From: Megasphaera sp. NM10
Lineage (GTDB): Bacteria > Bacillota > Negativicutes > Veillonellales > Megasphaeraceae
Length of the DNA: 55,369 nt
NCBI RefSeq assembly: GCF_000417505.1
Contig: NZ_APHY01000027.1
Span: 1 to 55,369, forward strand
Direction: 5' to 3'
Made by a program: the position numbers and the translations under genes
The notes under the pieces: model-generated
The model's database searches: none
What the model was told of the DNA's origin: nothing
What the model saw: the letters and a program-made list of their open reading frames with translations, nothing else
In this document: positions 1 through 55,369 of the stretch, one piece after another
Layout: every line of letters begins with the position of its first letter
How positions within the stretch are numbered: position 1 is the stretch's first letter

Positions 1-343
1 CAGCTCGGTCCGGCGCGGTCCGGGTAGGCCGTGCCGGATGCCGTGCGTGCTATTTGCGTCCGGCGTGCTGCTTTGTTTGAGCGCAGCGAGTTTCAGCACG
101 CCAGCAAATGGCACTCTCGGCAAGAGGAGTGGAGCACGCGAACCAGCTAGGGGCCAGGTGGCCGATGCCAACCTCTTCAGAAGAATCCCTCAGACCGCCG
201 TTGGCGGCCAGCTCCCCTTCACAGGGGAGCCTTTTGGCGCTCCTGCGCCTGATTTCCAGAGTCTATTGCGGCAAAGCCGCTTCTGAGTCCGAGCAAACCG
301 TCCACGAAGAACGACCATAAAGCTATGATGTTTTTGCATACAT
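1..343. repeat. Non-coding, repeat-like start of window
   Basis: No convincing gene is seen. The stretch contains short palindromic pieces, notably around 195-245, where an AGCTCCCC/GGGGAGCC pair resembles modules seen again near 3675-3725, and an inverted GCGTGCTG/CAGCACGC pair near 66-103. Two short open frames (38-286 and 108-320) have no good ribosome binding site and no recognisable protein sequence. It looks like intergenic repeat material beyond the end of ychF; the left boundary is cut by the window. Confidence 0.45.
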
Positions 344-386
344 AAAAAGAGCCTGTGCACGATTACGTGCGACAGGCCCTTTTTTC
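344..386 (-). terminator. Rho-independent terminator of ychF
   Basis: An inverted repeat (CCTGTGCAC on the left, GTGCGACAGG on the right, around a short loop) is flanked by A- and T-runs directly beyond the ychF stop. Read on the minus strand the stem is followed by a run of T. It belongs to the terminator family with a CTGTC/GACAG-like core found repeatedly in this window. Confidence 0.75.
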
Positions 387-1493
387 CTATACATTAAAGC
401 GGAAGTATGTGACATCTCCGTCTTGCATGACGTAATCTTTCCCTTCCAGACGAACAAGGCCTTTTTCTTTGGCAGCTTGTTCGCTGCCGCAGGCGATGAG
501 GTCGTCGTAGGAAACGATTTCGGCGCGGATGAAGCCGCGTTCGATGTCGGTGTGGATCTTACCGGCTGCTTTCTGGGCTTTCGTGCCGTTGACGATGGTC
601 CAGGCGCGGACTTCGTCAGATCCGGCCGTGAAGAAGTTGATCAGACCCAACAGGGAATAGCTGGCTTTGATCAGCTTGTCCAGGCCCGATTCGGGCAGGC
701 CCAGTTCTTCCAGGAAGACTTCGGCTTCGTCGTCCGGCAGTTCGGCGATTTCGGCTTCAATCTTGGCCGAGACGGCGACGACCTGAGCGCCTTCCTTGGC
801 GGCGTATTCTTCGACGCGTTTGACGTTGGGGTTGGCATCGGGATTGCCTGCTTCGTCTTCTGCGACGTTGGCGATGTAGATGATCGGCTTCAAGGTCAGG
901 AGGTTGAGTTCTTTGACCTGCGGCAGTTCATCTTTTGTCAGGCCGGCTTTGCGGGCCGGGTCGCCGTTTTCCAGGCAGGCCAGGACTTTTTTCAGGACGG
1001 CGTATTCGACTTTGGCGTCCTTGTCGCCACACTGAGCGACTTTGGCGATGCGGTCCGCCCGTTTCTGGGCCGATTCCAGGTCGGCCAGGCACAGTTCCGT
1101 ATTGATCGTTTCGATGTCGCGGATCGGGTCGATGGAGCCGTCGACGTGGGTGATGTTCGAGTCTTCAAAGCAGCGGACGACTTCAGCGATGGCATCGGTT
1201 TCACGGATGTGGCTGAGGAACTTGTTGCCCAGGCCTTCGCCCTTGGAGGCACCGGCGACGAGGCCGGCGATATCGACGAAGCGCATGACAGCGGGAATTG
1301 TTTTTTTCGGTTTGTACATGTCGGTCAGGACCTGGATGCGTTTATCCGGGACTTCTACGACGCCGACATTCGGTTCGATCGTGCAGAAGGGGTAGTTTGC
1401 CGCTTCTGCGCCGGCCTTGGTAATCGCGTTGAACAGTGTGCTCTTACCGACATTCGGCAGGCCGACGATGCCTACTTCCAGATTGGTACTCAA
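387..1493 (-). CDS. ychF: Redox-regulated ATPase YchF (Obg-like)
   Basis: The product (368 aa, the usual family length) is the universally conserved Obg-family P-loop protein YchF/OLA1, which hydrolyses ATP rather than GTP and binds ribosomes. The G1 loop GLPNVGKST lies at residues 10-18 and the G3 DIAG follows near residue 73. The G4 site reads NVAE instead of NKxD, the change that explains ATP preference in this family. A TGS domain occupies roughly the last 85 residues, ending in the typical FRFNV. The gene follows dapL on the same strand with a 14-base gap, so the two are probably co-transcribed and end at the terminator just beyond the stop. Cytoplasmic; identification is very secure, the physiological role in this organism is not shown by the sequence. 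Confidence 0.97.
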
Positions 1494-1507
1494 TGGTTAA
1501 ACCACCT

Positions 1508-2749
1508 TTATTTGAATAATTTTAAATCAGCAATGCGTTTGACGGCTTCGACCGTGTTTTCTTTGGTGCCGAAAGCGGTCAGGCGGAGGTAGCCTTCGCC
1601 GTGGGGGCCAAAGCCCGAACCCGGTGTCGTGACGACGTGGGCTTTTTCCAGGAGCAGGTCGAAGAAATCCCAGCTCTTCATGCCGTTCGGCGTCTGTACC
1701 CAGGCGTACGGCGAGTTGGTAGCGCCGTAGACGGTGAAGCCGGCTTCGGTCAGGCCGTCGCGGATGATGTGGGCGTTTTCCATGTAGTATTCGACGTCAG
1801 CCAGGCACTGTTTCTGGCCTTCCGGGCTGTAGTAAGCTTCAGCTGCGCGCTGGACGATGTACGGCGTGCCGTTGAAGAAGGTGCACTGACGGCGGTTCCA
1901 CAAGGGATTGAGTTCGACAGCCGTGCCGTCTTTCTTGTAAGCGACGCAGGCATGGGGGACGACGACATAGGAGCAGCGCGTACCCGTGAAGCCGGCGCAC
2001 TTGGAGTAGGAGCGGAGTTCGATGGCTACTTCTTTAGCGCCTTCGATTTCAAAGATGCTGTGGGGAACGTCCGGTTCGGTGATGTACGTTTCATAAGCCG
2101 AATCATAGATGATGATGAAGTTGTTTTCTTTGGCAGCTTTGACCCAGTTGGTCAATTCTTCTTTGCTCATGGCCGTGCCAGTCGGGTTGGACGGGTTGCA
2201 GAGGTAGACGATGTCGACTTTTTCCTTCGGCGGTTCGGCTTTGAAGCCGTTTTCCGGGGTGCACGGGAGATAGACGACGCCGTCGTAGATGCCTTTTTCG
2301 GCATTCCAGTCGCCTGTGTGGCCGAACATGACGTTCGAGTCGAGGTAGACCGGGTAGACCGGATCGGCTACGGCGAATTTGAGGTCGTCGCCGAAGATTT
2401 CCTGGATGCAGGCGACATCGGTCTTGGCGCCGTCACCGACGAAGACTTCGTCTAATTCGAGGTCGATGCCGCGCGTCTTGTAGTCGCCATCGATGATGGC
2501 CTGGCGAAGGAAATCATAGCCCTGTTCCGGACCGTAGCCGCGGAAGGTTTCAGCTTTGCCCATTTCGTCGACGGCTTTGTGCATGGCGTTGATGATAGCC
2601 GGGGCCAGGGGACGGGTGACGTCGCCGATGCCGAGGCGGATGATATTGGCTTCCGGATGTGCTTTGGAATAAGCATCAACTTTTTTTGCAATCGTTGCAA
2701 AAAGATAGTTGCCGGGGAGTTTTAAGTAGTTTTCATTTACATGAGCCAT
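1508..2749 (-). CDS. dapL: LL-diaminopimelate aminotransferase
   Basis: DapL converts tetrahydrodipicolinate directly to LL-diaminopimelate with glutamate as amino donor, the one-step variant of the lysine/peptidoglycan pathway. The 413-aa sequence is a fold-type I PLP aminotransferase; the PLP lysine is K250 in SYSKCAGFTGTR, and NPSNPTGTA and the N-terminal NYLFATIAKKV match the DapL family. The start is set by an AAGGAGGT ribosome binding site about 7 bases upstream of ATG. It is followed closely by ychF. The region upstream is shared with the divergent flavodoxin gene. DapL is common in Negativicutes and consistent with meso-diaminopimelate in the wall. Confidence 0.96.
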   Translation of the reverse strand: MAHVNENYLKLPGNYLFATIAKKVDAYSKAHPEANIIRLGIGDVTRPLAPAIINAMHKAVDEMGKAETFRGYGPEQGYDFLRQAIIDGDYKTRGIDLELDEVFVGDGAKTDVACIQEIFGDDLKFAVADPVYPVYLDSNVMFGHTGDWNAEKGIYDGVVYLPCTPENGFKAEPPKEKVDIVYLCNPSNPTGTAMSKEELTNWVKAAKENNFIIIYDSAYETYITEPDVPHSIFEIEGAKEVAIELRSYSKCAGFTGTRCSYVVVPHACVAYKKDGTAVELNPLWNRRQCTFFNGTPYIVQRAAEAYYSPEGQKQCLADVEYYMENAHIIRDGLTEAGFTVYGATNSPYAWVQTPNGMKSWDFFDLLLEKAHVVTTPGSGFGPHGEGYLRLTAFGTKENTVEAVKRIADLKLFK

Positions 2750-2859
2750 AAAGGGACCTCCTTGTATTACTTAGCATAGTAATCTTTTGACAAACTCTAT
2801 TTTACTACATTATATGGGCCTTGGAAAGATACAGGGCAGCTGGCAGGCATGATAAAATA

Positions 2860-2901
2860 AAATCGCCGTCATTCATGATAGTGATTGAATGGCGGCGATT
2901 T
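2860..2901. promoter_or_regulatory. 16-bp inverted repeat overlapping flavodoxin promoter
   Basis: Two 16-base arms (2860-2875 and 2886-2901, core AATCGCCG/CGGCGATT) pair with a single G-T wobble and a 10-base loop. The right arm overlaps the -35 hexamer TTGAAT (2885-2890) and most of the spacer of the promoter for the flavodoxin gene. It could therefore be an operator. It could also act as a hairpin in a longer transcript: a second promoter-like pair, TTGACA (2787-2792) and TTATAT (2810-2815), lies upstream. Confidence 0.5.
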
Positions 2902-2913
2902 TTGCCGTATAAT
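2885..2913 (+). promoter_or_regulatory. Promoter of flavodoxin gene
   Basis: TTGAAT at 2885-2890 and a consensus TATAAT at 2908-2913 are separated by 17 bases. They lie 55 bases before the flavodoxin start codon. Confidence 0.6.
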
Positions 2914-2968
2914 GAAAACTGTATCGGGACTTTTTAGGTCAAACATATCAGGGAGGTTTGATTGACTT

Positions 2969-3490
2969 ATGGATTATCAAGGTAAGAAATGCCTCATTGC
3001 ATATTTTTCTCACGCCGGCATGAACTATGTCAGCGGCAAGATCGTCGACCTGCCCGTGGGCAATACGGAACGGGCAGCCCAGATGCTGCGCCTGTTCACG
3101 GGCGGCGACCTCTTCCATATCCGCACGGCTTCGGTCTATCCCAATGACTATCAGGAAGTCGTCAAGATCGCCAGGAAAGAAAAGGCCGACAATGCCCGGC
3201 CGGCCCTGGAAAAGGATATCCCCAGCATCGACGACTACGACGTCATCTTTTTGGGCTACCCCAACTGGTGCGGCACCATGCCCATGGCCTTGTGGACGTT
3301 CCTGGAAAACCATGACTTTTCCGGCAAGACGATTTATCCCTTCTGCACCCACGAAGGCAGCGGCGTCGGCCACAGCCTGGAAGACATCCACGCCCTCTGC
3401 CCGGATGCCAAACTCGGCAAGAGCCTGGCCCTCCTGGGTACGACCATCGAAGATGCCGAAGACGACATCCGCCGCTGGCTGAGAGATTAG
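2969..3490 (+). CDS. Flavodoxin family protein
   Basis: The 173-aa product looks like a short-chain flavodoxin-like FMN protein. The N-terminus CLIAYFSHAGMNY resembles the phosphate-binding loop of flavodoxins (T/SxTxxT-like, here SHAGMNY), and FLGYPNWCGTMPMALWTFLE and the THEGSGVGHS loop match the Flavodoxin_4-type family annotated as flavodoxin or NAD(P)H-dependent oxidoreductase. It would carry one- or two-electron equivalents in the cytosol. The start follows an AGGGAGG ribosome binding site. The gene is monocistronic, with its own promoter overlapping an inverted repeat, and is followed by a large repeat block. The specific redox partner cannot be told from the sequence. Confidence 0.85.
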   Translation: MDYQGKKCLIAYFSHAGMNYVSGKIVDLPVGNTERAAQMLRLFTGGDLFHIRTASVYPNDYQEVVKIARKEKADNARPALEKDIPSIDDYDVIFLGYPNWCGTMPMALWTFLENHDFSGKTIYPFCTHEGSGVGHSLEDIHALCPDAKLGKSLALLGTTIEDAEDDIRRWLRD

Positions 3491-3889
3491 GGGTTCGTGG
3501 TTAGTGGCTAGTGGCTCGTGGTTCGTGGCTCGTGGCTAGGGGTTCGTAGGGGCGGCCCGCCGATTGCAGGGCGCCAAGCCTCCCATGATAGGGGAGGTGG
3601 CCCAACGGGCCGGAGAGGTTGAATTTCCAGACTCTCCTATAAGAATCCCATGAACCGTACGACGATTCAAAAGCAACCTCTCAGTCAGCTGCGCTGACAG
3701 CTCTCCTGGCAGGAGAGCCGGGACGCCCGCTACAGCTGTCCGTTCTGGCAACCGTCCTGTGCCTTCCGAGGGTCGGCACCTGACGGGCCAAAAAAGCTTT
3801 GGGCACATCCCCTGCGAACCACGAATCACGAACAACTAAAAAGGGGCTGTCGCACGAAGATTTTTGCCATCGTGCAAGGCACCTTTTAC
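3491..3889 (+). repeat. Mosaic intergenic element with 7-bp unit arms (copy 1)
   Basis: The left arm (3491-3545) is made of degenerate 7-base units such as GTGGTTA, GTGGCTA, GTGGCTC. The right arm (about 3814-3837) has the complementary units GAACCAC, GAATCAC, GAACAAC. Between them sit a GTAGGGGCGGCCC module (3546 on), a CCTCCC/GGGGAGG plus GGCCCAACGGGCC palindromic module (3576-3625) and a CAGTCAGCTGCGCTGACAG module (3680-3705). An imperfect hairpin with GGGGCTGTCGCACGA / TCGTGCAAGGCACC (3838-3889) closes it. No gene is seen. Confidence 0.7.
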
Positions 3890-3977
3890 TTTATAGTTTG
3901 TAGTACGGAGTTTGTAGAAGTGGGTTTAAATTTTTTACCATTTGCTGCAAACTAAAAACTGCAAACTTAATACTCAA
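3890..3977 (+). repeat. 7-bp unit inverted repeat, AGTTTGT type (copy 2)
   Basis: The left arm has AGTTTGT units around 3895-3920, a T/A-rich centre (TTTAAATTTTTT), then the right arm 3945-3975 with units GCAAACT, AAAAACT, GCAAACT. The arms are mutually complementary. It runs straight into the terminator hairpin at 3978-4012. Confidence 0.7.
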
Positions 3978-4012
3978 AATGCGCTGTCTTCATGCGACAG
4001 CGCATTTTTTTT
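3978..4012. terminator. Terminator between flavodoxin and MacB-type genes
   Basis: A perfect stem ATGCGCTGTC/GACAGCGCAT around a short loop has A-rich sequence on the left and eight T on the right. It can work in both directions and lies exactly beyond the reconstructed stop of the permease gene on the minus strand. Confidence 0.75.
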
Positions 4013-5227
4013 ATTCATACCGCAAGGCTTCGATGGGGTCGAGTTTGGCTGCTTTCCGGGCCGGGTAGATGCCGAAGAAGAGGCCGATGCCGACGGAGAA
4101 GCTGAAGGAGATGATGATCGGTGCTGCCGTGATGACTGTCTGGAAGAGGCCCGACTTGGCGATAGCAGGGCGATGCCGACGCCGCAGGCGATGCCCAGGA
4201 GGCCGCCGATGACGCCGATGACGACGGATTCGATGAGGAACTGCATCATGATGTTCTGGAAGGTCGCGCCCAGGGCTTTACGGATGCCGATTTCCCGCGT
4301 CCGTTCAGTGACGGAGACCATCATGATGTTCATGATGCCGATGCCGCCGACGATGAGCGAAATGGCGGCGATACTGCCCAGGAAGAGGGTCAGCATGGTC
4401 GTCGTGCTGGTCATGGTTTCCATGAGGCTCGTCAGGTTGCGGACGTTGAAGTCGTCTTCCTTGCCGTTCATGATGTGATGGCGCTGGCGCAGCAGCGTTT
4501 CGACTTCGGACTGGACCTGTTCGATTTTATCGGCGCTGGAGACCTGGATGTTGATGGAGCGGACGTAGGTAATGCCCATGAGGCGTTCCTGGGCCGTCGT
4601 CAAGGGGACGATGACGATATCGTCCTGGTCCTGGCCCATGGAGGACTGGCCCTTGCTTTCCAGGACGCCGATGATCTTGTACGGCTGGTTGTTGATGCGG
4701 ATGTTCTTGCCGACCGGGTTGGCTTCGTCGAAGAGGTTGGACGCGACCGTCGGTCCGATGACGGCGACGCGGTTGCGCGAGTTGAGGTCGCTCTGTGTGA
4801 TGAAGGAGCCCGACTGGACGACGAGGGAGCGGATGTGCAGGTATTCCGGCGTGACGCCGTAGACCGATGTATTCCAGTTCTGGTTGCCGTTGACGATCTG
4901 ATAGGAACTGTTGACTGTCGGCGATACGTAGTCGATGTTCTTTATCTTGTTCTTGATGGCCGTCGCGTCGTCGTATTTTAATTTCTGGTTCGACCCGGCT
5001 GCCGAGCGGACACCGCCCTGATTGGTCGAGCCGGGCATGACGATGAGCATGTTGCTGCCCAGGCTGGCGATGGAGTTGGTGACGTTCTGCTTGACGCCCA
5101 TGCCGATGGAAATCATGGCGATGACGGCACCGACGCCGATGATGATGCCCAGCATGGTCAGGATAGAGCGCAGTTTGTTGGACAACAGGGCCGTGACGGC
5201 AATCTGTACGCTTTCACTAAATAACAT
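4011..5227 (-). pseudogene. MacB-type ABC permease, frameshifted near C-terminus
   Basis: This is the membrane subunit of a MacAB/YknXYZ-type exporter: FtsX-like permease with TM1 near the start ([20 protein letters not shown]), a large extracytoplasmic MacB_PCD domain, then TM helices after [16 protein letters not shown]. The frame breaks at about 4163/4164. Upstream it reads ACGVGIALL; a -1 base correction restores [11 protein letters not shown] and the last helix, ending in the family-typical DPIEALRYE and TAA at 4011-4013. With the correction the protein is 405 aa, the normal length. As written, the frame runs on to 3974 with a Ser/Arg-rich tail and loses the final helix. Start ATG at 5227 overlaps the stop of the ATPase gene. 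The deletion is not in a homopolymer, so it may be a true mutation or a sequence error. Confidence 0.85.
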
Positions 5228-5921
5228 CCATGACGACCCCCTTTCCGGCGTCTTTGGTAATCCTGCCGTCCGAGAGCAGGAGCTGGCGGTTGGCACAGGC
5301 GGCGATTTCCGGTTCGTGCGTGACCAGGATGATCGTCTTGTGCTCTTCGTGGAGTGCCTCGAAGAGGCGCATGATATCTTTCGTCGATTTCGTGTCCAAG
5401 TTGCCTGTCGGTTCGTCGGCCATGATGATATGCGGGTTGTTGACCAGAGCCCGGGCGATGGCGACGCGCTGGCGCTGACCGCCGGACAGTTCGTTGGGCT
5501 TGTGGTGGGCCCACGTTTCCAGACCGACGGATTTCAGGTTTTCCATGGCCCGTTCTGCCCGTTCCTTGCGGCCGACGCCGGCGTAGACCAAGGGCAGGGC
5601 GACGTTGTCCAGGGCGGAAATGCGGGATAAGAGGTTGAAGTTCTGGAAGACGAAGCCGATGTGCTGGTTGCGGACGACGGCCAGTTCATCGTCGCTGAGG
5701 TGGGCGACTTCCTTGCCGCCGAGCTTGTACGAGCCCGACGTGGGCCGGTCCAGGCAGCCCAGGATGTTCATGAGCGTCGATTTCCCGGAGCCCGACGGCC
5801 CCATGAGGGCGGCGAATTCGCCTTCTTCTATGTTCAAGGTAATGCCGGCCAGGGCGGCGAAATCTTCACCGCCGATGTGGTATATCTTTTTGATATCTTT
5901 CAATTCGATGACATGCTTCAT
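5217..5921 (-). CDS. MacB-type ABC transporter ATP-binding protein
   Basis: This 234-aa ATPase belongs to the LolD/MacB/YknY group. It shows a Walker [10 protein letters not shown] at residues 40-48, the Q-loop VFQNFNL, the signature [15 protein letters not shown], Walker [14 protein letters not shown] and the H-loop VTHE. It would energise export by the adjacent FtsX-like permease together with the membrane fusion protein. The start ATG follows an AAGGA site, 13 bases after the adaptor gene; its last codons overlap the permease start (ATGGATGTTATTTAG), typical translational coupling. Substrates of such systems include macrolides, antimicrobial peptides and lipoproteins; none is indicated here. 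Confidence 0.93.
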
Positions 5922-5934
5922 GGCGATGCTTCCT

Positions 5935-7068
5935 TTACATGGGCGGCGGTCCCTGGCGCCGGTTGTTGTTCGATGACGAAGATTTGCTGGAGGCCGTATA
6001 GGTGATGGAAACCTTGTCGCCCTGGGTCAGGCCTGAAAGGATTTCCACGTATTCATCGCTGTAGATGCCCGTCGTGACCGGGACCTGTTCGGTCTGGCCG
6101 TTGGCATCGACGCGGATGACATAGGAACCGGAATCGTTGGTCTTCAAGGCGGCGATGGGGACGACGAGGGCATCGTCTTTTTGCGATGTCGTAATGTCGA
6201 CGCGGGCTGTCATGCCTAGTTTCAGGACGTCGTCCGGGTCATCGACGTCGAGGGTGACGTAATAGTAGATGACGCTGGCCGAGGAGCTTGAAGAGGAGCT
6301 CGATGTCGAACTCGTGCCATTCGTGTCCCACGTGTTGCTCGTATCGGTCTTGGCGATTTTCGAGACGTGGGCCGTGAAAGTCCGGTCCGTAAAGGCGTCG
6401 ACCGTGAAGGTAGCATCCTGACCGACTTGAATCTTGCCGATATCCGTTTCATCGACTTTGGCCAGAATCTGCTTGGTCGACGTGTCGGCAATGCGCATGA
6501 TGACTGTCGGGTTGCTGTTGCCCTGGACGGCCATGGTGCCGACCGTCTTCGGTTCGCCGACGACGACGCCGTCCATAGGTGCTGTGATGACCGTTTCAGC
6601 GACATCTGATTCGGCTTCTGTCAAGGTGCTGACGGCCGTATCATAATTGAACTTGGCTGTATCCAAAGCCTGTTTCGTGCCGGCACCGAGATCATAAAGC
6701 TGCTGGGCCCGGTCGTATTCGACTTTGGCATTCGTGACTTTATATTGAGCCTGGTCGCGCTTGGCTTCATAGTCCTTGCCGTCGAGGATAGCCACGGTCT
6801 GGCCGGCTGTGACCCGGTCATTTTCTTTGACCAGGACCTGGCTGATGCGGGCCGTGATTTTCGGTGAGACTTCTACGGAATCGACAGGGCTGATGGTCCC
6901 CGTCGCCGAAACCGTCGAGCGCAGGTCTTTGCGGACGACGTCGGCCGTTTCGATGGCCTTGGCCTGCTTCGCCGTTTGTTGGGACTGGTAATATGTATAG
7001 CCGCCAAAGGCACAGGCAGCCAGGATGACAGCGGCAATGACGATTTTCAGGCGCTTGTCAATTTTCAT
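5935..7068 (-). CDS. MacA-type periplasmic adaptor (membrane fusion protein)
   Basis: This is an HlyD/RND-type membrane fusion subunit, 377 aa from the ATG at 7068 (GGAGTG ribosome binding site). A single N-terminal membrane anchor (IVIAAVILAACAFGGYTYY) is followed by a barrel-sandwich hybrid half (ISQVLVKENDRVTAGQTVAILDG), a helical hairpin (YDRAQQLYDLGAGTKQALDTA), the second half (ITAPMDGVVVGE) and beta-barrel domains. A Ser-rich low-complexity insert lies around residues 255-270, and the C-terminus ends in an Asn/Arg/Pro-rich tail. It is the first gene of the adaptor-ATPase-permease operon and bridges the permease to the outer envelope, consistent with the diderm wall of Negativicutes. An open frame extends 26 codons upstream, but that segment is Asn-rich leader DNA and unlikely to be translated. 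Confidence 0.93.
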   Translation of the reverse strand: MKIDKRLKIVIAAVILAACAFGGYTYYQSQQTAKQAKAIETADVVRKDLRSTVSATGTISPVDSVEVSPKITARISQVLVKENDRVTAGQTVAILDGKDYEAKRDQAQYKVTNAKVEYDRAQQLYDLGAGTKQALDTAKFNYDTAVSTLTEAESDVAETVITAPMDGVVVGEPKTVGTMAVQGNSNPTVIMRIADTSTKQILAKVDETDIGKIQVGQDATFTVDAFTDRTFTAHVSKIAKTDTSNTWDTNGTSSTSSSSSSSSASVIYYYVTLDVDDPDDVLKLGMTARVDITTSQKDDALVVPIAALKTNDSGSYVIRVDANGQTEQVPVTTGIYSDEYVEILSGLTQGDKVSITYTASSKSSSSNNNRRQGPPPM

Positions 7069-7297
7069 GGTATCACTCCAAACGTATAAATAAAAAAAGA
7101 TTATAAGATTATTATAGTTATTATTGTTGTTAGCTAAGTATAGCATGAGCCTAAAAAGGAATAAAGCTAAATACCCTTTTTCTTAGTAAAGTGAGTTGAA
7201 ATTGTGACAAAGTGACTGTCCTGCATAGGGTTTTCCCGGCAGATGTGCTATACTAATAGAGCTAATGATTTATATGCAGAAAGGTTGGTATCATATT
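7069..7297. promoter_or_regulatory. Divergent promoter region, MacAB-type operon / transporter
   Basis: Both genes have extended -10 promoters. On the minus strand TGCTATACT lies at 7145-7137 for the adaptor operon, with an AT-rich leader of roughly 60 bases. On the plus strand TGCTATACT lies at 7246-7254 for the transporter. Neither has a good -35 hexamer. No TPP riboswitch motif was recognised here, although CytX transporters are often thiamine-regulated. Confidence 0.5.
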
Positions 7298-8461
7298 GTG
7301 AATGAACGTAAGACATCTGTCTTTTCTAACGGCCTGTTATGGTTCGGCGCCGGCATTTCCATCGCTGAAATCCTGACGGGCATGCTTCTGGCACCGCTGG
7401 GCTTTGCCAAGGCCTTTGCGGCCATCATCCTGGGCCACCTCATCGGCGGGACAGTCATGTATCTGGCCGGCCTTATCGGCGGGCGGACCGGCGGCAGCGC
7501 CATGGAAACGGTGCGCATTTCTTTCGGCACTCAGGGTGCCAAGCTCTTTGCCGGGCTGAATGTCATCCAGCTCGTCGGCTGGACGGCCGTCATGGTCGCC
7601 AGTGCCGCCTTGGCAGCCAATACCATCGCCGCCATTGGCGTGTCCTGGTGGAGCCTCATCATCGGCGCCTTCATTGCCTTGTGGATCGTCATGGGCCTGA
7701 AGAACCTGAGCAAGGTCAACGTCGTCGTCATGGCGGCGCTGTTCATCTTGACCATCGTCCTCAGCCTGGTCGTCTTCAAAGGCGGTACGCCCCAGGTACC
7801 GGCTGGCGACCTGACCTTTGGCGGCGCTGTCGAACTGGCCGTCGCCATGCCGCTGTCGTGGCTGCCGATCATTTCGGACTACACGCGGACGGCTGAAAAG
7901 CCGGGCCTGGCTACGGCGGCCAGCTGTAGTGCCTATTTCATCGCCAGCTCGTGGATGTTCCTCATCGGCATGGGCGCCGCCCTGTTCACCGGGCAGGACG
8001 ATATTGCGGCCATCATGGTCCAGGCCGGCATGGGCGTGGCCGGGATCCTCGTCGTCCTCTTGTCGACAGTGACGACGACCTTCCTCGATGCCTTTTCAGC
8101 CGGCGTCAGCTGCCAGAGCCTGGTTCCCAAGGTTTCGGATAAGGTCCTGGCTCTCATCGCCACCGTCCTGGGCGTCATCCTGGCCATCTTCGCCGCGCCG
8201 GACCAGTTCCAGGACTTCCTCTACCTCATCGGTTCGGTCTTTGCGCCGATGACGGCCATCCTCTTGTCGGATTTCTTCATCCTCAAGCAGGACCACACGG
8301 CAGACAGCGTCAACTGGCTCAACCTGGTCCTCTGGGTCCTGGGCGTCATCTTGTACCGCTTTCTGCTCAACGTCGATACGCCAGTGGGCATTACGGTCCC
8401 TGTCGTCGTCATCCTCATGGTCATCAGTGCTTTGGTCCATAAGGTATTGAATAAAGCATAA
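7298..8461 (+). CDS. cytX: CytX-type hydroxymethylpyrimidine transporter (NCS1 family)
   Basis: This is a polytopic NCS1 (cytosine/purine/thiamine-precursor) permease with about 12 membrane segments. The N-terminal GLLWFGAGISIAEILTG, AGLIGGRTGGSAMETVRISFG and LPIISDYTRTAEKPG motifs fit the group annotated as putative hydroxymethylpyrimidine transporter CytX. It would import the thiamine pyrimidine precursor by ion symport at the inner membrane. The start is chosen as GTG 7298, preceded by AGAAAGG; an upstream ATG at 7265 would begin only a few bases after the predicted transcription start. No thiamine genes lie beside it, so the substrate is inferred from sequence family only and a nucleobase is possible. 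Confidence 0.8.
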   Translation: MNERKTSVFSNGLLWFGAGISIAEILTGMLLAPLGFAKAFAAIILGHLIGGTVMYLAGLIGGRTGGSAMETVRISFGTQGAKLFAGLNVIQLVGWTAVMVASAALAANTIAAIGVSWWSLIIGAFIALWIVMGLKNLSKVNVVVMAALFILTIVLSLVVFKGGTPQVPAGDLTFGGAVELAVAMPLSWLPIISDYTRTAEKPGLATAASCSAYFIASSWMFLIGMGAALFTGQDDIAAIMVQAGMGVAGILVVLLSTVTTTFLDAFSAGVSCQSLVPKVSDKVLALIATVLGVILAIFAAPDQFQDFLYLIGSVFAPMTAILLSDFFILKQDHTADSVNWLNLVLWVLGVILYRFLLNVDTPVGITVPVVVILMVISALVHKVLNKA

Positions 8462-8512
8462 AGAGATTCTAATATTGAATTGATGAAATGCAAAAATGAT
8501 TCGTAATTAGCA

Positions 8513-8542
8513 TTGACAAAAAGGCATTGAAAAGCGTAAACT
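8513..8542 (+). promoter_or_regulatory. Promoter of 67-codon gene
   Basis: Consensus TTGACA (8513-8518) and TAAACT (8537-8542) are separated by 18 bases, 50 bases before the start codon of the small gene. Confidence 0.65.
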
Positions 8543-8593
8543 TATGCTCAAGCAAGATAATAATGATTGAAGTCTTAAGAGGAGGCTTTTCAG

Positions 8594-8797
8594 ATGAATA
8601 AACACTTTACTTTCGATGATATGATCAATACCATGATGCCCCTGCCCATCAGCGGCAACGCCAACGGCGAAGGCATCTACTGCCGCGGTCAGGAACTCGT
8701 CGCTTCCATGGACCAGCCGAAAGAAACGGCCCATCAGGAAAAAGAAAACCGCGGATTCGACCTCCGCGGCATCTTCTGCCAGTATTGCATCGATTAA
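8594..8797 (+). CDS. Small Cys-containing protein of unknown function
   Basis: This 67-aa product is not recognised. It is supported by a consensus promoter, a strong AAGAGGAGG ribosome binding site about 10 bases before ATG, and GC-rich codon use like the neighbours. It has no signal peptide or membrane segment. It is hydrophilic in the middle (QPKETAHQEKENRG) and carries three Cys, one in IYCRGQE and two in the C-terminal IFCQYCID. The CxxC at the very end could bind metal or act in redox chemistry, but this is only a guess. The gene is monocistronic, with a terminator about 105 bases downstream. Confidence 0.7.
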   Translation: MNKHFTFDDMINTMMPLPISGNANGEGIYCRGQELVASMDQPKETAHQEKENRGFDLRGIFCQYCID

Positions 8798-8902
8798 TAA
8801 AAAGCTAGTGGTTAGTGGCTAGTGGCTAGTGGCTAGTTGTTAGCGGATGGTTTTAAATTTAAGGGGATTTGCTGCAAACTAAAAACTATAAACTTAAAAC
8901 TC
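8798..8902 (+). repeat. 7-bp unit intergenic element with hybrid arms (copy 3)
   Basis: The left arm has GTGGTTA/GTGGCTA units (8803-8845). The centre is GGTTTTAAATTTAAGG, and the right arm has GCAAACT, AAAAACT, ATAAACT units (8873-8900). The two arms therefore belong to different unit types (GTGGCTA-type left, AAACT-type right). It leads into a terminator. Confidence 0.65.
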
Positions 8903-8936
8903 AAAAAGAGGCTGTCTTCATGCGACAGCCTCTTTT
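8903..8936 (+). terminator. Terminator of the small gene
   Basis: Stem AGAGGCTGTC/GACAGCCTCT with A-run before and TTTT after. Confidence 0.75.
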
Positions 8937-9169
8937 ACGTTGTTAGCAGCTAGCGGTTAGGGGCTAGCGGATGGAAAGGATTTAGCCTCTCCTGCTAGGA
9001 GAGGTGGCCCGAATGGGCCGGAGAGGTTTAACCTCGTAGGGGCTCGCGCGTGCGGGGATATGCAGGAATCCCGTGACCCATTTATCTGAAGCGGGCGCCC
9101 CACGTGGTCGCCCCTACGAGCTACGAACCACGAACCACGAGCCCCACGAGCCACGAGCCACGAGCCACT
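8937..9169 (+). repeat. Mosaic intergenic element (copy 4)
   Basis: The left arm has GCTAGCGGTTAGGGGCTAG-like units (8945-8970). Inside sits a CCTCTCCTGCTAGGAGAGG palindrome plus GGCCCGAATGGGCC (8984-9020), then a long inverted pair GTAGGGGC (about 9039) / GCCCCTAC (about 9110). The right arm has repeated GAACCAC and GAGCCAC units (9124-9168). It leads directly into a terminator. No gene is seen. Confidence 0.7.
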
Positions 9170-9201
9170 AAAAAGGCGCTGTCGCGAGACAGCGCCTTTT
9201 T
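9170..9201 (+). terminator. Terminator closing copy 4 element
   Basis: Stem AAGGCGCTGTC/GACAGCGCCTT with a T-run; same core as the other terminators here. Confidence 0.7.
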
Positions 9202-9237
9202 CATGCCTTTCAAGTATAGGTTTTTTACTAAAATATA

Positions 9238-9246
9238 TGTTATAAT
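9238..9246 (+). promoter_or_regulatory. Extended -10 promoter of enoyl-CoA hydratase operon
   Basis: TGTTATAAT at 9238-9246 is a full extended -10; no clear -35. A short GGAAAG/CTTTCC hairpin (9257-9273) lies in the leader. Confidence 0.55.
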
Positions 9247-9303
9247 ATGAATATAAGGAAAGCTTAACTTTCCGTTTTGTTATAGTTGCGAGGAGGAATT
9301 CAT

Positions 9304-10098
9304 ATGAAGCTCAAAAAATTGCACTATACTGTCGAGGACGGTATTGCTGTCGTTCAGCTCGATTATCCCAAGAATCTCAATGCCATCGATGAAGAAATGG
9401 CCGATGAACTGCTCTACGTCGTCCAGGCGGCTGAAGCCGATGAATCGGTGAAAGTCGTCGTCTTCAAAGGTTCTCCCCGTGCTTTTTCGGCTGGTGGCGA
9501 CATCGGCTACTTCTACCAGCTCATCAAGGCCGGCGGTGACGTCAATATGGACGGCCTCATCGGCAAGGTAGGCAAGGTCACGGACGGCCTGAAGAAGATG
9601 AGCAAGATGGTCATCGCCTCGGTCAGCGGTGCCGCAGCCGGTGCCGGTGCCAGCCTGGCACTGACGGCAGATTTTATCATTTGCAGTGAAAACGCCAAGT
9701 TCATCATGGCCTTCGTCAACCTGGGCCTGGTCCCCGATACGGGTGGTTCGTATCTGCTGGTCAAACAGCTGGGGCCGAAACGGGCCATGGATATCTGTGC
9801 GACCGGCCGGCCGGTGAGCGCTCAGGAAGCCAAGGACCTGGGCATCGTCTACCGCATCGTGCCCAACGAGGACCTCGACGGTGAAACGATGAAGTTTGCC
9901 AAGAAATTGGCGTCAGGGCCGATCATTTCCTACAAGAATATCAAGCGCCAGATCTATGCAGCCGCCTTTGCCGAATACCAGCACTACCTGGAAAATATCG
10001 AAGTCCCGTGCCAGCGCGAATGTGCCCGGACCAAGGATTTCGCCGAAGGCGTCTGCGCGTTCATGGAAAAACGGCGTCCCCATTTTACCGGCCAGTAA
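9304..10098 (+). CDS. Enoyl-CoA hydratase/isomerase family protein
   Basis: This is a crotonase-fold enzyme, 264 aa from ATG 9304, placed by a GAGGAGG ribosome binding site. The oxyanion-hole segments are visible as FSAGGDIGYF near residue 65 and SGAAAGAGASLALTADF near residue 112; GLVPDTGGSYLL follows. Family members hydrate or isomerise double bonds in acyl-CoA thioesters. The glutamate usually contributed by the PExxxG region of true hydratases is not evident (NLGLVPD), so an isomerase or other crotonase activity is as likely. The two CoA-transferase subunit genes directly downstream suggest a short-chain fatty acid or hydroxy-acid CoA pathway. Cytoplasmic. Confidence 0.88.
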   Translation: MKLKKLHYTVEDGIAVVQLDYPKNLNAIDEEMADELLYVVQAAEADESVKVVVFKGSPRAFSAGGDIGYFYQLIKAGGDVNMDGLIGKVGKVTDGLKKMSKMVIASVSGAAAGAGASLALTADFIICSENAKFIMAFVNLGLVPDTGGSYLLVKQLGPKRAMDICATGRPVSAQEAKDLGIVYRIVPNEDLDGETMKFAKKLASGPIISYKNIKRQIYAAAFAEYQHYLENIEVPCQRECARTKDFAEGVCAFMEKRRPHFTGQ

Positions 10099-10125
10099 GG
10101 CTGCTTTGTGAAGGGAGTGAGTACG

Positions 10126-10863
10126 GTGTTATCGAAAGTATTTTCTCTCCAAGATATCCTGGAACATATCCACGATGGCCAGACCATCATGTTCGGCGAC
10201 TGGCACGGCCAGTTTGCAGCCGATGAGATCATCGACGGCATGCTGGAAAAAGGCGTCAAGGATATCAAAGCTATCGCCGTATCGGCGGGCTATCCCGGCC
10301 AGGGCGTAGGCAAACTCATCGTGGCCCATCGCGTATCGTCCATCATTACGACCCATATCGGCCTCAACCCGGAAGCACTGAAACAGATGCTGGCAGGTGA
10401 ACTGGCCGTCGAATTTGTTCCCCAAGGGACCTGGGCCGAACGGGTGCGCTGCGGCGGTGCCGGATTGGGCGGCGTCCTCACGCCGACGGGCGTCGGGACG
10501 AGTGTCGAAGAAGGGAAACAGAAGCTGGTCATCGACGGGAAAGAATACCTCCTGGAATTGCCGCTCCATGCCGACGTGGCCCTGGTCAAAGCGACCAAAG
10601 CCGATACGGCAGGCAATCTCTATTTCCGCATGAATTCACGGGCGACGAACAGCACCATTGCCTATGCTGCTGATTTCGTCGCTGCCGAAGTCGAAGAAAT
10701 CGTCCCTGTCGGCCAGCTTTCGCCGGAAGAAATCGCCATTCCGGCGCCCGTCGTCGATATGGTCTATGAACGGCAGGGCGAAAAACGCTATGTCTGCCCG
10801 ATGTGGAAAAAGGCCAGGGCCCGTGCCGAAGCTAAAGCGCGGGAACGGCAGGAAAGGGGATGA
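10126..10863 (+). CDS. CoA-transferase subunit A
   Basis: This is the alpha subunit of a family I 3-oxoacid-type CoA-transferase (AtoD/GctA-like), 245 aa from GTG 10126 with AAGGGAG 6 bases upstream (another GTG at 10108 is less well placed). Family marks are the N-terminal DGQTIMFGDWHGQFAADEII and the LTPTGVGTSVEEGKQ segment. It pairs with the next gene to move CoA between short-chain acids. The C-terminus is rich in Arg/Ala/Lys. It sits 27 bases after the crotonase gene and 4 bases before subunit B. Substrate cannot be assigned; acetate/butyrate or acetoacetate are usual for the family. Confidence 0.9.
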   Translation: MLSKVFSLQDILEHIHDGQTIMFGDWHGQFAADEIIDGMLEKGVKDIKAIAVSAGYPGQGVGKLIVAHRVSSIITTHIGLNPEALKQMLAGELAVEFVPQGTWAERVRCGGAGLGGVLTPTGVGTSVEEGKQKLVIDGKEYLLELPLHADVALVKATKADTAGNLYFRMNSRATNSTIAYAADFVAAEVEEIVPVGQLSPEEIAIPAPVVDMVYERQGEKRYVCPMWKKARARAEAKARERQERG

Positions 10864-10867
10864 GGTC

Positions 10868-11530
10868 ATGGTCGAACGGAAAGGAAGAGCTTTGATTGCC
10901 TGGCGGTGTGCCCAATTCTTCAAAAATGGGGATTTCGTCAATTTAGGAATCGGCCTGCCCCTGATGTGCGTCAACTACCTGCCTGAAGGCGTAGACCTCT
11001 GGCTGGAAGCGGAAATAGGCACGGTCGGCAGCGGCCCGTCGCCGGATTGGGACCATGTCGACATCGACGTCATCGACGCCGGCGGCCAGCCGGCCTCAGT
11101 CATTACCGGCGGCAGCGTCTATGACCACGAAACGTCCTTTGCCTTCATCCGCGGCGGTCATATCGACGCGACTGTCCTGGGAACGCTGCAAGTCGACCAG
11201 GAAGGGAATATCGCCAACTGGACCATTCCTGGGAAATTCGCTCCCGGTATGGGCGGGGCCATGGACCTCTGTGCCGGTGTCAAGAAAATCATCGTCGCCA
11301 CGGACCATTGCGAAAAGAGCGGCCATTCCAAGATACTGAAGAAATGTACGCTGCCCCTGACGGGAGCCCATTGCGTCACCGATATCGTAACCGAACGCGG
11401 CTACTTTGAAGTCACACCGCAGGGCCTGGTCCTGCGGGAACTGGCACCGGGCTATACCGTAGAAGATATCCGGGCCTGCACGGAAGCAGACTTCATCGTC
11501 CCCGAAACCATCGCCGTCATGGGCGGATGA
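10868..11530 (+). CDS. CoA-transferase subunit B
   Basis: This is the beta subunit, 220 aa from ATG 10868 (GGGGATGAGG ribosome binding site). The region NLGIGLPLMCVNYLP and the catalytic-glutamate segment are clear: E49 within AEIGTVGSGPSP stands where most AtoA-type proteins have SENG, so the nucleophile is kept but the following Asn is Ile. ITGGSVYDHETSFAFIRGGH and the TDIVTERGYFEVT segment are also family-typical. It forms the acyl-glutamyl/CoA thioester intermediate with subunit A. It is the last gene of the operon; a repeat block and shared terminator follow. Confidence 0.92.
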   Translation: MVERKGRALIAWRCAQFFKNGDFVNLGIGLPLMCVNYLPEGVDLWLEAEIGTVGSGPSPDWDHVDIDVIDAGGQPASVITGGSVYDHETSFAFIRGGHIDATVLGTLQVDQEGNIANWTIPGKFAPGMGGAMDLCAGVKKIIVATDHCEKSGHSKILKKCTLPLTGAHCVTDIVTERGYFEVTPQGLVLRELAPGYTVEDIRACTEADFIVPETIAVMGG

Positions 11531-11714
11531 GGGGAGGTCGCACGAAGGCTTCGTAAGCCTCTCCTACTAGGAGAGGTGGCCCAAATGGGTCGGAGAGGTT
11601 TAACCTTGTAGGGGATGTTTTTATACATCACCCGTCATGTATAATGTGGGCATCATTATTTCAGGCGGGCCGCCCTTTGGGACGGCCCCTACGAATACTG
11701 CAAACTCAATACTC
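11531..11714 (+). repeat. Mosaic intergenic element (copy 5)
   Basis: It contains a CCTCTCCTACTAGGAGAGG palindrome with GGCCCAAATGGGTC (11555-11595). A GTAGGGG / CCCCTAC inverted pair (11607 and about 11687) encloses GGCCGCCC-type sequence. A short right arm with GCAAACT and AATACTC units (11698-11714) follows. No gene is seen. Confidence 0.65.
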
Positions 11715-11750
11715 AAAAAGAGGCTGTCGCACATGCGACAGCCTCTTTTT
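11715..11750. terminator. Bidirectional terminator, CoA-transferase / PBP1A
   Basis: Perfect stem AGAGGCTGTCGCA/TGCGACAGCCTCT with A-run and T-run. It sits between convergent genes and ends two bases from the PBP1A stop. Confidence 0.8.
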
Positions 11751-11752
11751 CA

Positions 11753-13801
11753 CTATTCCTTATTATTGCGGTCGGCTTGTTGTCTGGCCGGCTGCTGGGT
11801 CTGTTGTTTGGATTTTTCTTTGGTCGTCGTTTTTTCGGTCGTCGCCGATTTTTTCTTCGGTTCTTCCCGGTCGTCGCTGCGGACGCTGTTACTGGAAGAT
11901 GAAGACGACGTCGTTTCTTTACGGCGTTCCATGCCTGACGGGGCGGAGAAGTCGCCACCCGATTCATCGGACGTAGCCGACGACATGTAATCCTTCCAGA
12001 TTTCTGCCGGGATCGTGCCGCCGTAGATTTCGCCTAAGCTGTGCGAACCCGTATCGTCGCCAATCCATACGGCTGTGACGATGTCCGGCGTGTAGCCGAC
12101 GAACCAGGCGTCTTTGTTGTCGTCTGTCGTACCGGTCTTGCCGGCGGCCGGACGGCCGATGGCGGCGGCTGTCCCTGTGCCGTGGTCGATGACGCCTTCG
12201 AGCATAGTCGTCATTTCATAGGCTTCCCGTTCGGACATGACGCGGGTCTTCGTTTCTTCTTTTTCTAACGTCGATGCGTCTTCCAGGACGTTACCGTCGC
12301 GGTCGAGGATTTTGACGATAGCCGTCGGTTTGACGTGGACGCCCTTATTGGCAAAGGTGCCATAAGCACTGGCCATTTCCAGCGGCGTGACGCCTTTGGT
12401 CAGGCCGCCCAGGGCCATGGCCAGGTTGTCGTCTTTGGCGTCGAGGGTGGTAATGCCCATCTTCTTGGCATTGGCGATGATGTTCTTCGTGCCGACTTTG
12501 TCAGCCAGCTGGACGGCGATGGTGTTGACCGAGTGGGCCAGGGCATCGCTGAGGGTCATGGTACCGCTGTAGGAGCCGCCGGCGTTCTTCGGGCTCCAGC
12601 TGCCGTAGGTGACGGGCTGGTCGTCCATGGTCGTATCCGGCGTCATGTCGTGCTGCAGCGCCGTCAGGTAGACGAAAGGCTTGAAGGCCGAACCAGGCTG
12701 GCGGACAGCCATGCTGGCGCGGTTGAAGCTATCCTGTCCGCGGCCGCCGACCATGGCCAGGATGTGGCCCGTCTTGGGGTCGATGGAGACGATGGCTGCC
12801 TGCGGCTGAGTCAGGCCGTTTTCGTCAGTGTAGTTGTTGGGCAGGTTGCGCATGGCCCGGACGGCGGCGTGCTGCTTGTCGACGTCCATGGTCGTGTAGA
12901 TCTTGAGGCCTTCCTTATAGAGGGCATCGTCGCCGTATTTCTTGGCGACCTGCTGGGAGACGTAGTCGATGAAGGATGCATATTCGTCGGCTTCTTTGGA
13001 CTGATGGCTCTTGGAGAGGCCCAGGTCCTGGTTCTTGGCGTCTTCCGCTTCGGCAGCCGATACGTAGCCGTATTTGACCATCTGGTCGAGGACGACGTTC
13101 TTGCGCTTCTTGGCTTCGTTCAAGTTGTTGAAGGGCGAGTAGTAGTTCGGGCTCTTAGGCAGGCCGGCCAGCATGGCGCACTGCGTCAGGGTCAGTTCGT
13201 TGACGTCTTTGTTGAAATACGTCTTGGCCGCTGTCTGGATGCCATAGGCACCCTGGCCGAAGTAAATCTGGTTCATGTACATTTCCAGGATTTCTTTTTT
13301 ACTGTATTTGTGTTCGATTTCCAGGGCCAGCATGGCTTCCTGTATCTTACGCTTCAATGTCTGTTCCTGGGACAGGAAGGCGTTCTTGGCCAGCTGCTGG
13401 GTGATGGTACTGCCGCCCTGGGCGATGCCGCGGTTGGTCAGGTTGGCAAAGATGGCGCGGAAGATGCCGATAGGGTCGATGCCGATGTGTTCATAGAAGC
13501 GGTTGTCTTCGGCAGCGATGAAGGCATTCTGCAGATTCTGCGGCACTTTGTTGATGTCGATGGGCAAGCGGTTCTGATCGGAATGAAGGGTCGTGATCAG
13601 CCGGCCGTGGGAATCGAAGACCTGTGATGAAACGGCAGGCCGCATGTTATTGCCTACAGCAGGCAAACTTTGATAGGCAGCAAAAATATAGCCAAACCCT
13701 AAGCCTGCGAAAACGACAAGGCATAAGGCGATGAAAAGGCGGATGCGGCGAAGGGGACCGGCTTTTTTGGCTTTTTTTGCTCTGCGTCTGGGTGTATACA
13801 T
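11753..13801 (-). CDS. Penicillin-binding protein 1A (bifunctional)
   Basis: This is a class A PBP, 682 aa: glycosyltransferase plus DD-transpeptidase for peptidoglycan assembly outside the inner membrane. A basic cytoplasmic tail and one membrane anchor (about residues 22-43) are followed by a GT51 domain (about 70-240) with the catalytic E98 in AAEDNRFYEH and GGSTITQQLAKN. The transpeptidase domain has S371-x-x-K (GSAFKP), S424-V-N426 and K555-T-G557. The C-terminal 70 residues are low-complexity Ser/Thr/Lys/Gln-rich and probably disordered. The start has a TAGGAGG site. It is divergent from ppsA and convergent with the CoA-transferase genes. Family assignment is secure; mrcA/ponA naming is not certain. 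Confidence 0.95.
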   Translation of the reverse strand: MYTPRRRAKKAKKAGPLRRIRLFIALCLVVFAGLGFGYIFAAYQSLPAVGNNMRPAVSSQVFDSHGRLITTLHSDQNRLPIDINKVPQNLQNAFIAAEDNRFYEHIGIDPIGIFRAIFANLTNRGIAQGGSTITQQLAKNAFLSQEQTLKRKIQEAMLALEIEHKYSKKEILEMYMNQIYFGQGAYGIQTAAKTYFNKDVNELTLTQCAMLAGLPKSPNYYSPFNNLNEAKKRKNVVLDQMVKYGYVSAAEAEDAKNQDLGLSKSHQSKEADEYASFIDYVSQQVAKKYGDDALYKEGLKIYTTMDVDKQHAAVRAMRNLPNNYTDENGLTQPQAAIVSIDPKTGHILAMVGGRGQDSFNRASMAVRQPGSAFKPFVYLTALQHDMTPDTTMDDQPVTYGSWSPKNAGGSYSGTMTLSDALAHSVNTIAVQLADKVGTKNIIANAKKMGITTLDAKDDNLAMALGGLTKGVTPLEMASAYGTFANKGVHVKPTAIVKILDRDGNVLEDASTLEKEETKTRVMSEREAYEMTTMLEGVIDHGTGTAAAIGRPAAGKTGTTDDNKDAWFVGYTPDIVTAVWIGDDTGSHSLGEIYGGTIPAEIWKDYMSSATSDESGGDFSAPSGMERRKETTSSSSSSNSVRSDDREEPKKKSATTEKTTTKEKSKQQTQQPARQQADRNNKE

Positions 13802-14131
13802 TTTTTCCTCCTACGTGACGACGTAATCGTTCAAGATGAGCAGGTAATGAGACATTACTAATTTCTTATTATATCACATCATACATCATTATCCTATATA
13901 GGCGGGACATAGGCGGGACAGGTTGAAAAAATTTAAAGTCTTTTTGGCGATTAAATCGTTTTACGCTACACGGAATCCGAAAATATTTCATATGTAGTAT
14001 ACTCTTTAAAAGAGTATCATGTAGCTTTTTTAGAAATTCCATTGACAATCGCAGAGAAATAGCGTACTATAAACGTAACAAGCAGACAATTTAGCGTACA
14101 CGCTTGGTTATAATAGCAGGAGGTAAGGATT
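13802..14131. promoter_or_regulatory. PBP1A / ppsA intergenic region with several site-like repeats
   Basis: On the minus strand a TGATATAAT extended -10 (13876-13868) serves PBP1A; a GTAATG-3-CATTAC palindrome (13844-13858) lies in its leader. Between the genes is a tandem 11-bp direct repeat ATAGGCGGGAC (13898-13908, 13909-13919). A near-perfect palindrome ATACTCTTT-A-AAAGAGTAT lies at 13999-14017. TAGCGTA occurs three times: minus 13972-13978, plus 14060-14066 (overlapping the ppsA -10) and plus 14092-14098. These are likely regulator sites, but no regulator is proven. Confidence 0.5.
14042..14070 (+). promoter_or_regulatory. Promoter of ppsA
   Basis: TTGACA (14042-14047), 17-base spacer, TACTAT (14065-14070). 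The start point would be near 14077, giving a leader of about 55 bases. Confidence 0.75.
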
Positions 14132-16540
14132 ATGGCAAAGGACAGAGAAAAAGCATTTGTATTGTGGTTCGATGAACTGCGCAGAGCCGATGTAGCTCTC
14201 GTAGGCGGTAAATCGTCTTCCCTCGGTGAATTGACGTCTCAGACGGATGTTCCCGTTCCCTATGGGTTCGCGACGACAGCCGAAGGCTATCGCCATTTCA
14301 TGCATGAAACGGGCATGGACGTCAAGATCCCGGAATTACTGAAAGGCCTGACCGACGTCGAAGACGCTGTCCAGCTCCGCGATGTGACGGCAAAGATCCG
14401 CAAGGCCATCTGTGATGCAGAAATGCCGGCCGACTTGGCAGCCGATATCCGCAAGAGTTACGAAGAATTGGGTAAGAAAGTCGGCGAAGCCAATCCTTTC
14501 GTCGCCGTCCGCTCCAGTGCAACCGCTGAAGACTTGCCGGACGCCAGCTTTGCCGGTCAGCAGGATACGTACCTCAACGTCCAGGGGGCTGACATGGTCA
14601 TCCAGAAGGTCAAGGAATGTTACGCATCGACCTTTACCGACCGCGCTACGTACTACCGCACGAAACAGGGCTTCGATCATCTCTCCGTCGCTTTGAGCGC
14701 CGCTATCCAGATGATGGTCTTCTCCAAAGCTGCCGGCGTCATGTTCACCGTCGACCTGGTCACGGGCGATGATTCGACGATTACCATCGAAGGGGCCTGG
14801 GGCCTCGGCGAATACGTCGTACAGGGCACGGTTACGCCGGATAACTTCAAAGTCCGCAAAGACGACCTGACCATCCTCTCCAAGATGATCAATACCAAAC
14901 CGATCGAACTGGTCCGCAAACCGGGCGGCGATTGCGAAGAAAAACTCGTTCCGCCGGAACTGCAGAAACAGCAGGTCATTACGGACGAACAGGTAAAGGA
15001 ACTGGCTACGTACGCCAAAGCTATTGAAAAGCATTACGGCTGCTACATGGATATGGAATGGGGCGTCGACGAACGGACCAATAAGGTATGGCTCCTCCAG
15101 GCCCGTCCGGAAACGGTATGGTCCAAGAAGAATAAAGAAAAGAAAGAAGCCGCTGCCGAAAAGGCCGCTGTCACGACGGACCGCAAAGTCGTCGTCAAAG
15201 GCCTGCCGGCCAGCCCGGGCAGCGCTGCTGGCAAAGCCCATGTCATCCTCGACCCGTCGAAGATCGCTGAATTCAAAGACGGTGAAATCCTGGTTACGAC
15301 CATGACCGCTCCGGACTGGGTACCGGCCATGAAGAAGGCCAAGGCCATCGTCACCGATGCCGGCGGCATGACCTGCCACGCTTCCATCGTCAGCCGTGAA
15401 TTGGGCATCCCCTGCATCGTCGGCACGAAGAGCCGCAGCGTCGAAGCGACGACAACCATCCAGGATGGCGCAGAAATCACAGTCGATGCGACGAACGGCA
15501 TCGTCTATGAAGGCATCGTCGCCGACATCGTCAAACCGGAAGCTGCTGAAGCCCCGGCCGGCCAGACTGCAACGACCGTCGTCGCTGCCGAAGCCGCTCC
15601 GATTACGGGCACGAAGATTTACATGAACCTGGGCAACCCGGATTTGGCTGAAAAATACGGCAAACTGCCTTGCGACGGCATCGGCCTCATGCGCGAAGAA
15701 TTCATCTGGACGACATTCATTCATGAACACCCGTTATACCTCATCGAAACGGGCCGGGCTGACCGCGTCGTCGATCAGTTGTCCGAAGGTATCCGCAAAG
15801 TCTGCCAGGCACTGGCTCCGCGTCCGGTCACGCTGCGCCTGAGCGACTTCAAATCGAGTGAATACCGCAACCTGACAGGCGGTGACAAATACGAACCCCA
15901 GGAAAGCAGCGCCCTCCTCGGCTGGCGCGGTGCTTCCCGTTACTATGATCCGAAATACGTCGAAGCCTTCAAACTGGAACTGAAAGCTGTCCGCAAAGTC
16001 CGCGAAGAATACGGCTACAAGAACCTCAACGTCATGATCCCCTTCTGCCGCCGCGTCGATGAAATGCAGAAAGTCGTCGACCTCATGGCTCAGGAAGGCC
16101 TCCACCGCGGTCCGGACTTCAAGGTCTGGCTCATGGCTGAAATCCCGTCCAATATCATCCTGGCCGACCAGTTCAACCAGTTCGTCGATGGCTATTCCAT
16201 CGGCTCCAACGACCTGACCATGCTCATCATGGGCTGCGACCGCGACAACGATACGGTAGCACCGCTCTTCGATGAACGCAACCTGGCAGTCAAACGGGCT
16301 ATCCGCCATCTCATTGCCGTAGCCCATAAGGACGGCAAGACCGTTTCCATCTGCGGCCAGGCACCGAGCGTCTATCCGGACTTCGCTGAATTCCTGGTCA
16401 AGAGCGGCATCGATTCCATCTCGGTCAACCCCGATGCCGTCGTATCGACACGGAAACACGTGGCACAAGTCGAACAGCGTATCCTCCTCGATTCGCTGAC
16501 AGGCAAGGGCCGTGCTGATACAGAAGATTATACGTGGTAA
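14132..16540 (+). CDS. ppsA: Phosphoenolpyruvate synthase
   Basis: This enzyme (802 aa) makes PEP from pyruvate and ATP (giving AMP and phosphate), allowing gluconeogenesis from lactate or pyruvate. Domain order is ATP-grasp nucleotide-binding domain (about 20-340, VGGKSSSLGEL, AVRSSATAEDLPDASFAGQQ), swivelling phosphohistidine domain with the catalytic H416 in GGMTCHASIVSREL, and PEP/pyruvate TIM barrel with C741 in SICGQAPS. T414, two residues before the His, is the site that the companion regulatory kinase would modify. A linker around 470-490 is Ala/Glu-rich. It has its own strong promoter and terminator; the regulator genes follow downstream. Confidence 0.96.
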   Translation: MAKDREKAFVLWFDELRRADVALVGGKSSSLGELTSQTDVPVPYGFATTAEGYRHFMHETGMDVKIPELLKGLTDVEDAVQLRDVTAKIRKAICDAEMPADLAADIRKSYEELGKKVGEANPFVAVRSSATAEDLPDASFAGQQDTYLNVQGADMVIQKVKECYASTFTDRATYYRTKQGFDHLSVALSAAIQMMVFSKAAGVMFTVDLVTGDDSTITIEGAWGLGEYVVQGTVTPDNFKVRKDDLTILSKMINTKPIELVRKPGGDCEEKLVPPELQKQQVITDEQVKELATYAKAIEKHYGCYMDMEWGVDERTNKVWLLQARPETVWSKKNKEKKEAAAEKAAVTTDRKVVVKGLPASPGSAAGKAHVILDPSKIAEFKDGEILVTTMTAPDWVPAMKKAKAIVTDAGGMTCHASIVSRELGIPCIVGTKSRSVEATTTIQDGAEITVDATNGIVYEGIVADIVKPEAAEAPAGQTATTVVAAEAAPITGTKIYMNLGNPDLAEKYGKLPCDGIGLMREEFIWTTFIHEHPLYLIETGRADRVVDQLSEGIRKVCQALAPRPVTLRLSDFKSSEYRNLTGGDKYEPQESSALLGWRGASRYYDPKYVEAFKLELKAVRKVREEYGYKNLNVMIPFCRRVDEMQKVVDLMAQEGLHRGPDFKVWLMAEIPSNIILADQFNQFVDGYSIGSNDLTMLIMGCDRDNDTVAPLFDERNLAVKRAIRHLIAVAHKDGKTVSICGQAPSVYPDFAEFLVKSGIDSISVNPDAVVSTRKHVAQVEQRILLDSLTGKGRADTEDYTW

Positions 16541-16566
16541 TAGCATATCCGATTTATGAGTAATAG

Positions 16567-16610
16567 AAAGGCGGTCCCAAAAGAAAAACAGACTTTTGGG
16601 CCGCCTTTTT
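16567..16610 (+). terminator. Terminator of ppsA
   Basis: Stem AAAGGCGG...CCAAAAG / CTTTTGGGCCGCCTTT (one wobble/bulge) followed by T-run. Confidence 0.85.
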
Positions 16611-16681
16611 CTCATACTAGGACCTTGTATTATACACTATTTGCATATTATACATCTTATATCGCGGGATGTTTTTATATA

Positions 16682-16690
16682 TGTTATGAT
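16682..16690 (+). promoter_or_regulatory. Extended -10 promoter of regulator genes
   Basis: TGTTATGAT at 16682-16690, about 50 bases before the ccpN-like start; no good -35 is seen. Confidence 0.45.
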
Positions 16691-16738
16691 AATAAGTGAA
16701 TAAGAGAACGCTTGCTATGTAGGGGGTGAAAAGACGCT

Positions 16739-17377
16739 ATGTTATCGGAACGTCAGGAAACGATTTTACAGATTGTAAAGGAAAACAGTCCGATTACGGG
16801 CCAGCATATTGCTAACCGGCTCCACGTGACGCGGGCAGCCCTGCGCTCGGACCTGGCCATCCTGACCATGTTAGGGCTCATCGATGCGCGGCCGAAATTA
16901 GGCTACTTTTTTACGGGCAATAAAGAAAAAGACCTGCTCTCGCGGGCCATCACGGATATCACCATTGATTCCTGCCTGTCGCAGCCTGTGATCGTCGGTG
17001 AGCATACGAGTGCTTACGATGCGATCATCGCCATGTTTACGGAAGATGCGGGGACCGTCTTTGTCGGGACGGACAATATCCTGGCCGGCGTCGTATCGCG
17101 AAAGGATTTATTGAAAACGGCTATGGGCAGCAATGACCTGCGGGCCCTGCCGGTGCGCATGGTCATGACGCCAGTGAGCAAAGTGATCTATGCCCAGCCT
17201 GAGGAAAAGGCTATCGTCGCCGCTCAGCGCCTGATCGAATATGAAATCGACTGCCTGCCTGTCGTCGAGGTCGAAAGTACCGATGAAGACGACAAGAAGG
17301 AATTGAAGATCCTTGGCAGGATATCAAAAACGAACATAACCCGTCTCTTTGTAGAATGTGGGTTAGGGAGGAGATAA
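16739..17377 (+). CDS. CcpN/YqzB-like HTH and CBS-pair transcriptional regulator
   Basis: The 212-aa protein has an N-terminal helix-turn-helix (residues about 5-60: ETILQIVKENSPITGQHIANRL, TRAALRSDLAIL) and a tandem CBS domain pair (about 75-205), the architecture of Bacillus CcpN/YqzB. That protein represses gluconeogenic genes and senses adenine nucleotides. The gene starts after AGGGGGTG and is followed 2 bases later by the PEP synthase regulatory protein, the same pair order as in Bacillus (ccpN-yqfL). Placement just downstream of ppsA suggests that ppsA is a target; this is inference. The Bacillus CcpN-box consensus was not clearly found. Confidence 0.87.
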   Translation: MLSERQETILQIVKENSPITGQHIANRLHVTRAALRSDLAILTMLGLIDARPKLGYFFTGNKEKDLLSRAITDITIDSCLSQPVIVGEHTSAYDAIIAMFTEDAGTVFVGTDNILAGVVSRKDLLKTAMGSNDLRALPVRMVMTPVSKVIYAQPEEKAIVAAQRLIEYEIDCLPVVEVESTDEDDKKELKILGRISKTNITRLFVECGLGRR

Positions 17378-17379
17378 CT

Positions 17380-18201
17380 GTGGAAAAACCGATTATTTAT
17401 GCCTGCTCAGACTCGCTTGGTGAAACGGCTGAACGCGTCGCCCGGGCAGCAGCCAGCCAGTACGACAAGCAAGAATTCAACATCATCCGCGTACCGTACA
17501 TCCGGTCGGAACAGCAAATCGAGGAGCTGGTCTGCAAGGCCGAAGCTCACAATGCCATGATCTGCTACACCATCATTTCGCCGACCCTGCGCCGGAAACT
17601 GTGGGAACTGACTAAGTCGGCCAACGTCACCGTCGTCGATATCATCGGCCCCATGCTGGCCGGCGTCGGCACCCTGACGGATACGGAACCGACTTTGAAG
17701 GCCGGCATGATCCATCAGCTCGACGAAGAATATTTCAAACGCGTCGAAGCTATCGAATTCGCCGTCAAATACGACGACGGCAAGAACCCCATGGGCTTCT
17801 TGAAGGCCGATATCGTCATCGTCGGCGTCTCGCGCACGTCGAAGACGCCCCTTTCCATGTACCTGGCCCATAAGCGCATCAAAGCGGCCAACCTGCCGCT
17901 GGTGCCGGAAGTCAGCCTGCCGCCGGAACTGTTCCAGATCCCGGCCCGCAAGATCGTCGGCCTCATCATCGACCCGTTCAAGCTGAATTTCATCCGTTCG
18001 GAACGGCTGCGCAGCATGGGGCTCGATGCCAACGCCAGCTACGCCAATATCGAACGCATCAATGAAGAACTGGAATATGCCCGCGGTGTCATGCGCCGCC
18101 TCCATTGTCCCATCATCGATGTGTCGTCCAAGGCTATCGAAGAAACGGCGAACCTGGTCATGGAAATCGTCAAACGCAATAAAGAACTGTATCCAGAATA
18201 A
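17380..18201 (+). CDS. PEP synthase / PPDK regulatory kinase-pyrophosphorylase
   Basis: This is a DUF299-family regulator, 273 aa from GTG 17380 (AGGGAGGAG site, right after the ccpN-like stop). Family proteins use ADP to phosphorylate the Thr near the catalytic His of PEP synthase or pyruvate phosphate dikinase, and remove it with phosphate. The P-loop-like GVSRTSKTPLSMYLA lies near residue 152, after a conserved N-terminal IYACSDSLGETAERVARAA. The nearby ppsA with its GGMTCH motif is the obvious partner, so it would be the PpsA-type (PPSR); the bifunctional ADP-dependent chemistry is known for the family, not tested here. Confidence 0.92.
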   Translation: MEKPIIYACSDSLGETAERVARAAASQYDKQEFNIIRVPYIRSEQQIEELVCKAEAHNAMICYTIISPTLRRKLWELTKSANVTVVDIIGPMLAGVGTLTDTEPTLKAGMIHQLDEEYFKRVEAIEFAVKYDDGKNPMGFLKADIVIVGVSRTSKTPLSMYLAHKRIKAANLPLVPEVSLPPELFQIPARKIVGLIIDPFKLNFIRSERLRSMGLDANASYANIERINEELEYARGVMRRLHCPIIDVSSKAIEETANLVMEIVKRNKELYPE

Positions 18202-18220
18202 AATCAGCCAATGGCGGCGA

Positions 18221-18269
18221 GGGGGGCTTGTTGCATCATGGTTCTTACCATTATGCAAGGGCCCTTTTT
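18221..18269 (+). terminator. Terminator after PPSR gene
   Basis: Stem TTGCATCATGGT / ACCATTATGCAA (one wobble), extended by flanking G/C-rich bases and followed by TTTTT. It separates the regulator genes from the next cluster. Confidence 0.7.
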
Positions 18270-18321
18270 GCGTCACTGCGTGAGGTTTGACATTACGACA
18301 TCAAACTTCGGAAGGAGCACT

Positions 18322-21300
18322 ATGAAAGATTCGACGACAGCCATTTTCACGTCCCTGTCGGCGGCCCTGGAGAGCCGGCATTTTTTGGCGACGCTGGGAA
18401 TGGAAAAAGATGAAATGACGGCCTGGATACGCCGCAGCCGCCTGCGGTCCCTGGCCGATGAATTACAGCACTGCCGCGACGGGGAAGGGCGCTTTTCTTC
18501 GCCTGCTGTCGTCGCGGCGGCCAAACCCTATCTGGACTGCCTCCGGGACGAACCGGCCGGCGGCTGGCTGCGCTGCTGCCATCAGCGCGTCCTGGCCCGC
18601 CTCTTTCCCGGTTCCTGCCAGGGCCCGGAGGCCATGGCCCTGACAGGGCGCGGCAGTCATGGCGACATCTACCGGCGGGGCTGCCTGATCCTCATGCAGG
18701 TCCTGTGCGGCCTCTACCGCTATGAACGCCAGGTCCTGCCCTTCGACCCCAAGCGGGACATGCCCCTGGTATCGGTCCAGGAAATCATGGCCCACGGCTA
18801 CACCAAGGAATACCTGCGCCTGCGTACACTGGCTGCCGACGATTATATTTATGAATTCATGCGCATCGGCGTCGACATTACGCCTTTCAATACGCTGGGC
18901 CACGTCGGCGGCGTCCACTACGTCGCCGTTTACGCAGCTCGCCAGCTGGCGCGGAACGGCATCCCCGTCGACGTCGCCCTCATTTCCGGCGCCGCTGCCT
19001 GCCATGATATCGGCAAGTACGGCTGCAAGAAGAATGAAGAGAAGCGGGTCCCTTATTTACATTATTATTATACGGGCATGTGCTGCCGCCGCCTGGGCCT
19101 GCCGGGTATCGGCCACATCGCGGCTAACCATTCCGTCTGGGACCTGGAACTGGAAAACCTGTCCGTCGAATCGCTGTTGCTCATTTATGCCGATTTCCGC
19201 GTCAAGAGCAGCCGCGATGCCCAGGGAAGGGAAATCGTCCATTTCTATTCCCTGGCCCAGGCCTTCGACGTCATCCTGGGGAAGCTGGATAATGTCGACG
19301 ACGCCAAGCGCCAGCGCTATCAGAAAGTCTATGCTAAATTGGCGGACTTTGAAGATTTCATGAAAGAACACGGCGCCGTCACCGAACTGCCTGCCGACTT
19401 CGCCTGGGAACCGGCCGACCCGCCGCAGCCCATCCATCGGGAAAAAGTCCTCCTCGAAGGCAATGACGTCATTGCCCAGCTCAAATATGCCGCCATCGAC
19501 CACAACATCCGCCTCATGAGCATCTTCCGTGATGAAAGCGATTTTGGCAACCTCATCGAAGCGGCCCGCAGCGAGCGGCAGTGGAAGAATGTCCGCACGT
19601 ATATCGGCATCTTCGAGGAATATTCGACGTACATGACGGAGCATCAGAAGCTCATGACCCTGAAGTTCCTCTACGAGCTCTTGTCCCACCGCGAAGGCGA
19701 CATCCGCCTGCAGGCGGCAGCCCTCATGGGACGCATCATCGCCAATTTCAACGATACGTATACCAAGGAACTGCCCGAAGGCGTCTCCCTGCCGGCCAAG
19801 GCCGTGACCAACCTGTCCCTGTTCACGACCTACCTGGACCGCATCATCTGCCCGGATATCCGCTTCACCGAGCAGCACAAGCTGTGGATCGGCTACTGCC
19901 TGAGCACCTTTGTATCGGCCGTCCTGCACCGCTGTGCCCGGTCCCAGCGTCCCCGCTATACGGCCGTCATGGGGCCGTATTATGAACGGCGCAATTACAG
20001 TGAAGAAGAGTATATCATCCTCTTGAAGGTCCTGGCCGACATGGACCGGGACTATCTGGACGAAGCCTTTATGGCCGCCGCCGGCCCCTTCATAGAAAGG
20101 GCCAAGCAGAGTGAATCCTTCAACCTGCGCGTGGCCGCCCTGAACTGCGCCCGCCACGTCTTTGCCGACTATACGGATGACTTGTACTATAAGGACCTGC
20201 TCAAGGTCATGAACCTGCCTGAAGGGCGGGACGCCTTCTTTGAACGGGAAGGCAACCTCTTCCTGGCCGACCTCAAGATGGGGACCCATTGGGTCGTCAA
20301 AGTGGCCAACCTGGAACTCATGCTGCGCTACATCGACGGCCAGAGCGATGCCGGCAGCGTCATGCATCTCGGGACCCATCTGACCAATCTGCTCAAGGTC
20401 AGCGAATCCATCTTCGTCCGCCGCGCCGCCGGCAACAGCCTGCTCAAGATTGCCTCGAACATGACTTATGCCCAGCGCAACGAACTGACGGTCGAACTGT
20501 TCAACGGCCTGGAAATCGGCGACCCGCAGATTTCTAAATACGTGCCGGAATTTTTGGGCAAGATGATCCTCAAGCTGCCGCCGCGGGAGTTCGACGAATT
20601 CGTCAAGACCATCGAAGGCCAGCTGCTGACGGTCAACATCCCCTTGGCAGCGTCCATGGTCCAGACAGTGGGCATCATTTTGGAACAATTCGACGAATTT
20701 GCCAAAGAGTTCTCAGAAGACCCGGCGGTCAACGAAAAGCGCCAGCGCCGCCTGCTGTACATCATGATCAAGGCCTATGCCCATTACAATAAGGAACTGA
20801 GCCGCGACGCCTTTCGCGATTTAGGGAAATTCATCTTCCACAGCCCGCTCATGCCGGACGAACGGAAAGATTTCCTCTTCAGCCACTGCTATAAGAAACT
20901 CCTGGTCCTCCTCGATGAGAACAGCGAAGAAAACCTGGATTTCTACAGTAATTCGGCCGTGCTCAACCATATTTACCGCTACATCAGCCAGCACGAATTC
21001 GCCAGAGGGCCCTTTACCTTTGAAACAGGCCGCAAGCCCTGCTTCTATCCGGGGACCTTCGACCCCTTCAGCCTGGGCCACAAGGCCGTGGCCTGCAAGA
21101 TACGCGACCTGGGCTTCGACATTTACCTGGCCCTCGATGAATTTTCCTGGTCCAAGCACACCCAGCCGCGGCTCATGCGCCGCAAGATCATGAACATATC
21201 CGTCGCCGATGAAGAGAACATGTATCCCTTCCCGGACGATATCCCCATCAACATCGCCAATCCGGCGGACATCAAGAAGCTCAAGGACATCTTTGCCGGC

Positions 21301-23163
21301 CGGGACCTGTACATCGCCGTCGGCACGGACGTCATCGAAAATGCGTCGGCTTACCGGGCCGTACCGACGCCGGATTCGATCCATACGGTCAACCATATCG
21401 CCTTCGCCAGGGAGACGCGGGAAAATGCCGAACCGGACCAGCATGAAAAGACCTACGGCATCCAGGCCAAGGTCATCCGCCTGACGCTGGACAAGTTCTA
21501 CGAAGACATCAGCTCGACGAAGATACGCGAGAACATCGACCTTAACCGGGATATTTCCAACCTCATCGACGCCGTGGCACAGAACTTCATTTACGATAAC
21601 AACCTTTACCTGCGCGAACCGGCGTACAAGCACGTCCTGGAAGCTCGGGAAATCGGCATCGGCTCTTTCAAGCCGCGCGGCGCCGAAAGCCTGTGGCCCA
21701 TCTGCAGCGCCCTCTGGGATAAAGGCTACCATACGGAGACCGTCGACAGCTACGTCGAAAAGGACTATGTCTGGACGCTGTACATCGACGACGCCAGCCA
21801 GGAGCGCAAGATGATCGCTTACGCCGCCGTCCACCGCGTGGGCTCCCGCGATTTGCTGCGCGAGTTCCACGACTCGGCCATTGCCTCGCACATCCGCGAT
21901 GCCGCTGACGGAGGCATTGCCTGCATCGGCTTTCTCTATGCCGACGACATGGCCGGCATTGCCAATGTCAGCCAGATCATCATTACGGAAATCCTGACAG
22001 AGCTCATTGCCCGCGACTACGCCTACGCCGTCTACCATCCCGTCGATCCGGCCGGCTGCGAGCAGCCCGTCATCGACGCATTGCGCCGCCAGGGGTTCGT
22101 CAACATTGCGCCGCCGGAAGAGACGCCGATTTATGCAGTCAACATGAAATCGCCCATCGTCATTTTCCGCGACGTCGAAACGACCATCAAGAACCCCTTC
22201 AACAAGAATCCCCGCGTCCGCCGGGCCATCTACGAGGCCCACAACAATCTGTTGTCGGTCATGAACCACATTTATCCGGGCCAGCTCATCCTGTCTTTCA
22301 ACATGAGTGCCTTTTATAATAAGATCATCAAGAAAGTCGCTGAAATCAACGGCGTTTCCATCGTCGAAGACAAGAAGAAGCGCCGCGGCCCGTACATGAC
22401 CGTTCCCTTTGGCAAGGCCCTGAGCGATGTCCTCGTACCCAACACGGTGACCAAGGGCCTGCACATCGACAAGTATTTCGACCGCACGGTCAAGTCTTTT
22501 ACCATCGCCGAATGTCAGCACTATTCGTCCGTCGACAATCAGGTCAAGACCATCAAGTCCTTCGACAGGCCGGTCATCCTCATCGACGACCTCCTGCACA
22601 AAGGCCACCGCATGCGCATGCTGACGCCCTACCTGGAACAGAACGGCGTCGAAATCAAGGAAGTCCTGGTCGGCGTCATGACCGGTCAGGCCATGGACAT
22701 GATGGAAGAAAAGGACATCCGCGCCGAGAGCGCTTATTTCCTGCCCAGCCTGGAAGTCTGGCTCAACGAAAGGGACTGCTATCCCTTCATCGGCGGCGAC
22801 AGCCTGGACAATGCCCATAACTACAGCGGCTACGGCCGCAATCCGTCGATCAACCTGGTCCTGCCCTATGTCAAGCCGGCTTTCATCGGCAAGGGCAACA
22901 GCGACGCCGACTACTTATACTCCCTGACGTGTCTGCAAAATGCCGCATCTATCATGGAGACATTGCAGGACGTCTACCAGGAAACCTTTGAAAAACGCCT
23001 GACCCTGAAGCGGCTCGGCGAAGTCATTACCTACCCGCGCATCCCCGATATCGACGTCGGCGTCAAGTTCGATGAGAACATGGACCCGACGCGCTTCATC
23101 AAGAACGATATCGAACGGCTCATCCGCCTGCGCTGGGGGGAAGGAGATGGAGAACTTGAATAA
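18322..23163 (+). CDS. Giant multidomain protein: HD, helical repeats, NMNAT-like, GNAT-like, PRTase-like
   Basis: This 1613-aa protein starts at ATG 18322 after GGAAGGAG. Residues about 150-300 hold an HD-type metal site (H199, H228-D229, H270, D291). Residues about 370-880 are helical and HEAT-like. A nucleotidyltransferase follows: FYPGTFDPFSLGH (908-920) matches the HxGH signature and ISSTKIR (1063-1069) matches the ISSTxIR motif of NMN adenylyltransferases. Residues about 1110-1280 look GNAT-like, ending VIDALRRQGFVNI. A C-terminal part has the PRPP-loop-like VILIDDLLHKGHR (1418-1430). There is no signal peptide or membrane segment. The 3' end overlaps the next gene by 17 bases. HD with NMNAT recalls the nadD-yqeK pairing, and PRTase plus NMNAT in one chain would suffice in principle to build a dinucleotide. 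No characterised function is known to me; domain limits are by eye. Confidence 0.8.
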   Translation: MKDSTTAIFTSLSAALESRHFLATLGMEKDEMTAWIRRSRLRSLADELQHCRDGEGRFSSPAVVAAAKPYLDCLRDEPAGGWLRCCHQRVLARLFPGSCQGPEAMALTGRGSHGDIYRRGCLILMQVLCGLYRYERQVLPFDPKRDMPLVSVQEIMAHGYTKEYLRLRTLAADDYIYEFMRIGVDITPFNTLGHVGGVHYVAVYAARQLARNGIPVDVALISGAAACHDIGKYGCKKNEEKRVPYLHYYYTGMCCRRLGLPGIGHIAANHSVWDLELENLSVESLLLIYADFRVKSSRDAQGREIVHFYSLAQAFDVILGKLDNVDDAKRQRYQKVYAKLADFEDFMKEHGAVTELPADFAWEPADPPQPIHREKVLLEGNDVIAQLKYAAIDHNIRLMSIFRDESDFGNLIEAARSERQWKNVRTYIGIFEEYSTYMTEHQKLMTLKFLYELLSHREGDIRLQAAALMGRIIANFNDTYTKELPEGVSLPAKAVTNLSLFTTYLDRIICPDIRFTEQHKLWIGYCLSTFVSAVLHRCARSQRPRYTAVMGPYYERRNYSEEEYIILLKVLADMDRDYLDEAFMAAAGPFIERAKQSESFNLRVAALNCARHVFADYTDDLYYKDLLKVMNLPEGRDAFFEREGNLFLADLKMGTHWVVKVANLELMLRYIDGQSDAGSVMHLGTHLTNLLKVSESIFVRRAAGNSLLKIASNMTYAQRNELTVELFNGLEIGDPQISKYVPEFLGKMILKLPPREFDEFVKTIEGQLLTVNIPLAASMVQTVGIILEQFDEFAKEFSEDPAVNEKRQRRLLYIMIKAYAHYNKELSRDAFRDLGKFIFHSPLMPDERKDFLFSHCYKKLLVLLDENSEENLDFYSNSAVLNHIYRYISQHEFARGPFTFETGRKPCFYPGTFDPFSLGHKAVACKIRDLGFDIYLALDEFSWSKHTQPRLMRRKIMNISVADEENMYPFPDDIPINIANPADIKKLKDIFAGRDLYIAVGTDVIENASAYRAVPTPDSIHTVNHIAFARETRENAEPDQHEKTYGIQAKVIRLTLDKFYEDISSTKIRENIDLNRDISNLIDAVAQNFIYDNNLYLREPAYKHVLEAREIGIGSFKPRGAESLWPICSALWDKGYHTETVDSYVEKDYVWTLYIDDASQERKMIAYAAVHRVGSRDLLREFHDSAIASHIRDAADGGIACIGFLYADDMAGIANVSQIIITEILTELIARDYAYAVYHPVDPAGCEQPVIDALRRQGFVNIAPPEETPIYAVNMKSPIVIFRDVETTIKNPFNKNPRVRRAIYEAHNNLLSVMNHIYPGQLILSFNMSAFYNKIIKKVAEINGVSIVEDKKKRRGPYMTVPFGKALSDVLVPNTVTKGLHIDKYFDRTVKSFTIAECQHYSSVDNQVKTIKSFDRPVILIDDLLHKGHRMRMLTPYLEQNGVEIKEVLVGVMTGQAMDMMEEKDIRAESAYFLPSLEVWLNERDCYPFIGGDSLDNAHNYSGYGRNPSINLVLPYVKPAFIGKGNSDADYLYSLTCLQNAASIMETLQDVYQETFEKRLTLKRLGEVITYPRIPDIDVGVKFDENMDPTRFIKNDIERLIRLRWGEGDGELE

Positions 23164-24127
23164 ATGGATACATGATCTGCCCGGAGAAATCGGAGCCTCT
23201 GCCATGCCCCTCGACAGGGCACCGCAGCTGGCCGGGAAGGCCCGCGTCCATATCGTCGCCTTGGGCGATGTGGGCACGACCATGCTCATCGGCCTGCTCC
23301 TGGCCGGCCAGGACGTCATCGGTTCTGTCGGCATGTGCGATATCAACGAGAAGAACCTGGCCCGCCTGGAAATGGAGATGAACCAGATACGCTACCCCTT
23401 TGCCGGACTGGATGGCTGTGACGACCCGGTCCTGCCGGCCGTGACCATCGTCCCGGAAAAAGACGTCTTCGACTGCGATGTCTTCATTTTCTGTGCCAGC
23501 AAGGGCGTACCGCCTGTCGGCGCCGGCGGCGACGTGCGCATGGCCCAGCTCGAAGCCAACCGCAGTCTCGTCGCCCATTATGCGGCCCTGGCCCGCCAGG
23601 CCGGCTTCGGCGGCCAGGTCTGCATCGTATCGGATCCGGTCGACCCCTTGTGCCGCGCCTTTTTGACCGCTTCCGGTCTCCATCCGTCGCAGATCCAGGG
23701 CTACGGCCTGGGCGTCATGCATGCCCGGGCCTGCTACTATGCGAAAAAGGATCCGCGCTTCGCCCATTATCTGCAAGAAGGCCGCGCCTTTGGACCCCAC
23801 GGGGTAGACCTGGTCATCGCCGACCGCCTCGACGGCTATGACGACGCGCTGTCCAGGGAACTGACGGACCTCGTCGTCCATGCCAACGTCGCCGTCCGCG
23901 ACCTGGGCTACAAGCCCTACATCGCCCCGGCCCTGTCGTCGGCGGCCTTGTCGATCATCCTGACCCTGCGCGGCCAGTGGCATTACGGGTCGGTCTACCT
24001 CGGCGATACATCGAAAGGCGCTTTCTTCGGCGTCAAGAACCGCGTCGCCGGCGGCTGCGTGACCTATGAAGACGTCTGTGCCTGCCCGGCCTTCTATGCG
24101 CGCTGGAAACGGCTTATACGGCACTGA
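23147..24127 (+). CDS. Lactate/malate dehydrogenase-like protein
   Basis: This protein (326 aa) has the LDH/MDH fold. The Rossmann segment VHIVALGDVGTTM has G40-D-V-G43, with the first Gly of the usual GxGxxG replaced by Ala. CDINEKNL provides the acidic residue for NAD ribose. Substrate-side elements are GGDVRMAQLEANRSL (Arg), SDPVDPL (where LDH/MDH have NPVD, so Asn is replaced by Asp) and GPHGVD (catalytic His). The altered Asn suggests a substrate other than lactate or malate, or a non-catalytic role. ATG 23147 overlaps the end of the giant gene with AAGGAG directly abutting it; ATG 23203 is an alternative. It is translationally coupled to the giant gene, so the two likely act together. 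Confidence 0.78.
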   Translation: MENLNKWIHDLPGEIGASAMPLDRAPQLAGKARVHIVALGDVGTTMLIGLLLAGQDVIGSVGMCDINEKNLARLEMEMNQIRYPFAGLDGCDDPVLPAVTIVPEKDVFDCDVFIFCASKGVPPVGAGGDVRMAQLEANRSLVAHYAALARQAGFGGQVCIVSDPVDPLCRAFLTASGLHPSQIQGYGLGVMHARACYYAKKDPRFAHYLQEGRAFGPHGVDLVIADRLDGYDDALSRELTDLVVHANVAVRDLGYKPYIAPALSSAALSIILTLRGQWHYGSVYLGDTSKGAFFGVKNRVAGGCVTYEDVCACPAFYARWKRLIRH

Positions 24128-24156
24128 GCCGCCTCGTATAGGAAGGGGGCCTTGCC

Positions 24157-25238
24157 ATGTTGTTGGTCGTCAAGGTCGGCTGGGAGGAAGCGGGCCACAC
24201 GGAACGAATCCGGCGCGTCCTCGACCGGGCCCTGGCCGGGTGGACGTATACCGTCATCAAACGGGAAAAGGCCTTTTTGCGCTGGTGCGTCCGCACGCCG
24301 GCGGAAAAAGAGGGGACAGCCGTCCTCTTTGCCGTCGCCCTGCCCAGGGCCGGCGTCAGCCTGTCCTATGTCCACCTCGTATCCTGCCTGGTCCGCCACC
24401 GTCACTGCCTGGCCGGCTGCCGCGGTGCCGTCCTCGTCGACGGGCAGGGGGAATTTTTTACAAAAAAAAATAGGCCGGGAGCTGATTTTTTTTTGCCAAT
24501 CAGGCCGGCTGTATCTTTCCCGGGAAGCCTCTCGTCGAGGCTACGGGCTCTCTCTATAATTTTAATACCCAGGCCAAGATCCAGGGCCTCTCTAATGAAG
24601 AGGCCTATGCCGTCAGTGCCGGCCACCTGGTCAACAAGCTGCTGTCCTTCGTTCGCCCGTCCGGGTCAGGGAAGGTCAAAGATATCGTCGTCATCCACGC
24701 CAGCAGCCGCCGCACGTCGAATACGCTCCTCCTCTGGGAGATGGTCCGCTGCCATCTGCAGGGGAAGGCGAAGGTCACGGAGATTTCCCTGCGCAACGGC
24801 AGCGTCGTCGACTGCCGGGGCTGCAGCTACGAAACGTGCCTCCACTTCGGCGAAAAAGGGGACTGCTTCTACGGCGGCGTCATGGTCGAAAAAGTCTATC
24901 CCGCTGTGCGCCAGGGCGACGTCATCGTCCTGGTCTGCCCGAACTACAACGACGCCGTCAGCGCCAACATCACGGCCTTCTTCAACAGGCTGACGGCCCT
25001 GTTCCGCAAGGAAGAGGCGGCCTTTGCCAATAAGGAAGTTTACGCCCTGGTCGTCTCCGGCTACAGCGGCGGCGACATCGTGGCCGAACAGATACTGGAC
25101 GCCATGAACTGCAACAAGAACTTCATCCTGCCGCCGTACTTCGCCCTCATCGAAACGGCCAACGACCCCAAGAGCATCCTCCGGAACGCCGGCATCGAAG
25201 ACCGGGCGGCCCGCCTGGCAAAATACATATGCATGTAG
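24157..25238 (+). pseudogene. NAD(P)H/FMN reductase-like flavoprotein with Cys cluster, frameshifted in T9
   Basis: Two frames read as one gene. The first (from ATG 24157, MLLVVKVGWEEAGHTERI) holds an N-terminal region of unknown type. After the run of nine T at 24486-24494 the matching frame continues as FANQAGCIFPGKPLVEATG through to a flavodoxin-like fold (DIVVIHASSRRTSNTLLLWE, LVCPNYNDAVSANITAFFNR) ending at 25238. One added T restores a 360-aa protein. The flavodoxin-like part has CRGCSYETC and a further Cys (C-x2-C-x4-C-x8-C), like iron-sulfur flavoproteins. A run of nine A (24462-24470) lies just before. The gene starts 29 bases after the dehydrogenase-like gene and is probably in the same operon. 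Sequence error, slippage or decay are all possible. Confidence 0.75.
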
Positions 25239-25359
25239 GGGCTCGCACGTGGCGAGCCCGCTCCAGGATATGTGCGATTCCCCGTTCATTTCGTTGGGGA
25301 AATCACACAAATTCCCAACGGGTCGCCCACGTGGCGCCCCCTACGAGCTACGAACCACG
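25239..25359 (+). repeat. Mosaic intergenic element (copy 6)
   Basis: A GTAGGGGC (25236 on) / GCCCCCTAC (about 25335) inverted pair encloses two CACGTGGCG-type repeats and GGGGAAATC-type inverted sequence. A right arm GAGCTACGAACCACGA follows and leads to a terminator-like hairpin. No gene is seen. Confidence 0.65.
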
Positions 25360-25410
25360 AAAAAAGGGACTGTCGCATGAAGGTTTATTCTATCATGCGA
25401 GGTCCCTTTC
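25360..25410 (+). terminator. Terminator after copy 6 element
   Basis: Long stem AAAGGGAC...GTCGCATGA / TCATGCGA...GTCCCTTT with T-rich tail. Confidence 0.65.
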
Positions 25411-25505
25411 TCTTTGTAGTTTGTAGTACGGAGTTTGTAGTTTGCAGATGACAGCTTTAAATTTTTAAACATTCACTGCAAACTAAAAACTACAAACTTT
25501 AAACT
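25411..25505 (+). repeat. 7-bp unit inverted repeat, AGTTTGT type (copy 7)
   Basis: The left arm has units AGTTTGT, AGTACGG, AGTTTGT, AGTTTGC (25417-25447). The centre is TTTAAATTTTTAAACATTC. The right arm has GCAAACT, AAAAACT, ACAAACT, TTAAACT (25477-25505). It is the cleanest copy of the family. Confidence 0.75.
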
Positions 25506-25542
25506 AAAAAAGAGGCTGTCTTAATGTGACAGCCTCTTTTTT
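25506..25542. terminator. Bidirectional terminator, flavoprotein / rpmB
   Basis: Stem AGAGGCTGTC/GACAGCCTCT with A6 before and T6 after, between convergent genes. Confidence 0.8.
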
Positions 25543-25549
25543 ATCATCC

Positions 25550-25741
25550 TTAAACATCACGCTGGACTTTACCGGAACGAAGGCAACGAGTGCAAACATT
25601 AACTCGTTTTACTTCGCCGTCGACGACAGCGCGGACACGCTGGATATTCGGTTTCCAGGTTTTTTTCGTTTTCAAGTGGGAATGGCTGACATTCATGCCG
25701 CTCATTGTTCCTTTACCACAGATTTCGCAAAAGTTTGCCAT
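25550..25741 (-). CDS. rpmB: 50S ribosomal protein L28
   Basis: The 63-aa protein matches bacterial L28, a component of the large ribosomal subunit. It begins MANFCEICGKG and has SHLKTKKTWKPN in the middle. Four Cys in two pairs (CEICGKG and CTRCLRSGK) form the zinc-ribbon (C+) version. The start follows GGGAGGTG. The gene is monocistronic, with a TGATAAGAT extended -10 on the minus strand at about 25789-25781, and is divergent from recG. Confidence 0.97.
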   Translation of the reverse strand: MANFCEICGKGTMSGMNVSHSHLKTKKTWKPNIQRVRAVVDGEVKRVNVCTRCLRSGKVQRDV

Positions 25742-25839
25742 TGGTTACACCTCCCTGCACCATCACAGTACAACATATAAATCTTATCACAGATTATTAG
25801 GCAAAGCAAGTTTTATTTTTTAAAAAAGCCTACGAAATA

Positions 25840-25848
25840 TGATACAAT
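25840..25848 (+). promoter_or_regulatory. Extended -10 promoter of recG
   Basis: TGATACAAT at 25840-25848, 31 bases before the recG start; the -35 region is AT-rich without a good hexamer. Confidence 0.45.
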
Positions 25849-25879
25849 AAAAACGAATATTTGACAAGGAGTTTTTGGT

Positions 25880-27919
25880 ATGAATTTTTCCATTCGCGAT
25901 TTAAAAGGCATCGGACCGCGCAAAGAAGCCCTGTTTGCCCGGCTCCATCTGACGACGGTGTCCGATTTATTACAATATATGCCCCGCGATTATGAAGACC
26001 GCAGCCACATCTGGCCCATCGGCCAGGCGCCGTGCGGGACGGGGAAAGCCGTCCTGGTCTGCGGGACCGTGGCCTCTGTCCAGGAAATGCGGCCCCGCCG
26101 GGGCCTCTCCATCTTGAAGGTCATGGTCAGCGACGGCACGGGGGCGGCCGAACTGGTCTGGTTCAATCAGGCCTTCAAGAAACGCCAGTTCCATGTCGGC
26201 CTGACCCTGACGGCTTTCGGCAAGATGGAATGGGCTTACGGCCGCCGCCAGATGAATACGCCCGATACGGAAGAAGGGCGGGCTGGCGGCGATGGCTTCG
26301 TCCCCGTCTACGGCCTGACCGACGGCCTGCGCCAGCAGGATATCCGCAAGGCCGTGCGCCAGGCCCTGGACCTGGCCAGGGAACATCCGGACATCCTGCC
26401 CGGCTGGGACGGCTGCCGTCAGTCGCCTTTTGCCGCCATGTCGACGCTCGAAGCCTATGAGCAGATACATTTCCCTGATTCTATGGAGAAACGGGAACAG
26501 GCCCGGCGCCAGCTGGCCTTTGAAGAGCTCTTCGACATGCAGCTCGGCCTGCTCCTGCGCCGGCGCCATGAAGGCAAGCGCCAGGGCATCAAATGCGGCC
26601 CTAACGGCCATCTGCTCAAGGCCTTCTATGACCACCTGCCCTTTACCCTGACGAAAGGCCAGACCCAGGCCTTCCTCGATATCCAGGCCGATATGGAGAG
26701 CGAAGTGCCCATGCAGCGTCTGGTCCAGGGCGATGTCGGCTCCGGCAAGACCGTCGTCGCCGCCCTGGCCCTGGCCAAGATCGTAGAGAACGGCTATCAA
26801 GGGGCCCTCATGGCGCCGACGGGCATCCTGGCGGCTCAGCACTATGAAGAATTCTGCCGCCTCTTTCAGGGCCTGGACGTCCGCATCGCCTTGCTGACGG
26901 GCAGGACGACGGCTAAGGAACGGCAGCAGCTCCTGGAAGAACTGGCCCAGGGGCGCATCGACATCCTCATCGGGACTCACGCCCTGATACAGGACGACGT
27001 GGCCTTCCGCTGCCTGGGCCTGGTCGTCACGGACGAACAGCACCGCTTCGGCGTCCGCCAGCGGTCGGCGCTGGAACAAAAGGGGAAGGAGCCACATGCC
27101 CTGTTCATGACGGCCACGCCCATTCCCCGGACGCTGACCTTGTCCCTCTACGGCGACCTCGACGTGTCGTCCATCCGCGAGCTGCCGCCAGGGCGGAAAC
27201 GGGTCAAGACCTATGCCGTCGGCGAAGCCCTGCGCCGGCGGGTCTATATCTTCATGGACAAGCTCATGGCCCAGGGCCAGCAGTGCTACGTCGTCTGTCC
27301 CCTCGTCGAGGCCTCGGAAAGCGTCGATTTACAGGCGGCGACGGACCTCTACGAAGAACTGCGGTCCCGCGTCTTCAAAAAGCGCACGTGCGGCCTCGTC
27401 CACGGCCGTATGGCCGGCAAAGAGAAAGAAGCCGTCATGGAGGCCTTTCAGAAAGGGGATATCCAGCTCCTGGTCGCGACGAGCGTCATCGAAGTCGGCG
27501 TCAACGTCCCCAATGCGACGGTCATATTCATCGACGGCGCCGAACGCTTCGGCCTGGCCCAGCTCCACCAGCTGCGGGGCCGCGTCGGCCGCGGCGATCT
27601 GCAGGCCTATTGCATCCTCATGGCCAAAGGCGGCAGCGATGAGACGCGGCAGCGCCTGAAATGGATGGAACAGATACACGACGGCTTCACGCTGGCTGAA
27701 AAAGACCTGCTCCTGCGCGGTTCGGGACAGCTCTTCGGCTATATGCAGCATGGCCTGCCCGATTTGAAAGCTGCCGATATTATAAACGACGTACCTCTCC
27801 TGGCGGCGGCCCGCGATGCGGCCCGGCAATGGTGGCTGGGCCACGAAGACCTGGGGAAAGCAGAAGCGGCATTAAAGAGACGCTTTGGCCATACTTTTGC
27901 CGGCCTTTTAAATAACTGA
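25880..27919 (+). CDS. recG: ATP-dependent DNA helicase RecG
   Basis: RecG (679 aa) remodels stalled replication forks and Holliday junctions. It has the N-terminal helical and OB-fold wedge domain (DLKGIGPRKEALFARL, YMPRDYEDRS) and a superfamily 2 helicase core with Walker A GDVGSGKT (284-291). The DEQH box is D385-EQHRFG, with motif III TATPIPRTL, motif IV/V VIEVGVNVPNAT and motif VI LHQLRGRVGRG. Length is normal for the family. The start ATG follows AAGGAG. It is monocistronic; guaB has its own promoter 115 bases downstream. Confidence 0.97.
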   Translation: MNFSIRDLKGIGPRKEALFARLHLTTVSDLLQYMPRDYEDRSHIWPIGQAPCGTGKAVLVCGTVASVQEMRPRRGLSILKVMVSDGTGAAELVWFNQAFKKRQFHVGLTLTAFGKMEWAYGRRQMNTPDTEEGRAGGDGFVPVYGLTDGLRQQDIRKAVRQALDLAREHPDILPGWDGCRQSPFAAMSTLEAYEQIHFPDSMEKREQARRQLAFEELFDMQLGLLLRRRHEGKRQGIKCGPNGHLLKAFYDHLPFTLTKGQTQAFLDIQADMESEVPMQRLVQGDVGSGKTVVAALALAKIVENGYQGALMAPTGILAAQHYEEFCRLFQGLDVRIALLTGRTTAKERQQLLEELAQGRIDILIGTHALIQDDVAFRCLGLVVTDEQHRFGVRQRSALEQKGKEPHALFMTATPIPRTLTLSLYGDLDVSSIRELPPGRKRVKTYAVGEALRRRVYIFMDKLMAQGQQCYVVCPLVEASESVDLQAATDLYEELRSRVFKKRTCGLVHGRMAGKEKEAVMEAFQKGDIQLLVATSVIEVGVNVPNATVIFIDGAERFGLAQLHQLRGRVGRGDLQAYCILMAKGGSDETRQRLKWMEQIHDGFTLAEKDLLLRGSGQLFGYMQHGLPDLKAADIINDVPLLAAARDAARQWWLGHEDLGKAEAALKRRFGHTFAGLLNN

Positions 27920-27939
27920 TAGAAATTTGCTGTAATATA

Positions 27940-27968
27940 TGTACATAAGAGCTGATTTCAGTTATAAT
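27940..27968 (+). promoter_or_regulatory. Promoter of the guaB operon
   Basis: TGTACA (27940-27945), 17 bases, TATAAT (27963-27968). The leader carries a small AGGGG/CCCCT hairpin (27985-27999). No purine riboswitch is recognised. Confidence 0.55.
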
Positions 27969-27986
27969 AGGGGATAAGCTATTTAG

Positions 27987-29492
<1,506 letters not shown>

Positions 29493-29510
29493 GCAGGGCG
29501 GAGGGATACG

Positions 29511-30242
29511 TTGATTAGTACAATCGATATCTTGTCCATCCCCATATGGAACGTCACTATGGAAGAAGCCCGGAACCTGGCCTTTAAGTGCATCGACGAA
29601 GGCCGGGCCGCTTCCATTGCGACGGCCAATGCAGAAATGGTCATGCGGGCCCAGACGGACCGCGAACTGGCCCATATCCTCCAGCATGCCGACCTGGTAG
29701 TTCCCGATGGGGCCGGCGTCCTGTGGGCTGCAGAACAGCAGGGCAAGAAATTTAAAGAACGCGTGACAGGTGTCGATTTGGCGTGCAGTCTGCTCCAAGA
29801 AGCAGCCGCACGCCAAACGGCTGTCTACCTCTTTGGCGGTGCCCCGGGCATTGCCGAACAGGCTGCGGCCAATGTGCAGCAGCAACTGGGGTCCCTGAAC
29901 ATCGTCGGGACTCATTCGGGATTCTTTTCGGCTGACGAAGAACAGGGTATCATTGAAGATATCCGCAGCAAGGGGACGCGCATCCTCTTGGTCGCCCTCG
30001 GCGTGCCGAAACAGGAAAAATGGATATCTGAGCATCTCTACGAACTCGGCCCCTGCGTCTGTATGGGCGTCGGCGGGACCTTCGACGTCCTGGCTGGCAA
30101 AGCCGGCCGGGCTCCGAAATGGATGCAGGACAACCGCCTGGAATGGCTCTATCGCCTGTTGAAGGAGCCGACGCGGTTCAAACGCATGCTGGCGCTGCCG
30201 AAATTCGTCGCGGCTGTCAAGCTGGGCGGCCGGCCTAAGTGA
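29511..30242 (+). CDS. WecG/TagA/CpsF family glycosyltransferase
   Basis: This GT26 enzyme (243 aa) starts at TTG 29511 after GGAGGGAT. Family members transfer N-acetylmannosamine(uronic acid) to polyprenyl-linked GlcNAc for teichoic acid or enterobacterial-type polysaccharides. Visible family features are SIATANAEMVMRAQTD, VVPDGAGVLWAA, GVDLACSLLQEAA, the YLFGGAPGIAEQAA segment and VALGVPKQEKWI. It lies 18 bases after guaB and 12 before psd. The acceptor and sugar are not predictable; a role in a surface polysaccharide with the downstream GT2 enzyme is inferred from context. Confidence 0.9.
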   Translation: MISTIDILSIPIWNVTMEEARNLAFKCIDEGRAASIATANAEMVMRAQTDRELAHILQHADLVVPDGAGVLWAAEQQGKKFKERVTGVDLACSLLQEAAARQTAVYLFGGAPGIAEQAAANVQQQLGSLNIVGTHSGFFSADEEQGIIEDIRSKGTRILLVALGVPKQEKWISEHLYELGPCVCMGVGGTFDVLAGKAGRAPKWMQDNRLEWLYRLLKEPTRFKRMLALPKFVAAVKLGGRPK

Positions 30243-30254
30243 TGAGGTGATGAG

Positions 30255-30905
30255 TTGAAAAGTGATGTCTTGAACAAACCTTATATCGTAGAAGACGGAT
30301 ACCCCTTCATTATCGTGCCTCTGTTACTGGCTGTGGCAGCAGGCTATTTCATCAATGCCTACGCCGTGGTTCCGCTGCTGCTGCTGGCTGCGTATTTCAC
30401 CTATTTCTTCCGCAACCCCAGCCGGACCATGCCGACAGACGACCATCTCCTGGTGTCGCCGGCTGACGGGACTGTCGTCGGCGTCGAAGAAGTGGAAGAA
30501 GATGCCTATCTCAACCAGAAGTGCCGGAAAATCATCATTTTCCTGTCCATCTTCGATGCCCATGTCAACCGGGCACCGCTGCCGGGGACCATTGATTTCC
30601 AGCAGTATACGTGCGGCCGCTTCCGTCCGGCTTATAAAGAAGGCGTCGGCTATGAAAATGAACGCTATTCCATCGGCATCCATTCAGCCCATACGGATAT
30701 CCTGGTCACCATCATTGCCGGCATCCTGGCGCGGCGCATCGTCTCCTGGGTCACCTTGGGCGATGAACTGCAGCACGGCCAGCTCTACGGCATGATCAAA
30801 TTCGGGTCGTGTGCAGAAATCTATGTCCGCGACAATGTGGAAATCACCGTCAAGAAGGGCCAGAAGGTCCGTGCTGGTAAATCCGTCATAGGGAGGATAG
30901 TTTAA
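30255..30905 (+). CDS. psd: Phosphatidylserine decarboxylase proenzyme (short type)
   Basis: This is the short (archaeal-type, 216 aa) phosphatidylserine decarboxylase, which makes phosphatidylethanolamine at the inner membrane. It starts at TTG 30255 after GAGGTGATG. Two N-terminal hydrophobic stretches (about 17-50) precede FFRNPSRTMP, VSPADGTVVGVEE, FLSIFDAHVNRAP and the self-cleavage site F-G-S185-C (LGST or FGSC type), where Ser becomes the pyruvoyl group. Its stop overlaps the start of pssA (TAATG), coupling the two consecutive steps of PE synthesis. Confidence 0.93.
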   Translation: MKSDVLNKPYIVEDGYPFIIVPLLLAVAAGYFINAYAVVPLLLLAAYFTYFFRNPSRTMPTDDHLLVSPADGTVVGVEEVEEDAYLNQKCRKIIIFLSIFDAHVNRAPLPGTIDFQQYTCGRFRPAYKEGVGYENERYSIGIHSAHTDILVTIIAGILARRIVSWVTLGDELQHGQLYGMIKFGSCAEIYVRDNVEITVKKGQKVRAGKSVIGRIV

Positions 30906-31579
30906 TGAAAAATGTAATACCATGTTTGTTTACGTCAGGAAACCTCAGCTTCGGGGTCCTGAGTATGATTATGACCCTCCACGGGCTCTATACCTGGGCC
31001 GGTGTCTGCATCCTGCTGGCCATGGTCTGCGACGCCTGCGACGGCCGCTCGGCCCGCGCCCTTGGTGTCGCCGGTGATTTCGGCAAGGAACTCGACTCCT
31101 TATCCGACGTCGTATCCTTTGGGGCCGCTTCGGCTTTCCTGATCTATTCTTATTCACTCCAGTCCCTGGGCTGGATCGGCGCCATCCCGGCCATCATCTA
31201 CGCCGCTCTCGGCGGTATCCGCCTGGCCCGGTTCAACCTCAACACCGGCGTCATCCACGGCTATTTCCAGGGGATGCCGATTCCTAATGGCGGCTGCCTC
31301 ATTGCGACGTACGTCATTTCCGGCGCCGTCCTGCCGGCATGGCTGCTGGCCATCTTCGTCGTCCTCCTGGGCTACCATCTGGTCAGCAAGGTCCATAACC
31401 CCGATTTCAAAGGGGCCAGCCCGGACGTGCTCCACAAATCGGCCCTGGCCATTTCCCTCATCTTCGGCGTTCTGGTCCTGGTCTTCGTCGACTTCCATCT
31501 GATCATCACCATGCCTTTCTTACTGTATATCGTCTTCGGGTTAGTCAATACGGCCATGAACGTCGCAGCTGCTCGCTAA
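30905..31579 (+). CDS. pssA: CDP-diacylglycerol-serine O-phosphatidyltransferase
   Basis: PssA (224 aa) makes phosphatidylserine from CDP-diacylglycerol and serine, supplying the substrate for the preceding psd. It is a CDP-alcohol phosphatidyltransferase: the motif reads DACDGRSARALGVAGDFGKE then LDSLSD, matching D-x2-D-G-x2-A-R-x8-G-x3-D-x3-D. About six to eight membrane helices are apparent. The start ATG overlaps the psd stop by one base, and GGGAGG lies just upstream. Confidence 0.94.
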   Translation: MKNVIPCLFTSGNLSFGVLSMIMTLHGLYTWAGVCILLAMVCDACDGRSARALGVAGDFGKELDSLSDVVSFGAASAFLIYSYSLQSLGWIGAIPAIIYAALGGIRLARFNLNTGVIHGYFQGMPIPNGGCLIATYVISGAVLPAWLLAIFVVLLGYHLVSKVHNPDFKGASPDVLHKSALAISLIFGVLVLVFVDFHLIITMPFLLYIVFGLVNTAMNVAAAR

Positions 31580-31599
31580 GTCTTTAGGGAGAGTCGCAT

Positions 31600-32850
31600 A
31601 TGGAACACATCTTGGATATCATCATGATACCCATACAGGTCATCATCGTTTTTTATTCCCTCTATTATTTCATCCTCGCCTGCTTCGGCCTCATGAAGCG
31701 GCGGGAACGCATTACGGTAGCGCCTAAGAATACCTTCGCTGCCGTTATTTGCGCGCATAATGAAGAAAAAGTCGTCTGGCAGCTCATCGACAATCTGAAA
31801 CAGCTCCACTATCCGAAGGATATGTACGACATCTACGTCGTCGCCGACAACTGCACGGACCATACGGCCGACATCTGCCGCGAGCACGGGGCCATCGTCA
31901 AGGTGCGGACCAACAAGGAACAGGTCGGCAAGGGCTATGCCCTGGACTGGATGTTCTCGCAGATGCTGGCCCAGGAGAAGCAGTATGACGCCTTCGTCGT
32001 CTTCGATGCGGACAACCTGGTCCATCCGGAATTCCTGCGGGAAATGAACAACCACCTCTGCAAGGGGGAAAAGGTCATCCAGGGCTATATGGATTCCAAG
32101 AATCCGACGGACTCGTGGATTGCCGGCACCTTTTCCATCGCCTTCTGGCTCATCAACCACATGTGGCACCTGGCCAAGTACAACATCGGCTTGTCTACGG
32201 CCCTGGGCGGCACGGGCATGTGCATCGCCACGGAAATCGTCCGCAAGTACGGCTGGGGCTGTGACTGCCTGACGGAAGACATGGAATTTTCCATGAAAGT
32301 CCTCCTCGAAGGCGTCCGCACCTGCTGGGCCCATGATGCCATCATTTACGACGAAAAGGTCGTCGGCTTCATGCAGTCCTGCCGCCAGCGCAAGCGTTGG
32401 GCCCAGGGCCAGTGTGACTGCGGCGAACGCTTCATTCCCAAGCTCTTCGCCCGGGGTATCAAGACCGGCAACATCCGCATGCTCGACGGCATCGTCACCT
32501 TGTCCCAGCCATTTTTCATGATGGCTTCGACCATTTACGCCGTCCTGGCTTCGATTAATTCGTACCTGCCCTTCTATACGAATATCCTCAATGCCATCGT
32601 GCCCGTCCAGATTTGGACCATCATCGGCGTCGGCCAGTACCTCATTCCGGTCATCGTCCTCTTGCAGATCAAGGTGCCGCCGAAATCATGGGCATACCTC
32701 ATTATTTATCCGATTTTCATGTACAGCTGGATCCCTGTCAACTTCCTCGGTTTCAAAGACCGGCACAAGATGAAATGGAGCCACACCCTGCACACGCGGG
32801 CCCTGTCTTATGAAAGCGCGGCCTTATTGCGTAAAGAAAATAAGAAGTAA
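31600..32850 (+). CDS. Family 2 processive-type membrane glycosyltransferase
   Basis: This protein (416 aa) has an N-terminal membrane helix (about 5-30), a cytosolic GT2 domain and three or more C-terminal helices. Catalytic motifs are D136-A-D138 (VVFDADN), TED227 (LTEDMEF) and Q263-RKRW267, the DxD/TED/QxxRW set of cellulose- or hyaluronan-synthase-like enzymes. It would build or export a beta-linked surface polymer, or transfer sugars to a lipid. It lies in the guaB-cdd run 20 bases after pssA. The product cannot be named. Confidence 0.88.
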   Translation: MEHILDIIMIPIQVIIVFYSLYYFILACFGLMKRRERITVAPKNTFAAVICAHNEEKVVWQLIDNLKQLHYPKDMYDIYVVADNCTDHTADICREHGAIVKVRTNKEQVGKGYALDWMFSQMLAQEKQYDAFVVFDADNLVHPEFLREMNNHLCKGEKVIQGYMDSKNPTDSWIAGTFSIAFWLINHMWHLAKYNIGLSTALGGTGMCIATEIVRKYGWGCDCLTEDMEFSMKVLLEGVRTCWAHDAIIYDEKVVGFMQSCRQRKRWAQGQCDCGERFIPKLFARGIKTGNIRMLDGIVTLSQPFFMMASTIYAVLASINSYLPFYTNILNAIVPVQIWTIIGVGQYLIPVIVLLQIKVPPKSWAYLIIYPIFMYSWIPVNFLGFKDRHKMKWSHTLHTRALSYESAALLRKENKK

Positions 32851-32861
32851 GGAGATAGACT

Positions 32862-33620
32862 ATGCATATTTTGTTGACCAATGATGACGGATTGAAAGCG
32901 CCGGGTCTTCAGACGCTAAAACGGGAACTGGCATCTCATGACTGCCGCCTGACTGTCGTTGCGCCCAATGGCCAGCGCAGTGCGGCGTCTCATTCCATGA
33001 CCATCAACAAGGCCCTCTACTGCCGCGACGAATCGACGGTACAGGGAATCCGGGAAATCGCCGTATCCGGTACGCCTGTGGACTGCGTCAAGATGGCTAT
33101 GGAATATTTCCTCAAAGAAGATAAACCGGACCTCATCATTTCCGGCATCAACGACGGCTATAACCTGGGCAGCGACGTCCTCTATTCCGGGACCGTGTCG
33201 GCGGCCATGGAAGGGCCGTATTACGGCCTGCCGGCCTTTGCCGTATCCATGCTGGGCATGACCGATGAACGCTGCGCTCAGACGGCCCACCTCGTCTGGG
33301 ACCTGGTCCAGAAGCTCGTCGTCAAAGGCCGCTTCCCGGGCATCGCCAACATCAACGTGCCGCCAGAAGGGGCTGTCAGCCTGGACAACGTCCGCGTCGT
33401 GCCCCAGACGGTCCAGATTTACCACAATGTCATCGCTGAGAAACGCGACCTCGACGGCAGCGTCTGCTATCGTATCGTCGGCGATATCGACATGACGACG
33501 GCTCCCGACGACAGCGATGTCGCCTGCATCCGCCAGGGTCATATCGCCCTGACGCCGCTCAAATGGCAGCAGACGGCCGACCGGGTCATGGACCACTTAA
33601 AAGGATGTCTGTCACTATGA
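32862..33620 (+). CDS. surE: 5'/3'-nucleotidase SurE
   Basis: SurE (252 aa) is a metal-dependent nucleoside monophosphate phosphatase. The N-terminal LLTNDDG contains the D8-D9 metal pair, APNGQRSAASHSMT and SGTPVDCVKMA follow, and SGINDGYNLGSDVLYSGTVSAAMEG is the family core. It starts 11 bases after the glycosyltransferase gene with AAGGAG. It overlaps cdd by four bases (ATGA), linking nucleotide salvage functions. Confidence 0.96.
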   Translation: MHILLTNDDGLKAPGLQTLKRELASHDCRLTVVAPNGQRSAASHSMTINKALYCRDESTVQGIREIAVSGTPVDCVKMAMEYFLKEDKPDLIISGINDGYNLGSDVLYSGTVSAAMEGPYYGLPAFAVSMLGMTDERCAQTAHLVWDLVQKLVVKGRFPGIANINVPPEGAVSLDNVRVVPQTVQIYHNVIAEKRDLDGSVCYRIVGDIDMTTAPDDSDVACIRQGHIALTPLKWQQTADRVMDHLKGCLSL

Positions 33621-34003
33621 CTGATGAAGAACTCATAGAAAAAGCGAAAGCCTACCGCGCTCATTCGTACAGCCCGTATTCTCATTTTCCCGTCGGCGCC
33701 GCCGTCCTGGCCGCGTCGGGGAAGGTCTATGGCGGCTGCAATATCGAGAATTCCAGTTATCCCCTGGGCAACTGTGCCGAACGGACGGCTATCTTCAAGG
33801 CCGTATCCGAAGGGGAGCGGGACTTTACGGCTATTGCCATCGTCGCCGATACGCCCGGCCCCTGTTCGCCCTGCGGCGCCTGCCGGCAGGTCATGGCCGA
33901 ATTCCATATCCCCAAGGTCATCATGGCCAACCTGAAAGGGGAATGGTGCGTCGTCACGATGGATCAGCTCCTGCCGTACGCCTTTTCTGACACAGATTTA
34001 TAA
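33617..34003 (+). CDS. cdd: Cytidine deaminase
   Basis: Cdd (128 aa from ATG 33617, an ATGA overlap with surE) deaminates cytidine and deoxycytidine to uridine. Zinc ligands are C53 in NCAERTA with catalytic E55, and C86/C89 in PCGACRQV; YSPYSHFPVGAAV and CNIENSSYP are typical. This is the homotetrameric short class. ATG 33605 is also in frame but sits too near the AAAAGG site. It is the last gene of the guaB run; no clear terminator follows before the next promoter. Confidence 0.95.
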   Translation: MTDEELIEKAKAYRAHSYSPYSHFPVGAAVLAASGKVYGGCNIENSSYPLGNCAERTAIFKAVSEGERDFTAIAIVADTPGPCSPCGACRQVMAEFHIPKVIMANLKGEWCVVTMDQLLPYAFSDTDL

Positions 34004-34042
34004 AGAAAGTTCGCTGAATACGGACAAATTTCCGTAAAGGGC

Positions 34043-34071
34043 TTGCATTTTTTAAGAAGCCGGTTTATAAT
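34043..34071 (+). promoter_or_regulatory. Promoter of the riboswitch-agcS transcript
   Basis: TTGCAT (34043-34048), 17 bases, TATAAT (34066-34071). Transcription would begin near 34078, just ahead of the riboswitch. Confidence 0.65.
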
Positions 34072-34094
34072 AACAATCACATCATACATATTGC

Positions 34095-34275
34095 GTGAAC
34101 GAAACACACGGGAGAAGGCAATGCCTACCGACGGAGTCAAACTCTCAGGTGCCCCCGCAAAGGGGTGGGACCGTGTGTGGACACAACTCTGGAGAGTCCC
34201 GTTTGGGCGCCGAAGGTGCAAGGAAGCGATTCCTAATCTCTCAGGCAAAAGGACAGAGCTGGCAGAACGACCTTT
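34095..34275 (+). ncRNA. Tandem glycine riboswitch
   Basis: The conserved glycine-riboswitch pieces occur in order: GGGAGA (34110), CTACCGACGGAG, AACTCTCAGGT, then the inter-aptamer ACTCTGGAGAG, GGCGCCGAAGGTGCAA, ATCTCTCAGGCAAAAGGACAGAG (34236 on, written here in parts). Two aptamers are therefore present. A terminator hairpin lies between it and agcS, so control is likely at transcription. A glycine-importing symporter downstream makes substrate sensing sensible; the direction of the switch is not deducible by eye. Confidence 0.92.
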
Positions 34276-34293
34276 CTTTTTCTGCGACCCTTA

Positions 34294-34330
34294 GGACCTA
34301 TCTTCAGAGTGATGATGATAGGTCTTTTTT
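34294..34330 (+). terminator. Riboswitch expression-platform terminator
   Basis: Stem GACCTATC (34295-34302) / GATAGGTC (34317-34324) followed by six T, upstream of agcS. Confidence 0.8.
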
Positions 34331-34371
34331 CATGTCGTTATAATTACCATAACAAAAGGGGAGTATGAAAG

Positions 34372-35757
34372 ATGTTAGAAACGTTGAATGCCATTGATAG
34401 TTTTGTCTGGGGTCCGCCCTTGCTGGTGCTGCTCATCGGCACCGGCCTGATGCTGACTGTCCGCCTCCATTTGCTCCAGGTCTTCCGCCTGCCGAGAGCG
34501 CTGAAGCTCATCTTCACGGCCAAGAACCAGGGCGAAGGCGACGTAGACAGCTTCAAGGCCCTGTGCACGGCCCTGGCCGCTACGGTCGGGACAGGCAACA
34601 TCGTCGGTGTCGCTACGGCCGTCCATGCCGGCGGCCCGGGCGCTATCTTCTGGATGTGGATGGCCGCTTTCGTCGGCATGGCCACGAAATACGCCGAAGG
34701 CTGTCTGGCCGTCAAATATCGCACGGTCGACAAGAACGGCGATATTGCCGGCGGCCCGATGTACTACATCGAAAACGGCCTGGGCAAGAAATATAAGCCC
34801 TTGGCTTTCTTGTTCGCCTTCTTCGGCGTCCTCGTCGCCTTCTTCGGCATCGGGACTTTCGCGCAGGTCAATTCCATCGTTGAAATCACGCGCCTGACGA
34901 CGAGCATCCCCGTCGAATACACGGCCATCGTATTGACTATCCTCGTCGCTGCCATCACCATCGGCGGCCTCCAGTCCATCGCCCGCGTCGCTTCCAAAAT
35001 CGTCCCGGCCATGGCTGTCATCTATGTCGTTTCTACGGTCGCTTTCCTCGTCGTCTTTGCCGACCAGATCCCGGCTGCTGTTGAACAGATCATCGTCAGC
35101 GCCTTCACACCGACGGCTGCAGCTGGCGGCTTCCTCGGTGCCACGGTATTGGTTGCTATGCGCAACGGCGTTGCCCGCGGCGTCTTCTCCAATGAATCGG
35201 GCCTGGGCAGTGCACCTATCGTAGCTGCTGCTGCCAAAACGAAATGGCCGGCTGAACAGGGCCTCATTTCCATGACCGGTACCTTCATCGACACCATCAT
35301 CATCTGCACTTTGACCGGTTTGGTCCTGGTCGTCAGCGGTGCCTGGATGGGCGATGTCAACGGCGCAGCCCTGACCAATGCGGCTTTCACCATGGCTTTC
35401 CCGACCTACGGCAGCATCATCCTCTGCGTCGGCCTGACCTTGTTCGCCTTCACGACCATCCTCGGCTGGAACTACTACGGTGAACGCTGCGTCGAATACC
35501 TCGTCGGCGTCAAAGGTATCATGCCGTACCGCATCATCTTCATCGCCCTCGTCGCCTGCGGCGCTTTCATCAAACTCGACGTCATCTGGGTCCTGGCTGA
35601 TATCGTCAACGGCCTCATGGCTATCCCGAACCTCATCGCCCTCATCGGCCTGTCTGGCGTCGTTGTAGCCGAAACGAAGAAATACTTCGCTCATTTGAAA
35701 GAAGAAGAAATGGTCGTAGCCAAAGATTCGGAAGAAAAAGTACCGGCTGGCCATTAA
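34372..35757 (+). CDS. Alanine/glycine:cation symporter (AGCS family)
   Basis: This is a sodium-coupled alanine/glycine symporter of 461 aa with about ten to eleven membrane helices. AGCS signatures are CTALAATVGTGNIVGVATAV, GPGAIFWMWMAAFVGMATKYAE, GGPMYYIE, FSNESGLGSAPI and GWNYYGERC. It imports (or exports) glycine or alanine at the inner membrane. It is preceded by a tandem glycine riboswitch and terminator, which supports glycine as the relevant substrate. The start is placed a few bases after GGGGAG. The C-terminal 25 residues are charged and cytosolic. Confidence 0.95.
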   Translation: MLETLNAIDSFVWGPPLLVLLIGTGLMLTVRLHLLQVFRLPRALKLIFTAKNQGEGDVDSFKALCTALAATVGTGNIVGVATAVHAGGPGAIFWMWMAAFVGMATKYAEGCLAVKYRTVDKNGDIAGGPMYYIENGLGKKYKPLAFLFAFFGVLVAFFGIGTFAQVNSIVEITRLTTSIPVEYTAIVLTILVAAITIGGLQSIARVASKIVPAMAVIYVVSTVAFLVVFADQIPAAVEQIIVSAFTPTAAAGGFLGATVLVAMRNGVARGVFSNESGLGSAPIVAAAAKTKWPAEQGLISMTGTFIDTIIICTLTGLVLVVSGAWMGDVNGAALTNAAFTMAFPTYGSIILCVGLTLFAFTTILGWNYYGERCVEYLVGVKGIMPYRIIFIALVACGAFIKLDVIWVLADIVNGLMAIPNLIALIGLSGVVVAETKKYFAHLKEEEMVVAKDSEEKVPAGH

Positions 35758-35783
35758 GTCGTAAAAATTTTCAAAAAAAATAC

Positions 35784-35811
35784 TTGACGATTCCGTTAGT
35801 TATGGTATAAT
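35784..35811 (+). promoter_or_regulatory. Promoter of tRNA-Leu
   Basis: TTGACG (35784-35789), 16 bases, TGGTATAAT extended -10 (TATAAT 35806-35811). Confidence 0.75.
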
Positions 35812-35860
35812 TCTTCTTGTGCCAAGCACTGAAACACCATGTGCCGGGCACAAGAGATAT

Positions 35861-35944
35861 GCCGGGGTGGCGGAATGGCAGACGCACCTGACTCAAAATC
35901 AGGCGGGTAACACCGTGAGGGTTCAAGTCCCTCCCTCGGCACCA
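35861..35944 (+). tRNA. tRNA-Leu (anticodon CAA)
   Basis: An 84-nt class II tRNA. Acceptor GCCGGGG pairs with CCTCGGC (one G-T), the anticodon arm is CCTGA-CTCAAAA-TCAGG giving CAA for UUG codons. There is a long variable arm (CGGGTAACACCGTGA region), the T arm is GGGTTCAAGTCCC, and the encoded 3' end is CCA. Confidence 0.96.
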
Positions 35945-35947
35945 AGC

Positions 35948-35982
35948 AAAGAGGCTTGTCGCATAGCGGCAAGCCTCTTTTT
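35948..35982 (+). terminator. Terminator of tRNA-Leu
   Basis: Stem AGAGGCTTGTCGC / GCGGCAAGCCTCT then TTTTT. Confidence 0.85.
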
Positions 35983-36033
35983 CATCATTCGTGATGGAAG
36001 CCTATACAACTTCTTTTTCTTTCTATCTATATA

Positions 36034-36042
36034 TGTTATAAT
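36034..36042 (+). promoter_or_regulatory. Extended -10 promoter of nitroreductase
   Basis: TGTTATAAT at 36034-36042, flanked symmetrically by TCTATC (36022-36027) and GATAGA (36045-36050), which might form an operator around the -10. Confidence 0.5.
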
Positions 36043-36079
36043 GAGATAGATATATGATTATAGGAGGGAGTCGATTCAC

Positions 36080-36583
36080 ATGAACGAAATCTTTGCCAGA
36101 CGCAGTATCCGTAAATTTTTACCGACCATGGTAGAAGATGAAAAGATAGAACAGTTACTGCGTGCCGCTATGGCCGCTCCTTCGGCTGGGAACCAGCAGC
36201 CCTGGGAATTCTACGTCGTCCGCGACAAACGGGTCATCCAGGACCTGTCCCACTGCAGTCCTTATGCCGGCTGTGCTGCCGGTGCTTCCTTGGCCATCGT
36301 CGTCTGTTCCCGCGATGAAAACATGCGTTTTCCGGCTTTCATCAACCTCGACCTCAGCGCAGCTGTCGAAAACATCCTGCTCGAAGCAGTACACCTCGAC
36401 CTCGGTGCCGTATGGCTCGGCGTCGCCCCGTATAAGGCCCGCGAAGTCCTCGTCCGCCGGTCCCTCGGCGTTCCCCAGGGCCTGACCCCGTTCGCCATCG
36501 TCGCCATGGGCTATCCTCAGGCTACGGCCGAAGAAAAACCCCGCGAAGACCGCTACGACCCGTCGCGCGTACATTATGTATGA
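36080..36583 (+). CDS. Nitroreductase family FMN protein
   Basis: This is a compact nitroreductase-fold enzyme of 167 aa, FMN-dependent and NAD(P)H-using by family. FARRSIRKFLP near the start is the phosphate-contacting segment, APSAGNQQPWEFYVV is the flavin-binding signature and VHLDLGAVWLGVAP marks the dimer/FMN region. It starts after AGGAGGG and is monocistronic. Physiological substrate is unknown; many family members reduce quinones or detoxify nitro compounds. Confidence 0.9.
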   Translation: MNEIFARRSIRKFLPTMVEDEKIEQLLRAAMAAPSAGNQQPWEFYVVRDKRVIQDLSHCSPYAGCAAGASLAIVVCSRDENMRFPAFINLDLSAAVENILLEAVHLDLGAVWLGVAPYKAREVLVRRSLGVPQGLTPFAIVAMGYPQATAEEKPREDRYDPSRVHYV

Positions 36584-36585
36584 TT

Positions 36586-36673
36586 AGTTTGTAGTACAGA
36601 GTTTGTAGTTTGCAGAGAAAGGTTTAAATTTAAAGCCATCCGCTAACCACTAACAACTAACTACTACCAACTT
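36586..36673 (+). repeat. 7-bp unit intergenic element with hybrid arms (copy 8)
   Basis: The left arm has AGTTTGT, AGTACAG, AGTTTGT, AGTTTGC units (36586-36615), the centre is GGTTTAAATTTAAAGCC. The right arm has CTAACCA, CTAACAA, CTAACTA, CTACCAA units (36644-36671). The arms are thus of different unit types, the reverse combination of the element at 8798. Confidence 0.65.
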
Positions 36674-36707
36674 AAAAGGGCTTGTCGTCATACGACAAGC
36701 CCTTTTA
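36674..36707 (+). terminator. Terminator after nitroreductase
   Basis: Stem AAAAGGGCTTGTCG / CGACAAGCCCTTTT; lies 21 bases before the tatC start. Confidence 0.75.
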
Positions 36708-36728
36708 TACACCTGAAAGGAAAATCCC

Positions 36729-37461
36729 ATGTCTGAAGAACGAGCTCCTATTACTTTCCATCTGGAGGAATTGCGGCGGCGCATCATCGTCTGCCTCGTG
36801 GCCTGGCTGGTGGGCAGTATTATTTCCTATATATATGCTGAAGATATTATCGCCGTCATTTCGGCTCCTGCCGGGAAATTGTATTTCCTCAATCCGGCAG
36901 AAGTCTTTTTTTTCTTATATAGAGATCGCCGCCTTTGCCGGTTTCATCGGGACCCTGCCCATCCACTGCTTCGAGTTCTGGCGCTTCCTGCGGCCTGCCC
37001 TGCGCGGCGGGGAAGTGAAGACGGCCTTGTGGTTCATCCCGTCGGCGCTGCTTCTCTTCTATGGCGGATCGGCCTTTGCCTTTTTCTTTGTCCTGCCGGC
37101 AGCGGTCCAGTTCTTCATGGACTTTGCCACGGTGTCGTTGCAGCCTATGTTTTCTTTGTCGGCATATTTATCCTTTTTTATCGCTTTCCTCCTGCCCTTT
37201 GCCCTGGGCTTTGAACTGCCTTTGGTCCTGCTGGTCCTGTCCCGCCTGGGCCTGGTGACGGTGGCCATGCTGAAGGGCAAGCGCCGCGTCTTCGTTATCC
37301 TGGCCTTCATCTTTGCCGGTGTCGTGTCGCCGACGACGGATATGTTTACGCAGACCTGTATTGCCGTTCCCATGATTGTCTTATATGAAGGAACAATCAT
37401 CATCATGAGGGCGATAAACGGCAGAAGCCGGGGAAACGGGGAAAAGGGCGGAGAAACATGA
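36729..37461 (+). pseudogene. tatC: Sec-independent translocase TatC, frameshifted in T8
   Basis: TatC recognises twin-arginine signal peptides in the inner membrane. The first frame from ATG 36729 (after AAAGGA) reads EERAPITFHLEELRRRI, the conserved N-terminus, to LNPAEVFFF. After the run of eight T (36906-36913) the other frame carries on as SYIEIAAFAGFIGTLP, WRFLRPAL and four further helices, ending at 37461. Removing one T gives FFSYIEIA and a normal 243-aa TatC. In the raw sequence the protein would stop in the wrong frame at 37214. No tatA gene is in the window. Sequencing error in the T-run is the simplest explanation; slippage is the alternative. Confidence 0.85.
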
Positions 37462-37502
37462 CTTGTATACAGTATTTTTATAAAGACAAAGTGCGCCGTC
37501 CC

Positions 37503-37530
37503 TTGTAATGTTTTCTTATTTTGTTATAAT
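37503..37530 (+). promoter_or_regulatory. Promoter of pyruvate carboxylase
   Basis: TTGTAA (37503-37508), 16 bases, TGTTATAAT extended -10 (TATAAT 37525-37530); leader of about 75 bases. Confidence 0.65.
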
Positions 37531-37613
37531 GAAGAAAGCGGTGAATGTATGGGAGTGGACATCTGTGCGTTTACCGGTCTTGACTTAATTTTTCTAAGCA
37601 GGAGGGTATTTTC

Positions 37614-40600
37614 ATGAAAAAAATTCGTTCGGTTTTAGTTGCCAACCGCGGGGAAATCGCTATTCGTGTTTTCCGGGCTTGTAATGAACTGGGAATCCGT
37701 ACTGTAGCTATTTATTCCAAAGAAGATTCGTTATCCCTGCACCGTTTCCGTGCAGATGAATCGTATCTCGTCGGTGAAGGCAAAAAACCGGTAGATGCAT
37801 ATTTAGACATTGAAGATATTATCCGCATTGCTCATGAACATGACGTCGATGCCATCCATCCGGGCTACGGCTTCTTGTCTGAAAATGCGGACCTGGCCAA
37901 ACGCTGTGAAGAAGAAGGCATTATCTTCATCGGTCCTAAAGTTGAACACCTCATCATGTTCGGCGATAAGATCAATGCCCGTATCCAGGCGAAGAAGGCC
38001 GGTATCCAGTACATCCCTGGCAGCGACGGCCCGGTCATGAATTATGCAGAAGTCGAAAAATTCGCTAAACAGGTCGGCTTCCCGATCATGCTGAAAGCTG
38101 TCAACGGCGGCGGCGGCCGCGGTATGCGTATGGTCGACCGCATGGCTGATCTCCGCGATGCCTACGACCGCGCGAAATCGGAAGCGAAACTGGCTTTTGG
38201 CAACGATGAAATTTATTTGGAAAAATGCATTGTCAATCCGAAACACGTCGAAGTCCAGATCATGGGCGACGAACACGGCAATGTCATCCATCTCTTTGAA
38301 CGGGACTGCTCCATCCAGCGCCGTCATCAGAAAGTCGTCGAAACGGCTCCGGCTTCGGCCCTGCCTGTCGAACTGCGTCAGAAAATCTGCAACGCTGCCC
38401 TGAAATTGATGAAGAACGTCCATTACGTCAACGCCGGGACGGTCGAATTCCTGGTTACGCCGGACGGCGAATTCTACTTCATCGAAGTCAACCCGCGCGT
38501 ACAGGTCGAACATACCGTTACGGAAATGATCACGGGCATTGACATCGTCCAGACCCAGATCAAAGTCGCCGAAGGCTACGCCCTCGACAGCGACGAAATC
38601 GGCATCAAGTCCCAGGACGACGTCCGCTGCCTGGGCGACGCCATCCAGTGCCGTATCACGACGGAAGACCCGATGAACAACTTCATGCCTGATTCGGGCA
38701 AGATCATGGTATACCGCAGCGGCGGCGGCTTTGGCGTCCGCCTCGACAGCGGCAATGCCTACACCGGCGCCATCATCACGCCGTACTACGATTCACTGCT
38801 GGTCAAGACGACGACTTATGGCCGGACCCATAAGGAAGCAGCTGAAAAGATGCTCCGCGTCCTCAAGGAATTCCGTATCCGCGGCGTCAAGACCAACATC
38901 GGCTTCTTGATCAACGTCCTCAAGAGTCCGGAATTCATCGCCGGTACGTATAACGTCAACTTCATCGACGACCATCCGGAACTGTTCAACCTGCCCGTCG
39001 TCCAGGACCGCGGCACGAAGCTCCTCAAATACATTGGCAATACGACCATCAACGGTTATGCCGACGCCGGCCATCAGGACAAACCGGAATTTGAAGCCCT
39101 GGAACTGCCGACGCCTGTTGCCGGCCCGTATCCGGATGGGACGAAGCAGAAATTCGATGCCATGGGACCGGAAAAATTCTCCCAGTGGATCAAAGACCAG
39201 AAGAAAGTCTTCTTTACCGATACGACCATGCGTGACGCCCATCAGTCCCTGTTCGCGACGCGCGTCCGCTCCATCGATATGCTCCGCGTCCTGGAAGCGG
39301 CTTCCAAGAAATTGCCGAACCTCTTCTCCTATGAATGCTGGGGCGGCGCAACCTTCGACGTAGCCTACCGCTTCCTCTATGAAGACCCGTGGGTCCGCCT
39401 GCACCAGATGCGCAAGAAAGCGCCGAACATCCTCTTGCAGATGCTCGTCCGCGGTGCCAATGCCGTCGGCTATACAAGCTATCCCGACAACGTCGTCAAG
39501 AACTTCATCGACCTGTCGGCCAAGAACGGCATCGACGTCTTCCGCGTCTTCGACAGCCTCAACAGCCTGGACAACATGTATGGCACGATCCAGGCCGTCC
39601 GCGAAAACAATAAGCTCGCCGAAGTCGCCCTCTGCTACACTGGCGATATCCTCGACCCGGCCCGCGATAAATACGATCTGAAATACTATGTCAACATGGC
39701 CAAGGAATTGCAGAATGCCGGCGCCAATATCATCGCCATCAAGGATATGGCCGGCCTCTTGAAACCGGAAGCCGCTTACCGCCTGGTATCGGCCCTGAAA
39801 GATGCCGTCGACCTGCCTATCCATCTCCATACGCACGACGGTTCGGGCAACGCCATCTGCACGTATGACCGCGCCATCGACGCCGGTGTCGACATCGTCG
39901 ACGTCGCTTATTCCGCCTTTGCCGGCGGCACGAGCCAGCCGAGCATGAGCACCTTGTACTACGCTTTGAGCGGCAAGGACCGCCAGCCCGACCTCGACGT
40001 CGATGCCATGGAAGAAATGTCCCGTTACTGGGCTACTGTCCGTCCGTACTATAAGGGCGTCGACAAAGCCGATGCGTATCCGAACACGGAAGTCTACCAG
40101 CATGAAATGCCGGGCGGCCAGTTCTCCAACCTGCGCCAGCAGGCCAAAGCCGTCGGCCTCGGCGACCGCTGGAACGAAATCAAGAAGATGTACCACACGG
40201 TCAGCATGATGTTCGGCGACATCATCAAAGTTACGCCGTCGTCGAAAGTAGTCGGCGACATGACCTTGTTCATGGTCCAGAACAACCTGACGGAACAGGA
40301 TGTCTACGATAAAGGCGACGTCCTCGACTTCCCGCAGTCTGTCGTCGAATTCTTTGAAGGCCGCATCGGTATCCCTTATCAGGGCTTCCCGGAAAAACTC
40401 CAGAAGATCGTCCTGAAAGGCAAGAAACCCCTTACGGAACGCCCGGGCAAGAGCCTGGCTCCTGTCGATTTCGAAGCGATCCGCAAGAAATTGACCGATG
40501 CCGGTTACAAACACGAAGACGAAGACATCAACGCGTACTGCCAGTATCCGAAAGTCTTCAAGGACTTCAACGAAACGGTCAAGAAATACGGCGATGTCAG

Positions 40601-41048
40601 CGTCCTCGATACGCCGACCTTCTTCTTCGGCATGAAGAAGAACGAAGAAGTCCACGTTGAAATCGAAGAAGGGAAGGACCTCATCATCACCCTCATCAAC
40701 ATCAGCGATCCCGATGACAGTGGTGTCCGCACGATTACCTTCATGTTCAACGGTGCGGAACGCGAAATCCAGGTCCAGGATAAGAGCGTCGACATGAAGA
40801 CCGTCACCCGCCGCAAGGCTGACCCCGACAAAGCCGGTGACATCGGCGCAACCCTGTCCGGGTCTGTCGTCAAAGTCCTGGTCACCAAGGGCCAGAAAGT
40901 CAAGAAAGGCGAACCCTTAGTCGTTACCGAAGCCATGAAGATGGAAACGACCATCACGTCGCCTATCGACGGCACAGTCGGTGAAATCTACGCCACCAAA
41001 GGCCAGGCCATCATCAGCGGTGACTGCCTGTTGGAAGTACTGGCGTAA
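37614..41048 (+). CDS. pyc: Pyruvate carboxylase
   Basis: This biotin enzyme (1144 aa, full-length single chain) makes oxaloacetate from pyruvate, bicarbonate and ATP. The order is biotin carboxylase (1-450; VLVANRGEIAIRVFRA, GGGGRGMR, EVNPRVQVEH), carboxyltransferase TIM barrel (about 530-830; FFTDTTMRDAHQSLFATR, HTHDGSGN), then the PC tetramerisation region and a biotinyl domain with K1109 in EAMKMET. The start follows AGGAGGG. The soluble fumarate reductase-like pair lies downstream after a terminator, which suggests a reductive route from pyruvate to succinate. Confidence 0.97.
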   Translation: MKKIRSVLVANRGEIAIRVFRACNELGIRTVAIYSKEDSLSLHRFRADESYLVGEGKKPVDAYLDIEDIIRIAHEHDVDAIHPGYGFLSENADLAKRCEEEGIIFIGPKVEHLIMFGDKINARIQAKKAGIQYIPGSDGPVMNYAEVEKFAKQVGFPIMLKAVNGGGGRGMRMVDRMADLRDAYDRAKSEAKLAFGNDEIYLEKCIVNPKHVEVQIMGDEHGNVIHLFERDCSIQRRHQKVVETAPASALPVELRQKICNAALKLMKNVHYVNAGTVEFLVTPDGEFYFIEVNPRVQVEHTVTEMITGIDIVQTQIKVAEGYALDSDEIGIKSQDDVRCLGDAIQCRITTEDPMNNFMPDSGKIMVYRSGGGFGVRLDSGNAYTGAIITPYYDSLLVKTTTYGRTHKEAAEKMLRVLKEFRIRGVKTNIGFLINVLKSPEFIAGTYNVNFIDDHPELFNLPVVQDRGTKLLKYIGNTTINGYADAGHQDKPEFEALELPTPVAGPYPDGTKQKFDAMGPEKFSQWIKDQKKVFFTDTTMRDAHQSLFATRVRSIDMLRVLEAASKKLPNLFSYECWGGATFDVAYRFLYEDPWVRLHQMRKKAPNILLQMLVRGANAVGYTSYPDNVVKNFIDLSAKNGIDVFRVFDSLNSLDNMYGTIQAVRENNKLAEVALCYTGDILDPARDKYDLKYYVNMAKELQNAGANIIAIKDMAGLLKPEAAYRLVSALKDAVDLPIHLHTHDGSGNAICTYDRAIDAGVDIVDVAYSAFAGGTSQPSMSTLYYALSGKDRQPDLDVDAMEEMSRYWATVRPYYKGVDKADAYPNTEVYQHEMPGGQFSNLRQQAKAVGLGDRWNEIKKMYHTVSMMFGDIIKVTPSSKVVGDMTLFMVQNNLTEQDVYDKGDVLDFPQSVVEFFEGRIGIPYQGFPEKLQKIVLKGKKPLTERPGKSLAPVDFEAIRKKLTDAGYKHEDEDINAYCQYPKVFKDFNETVKKYGDVSVLDTPTFFFGMKKNEEVHVEIEEGKDLIITLINISDPDDSGVRTITFMFNGAEREIQVQDKSVDMKTVTRRKADPDKAGDIGATLSGSVVKVLVTKGQKVKKGEPLVVTEAMKMETTITSPIDGTVGEIYATKGQAIISGDCLLEVLA

Positions 41049-41049
41049 T

Positions 41050-41139
41050 CGCTATGTAGTATAAAGTTTGTAGTTTGTAGTAGATGAGGGGTAAATTTTT
41101 AGCCATTCACTACAAACTAAAAACTACAAACTATCAACT
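41050..41139 (+). repeat. 7-bp unit inverted repeat, AGTTTGT type (copy 9)
   Basis: The left arm has AGTTTGT units (41063-41080), the centre is GGTAAATTTTTAGCC. The right arm has ACAAACT, AAAAACT, ACAAACT, ATCAACT (41112-41139). It runs straight into a terminator. Confidence 0.7.
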
Positions 41140-41173
41140 AAAAAGAGGCTGTCTTAGTACGACAGCCTCTTTT
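41140..41173 (+). terminator. Terminator of pyc
   Basis: Stem AAAGAGGCTGTC / GACAGCCTCTTTT around TTAGTAC. Confidence 0.8.
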
Positions 41174-41204
41174 GCCATTCATTCACAAAGGAGTTTTTAT
41201 CATT

Positions 41205-41876
41205 ATGAAAATGGTAACGGTCTATTTACTGGGCAAGAAATTTTCGGTCCCTGAAGATTTGACGATCATGCGGGCCATGGAATATTCCGGTTTCCGCTTG
41301 GTCCGCGGCTGCGGCTGCCGCAGCGGTTTCTGCGGGGCCTGTGCCGTCGTCTACCGCCTGCAGGGCCAGACGGAGACCCATTCGGCCCTGGCCTGCCAGA
41401 CGAAAGTCGAAGACGGCATGTGCGTCGGCCGCCTGGAATCATTTCCCATCAAGAAACAGACTTACGATATGGACGACCTGCCCGTAGCCGGCAACGTCGT
41501 CGGCCAGCTCTATCCGGAAATCTACAACTGCATCCACTGCAACGCCTGTACGCGGAACTGTCCCCAGGGCATCCAGGTCATGAAGTACATCGCCCTGGCC
41601 CAGCGCGGTGATTATGCCGGCTGTGCCAAGGAATCCTTCCGCTGTGTCTGCTGCAACATCTGCGCTGCCAGCTGCCCGGCCAAGATCAGTCACGGTGCCG
41701 TCGGCCTCCTGGCACGGCGCCTCATGGGCAAGTACATCGCCAAGAAGAGCAGGCACCTGGACCAGCGCGTCCAGGCCATCCGGGAAGGCCAGTTCGTGGC
41801 CGACGTCCAGCATCTGATGGCAGCCGGTGACGATGAATTACGCCGCTTATATGAATCGCGGGATATTGAGAAATAG
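41205..41876 (+). CDS. Fumarate reductase-like iron-sulfur protein
   Basis: This protein (223 aa from ATG 41205, with AAAGGAG upstream) resembles the SdhB/FrdB or thiol:fumarate reductase B fold. The N-terminal ferredoxin part has CGCRSGFCGAC and later a further Cys (ALACQ) for a 2Fe-2S cluster. The C-terminal part has CIHCNACTRNCP and CVCCNICAASCP for two 4Fe-4S clusters. It has no membrane segment. It lies 10 bases before the flavoprotein gene and would shuttle electrons to its FAD. No cytochrome b or anchor gene is nearby, so a soluble electron donor is likely. Confidence 0.86.
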   Translation: MKMVTVYLLGKKFSVPEDLTIMRAMEYSGFRLVRGCGCRSGFCGACAVVYRLQGQTETHSALACQTKVEDGMCVGRLESFPIKKQTYDMDDLPVAGNVVGQLYPEIYNCIHCNACTRNCPQGIQVMKYIALAQRGDYAGCAKESFRCVCCNICAASCPAKISHGAVGLLARRLMGKYIAKKSRHLDQRVQAIREGQFVADVQHLMAAGDDELRRLYESRDIEK

Positions 41877-41886
41877 GGGGACGATC

Positions 41887-43497
41887 ATGATTTATACAGA
41901 AGAAATGCGGGCTTCCCAGGCGCGGGTCGAAGCTACGCGGAATATCCGTTTGTCTGAAGAACTGCCGCGCTTCACGGCTGAAGAGAAGGGGGAACTCCTG
42001 CGCCAGTATCATCCGGATTACCATGAAGAAGGCTTTACCGTCCTGACCGTCGGCCCCAATAAAGGCGATAAAGTGCCGAAGGAACTGGCTGCCCTGCTGC
42101 AGGGCAAGAGCCGCATGGACACGGCTGACGTCGATTTGGATCACATCCAGTTCGAAACGGATGTCCTGGTCATCGGCGGTGGCGGCGCCGGTGCGGCGGC
42201 TGCCATCGAAGCGGCACGGCACGGCGCCAAGGTCCTCATGGCGACGAAACTGCGTATAGGCGATGCCAATACGGGCATGGCCGAAGGCGGCATCCAGGCA
42301 GCCGACAAGGAAAGCGATTCGCCGGAGGCCCACTATCTCGACGCCATCGGCGGCGGCCATTATAAGAACAAGCCTGAACTGCTGGCCGAACTCGTCCTCC
42401 ACGGGCCGGAAGCCATCCAGTGGCTCAGCTCGCTGGGCGTCCTCTTCGACAAGAACAGCGACGGCTCCATGGTCACGACCCATGGCGGCGGCACGTCGCG
42501 CAAGCGTATGCACGCCTGCGGCGACTATACAGGGGCGGAAATCATGCGCGTCCTCCGCGACGAAGTGCGCAATGCCGGCGTCGACGTCGTCGAATATTCA
42601 CCGGCTGTGGAACTCCTCCTCGATGGCGAAGGGAAGGCGGCCGGTGCCGTCCTCTATGACTTCGATACCCGGGAATACCACGTCGTCCGGGCCAAGAGCG
42701 TCATCATCGCCACAGGCGGTGCCGGCCGCCTCCACTACCAGGGCTTCCCAACGTCCAATCACTACGGCTCGACGGCCGACGGCCTGGTCATGGCCTACCG
42801 CGCCGGCGTGCCCCTCATCTATGCCGACGCCATCCAGTACCATCCGACGGGCGCTGCCTATCCGCCGCAGATCTACGGCGCCCTGGTGACGGAAAAGGTC
42901 CGCTCTCTCGGGGCCATGCTGGTCAATAAGAACGGCGAAGCCTTCCTCCATCCCCTGGAAACGCGTGACGTCGTCGCAGCGGCCATCATCCGCGAATGTC
43001 AGGAACGGGACAAAGGGGTCTATGCCCTCCACGGACCGGCTGTCTGGCTCGACACGCCCATGGTCGACCTCATCAACGGCGAAGGGACCATGGAAAAGCG
43101 CCTGCCGGCCATGATCCACATGTATGAAAAATTTGGCATCAATATCCGCAAGCAGCCCATCCTGGTCTATCCGACCCTGCATTACCAGAATGGCGGCATC
43201 TGTATCGGCGCTAAGAGTAAAACGAAGATACCCGGCCTCTATGCCGCCGGTGAAGACGTCGGCGGTATCCACGGGACGAACCGCCTCATGGGCAACAGCC
43301 TCCTGGATATCATCGTCTTCGGCCGCATTGCCGGGACGGAAGCGGCTGGCTACAGCCAGACGGCCCATCCTGGGAAAGGGACGCTGGACCACGTCCGCCG
43401 TTTCGATGAAGAACGGGAACAGTATGGCGTAGACGACGATATCCTGTCGCCGAAGCTCCTGCCCAATTACACCCACAACCGCGGCACGCGGGGCTAG
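41887..43497 (+). CDS. Fumarate reductase/succinate dehydrogenase-type flavoprotein
   Basis: This FAD protein (536 aa from ATG 41887, AGGGGG site) belongs to the FrdA/SdhA/NadB group. The dinucleotide-binding GGGGAGAAAAIEAARHG is near residue 95, and GMAEGGIQAA, THGGGTSRKRM (a substrate-contact His region), QYHPTGAAYP, TRDVVAAAI and LHYQNGGI are aligned with FrdA motifs. With the iron-sulfur partner it would reduce fumarate to succinate; an oxidase role (NadB-like) is less likely given the partner. Its stop shares CTAG with the convergent MFS gene. Confidence 0.86.
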   Translation: MIYTEEMRASQARVEATRNIRLSEELPRFTAEEKGELLRQYHPDYHEEGFTVLTVGPNKGDKVPKELAALLQGKSRMDTADVDLDHIQFETDVLVIGGGGAGAAAAIEAARHGAKVLMATKLRIGDANTGMAEGGIQAADKESDSPEAHYLDAIGGGHYKNKPELLAELVLHGPEAIQWLSSLGVLFDKNSDGSMVTTHGGGTSRKRMHACGDYTGAEIMRVLRDEVRNAGVDVVEYSPAVELLLDGEGKAAGAVLYDFDTREYHVVRAKSVIIATGGAGRLHYQGFPTSNHYGSTADGLVMAYRAGVPLIYADAIQYHPTGAAYPPQIYGALVTEKVRSLGAMLVNKNGEAFLHPLETRDVVAAAIIRECQERDKGVYALHGPAVWLDTPMVDLINGEGTMEKRLPAMIHMYEKFGINIRKQPILVYPTLHYQNGGICIGAKSKTKIPGLYAAGEDVGGIHGTNRLMGNSLLDIIVFGRIAGTEAAGYSQTAHPGKGTLDHVRRFDEEREQYGVDDDILSPKLLPNYTHNRGTRG

Positions 43498-44687
43498 GCT
43501 TCGTGGAGCTGGCGGGCTTTGCGCTGGACGGCGATACTGATGACGAGCAGCAGGGCGCCGGCTGCCAGGAAGACGCATTTCATGCCCAGAAAGGTGGCGA
43601 TGACGCCGCCCAGGATAGGGCCGCCCATGGCCCCGACCTGCTGGGCCGAGAACATCAGGCCGAAGACACGGCCTTTGATATTGGCACTGGTCTTTTCAGC
43701 CAGGATGGCGTTGATCGACGGATAGATGCCGGAGAAGAAGAGGCCGATGGCGAACTGACTGGCCGCAAAGGTATACAGCGTGTCCGGGATGGCCTGGATG
43801 AAGAAGAAAATCCCCGCCAGGACCAGGGACAGGCGCAGGGCCTTGACGAAGCCGTGATGCTGGCCGAAGCGTCCCCAGAGCGGAGCCGTAATGGCGCTGG
43901 AAAAGCCGCTCATGGAGAAGATGAGGCCTGAAATGAAGACCAGGTTGTCCAGCTCGCCGGCCAGGTGGGAGATGTATGTCGTCAATATGGGCTGGACGAT
44001 GAGGATGACGACCTGGACCAGGGCGGCACTGACCAGCATCAGGCGGATGACGGGAATCTTCCAGAGGCTGACCTTTTCGCCTTCTGCCCCGGCTGCGGCC
44101 GTATCCGCTGCGGCTGTATCCGTCGGCGGTTCTTTGATGAAGAAGACCAGGACGACGAAGTTGAGGAACAGGGCGCCGGCTGCCAGGAAGAAGGACATGC
44201 GCATGCCGAAGGCTTCGGCCAGGATGCCGCCGAAGAGGGGGCCGATGATGCCGCCTGCCGTCAGGGCGCCCTGCATGATGCCCAGGCAGATGCCCAGTTT
44301 CTTCGGCGGTGCATAGATGGTCATGATGGCCAGTTCCATCGGCCACAGGCCCGATGCGAAGCCCTGGAACATGCGCATGAACGTCAGCTGCAGCGGCGAC
44401 GTGACGATGCCGCCGAGAAAATAGCTGATCGATAAGAGCAGGCTGGCGCGGATGGCCATGAGCCGCTTGCCCCGCCGGTCGGCCATGCGTCCCCAGATAG
44501 GCGCCATGATGGCGCTGATGAGGAAGGTCGACGAAAAGACGACACCGGACCAGATGTTGACCGAGGCCGCATCGACGCCCAGTTCCCGCGTCAGGTACAT
44601 GGGCAGGAAGGGGATGAGCATGGTATAGCTTGAAGACATGAAGACGACGTTGCAGGTCAGAATGGCCAGACAGAATTTCCAGTTCAC
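43494..44687 (-). CDS. MFS transporter (DHA1-like)
   Basis: This is a 12-helix major facilitator of the drug:H+ antiporter-1 group (397 aa from GTG 44687, with AAAGG upstream; GTG 44696 is the alternative). The MFS motif A-like WGRMADRRGKRLM follows helix 2, and the second-half equivalent is present around LWGRFGQHHG. A cytoplasmic loop with Ala/Asp-rich sequence divides the halves. It likely exports drugs or sugars. Divergent from the dpp operon; its -35 is one base from that of dpp. Its stop codon is shared with the preceding flavoprotein gene as CTAG. Confidence 0.88.
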   Translation of the reverse strand: MNWKFCLAILTCNVVFMSSSYTMLIPFLPMYLTRELGVDAASVNIWSGVVFSSTFLISAIMAPIWGRMADRRGKRLMAIRASLLLSISYFLGGIVTSPLQLTFMRMFQGFASGLWPMELAIMTIYAPPKKLGICLGIMQGALTAGGIIGPLFGGILAEAFGMRMSFFLAAGALFLNFVVLVFFIKEPPTDTAAADTAAAGAEGEKVSLWKIPVIRLMLVSAALVQVVILIVQPILTTYISHLAGELDNLVFISGLIFSMSGFSSAITAPLWGRFGQHHGFVKALRLSLVLAGIFFFIQAIPDTLYTFAASQFAIGLFFSGIYPSINAILAEKTSANIKGRVFGLMFSAQQVGAMGGPILGGVIATFLGMKCVFLAAGALLLVISIAVQRKARQLHEA

Positions 44688-44731
44688 GGCGATCACCTTT
44701 CTCGTATGGATTGTTAACGTACTAACTTCTT

Positions 44732-44790
44732 ATTATACGCCGCCTTTTCGGGGATTACAACTTGTCACGATGGGAACACAGCCTTATAAT
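44732..44790. promoter_or_regulatory. Back-to-back divergent promoters, MFS / dpp
   Basis: On the minus strand TTGTAA (44760-44755) and TATAAT (44737-44732) are 17 bases apart for the MFS gene. On the plus strand TTGTCA (44762-44767) and TATAAT (44785-44790) are 17 bases apart for dppB. The two -35 hexamers are separated by a single base. Confidence 0.65.
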
Positions 44791-44825
44791 GAATAATATC
44801 TATGTTGGAAAGGAAGGAACCTGAA

Positions 44826-45758
44826 TTGGCCATGTACCTTGCAAAGCGCCTGGCCGGCGCTTGTGTCGTCTTATGGGCGATCATCACCATTACTTTTGGC
44901 CTCATGCATGCCATCCCAGGCGGCCCGTTTACGCAGGAAAAGAAACTGCCGCCGGCCGTCATGGCAACCGTCGAAGCCCGATATCACCTCGACGAACCCT
45001 TATGGTCCCAGTACGTCGATTACGTCCGCCATGCAGCGGTCCTCGACTTGGGGCCTTCTTATAAGTATCCCGGCAAGACCGTCAACGATATCATTGCCGA
45101 AACCTTTCCCGTATCGGCCCAGCTGGGGCTCATCAGCCTCTTTTTGGCCATCGGTGCCGGCGTCCTGGCCGGCATGGCCGCGGCCTGGTATAAGAATACC
45201 TGGATCGACTACACCATGATGGTCGGCGCCACCCTGGGCGTCTCCGTGCCCAGTTTCATCCTGGCAGCGGTCCTCATCCAGCTCTTCGCCTTTACCTGGC
45301 CCATCCTGCCGGCGGCCCTGTGGAAGGGGCCGGCTTACGTTGTCCTGCCGGCCCTGGCCCTGGCGGCCCAGCCGACGGCCTTCATCATGCGCCTGACCCG
45401 GTCGAGCCTGCTCGATGCCCTGGGGCAGGACTATATCCGCACGGCCCGGTCGCGGGGCATCGGCACGCGGTCCCTCATCTGCCACCATGCCCTTCGCAAC
45501 GCCCTGCTGCCTGTCGTCAGTTATATCGGCCCTTTGGCGGCGGCCCTCATGACGGGGAGCTTCATCGTCGAGACGATTTTTGCCATCCCCGGCCTGGGAC
45601 GCCACTTCGTCACCAGCATTTATAACCGCGACTATACGGTCATCTTGGGCATTACGATTTTTTACAGTTTCCTCATCATGATGATGAATTTACTCATCGA
45701 TGTCATTTATCCGCTCTTGGACCCGCGGATCACCATGGATGGAAAGAAGGAGGGCTGA
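44826..45758 (+). CDS. Peptide ABC transporter permease (DppB-like)
   Basis: This is the first permease of a dipeptide/oligopeptide importer, 310 aa from TTG 44826 (AAGGAAGG about 6 bases upstream; ATG 44832 is an alternative). Six membrane helices are expected; the N-terminal YLAKRLAGACVVLWAIITI and the EAA-loop-like DYIRTARSRGIGTRSLICHHALRNALLP are diagnostic. It forms the inner-membrane channel with the next gene. It is the first gene of a tight operon (dppB-C-D-F-A-ldcA-M20) with overlaps or short gaps; the stop overlaps the start of dppC. Confidence 0.93.
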   Translation: MAMYLAKRLAGACVVLWAIITITFGLMHAIPGGPFTQEKKLPPAVMATVEARYHLDEPLWSQYVDYVRHAAVLDLGPSYKYPGKTVNDIIAETFPVSAQLGLISLFLAIGAGVLAGMAAAWYKNTWIDYTMMVGATLGVSVPSFILAAVLIQLFAFTWPILPAALWKGPAYVVLPALALAAQPTAFIMRLTRSSLLDALGQDYIRTARSRGIGTRSLICHHALRNALLPVVSYIGPLAAALMTGSFIVETIFAIPGLGRHFVTSIYNRDYTVILGITIFYSFLIMMMNLLIDVIYPLLDPRITMDGKKEG

Positions 45759-46663
45759 TGATGGATTTTACACCGCTTACGGCTGCTGACCGGACGGAAC
45801 CCTATGTACCGCCCCAGACCCTGCGCGACCGGGGCTGGCGGCAGATGAAGAAGAACCGCCTGGCCTTATGGGGCCTGGCCATCGTCGTCGTCATGAGCCT
45901 CCTGGCCATTGCCGGCCCCTGGCTGGCGCCCTATACTTATGCCGACCAGGATTTGACGGCAGCCAATGCCTGGCCGTCGGCTGCGCACTGGTTCGGTACG
46001 GATTCCCTGGGCCGTGACCTCTTCGTCCGCGTCCTCTACGGCGCCCGCATTTCCCTGTCCATCGGCCTCGTCGCCAGCCTGATCAACGTCTTCATCGGCG
46101 TCATCTACGGCGGCATTGCCGGCCTCGTCGGCGGCCGGACGGACCAGATCATGATGCATATCGTCGACATCCTCTATTCCATTCCCATGCTGCTCTACGT
46201 CATTTTGCTCATGGTCGTCTTCAAGCCGGGCCTGCTCAACATCTACCTGGCCCTGGGCATTGCCTACTGGCTCAACATGGCCCGCATCGTCCGCGGCCAG
46301 ATCCTCAGCCTGAAACAGCAGGAATACGTCATGGCTGCCCGCTCCTGCGGGACGTCGACGTGGCATATCCTCTGCCGCCATATGATTCCCAACTGCGTCG
46401 GGCCGATTATCGTCACCCTGACCTTGTCCATTCCCGACGCGATTTTTACAGAAGCCTTCCTGAGTTTCATCGGCCTCGGCGTATCGGCGCCTATGGCCAG
46501 CTGGGGTGTCCTGGCTTCAGAAGGTATCAATAGTATGCGCTCCTTCCCGTTCCAGCTCGTCTTCCCGGCCCTGGCCCTGTGCATCACCATGCTGGGCTTC
46601 ATGTTCCTCGGCGACGGCCTGCGCGACGCCCTGGACCCGCAGAACCAGAAGGAGGGACGCTGA
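45758..46663 (+). CDS. Peptide ABC transporter permease (DppC-like)
   Basis: This second permease has 301 aa, with an OppC-type N-terminal cytoplasmic segment (RQMKKNRLALWGLAIVVVMS) and five further membrane helices. FGTDSLGRDLFVRVLYGARISL and the EAA loop YVMAARSCGTSTWHILCRHMIPN mark the DppC family. It starts at ATG 45758 with AAGGAGG ahead and overlaps the dppB stop, then its own stop overlaps the start of dppD. Confidence 0.94.
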   Translation: MMDFTPLTAADRTEPYVPPQTLRDRGWRQMKKNRLALWGLAIVVVMSLLAIAGPWLAPYTYADQDLTAANAWPSAAHWFGTDSLGRDLFVRVLYGARISLSIGLVASLINVFIGVIYGGIAGLVGGRTDQIMMHIVDILYSIPMLLYVILLMVVFKPGLLNIYLALGIAYWLNMARIVRGQILSLKQQEYVMAARSCGTSTWHILCRHMIPNCVGPIIVTLTLSIPDAIFTEAFLSFIGLGVSAPMASWGVLASEGINSMRSFPFQLVFPALALCITMLGFMFLGDGLRDALDPQNQKEGR

Positions 46664-47655
46664 TGCAAGCCTTATTAGATGTACGCCATCTGACCATTTC
46701 TTTCCATACTTACCGGGGACTGCTGGAAGCCGTCCACGACGTGTCGCTGACCGTCAATCCAGGTGAGACCGTCGGCATCGTCGGCGAATCGGGCTGCGGT
46801 AAATCCGTCACGTCCCAGGCGGCCATGAAGCTGCTGCCGGCCGAAGCGACGGAATATACTGGCGGCCAGATCCTCTGGGACGGCCGCGATGTCATCCCCT
46901 TGTCGGAAACGCAGATGAACCGCCTGCGCGGCCGCGACATGGCCATGATTTTCCAGGACCCCATGACGTCGCTCAATCCCGTCCTGACCATCGGCAACCA
47001 GCTCTGCGAGGGCATCGCCCTGCACCAGCACCTGGGCCGTAAAGCCTGTGAAGCCAAGGCCCTGGAACTGCTCAGAGCCGTCGGACTGACGTCGCCGGAA
47101 AAGCGGCTCCATCAATATCCCCATGAATTATCGGGCGGCATGCGCCAGCGCTGTCTCATCGCCATGGCCCTGTCCTGTTCGCCGCGGCTCCTCTTTGCCG
47201 ACGAACCGACGACGGCCCTCGACGTGACGACAGAAGCCCAGGTCCTGGATGTCCTCAAGCGCCTCCAGGCGGAATTGGGCATGGCCGTCGTCCTCATTTC
47301 CCATAATCTCGGCGTCATCGCCCAGATGTGCCGCCGCATTTACGTCATGTATGCCGGCGCCATCGTCGAAGAGGGGACGGCCGATGATATTTTCTACCGC
47401 CCGGCCCATCCCTATACCCAGGGCCTCCTGGCCTCACTGCCGGACCCGGCCCAGAAGGATAAAGCCCTGACCGGGATCCCCGGCCAGGCGCCGGACCTCT
47501 TCCACATGCCCGAGGGCTGCCGTTTCTATCCGCGCTGCCCCCAGGCCATGAAGGCCTGCATGACGGCGGCGCCGCCGCGGGAAGAAGCCGGACCGGGCCA
47601 TCATTACACGTGCTGGCTGGCCCAGGCCGCCGCGGCCAAGGAGGCATTGCCATGA
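46663..47655 (+). CDS. Peptide ABC transporter ATP-binding protein (DppD-like)
   Basis: The ATPase (330 aa from ATG 46663, GGAGGG site) has Walker A GESGCGKS, Q-loop FQDPMTSLNP, signature ELSGGMRQRCLIAMAL, Walker B LLFADEPTTALD and H-loop LISHNLG. It carries the C-terminal oligopeptide-transporter extension with Cys (CRFYPRCPQAMKAC) characteristic of OppD/DppD and compatible with a 4Fe-4S cluster as noted for DppD. It works with DppF as a heterodimeric motor. Stop overlaps the dppF start by ATGA. Confidence 0.95.
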   Translation: MQALLDVRHLTISFHTYRGLLEAVHDVSLTVNPGETVGIVGESGCGKSVTSQAAMKLLPAEATEYTGGQILWDGRDVIPLSETQMNRLRGRDMAMIFQDPMTSLNPVLTIGNQLCEGIALHQHLGRKACEAKALELLRAVGLTSPEKRLHQYPHELSGGMRQRCLIAMALSCSPRLLFADEPTTALDVTTEAQVLDVLKRLQAELGMAVVLISHNLGVIAQMCRRIYVMYAGAIVEEGTADDIFYRPAHPYTQGLLASLPDPAQKDKALTGIPGQAPDLFHMPEGCRFYPRCPQAMKACMTAAPPREEAGPGHHYTCWLAQAAAAKEALP

Positions 47656-48620
47656 ACCTCATCGAAGCCAAACATATCAGTAAACAATTCGTCGTCCAGC
47701 GGGACTGGCTGGGACGGCCCAAGAAGACCCTGACCGCCGTCGACGACTTGTCCCTGACCATCGGCCAGGGCGAGACGGTCGGCCTCGTCGGCGAATCGGG
47801 CTGCGGCAAATCGACTTTTGCCCGGACCCTGCTGGGCTTATATGCCAAGACCGGCGGGTCCATTACCTATAAGGGCAGGGACATTGCCGACCGCGCTGTA
47901 GGCCGCGACTATCGCCGCCACGTCCAGATGATTTTCCAGGACCCTTATGCCTCGCTGGACCCGCGCATGACCGTCGAAGACATCATCAGCGAGCCCTTAC
48001 GCAACTACCATCTCTGTCAGGACGACAGCCAGCGGCGCCAGCGCGTGGCGTCCTTATTGGAACAGGTCGACATGCGGCCTGAAGCGGCCCAGCGCTATCC
48101 CCATGAATTCAGCGGCGGCCAGCGCCAGCGCATCGGCATCGCCCGGGCCCTGGCCGTCGACCCGGAATGTGTCTTCTGCGATGAACCTATTTCGGCCCTC
48201 GACGTGTCCGTCCAGGTCCAGATTGTCAACATGATGCAGCGCCTGCAGCAGGAACGGGGCCTGTCCTATCTGTTCATCGCCCATGACCTGGCCATGGTCC
48301 ATCACATGAGCCGCCGCATGGGCGTCATGTATTTAGGCCGCCTCGTCGAATTGGGGCCGGGAGACGCCGTCTTCCACGACCCGCTCCACCCCTATACGCA
48401 GATGCTCATCGCCTCCGTGCCCCGGCCGGACCCGCACTACCGGCGCCGGACCATCGTCTGCGGCGAAGTGCCGAGTCCCCTCGACTTGCCCAAGGGCTGC
48501 GTCTTCCATCCCCGCTGTCCCTACGCCGATGAAGTCTGCCGCATCGACGTGCCTCATTTCCGGCAGGTCGCAGACGACCGCTTCGTCGCCTGCCATCATG
48601 CGAGAGGAGGCAGACGATGA
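47652..48620 (+). CDS. Peptide ABC transporter ATP-binding protein (DppF-like)
   Basis: The second ATPase (322 aa from ATG 47652, AAGGAGG upstream) shows Walker A GESGCGKST, Q-loop FQDPYASLDP, signature EFSGGQRQRIGIARAL, Walker B VFCDEPISALD and H-loop FIAHDL. It has the Cys-containing C-terminal extension (CVFHPRCPYADEVC). It completes the inner-membrane machinery. It overlaps dppA by ATGA. Confidence 0.95.
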   Translation: MNLIEAKHISKQFVVQRDWLGRPKKTLTAVDDLSLTIGQGETVGLVGESGCGKSTFARTLLGLYAKTGGSITYKGRDIADRAVGRDYRRHVQMIFQDPYASLDPRMTVEDIISEPLRNYHLCQDDSQRRQRVASLLEQVDMRPEAAQRYPHEFSGGQRQRIGIARALAVDPECVFCDEPISALDVSVQVQIVNMMQRLQQERGLSYLFIAHDLAMVHHMSRRMGVMYLGRLVELGPGDAVFHDPLHPYTQMLIASVPRPDPHYRRRTIVCGEVPSPLDLPKGCVFHPRCPYADEVCRIDVPHFRQVADDRFVACHHARGGRR

Positions 48621-50209
48621 AGAAATTACTCTTACTCCTGAGCTGCCTGCTGACGGCCGTCCTCTTCAGCGGCTGCGGCATTCAGCACCCCGATACGGTC
48701 AGCTACGTCCTGGAAGCGGAACCGTCGCGGCTGGACCCGGCCATGACGACGGCCCTCGTCGAAAGCAATGTGGAACTGCAGATATTTGAAGGCCTGACCC
48801 GCCTCGACGATGACGATGTACCCCAGCCGGCCCTGGCCGAAAGCTGGGATATCTCACCGGATGGCAAGACGTATACCTTCCACCTGCGGCCGGGCATCGA
48901 ATGGAGCGACGGCACGCCGATTACGGCAGACGACATCGAATATTCCTGGAAGCGCGTCGTCGATCCCGACGTAGCTTCGGAAAATGCCTATATGCTCTTT
49001 TGCATCGACAAGGCCGAAGACTATTTCAATAAGAAGGCCTCGGCCGATGCCGTCGGCGTCAAAGCCGTCGATGACCGGACCCTGGTCGTCCGCCTGAAGG
49101 AACCGACACCGTATTTCCTCAACCTGACGGCGTTCCACTGCTATTATCCCGTCCCCAGGAAGCTCGTCGAAGCCAAGCCCGATACGTGGGCTGCCGATGC
49201 GGACGGCATGGTCTGCAGCGGCCCCTATAAAATCGTTTCCTGGAACCATTCCAGTGAAATCGAAGTCGTCAAGAACGACCGCTACTGGGATGCCGGTTCG
49301 GTCATCCTGGACCACCTCGATTTCCCCATCAGCGATTCCCAGGCGACGCGCCTGACCCTGGTCGAAAGCAATCAGGCCAACATGACCGTCGAACCGCCGC
49401 CGGCCGACCAGGAACGGCTGGAACAGATGGGCCTCTACAAGATTGCTCCTTATCTCGGCGCCTATTACTACGTCTTCAACGTCCAGAAGAAGCCCTTTGA
49501 CGACGTCCGCGTCCGCAAGGCCTTTGCCCTGGCCGTCCAGCGCCAGGGACTGATGAAGTACATCGTCCGCGGTGAAAAGGAAGCGGCCTACGCCTGGGTC
49601 CCGCCGGGACTGAAGGACAAGGCCACAGGCCGTGATTTCCGTAAGGAAGGGGGGAACCTCATCGCCGAAGACCCGGCCAAAGCCCGCCAGCTCCTGAAGG
49701 AAGCCGGTTACGATGACCAGCACCCGCTGCCGGAAGTGACGCTCCTCTTCAATACCAATGAAATGCACAAGGCTGTAGCCGAAGCCCTGCAGGCCATGTG
49801 GAAAGAAAACCTCGGCGTCGACGTCAATATTACCAACCAGGAATCGAAAGTCTTCATGGCCACCCGCGCCCAAGGCGACTACCAGCTGGCCCGGGCGTCG
49901 TGGATCGCCGATTACATCGACCCCATGACCTTCCTCGACGTCTTTGCCGATGACGAAAATGACGCCCAGTACCACAACCCGGCGTATAATGCATTGATTG
50001 CCAAAGCCAAGGCCAGCAACGACGAAAGACAGCGCATGGCCTATCTCCACGAAGCGGAACAGATACTCTTCGACGACTGCGTCATCATCCCCTTGTACTA
50101 CACGACCCAGCCCTACGTGGCCCAGCCCTATATCAAGGGCTACCACTGGTCGCCGCTGGGACTGGTCGATTTCAAGAAAGCCTATATCGATGAATCAGAA
50201 AGGAAGTAG
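48617..50209 (+). CDS. Peptide-binding lipoprotein (DppA/OppA family)
   Basis: This substrate-binding protein is 530 aa with a lipoprotein signal (LLLLLSCLLTAVLFSGCG; lipobox LFSGC, so lipidation at Cys20). The mature part is a family 5 (SBP_bac_5) protein: YVLEAEPSRLDPAMTT, ALAESWDISPDGKTYTFHLR, ITADDIEYSWKR, the VRKAFALAVQR segment and the ADYIDPMTFLDVF region. It delivers peptides to DppBCDF. Its position after the ATPases rather than first is less common. The next gene follows 4 bases later. Confidence 0.94.
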   Translation: MKKLLLLLSCLLTAVLFSGCGIQHPDTVSYVLEAEPSRLDPAMTTALVESNVELQIFEGLTRLDDDDVPQPALAESWDISPDGKTYTFHLRPGIEWSDGTPITADDIEYSWKRVVDPDVASENAYMLFCIDKAEDYFNKKASADAVGVKAVDDRTLVVRLKEPTPYFLNLTAFHCYYPVPRKLVEAKPDTWAADADGMVCSGPYKIVSWNHSSEIEVVKNDRYWDAGSVILDHLDFPISDSQATRLTLVESNQANMTVEPPPADQERLEQMGLYKIAPYLGAYYYVFNVQKKPFDDVRVRKAFALAVQRQGLMKYIVRGEKEAAYAWVPPGLKDKATGRDFRKEGGNLIAEDPAKARQLLKEAGYDDQHPLPEVTLLFNTNEMHKAVAEALQAMWKENLGVDVNITNQESKVFMATRAQGDYQLARASWIADYIDPMTFLDVFADDENDAQYHNPAYNALIAKAKASNDERQRMAYLHEAEQILFDDCVIIPLYYTTQPYVAQPYIKGYHWSPLGLVDFKKAYIDESERK

Positions 50210-50213
50210 CCTT

Positions 50214-51143
50214 ATGGAGTATACCTATGCAGAACCTTTGCAAGCTGGCGACACCATCGCCGTCGTCGCCCCGTCGTCAGCCCTGGCCGGTGACGACGTG
50301 ATCAAGGGCCTCACCTTCTTGCGGTCCCTCGGCTATGAAGTGAAAATCGGGAAATCCGTATCTGCCTTTGACGGCTATCTGGCCGGCCCCGACCGGCTGC
50401 GGGCAAGGGATATCAACGAAGCCTTTGCCGACGACGCCGTCAAGGCCATCGTCTGCCTGCGTGGCGGCTATGGGGCGACGCGCATCCTGCCGCTCTTGGA
50501 CTATGAGCTCATTGCGGCCCATCCCAAATTGTTCGTCGGCTTCAGCGATATTACGGCCCTGCATACGGCCTTCCTCCAGCGCTGCGGCTTCTGTCCCATC
50601 CACGGGACTATGGTCATGTCCCTGGGCCGCAATGCCTCGGAATATACGAAAGAGCAGTTCGCCTACGGCCTGCAGCATCCCTATGAAGCGCGGGAACTGC
50701 CGCTGCCGCCGGGCTGCCAGCCGGAAACCCTCGTCCCCGGTGCCGTCACGGGCCCGCTGGCCGGGGGCAATATGATGCTCCTGTCGGTCCTCATGGGCAC
50801 GCCTTATGCCATCGATCCGCCAGACGGCGCCATCCTCTGCCTGGAAGAAGTCGGGGAAGAGGCCTATGCCCTGGACCGCATGCTCTGCCAGTTCGAGGAA
50901 TCGGGCCTCATCGACCGCGTCCGGGCCATCGCCTTCGGCGAATTCCACCACTGCGGCCCTGACGAAGGCGCCCGTTATGAATGGACGGTGAAAGAAGTCC
51001 TCCAGGCTTATGCCCGCAAGTGGGGCAAACCGGCCGTCATGGGCCTGCCCTTCGGCCACGGTGCCGACAACGCCTGGCTGCCCCTGGGCCAGATGGCCGG
51101 TCTCGAAGCCCGCCTGGACGGTGTACGCTTTACGCTGCTGTAA
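50214..51143 (+). CDS. ldcA: LD-carboxypeptidase (S66 family)
   Basis: This serine peptidase of 309 aa removes the terminal D-alanine from murein tetrapeptides (LD-carboxypeptidase A) or cleaves similar peptides. The S66 triad is visible at S111 (GFSDITALH), E211 (CLEEVGEE) and H282 (LPFGHGADN), close to the spacing in Pseudomonas LdcA. VAPSSALAGDDV at the N-terminus is also family-typical. It has no signal peptide, so it acts in the cytosol on imported peptides. It is in the dpp operon after an AAAGGAAG site, pointing to peptide or muropeptide recycling. Confidence 0.93.
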   Translation: MEYTYAEPLQAGDTIAVVAPSSALAGDDVIKGLTFLRSLGYEVKIGKSVSAFDGYLAGPDRLRARDINEAFADDAVKAIVCLRGGYGATRILPLLDYELIAAHPKLFVGFSDITALHTAFLQRCGFCPIHGTMVMSLGRNASEYTKEQFAYGLQHPYEARELPLPPGCQPETLVPGAVTGPLAGGNMMLLSVLMGTPYAIDPPDGAILCLEEVGEEAYALDRMLCQFEESGLIDRVRAIAFGEFHHCGPDEGARYEWTVKEVLQAYARKWGKPAVMGLPFGHGADNAWLPLGQMAGLEARLDGVRFTLL

Positions 51144-51163
51144 TTTGGATAGGAGAGATTCTC

Positions 51164-52300
51164 ATGGAATATAAAGATTTGAAAGACCAGGCCTGCCGCT
51201 ATGTAGATGAACTGAAACCGGTCATCTACGGCATTGCCGAAAGCCTTCACGACCACCCGGAAACGGGCATGAACGAAGTCTTCGCATCGGCGACGCTGAA
51301 AAAAATCCTGCAGGACCGCGGCTTTGCCATCGACAATCCCGTCGCCGACGCTTTCCCGACGGCCTTTCACGCTGTCTGCGGCCACGGTCCTTTTCAGATG
51401 GGCTTTTTGGCCGAATACGATGCCCTGCCGGAAATCGGCCACGGCTGCGGCCATAACCTCATCGCCGCCATGAGCGTCGGCGCGGCCCTGGCCTTTGCCA
51501 AAGCGGCCGGCGACAAGGCGACGGTCCACGTCTACGGCTGTCCGGCCGAAGAAACGGTGGGCAGCAAAGTCTATATGAGCGAACACGGCGTCTTCGACGG
51601 CCTGGACGCGGTGGTCATCGTCCATCCCGGTACGGATAAGACCTATATCGGCGGCACGTCCTATGCGACGCACCCCATGCAGTTCACCTTCCTAGGCAAG
51701 GCGGCCCACGTCGCCGATGCGACCTACCACGGCGTCAATGCCCTCGATGCCCTCGTCGATTTCTATGGCCGCCTGAAGGCCTATGAAAAGACCTTGACCG
51801 AACGCCATATCATCGGCGCCATCATCACCGAAGGCGGTACGGCGCCGAACATCGTGCCTGACCGGGCTGTCCTCAAGGCGACTATCCGGGCCCTGAAAGT
51901 GGAATACCTGGAAGACAAGATGCTGCCGGACATAAAAAAAATCGCCCGTGACGTCGCCGACGCACACGGAGCGAAAGTGGAAATGGTCCATTATGAACCG
52001 CTCTATAAGAATATGATCAATGACCCCAGGATGGACGTTTACTTTGCCGACGCCTTCAACCAGCTCTACGAAGAATTCGGCATCCGCGACGACGACTATG
52101 CCGAAGGCTCGACGGACGTAGGCAATGTCAGCCAAATTACGCGGGTCAGCCAGCCGGAAATCTGCATCGGCTACGACATCAATGCCCATACGAAAGAATT
52201 TGCCCAAGCCGCTGGCAGCGACCTGGGCAAGATGCAGGCATTGACGGGCGCCAAGGCCATGGCCATGGTCGCCCTCGATGTCATGGGAGAGAAATACTGA
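51164..52300 (+). CDS. M20 family amidohydrolase/peptidase
   Basis: This metallopeptidase of 378 aa (ATG 51164, AGGAGAG site) is of the M20D type (aminoacylase/amidohydrolase, e.g. AbgB or HmrA-like). Metal-site motifs are GHGCGHN near residue 93, GCPAEETVGSK near 130 and GKAAHV in the dimerisation domain near 187, with a C-terminal DINAHTKEF. It would release amino acids from N-acyl or peptide substrates taken up by the transporter. Its stop directly abuts the stop of the convergent aminotransferase. Confidence 0.9.
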   Translation: MEYKDLKDQACRYVDELKPVIYGIAESLHDHPETGMNEVFASATLKKILQDRGFAIDNPVADAFPTAFHAVCGHGPFQMGFLAEYDALPEIGHGCGHNLIAAMSVGAALAFAKAAGDKATVHVYGCPAEETVGSKVYMSEHGVFDGLDAVVIVHPGTDKTYIGGTSYATHPMQFTFLGKAAHVADATYHGVNALDALVDFYGRLKAYEKTLTERHIIGAIITEGGTAPNIVPDRAVLKATIRALKVEYLEDKMLPDIKKIARDVADAHGAKVEMVHYEPLYKNMINDPRMDVYFADAFNQLYEEFGIRDDDYAEGSTDVGNVSQITRVSQPEICIGYDINAHTKEFAQAAGSDLGKMQALTGAKAMAMVALDVMGEKY

Positions 52301-53656
52301 TTATTTCGTGCAGGTAATGATGGCCTGTTCCAGGATGTCCAGGCCGGCATCGAGCTGGGCGTCGGTGACGACGAGCGGGCAGAGGAAGCGGATGACGTTG
52401 TCGTAAATGCCGCAGTTTTCCATGATCAGGCCGTGTTGGGCCGCTTCTTTGATGACGGCTGTGACCAGTTCCGGATAGGGCTTCTTGCTGGCTTTGTCGT
52501 GGACGAATTCCAGGCCGAGCATAGCGCCTAAGCCGCGGTAGTCGCCGATGACGTCGTATTTCTGTTTCCACTGTTCATAGCGGGCGCAGACTTTCTGGCC
52601 GATTTCCAGGGCCCGGTCGGCCAAATGGTCCCGTTCCATGATTTCGATGACTTTCAGGGCCGAAGCGCAGGCCAGGGCGTTGCCGCCAAAGGTACCGCCG
52701 ATGACGCCGGCCGGGACGGATTCCATGATTTCTTCGCGGGCTACGACGGCACCGAGGGGCACGCCGCCGCCGATGGATTTAGCCGTGGCGATGATATCCG
52801 GCGGGCAGCCGGCTTCTTTCCAGTATTCCGTCGCCAGCATGCGGCCTGTGCGGCACCAGCCGGTCTGGACTTCGTCGGCGATGAGCAGGATGCCGTTGTC
52901 GTCGCAGACTTTGCGCAGGGCCTTGATCCAGGGGATAGGAGCCGGGATGAAGCCGCCTTCGCCCTGGAGCGGTTCGACGACGATGGCGGCGACGTATTCC
53001 GCCGGCGAAGCGTACATGAAGACTTCTTTCAGGGAATTCAGGTAGAATTCCAGGGCTTCGTCATCGCTCATGCCAGCCGGTTTGCGGTAGAGATAAGGGA
53101 ATTCGGCCCGATAGACGCCGTCCGGGAAGGGGCCCATGCCGCGGGCGTAGGCTTTCTTGGCCGTCATGGCCATGGTCATGAGCGTGCGGCCGTGGAAGGC
53201 GCCGGAGAAGACGATGATGTTCGGCCGTTTCGTATAGGCCTTGGCGACTTTGACGGCATTTTCATCGGCTTCAGCGCCGCTGTTGATGAAGAAGGAGCGC
53301 TTCTTGTCGCCCTTGACCGGCGCGATGGCGTTGAGTTTTTCCGCCAGGGCGACGTAGCCTTCATGGGTGACGATGTTGGCCATGGCGTGGAAATACTTCC
53401 CGGCCTGGTCCTGGACGGCTTTGACGACTTCCGGCTGGGAATAGCCGATGTTCAGGACGCCGACGCCGCCGACCCAGTCGAGGAAATAGTTGCCGTCTAT
53501 GTCTTCAAACATGGCGCCTTCGCCGCGCTGGATGACTGTCGGATAGATGGTGCCGATGGCATCCGGGATGGCCTGACGGCGGCGGGCCAGGACGGCAGCG
53601 GCTTTCGGACCGGGAACGGTCTGGGTAACGATTTTCGGTAATTCATCTTTTAACAT
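52301..53656 (-). CDS. Class III aminotransferase (4-aminobutyrate type)
   Basis: This PLP enzyme of 451 aa belongs to the GabT-type subgroup of class III transaminases. The PLP lysine is K293 in TAKSIGGGVPLGA; FINSGAEADENAVKVAKAYT, FSGAFHGRTLMTMAMT, LLIADEVQTGWCRTG and GGTFGGNALACASA are class III marks. Likely substrates are GABA or other omega-amino acids with 2-oxoglutarate; naming is by similarity. It is divergent from the PucR-type regulator, which may control it. It is preceded by a strong promoter and a GGGGGAGAC-type ribosome binding site. Confidence 0.88.
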   Translation of the reverse strand: MLKDELPKIVTQTVPGPKAAAVLARRRQAIPDAIGTIYPTVIQRGEGAMFEDIDGNYFLDWVGGVGVLNIGYSQPEVVKAVQDQAGKYFHAMANIVTHEGYVALAEKLNAIAPVKGDKKRSFFINSGAEADENAVKVAKAYTKRPNIIVFSGAFHGRTLMTMAMTAKKAYARGMGPFPDGVYRAEFPYLYRKPAGMSDDEALEFYLNSLKEVFMYASPAEYVAAIVVEPLQGEGGFIPAPIPWIKALRKVCDDNGILLIADEVQTGWCRTGRMLATEYWKEAGCPPDIIATAKSIGGGVPLGAVVAREEIMESVPAGVIGGTFGGNALACASALKVIEIMERDHLADRALEIGQKVCARYEQWKQKYDVIGDYRGLGAMLGLEFVHDKASKKPYPELVTAVIKEAAQHGLIMENCGIYDNVIRFLCPLVVTDAQLDAGLDILEQAIITCTK

Positions 53657-53744
53657 AATGTCTCCCCCTTATCAATGCAAGATACAAAGCCTTGGTGAGT
53701 GCTCTATGAAAGACTTTGCATGGATAATCTTAAATGATACGCTT

Positions 53745-53773
53745 ATTATACGTTTTACTATTAAAAACAACAA
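53745..53773 (-). promoter_or_regulatory. Promoter of the aminotransferase gene
   Basis: On the minus strand TTGTTG (53773-53768), 17 bases, TATAAT (53750-53745). A TTGTG-7-CACAA inverted repeat (53806-53822) lies just before the divergent regulator start and could be an operator. Confidence 0.6.
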
Positions 53774-53835
53774 GAAGCTGGGAAACCAAAGTTAAAAATA
53801 TGATGTTGTGCTGACGACACAAAGGAGGGAGTCCC

Positions 53836-54963
53836 ATGTCTCTATCCATCGCTCAACTTTACAGGCAGGATGAAAACAAATATAAACTGGACCTCCTGGC
53901 CGGACGGCAGGGACTGAGCCGCGACGTGGCCTGGGTGCAGGTCATGGAAGATGCAGACTATGGCACTTTTTTGCGGCCTCATGCCTTCATCTTCACGACG
54001 GGCCTGGCCAGCCCCGGCGACCCGCATTGGCTGGAAAACTTCGTCGATGCCCTGCTGGCAGCCGATGCGGCCGGCCTGGTCGTCAATACGGGAAAGTACC
54101 TCTTGCCGTCGGATATTACGGAAGCCTTGAAAGAACGCTGTGAGGAAGCGGCCTTCCCGATATTCACCATGCCTTGGGAAGTGCGCCTGGCCGACATTAC
54201 CCAGTCCTTTTTGTCGGCCCTCTTTTTGACCAACCGTGAAGAATACCGGGCCATTACGGCGTGGAAGGAATTCCTCTTCGGCGTCCAGGGGTCGTCGGTC
54301 CAGACTGAACTGGCTCTGACGGGCTGGCAGGAAGAGGGGCCGTATACGGCACTGGTCCTGGCCGGCGCCGATGGCGATGCCGATTTTTTGGCTGACAGCA
54401 AATCCTTCCTCAACGGACTGGACCAGCCATACTTTATATTTCCTTATAAGGACACGATCGTCCTGCTCCTGCAGGGAACGCTGCCGGCAGCACTCGTCGC
54501 CTGGCTCAAAGGCCATGACCGCCTGGTGACGGGCCAGGGCCTGACGGCGCCTGACTTGAAAACACTGCCAGACAGCTGCCGCCAGGGGCAGCAGGCTTTG
54601 GTATGGGCCCGTCTCCATCAGCAGTCCTGGTGCTATTTCGGAGCCCTCGGCGCCTATGCCCTCTTCTTTTCTCAGCCCGATGACCGGGTGCTGCGCGTCC
54701 TACACGACCGGGCCCTGGGAGCCTTGCTGGCTTATGATGAAAGCCACCGGTCCAGTTTGTACGAAACGCTGGAAGCCTATCTCTGCCACGATGGCAGCCT
54801 GAAGGGAACAGCGGCCCAGCTCTACACCCATCGCAATACCGTAGCCTATCGCATCCACAAGGCGGAGAAACTCATTCCCTATGATCTGGCTGACTGGGAA
54901 CAGCGGTTCACGGTCTTCCTGGCCTGCCATATCCACCGTTATTTTTCCCTGTTAGAAAAATAG
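53836..54963 (+). CDS. PucR family transcriptional regulator
   Basis: The 375-aa protein has an N-terminal PucR-type sensor domain (about 1-140: RDVAWVQVMEDADYGTFLRPHAFIFTTGLA), a central GGDEF-related-like region, and a C-terminal PucR HTH (about 310-372: HDGSLKGTAAQLYTHRNTVAYRI). Such regulators commonly activate or repress genes for nitrogen compound use, including GABA and purines. Its divergence from the GABA-type aminotransferase gene suggests that as its target; this is inference. It starts after AAAGGAGGGAG. Confidence 0.88.
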   Translation: MSLSIAQLYRQDENKYKLDLLAGRQGLSRDVAWVQVMEDADYGTFLRPHAFIFTTGLASPGDPHWLENFVDALLAADAAGLVVNTGKYLLPSDITEALKERCEEAAFPIFTMPWEVRLADITQSFLSALFLTNREEYRAITAWKEFLFGVQGSSVQTELALTGWQEEGPYTALVLAGADGDADFLADSKSFLNGLDQPYFIFPYKDTIVLLLQGTLPAALVAWLKGHDRLVTGQGLTAPDLKTLPDSCRQGQQALVWARLHQQSWCYFGALGAYALFFSQPDDRVLRVLHDRALGALLAYDESHRSSLYETLEAYLCHDGSLKGTAAQLYTHRNTVAYRIHKAEKLIPYDLADWEQRFTVFLACHIHRYFSLLEK

Positions 54964-54965
54964 TG

Positions 54966-54994
54966 TTGACATTTTGCAAGCTAAATGCTATTAT
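54966..54994 (+). promoter_or_regulatory. rRNA operon promoter P1
   Basis: TTGACA (54966-54971), 17 bases, TATTAT (54989-54994), directly after the PucR gene stop. Confidence 0.75.
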
Positions 54995-55113
54995 ATAGGA
55001 ACCAGCTGTACTGAGACTGCGACGAAAGAAACGATAGGTTTGTTTTGTTGTGTCTGTATGAGTTCGCTTAGCGGACCGGCACTGATTGAGTTGAAAAAAG
55101 TTCAAATCAGGGC

Positions 55114-55142
55114 TTGACAGACTTCTCGGAGTTTGGTAAGAT
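55114..55142 (+). promoter_or_regulatory. rRNA operon promoter P2
   Basis: TTGACA (55114-55119), 17 bases, TAAGAT (55137-55142). The following leader has CTTTGAAAACTGAACA (about 55181-55196), seen in many Firmicutes rRNA leaders, plus hairpins GTTCTA/TAGAAC (55224-55239) and AAGAGC/GCTCTT (55271-55287) probably used in processing. Confidence 0.75.
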
Positions 55143-55293
55143 ATACAAGTCGTCGCGATGAAGCGATGGCAACGATGACCTTTGAAAACTGAACAATGAA
55201 CTGAATGAACGCCAACGTGCGAGGTTCTATTTATAGAACGTCAAACAATGAGTAATACCAATCAATAAACAAGAGCCAAACGCTCTTCCATAT

Positions 55294-55369
55294 ATCATGG
55301 AGAGTTTGATCCTGGCTCAGGACGAACGCTGGCGGCGTGCTTAACACATGCAAGTCGAACGAGAAGAGA
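55294..55369 (+). rRNA. 16S ribosomal RNA, 5' part (cut by window end)
   Basis: The conserved start AGAGTTTGATCCTGGCTCAG begins at 55301; the mature 5' end is estimated about 7 bases upstream. GGACGAACGCTGGCGGCGTG and TAACACATGCAAGTCGAACG follow. The GAGAAGAGA just before the window end fits my recollection of Megasphaera. The rest lies outside. Confidence 0.97.

Follow-up and report, generated by a model that had tools for sequence, protein, structure and literature searches.

Nucleotidyltransferases (NTases) of the NadD type (TIGR00482) carry a YTxDT motif that serves nicotinate recognition, and YqeK (TIGR00488) is an Ap4A hydrolase of the HD type. Both kinds of domain stand on one chain in the NadD-YqeK type fusion (NF005519, PRK07152), the second half of which we take to be YqeK-like, and the DVU_1551 family (NF045665) comprises NTP transferases with an HD part. 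Here, we describe a three-gene module in which an NTase and an HD domain belong to a protein of 1613 residues, encoded next to an LDH/MDH-like protein and a flavoprotein. Nothing on this module was found in the literature, although some queries were narrow or aimed beyond the module itself.

The module lies on the forward strand of the window, by which we mean the whole 55,369-nucleotide stretch of Megasphaera sp. NM10 DNA that was analyzed. Its features are as follows.

18322..23163, + strand: big multi-domain protein, 1613 aa (open reading frame with motifs, relatives)
18322..18798, + strand: N-terminal helical region, residues 1-159, of low conservation (model of residues 1-905, alignment)
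18799..19371, + strand: HD domain, residues 160-350 (six conserved residues, Pfam HD, NF045665)
19510..21015, + strand: HEAT-type alpha-solenoid, residues 397-898 (predicted structure, structure comparison)
21028..21618, + strand: NadD-type nucleotidyltransferase domain, residues 903-1099 (Pfam, structure comparison, hhalign)
21649..22161, + strand: GNAT-fold part lacking the acetyl-CoA P-loop pattern, residues 1110-1280 (structure comparison)
22189..22911, + strand: degenerate class I PRTase-like part with the loop VILIDDLLHKGHRM, residues 1290-1530 (Pribosyltran, hhalign, residue counts)
22912..23160, + strand: C-terminal helical tail with a conserved LTLxRLxE, residues 1531-1613
23147..24127, + strand: LDH/MDH-like protein, 326 aa, from the ATG at 23147, with a 17 nt overlap with the big gene
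24157..25238, + strand: flavoprotein gene, a part of ~150 aa at the N-terminus followed by FMN_red with CX2CX4CX8C; two frame breaks
24462..24470, + strand: run of nine A, frame change
24486..24494, + strand: run of nine T, second frame change

The big gene starts with the ATG at 18322, downstream of GGAAGGA, a stretch resembling a ribosome site, and its stop codon ends at 23163. Relatives of its product were encoded in 388 stretches of genome contigs, from which 80 loci were retained, and conservation was counted over 64 non-redundant near-full-length homologues. The initial annotation had reported one open reading frame with H228-D229 and D291, FYPGTFDPFSLGH at 908-920, ISSTKIR at 1063-1069 and VILIDDLLHKGHR at 1418-1430. 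The frame exists, the motifs stand at these positions, and their persistence across the 64 homologues shows that they are not a product of chance.

The three genes are inherited together, stay adjacent in differing surroundings, and come on top of the housekeeping nadD/yqeK pathway. Where 2400 nt or more follow the big gene (66 loci), both partners lie beside it in 62. The neighbor half of the refutation test named in the initial annotation came out in its favor because the three genes are strongly conserved as neighbors; the NTase half did so too, and the PRTase half in part. Three loci (L103, L105, and L110) have no LDH-like gene at the site, and the gene is present elsewhere in those genomes. 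In 400 genomes of one family, the big, LDH-like, and flavoprotein genes occur in 65, 65, and 64, respectively, and the members of the unit are seldom apart, all three being present in 62 of the 67 genomes that hold any. Co-occurrence of the big and LDH-like genes gives a Fisher p of 3e-72 with shared ancestry left in; of the 15 genus genomes, 11 hold both of these genes and 4 hold neither. The Acetoanaerobium copy, 34% identical, has all three genes in the same order. By record title, the carriers are anaerobes from several families, including ones from gut and rumen; the module is patchy, its LDH-like gene occurring in 3/245 genomes of the wider order. Distance matrices of the three proteins from 23 loci correlate at 0.66-0.70, a value reached by 0/500 shuffles for the two pairs shuffled; the species tree is left in, and the correlation is not counted as evidence.

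The genes flanking the three-gene unit vary among loci. Ten neighbor types were scanned, and pta, dus, lysR, DHODB Fe-S, DapF-type, DapH, response regulator, and rhomboid genes were rejected as further partners, each occurring in a minority of loci, as do the two types without a family match. No transporter or pathway gene recurring widely beyond the three was seen in the neighborhoods. A defense system was set aside, as no PADLOC model matches the big protein at E 0.01, and the PADLOC Cas2 row for the LDH-like protein (30 residues, E 0.006) reads as chance. A phage origin was likewise rejected, with no match at E 1e-5 among 50,697 phage records. An upstream scan with the Rex operator consensus gave a mean best mismatch of 5.16 versus 5.26 in shuffled sequence over 63 upstream stretches, which is no signal. 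In six sources scanned for riboswitches, none adjoins the module; those present are a glycine riboswitch that lies well downstream of it in the window and, in L082, a SAM riboswitch on the opposite strand about 2.4 kb upstream.

The NTase domain proposed for the big protein is supported by the domain check suggested with it. Pfam CTP_transf_like matches the window protein above its cut-off (4.4e-8) and 62/62 members, hhalign gives 98.1%, and comparison with solved structures yields Z 16.9 to 3e27 (rmsd 2.7, 177 aligned). The core residues G911, F913, D914, H920, S1064, S1065, I1068, and R1069 are invariant (64/64); HxGH begins with S in 53 homologues and with T in 11. A YTxDT-type motif occurs in 0 of 64 big-protein rows versus 13 of 15 NadD-type proteins, and TIGR00482 scores 29.9 bits against a cut-off of 112.45, with the genus copies likewise under it. 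All 15 genus genomes hold nadD and yqeK genes, each above cut-off and separate from the big gene; in the window genome, yqeK adjoins nadD, its NTase counterpart. A housekeeping NadD role for the big protein is therefore rejected.

The HD metal site is upheld, as six residues of ligand type, H194, H228, D229, H247, H270, and D291, are invariant in 64/64 rows. They form the extended pattern H...HD...H...H...D, given as the ligands of a dinuclear site in one report (PMC8177086). At E <= 0.1, Pfam HD matches the HD region of 39 of 51 members and NF045665 that of 51/51; the HD score of the window protein is under the Pfam cut-off, and the best solved structure for the HD profile is an HD protein at E 0.079. 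Kinship to YqeK, which had also been suggested, is weakened: the residue pattern fits, but hhalign gives 1.8% and TIGR00488, run on the 15 genus genomes, leaves the big gene unmatched, so YqeK is retained as a resemblance only. The predicted model of residues 1-905 has a mean pLDDT of 89.4, and solenoid chains fill its structure matches listed. The solenoid itself resembles many HEAT/TOG chains, with a best Z of 16.1 (rmsd 4.8, 261 aligned), and Pfam HEAT on the window protein stays under its cut-off (E 0.009).

The GNAT-like part has the fold claimed for it (Z 14.2 to 2cnm RimI, rmsd 3.2, 137 aligned), but a working GNAT is weakened since the acetyl-CoA loop [QR]xxGx[GA] is found in 0/64 rows. 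In the PRPP loop proposed at 1418-1430, the DD pair is kept, D1422 and D1423 each in 63/64 rows, and a profile of this part against genus PRTases picked with the model of apt (hhalign 70.3%, E 4e-5) points to remote PRTase kinship, but an ordinary loop is weakened by the loss of TGxT, whose last T position is R in 63/64. The NTVTK segment is invariant. Pribosyltran matches 25 of 62 members at E <= 0.1 (best 2.8e-4), with PF00156 on the window protein under its cut-off at 13.6 versus a gathering score of 26.3 bits; E-values of that size are weak because Lipid_DES, an unrelated family, matches 11 of the same 62 members (best E 8.7e-4). Comparison of the PRTase profile with solved structures is also weak: two designed repeat proteins rank first, and the ribose-phosphate pyrophosphokinase (E 0.093) and hypoxanthine PRTase (E 0.13) that follow are too weak to count. 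The predicted model is confident here, and NTase and GNAT chains fill the structure matches listed, with no PRTase among them.

Both partner genes exist much as first read. The LDH/MDH-like protein matches solved LDH/MDH chains by profile (best E 3.2e-10) and keeps R131, R194, and H218 in 30/30 sequences; we take the first two to be the substrate Arg pair and H218 to be the catalytic His. The gene and its overlap agree with the original description, but a normal LDH/MDH is weakened, since Met191 replaces the relay Asp (Asp168 type) in 30/30. NPVD is changed to DPVD, and no LDH/MDH model is above cut-off, with Ldh_1_N short by 0.1 bit. The flavoprotein claim holds in that the C-terminal part (24741-25238) matches FMN_red (E 1.3e-13), as do 27/27 members, with four invariant Cys, but the gene is longer than the frame first noted. 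It starts near 24157, upstream of that frame, and in this assembly two homopolymers break its frame; both halves are in one frame in 10/10 same-genus neighborhoods read. The N-terminal part is not a copy of the C-terminal half, and the Pfam families that match more than 1/27 flavoprotein members are FMN_red, Flavodoxin_2, and FeS. The flavoprotein profile has no relative among solved structures at E 0.001. The protein is presumably akin to iron-sulfur flavoproteins, and FMN and Fe-S binding are predicted.

We tentatively favor, at somewhat below even odds, a self-contained module in which the three genes make, remodel, and use a dinucleotide other than NaAD or NAD. The PRTase-like part would handle a substrate bearing ribose-5-phosphate, which may be PRPP or itself a mononucleotide. 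With ATP as the AMP donor, the NadD-type part may then adenylylate this mononucleotide to a dinucleotide distinct from NaAD. The HD site, probably dinuclear, could hydrolyze that dinucleotide or an intermediate, and a scaffold role would fall to the solenoid and to the GNAT fold, which lacks its cofactor loop. The LDH-like protein, with its NAD-type fold, and the Cys4 flavoprotein would bind, reduce, or oxidize the product. Counted in favor are the linkage, the co-occurrence, the invariant NTase and HD residues, the separate nadD/yqeK, the absent YTxDT, and the PRTase DD pair; counted against are the TGxT loss, the sub-cut-off PRTase score, the Met in the relay, the patchiness, and the lack of a recurring pathway gene or riboswitch. 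The dinucleotide proposed in the initial annotation is supported in part, a non-NAD product being consistent with the separate nadD/yqeK and the absent YTxDT. A dedicated route to a novel NAD-like dinucleotide coenzyme, in which the giant protein makes a mononucleotide, adenylylates it, and recycles it for use by the two oxidoreductases, is credible but unlikely. If a new dinucleotide is made, it would be an addition to the short list of redox coenzymes or signals.

A sensor, in which the big protein would control metabolism in response to bound NAD(H), Ap4A-like nucleotides, or PRPP and the partners are redox-sensing proteins and not enzymes, is a serious idea that we also consider unlikely. 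Such a role suits the degenerate PRTase loop and LDH relay Asp with their retained binding residues, the missing cofactor loop of the GNAT fold, and a large solenoid fit for protein-protein contacts, but catalytic-type HD and NTase residues are invariant in 64/64, and DNA-binding families are absent among the big-protein matches. Even as a sensor, the module would combine two redox proteins with adenylyl transfer and a phosphohydrolase site of the HD type. A further reading, distinctly unlikely, is an accessory route for NAD salvage or repair. The NTase, which is nearest to NadD, would use NMN, NaMN, or some damaged mononucleotide as its substrate, the HD site would clear dead-end dinucleotides, and the partners, whose LDH-like and FMN_red folds bind NAD and FMN, would oxidize or reduce damaged pyridine nucleotides; the missing YTxDT-type motif (64/64), the low TIGR00482 score (29.9 vs 112.45), and the normal nadD/yqeK pair in 15/15 genus genomes argue against it. 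We regard it as very improbable that a macromolecule or secondary metabolite is modified, the module building a nucleotide-activated group for processing by the partners. NTase, HD, and PRTase parts do occur in many pathways, and NF045665 is the named model most matched (51/51 HD members), but no extra pathway gene recurs widely beside the three genes, and PADLOC gave no defense match to the big protein. An accidental grouping of unrelated genes with weak domain matches, suggested by the sub-cut-off scores of the window protein for HD, HEAT, and PRTase, is refuted by the linkage and co-occurrence counts and by near-full-length conservation in 64 rows.

Compared with described systems, the NTase part shares with NadD its fold and the GTFDP...GH and ISSTxIR core, but differs in lacking the YTxDT-type motif, in scoring far below the TIGR00482 cut-off, in being embedded in 1613 residues, and in coexisting with an ordinary nadD. 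As in the NF005519 fusion, NTase and HD parts stand on one chain, although here the order is HD, a solenoid of ~500 residues, and then the NTase, and the score is 28.2 versus 315. YqeK has the same H...HD...H...H...D pattern with different spacing, and its gene is present besides the big gene in 15/15 genus genomes. NF045665 matches the HD region (51/51 members), but through the C-terminal third of the model and with a score far below its 315-bit cut-off. With class I PRTases (PF00156), the big protein has in common the DD pair of the PRPP motif and the profile-profile match, whereas it has xGxR in place of TGxT plus the invariant NTVTK segment. The LDH-like protein resembles L-lactate/malate dehydrogenases in its substrate Arg pair, His, and profile match to solved chains, but has Met for the relay Asp and DPVD for NPVD. 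Finally, FMN_red and four Cys unite the partner flavoprotein with iron-sulfur flavoproteins and NADPH-dependent FMN reductases (PF03358), from which it is set apart by its CX2CX4CX8C spacing and a ~150-aa N-terminal part that bears no family name.

The window carries a module of three genes, which encode a large multi-domain protein (HD, HEAT-type solenoid, NadD-type nucleotidyltransferase (NTase), GNAT-fold and PRTase-like parts, in that order), an LDH/MDH-like protein and a four-cysteine flavoprotein.

18322–23163, forward strand: large open reading frame, ATG at 18322 and stop ending at 23163, 1613 residues
23147–24127, forward strand: LDH/MDH-like gene, ATG at 23147, overlapping the large gene by 17 nt
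~24157–25238, forward strand: flavoprotein gene (approximate start), frame broken twice in this assembly

Compared with L028, a locus whose large protein is 93% identical to that of the window, the window assembly has one surplus A in the run at 24462–24470 and one surplus T in the run at 24486–24494 of the flavoprotein gene. The two halves lie in a single frame in 10/10 same-genus neighbourhoods read. Because the window genome is a draft of 174 contigs, the two homopolymer frameshifts may reflect assembly error, true decay or phase variation.

In each of the ten same-genus neighbourhoods, both partner genes come after the large gene. The window neighbours ppsA, ccpN, ppsR and recG are found in six of these ten and in none of the remaining four (L034–L037), although the L034 contig offers only 2 kb of upstream sequence. 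Immediately before the module, at 14132–18201, the window has genes for a PEP synthase, a CcpN-type regulator and a PpsR-type regulator. Elsewhere in the window, a glycine riboswitch (34179–34266) precedes a sodium:alanine symporter family gene (34372–35757), and the last stretch (55294–55369) is the opening 76 nt of a 16S rRNA gene, where contigs commonly break.

A scan of genome contigs gave 388 stretches encoding a relative of the large protein, of which the best 80 loci were retained. Among the 66 of these with at least 2400 nt downstream, 63 have the LDH-like gene locally and 62 have both partners. For the four loci without both partners (L103, L105, L110 and L111) and seven further loci, the LDH-like gene is present somewhere in the genome (11/11). 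In the Spirochaetes bin L078 (7778–9824) the flavoprotein gene is adjacent but reads in the opposite direction; the genes thus keep together without forming one operon. In 400 genomes from the family of an Oscillibacter isolate (E ≤ 1e-30), the large gene and the LDH-like gene are each found in 65 and the flavoprotein gene in 64, with all three in 62 and any of them in 67; the incomplete modules are those of G639, G523, G481, G649 and G690. Where the large gene is unbroken and the LDH-like protein has a match, the LDH-like gene is directly downstream on the same strand in 44 of 51 genomes; in the other seven it is on another contig (six) or further along the same contig (one). The module is patchy, since the LDH-like gene occurs in only 3 of 245 genomes of the wider order. 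Within the genus, the large and LDH-like genes occur together in 11 of 15 genomes and are both absent from the other four. Among relatives outside the genus (85 genomes), none gave anything beyond a NadD-type match.

In Acetoanaerobium noterae the large gene is 34% identical, with both partners in order and the key motifs kept. NZ_CP154629.1, a 2.63-Mb record of this species, is labelled a plasmid but has a size that looks chromosome-like. A tree of 67 large proteins places the window row in starred sets together with Eubacterium pyruvativorans and rows from Acidaminococcaceae. By best segments, the window protein shares 65% identity with the copy of E. pyruvativorans and 58% with that of Megasphaera micronuciformis. 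The tree and these identities suggest that the large gene may have been transferred between classes. Two different module copies are present in single rumen bins (L066/L067 and L063/L072; Mogibacterium RGIG5865, RUG12063), where mixed bins are possible.

CTP_transf_like matches the window protein at 4.4e-8 in Pfam, where HD, HEAT and Pribosyltran all fall below cut-offs. At E ≤ 0.1, CTP_transf_like is present in 62/62 alignment members, HD in 39/51 and NF045665 in 51/51; Pribosyltran is present in 25/62 (best 2.8e-4), a weak E-value because the unrelated family Lipid_DES reaches 8.7e-4 in the same members (11/62). Profile–profile comparison, with pairwise E-values uncalibrated for database search, scores the NTase against NadD-type proteins at 98.1% (E 1e-13). 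The PRTase-like part reaches 70.3% (E 4e-5) against 15 proteins that the apt model picks out in the genus, whereas the remaining 33 pairs reach at most 9.3%, including HD against YqeK at 1.8%. AlphaFold2 models have mean pLDDT of 89.4 (residues 1–905) and 86.6 (residues 880–1613). The NTase model aligns with NadD 3e27 (Z 16.9, rmsd 2.7, 177 aligned; VIA-align) and the part after it with RimI 2cnm (Z 14.2, rmsd 3.2, 137 aligned; VIA-align). Residues 397–898 resemble HEAT/TOG solenoids, with Z values up to 16.1 (rmsd 4.8, 261 aligned), a range that helical repeats often reach by shape alone. The structure comparison lists are filled by domains other than PRTase and HD.

Residue conservation was read from 64 rows (77 distinct large proteins of at least 1480 residues, reduced at 92% identity). 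The HD part keeps H194, H228, D229, H247, H270 and D291 in 64/64. The extended six-residue motif H...HD...H...H...D is described as diagnostic of a dinuclear site in PMC8177086, with YqeK as the example. In the NTase, G911, F913, D914, H920, S1064, S1065, I1068 and R1069 are present in 64/64 and T1066 in 61/64. A YTxDT-type motif serves in nicotinate recognition in NadD. It is present in 13 of 15 NadD-type proteins, which were found by an NTase-part search in class members and are unscored against TIGR00482, and in none of the 64 large proteins, where the pattern sought was slightly looser. The GNAT acetyl-CoA loop pattern is likewise found in 0/64. The PRTase-like part retains D1422 and D1423 (each 63/64), G1428 (57/64) and N1374–K1378 (NTVTK, 64/64), and the last T of TGxT is replaced by R in 63/64. 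In Anaeroglobus geminatus (L037, L043) a frame change splits the large gene into a 1498-residue reading frame and a C-terminal remnant.

The LDH-like profile matches solved LDH/MDH chains (best E 3.2e-10). In its alignment (n = 30), R131 and R194 are kept at the substrate-arginine positions of L-LDH and H218 at that of the catalytic histidine; the position of the relay aspartate is M191 in 30/30, and NPVD reads DPVD. LDH-like proteins such as those at L092 (10943–12220) and L096 (5068–6315) are extended at the N terminus by very roughly 90 residues, a stretch absent from the Megasphaera copies. In the flavoprotein alignment (n = 27), FMN_red is found in 27/27 and the four cysteines of CX2CX4CX8C are invariant.

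Four features point to a nucleotide-redox role other than NAD synthesis: an NTase that keeps its core but is altered on the substrate side, an HD site without variation, a distant relationship to PRTases, and two partners whose families bind NAD and FMN. The step order and substrate of such a function would be a matter of inference. Degeneracy in the PRTase loop and in the LDH relay would also fit a redox or nucleotide sensor. The kinship of the NTase to NadD leaves room for accessory NAD salvage or repair; nadD and yqeK, each above cut-off, are in 15/15 genus genomes whether the module is present or absent, and the module is therefore extra to the NAD route. For a three-gene unit of this composition, no named system was matched in Pfam, NCBIfam or PADLOC, and the module was not found in the open-licence literature searched. 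Every single domain is of a known kind.
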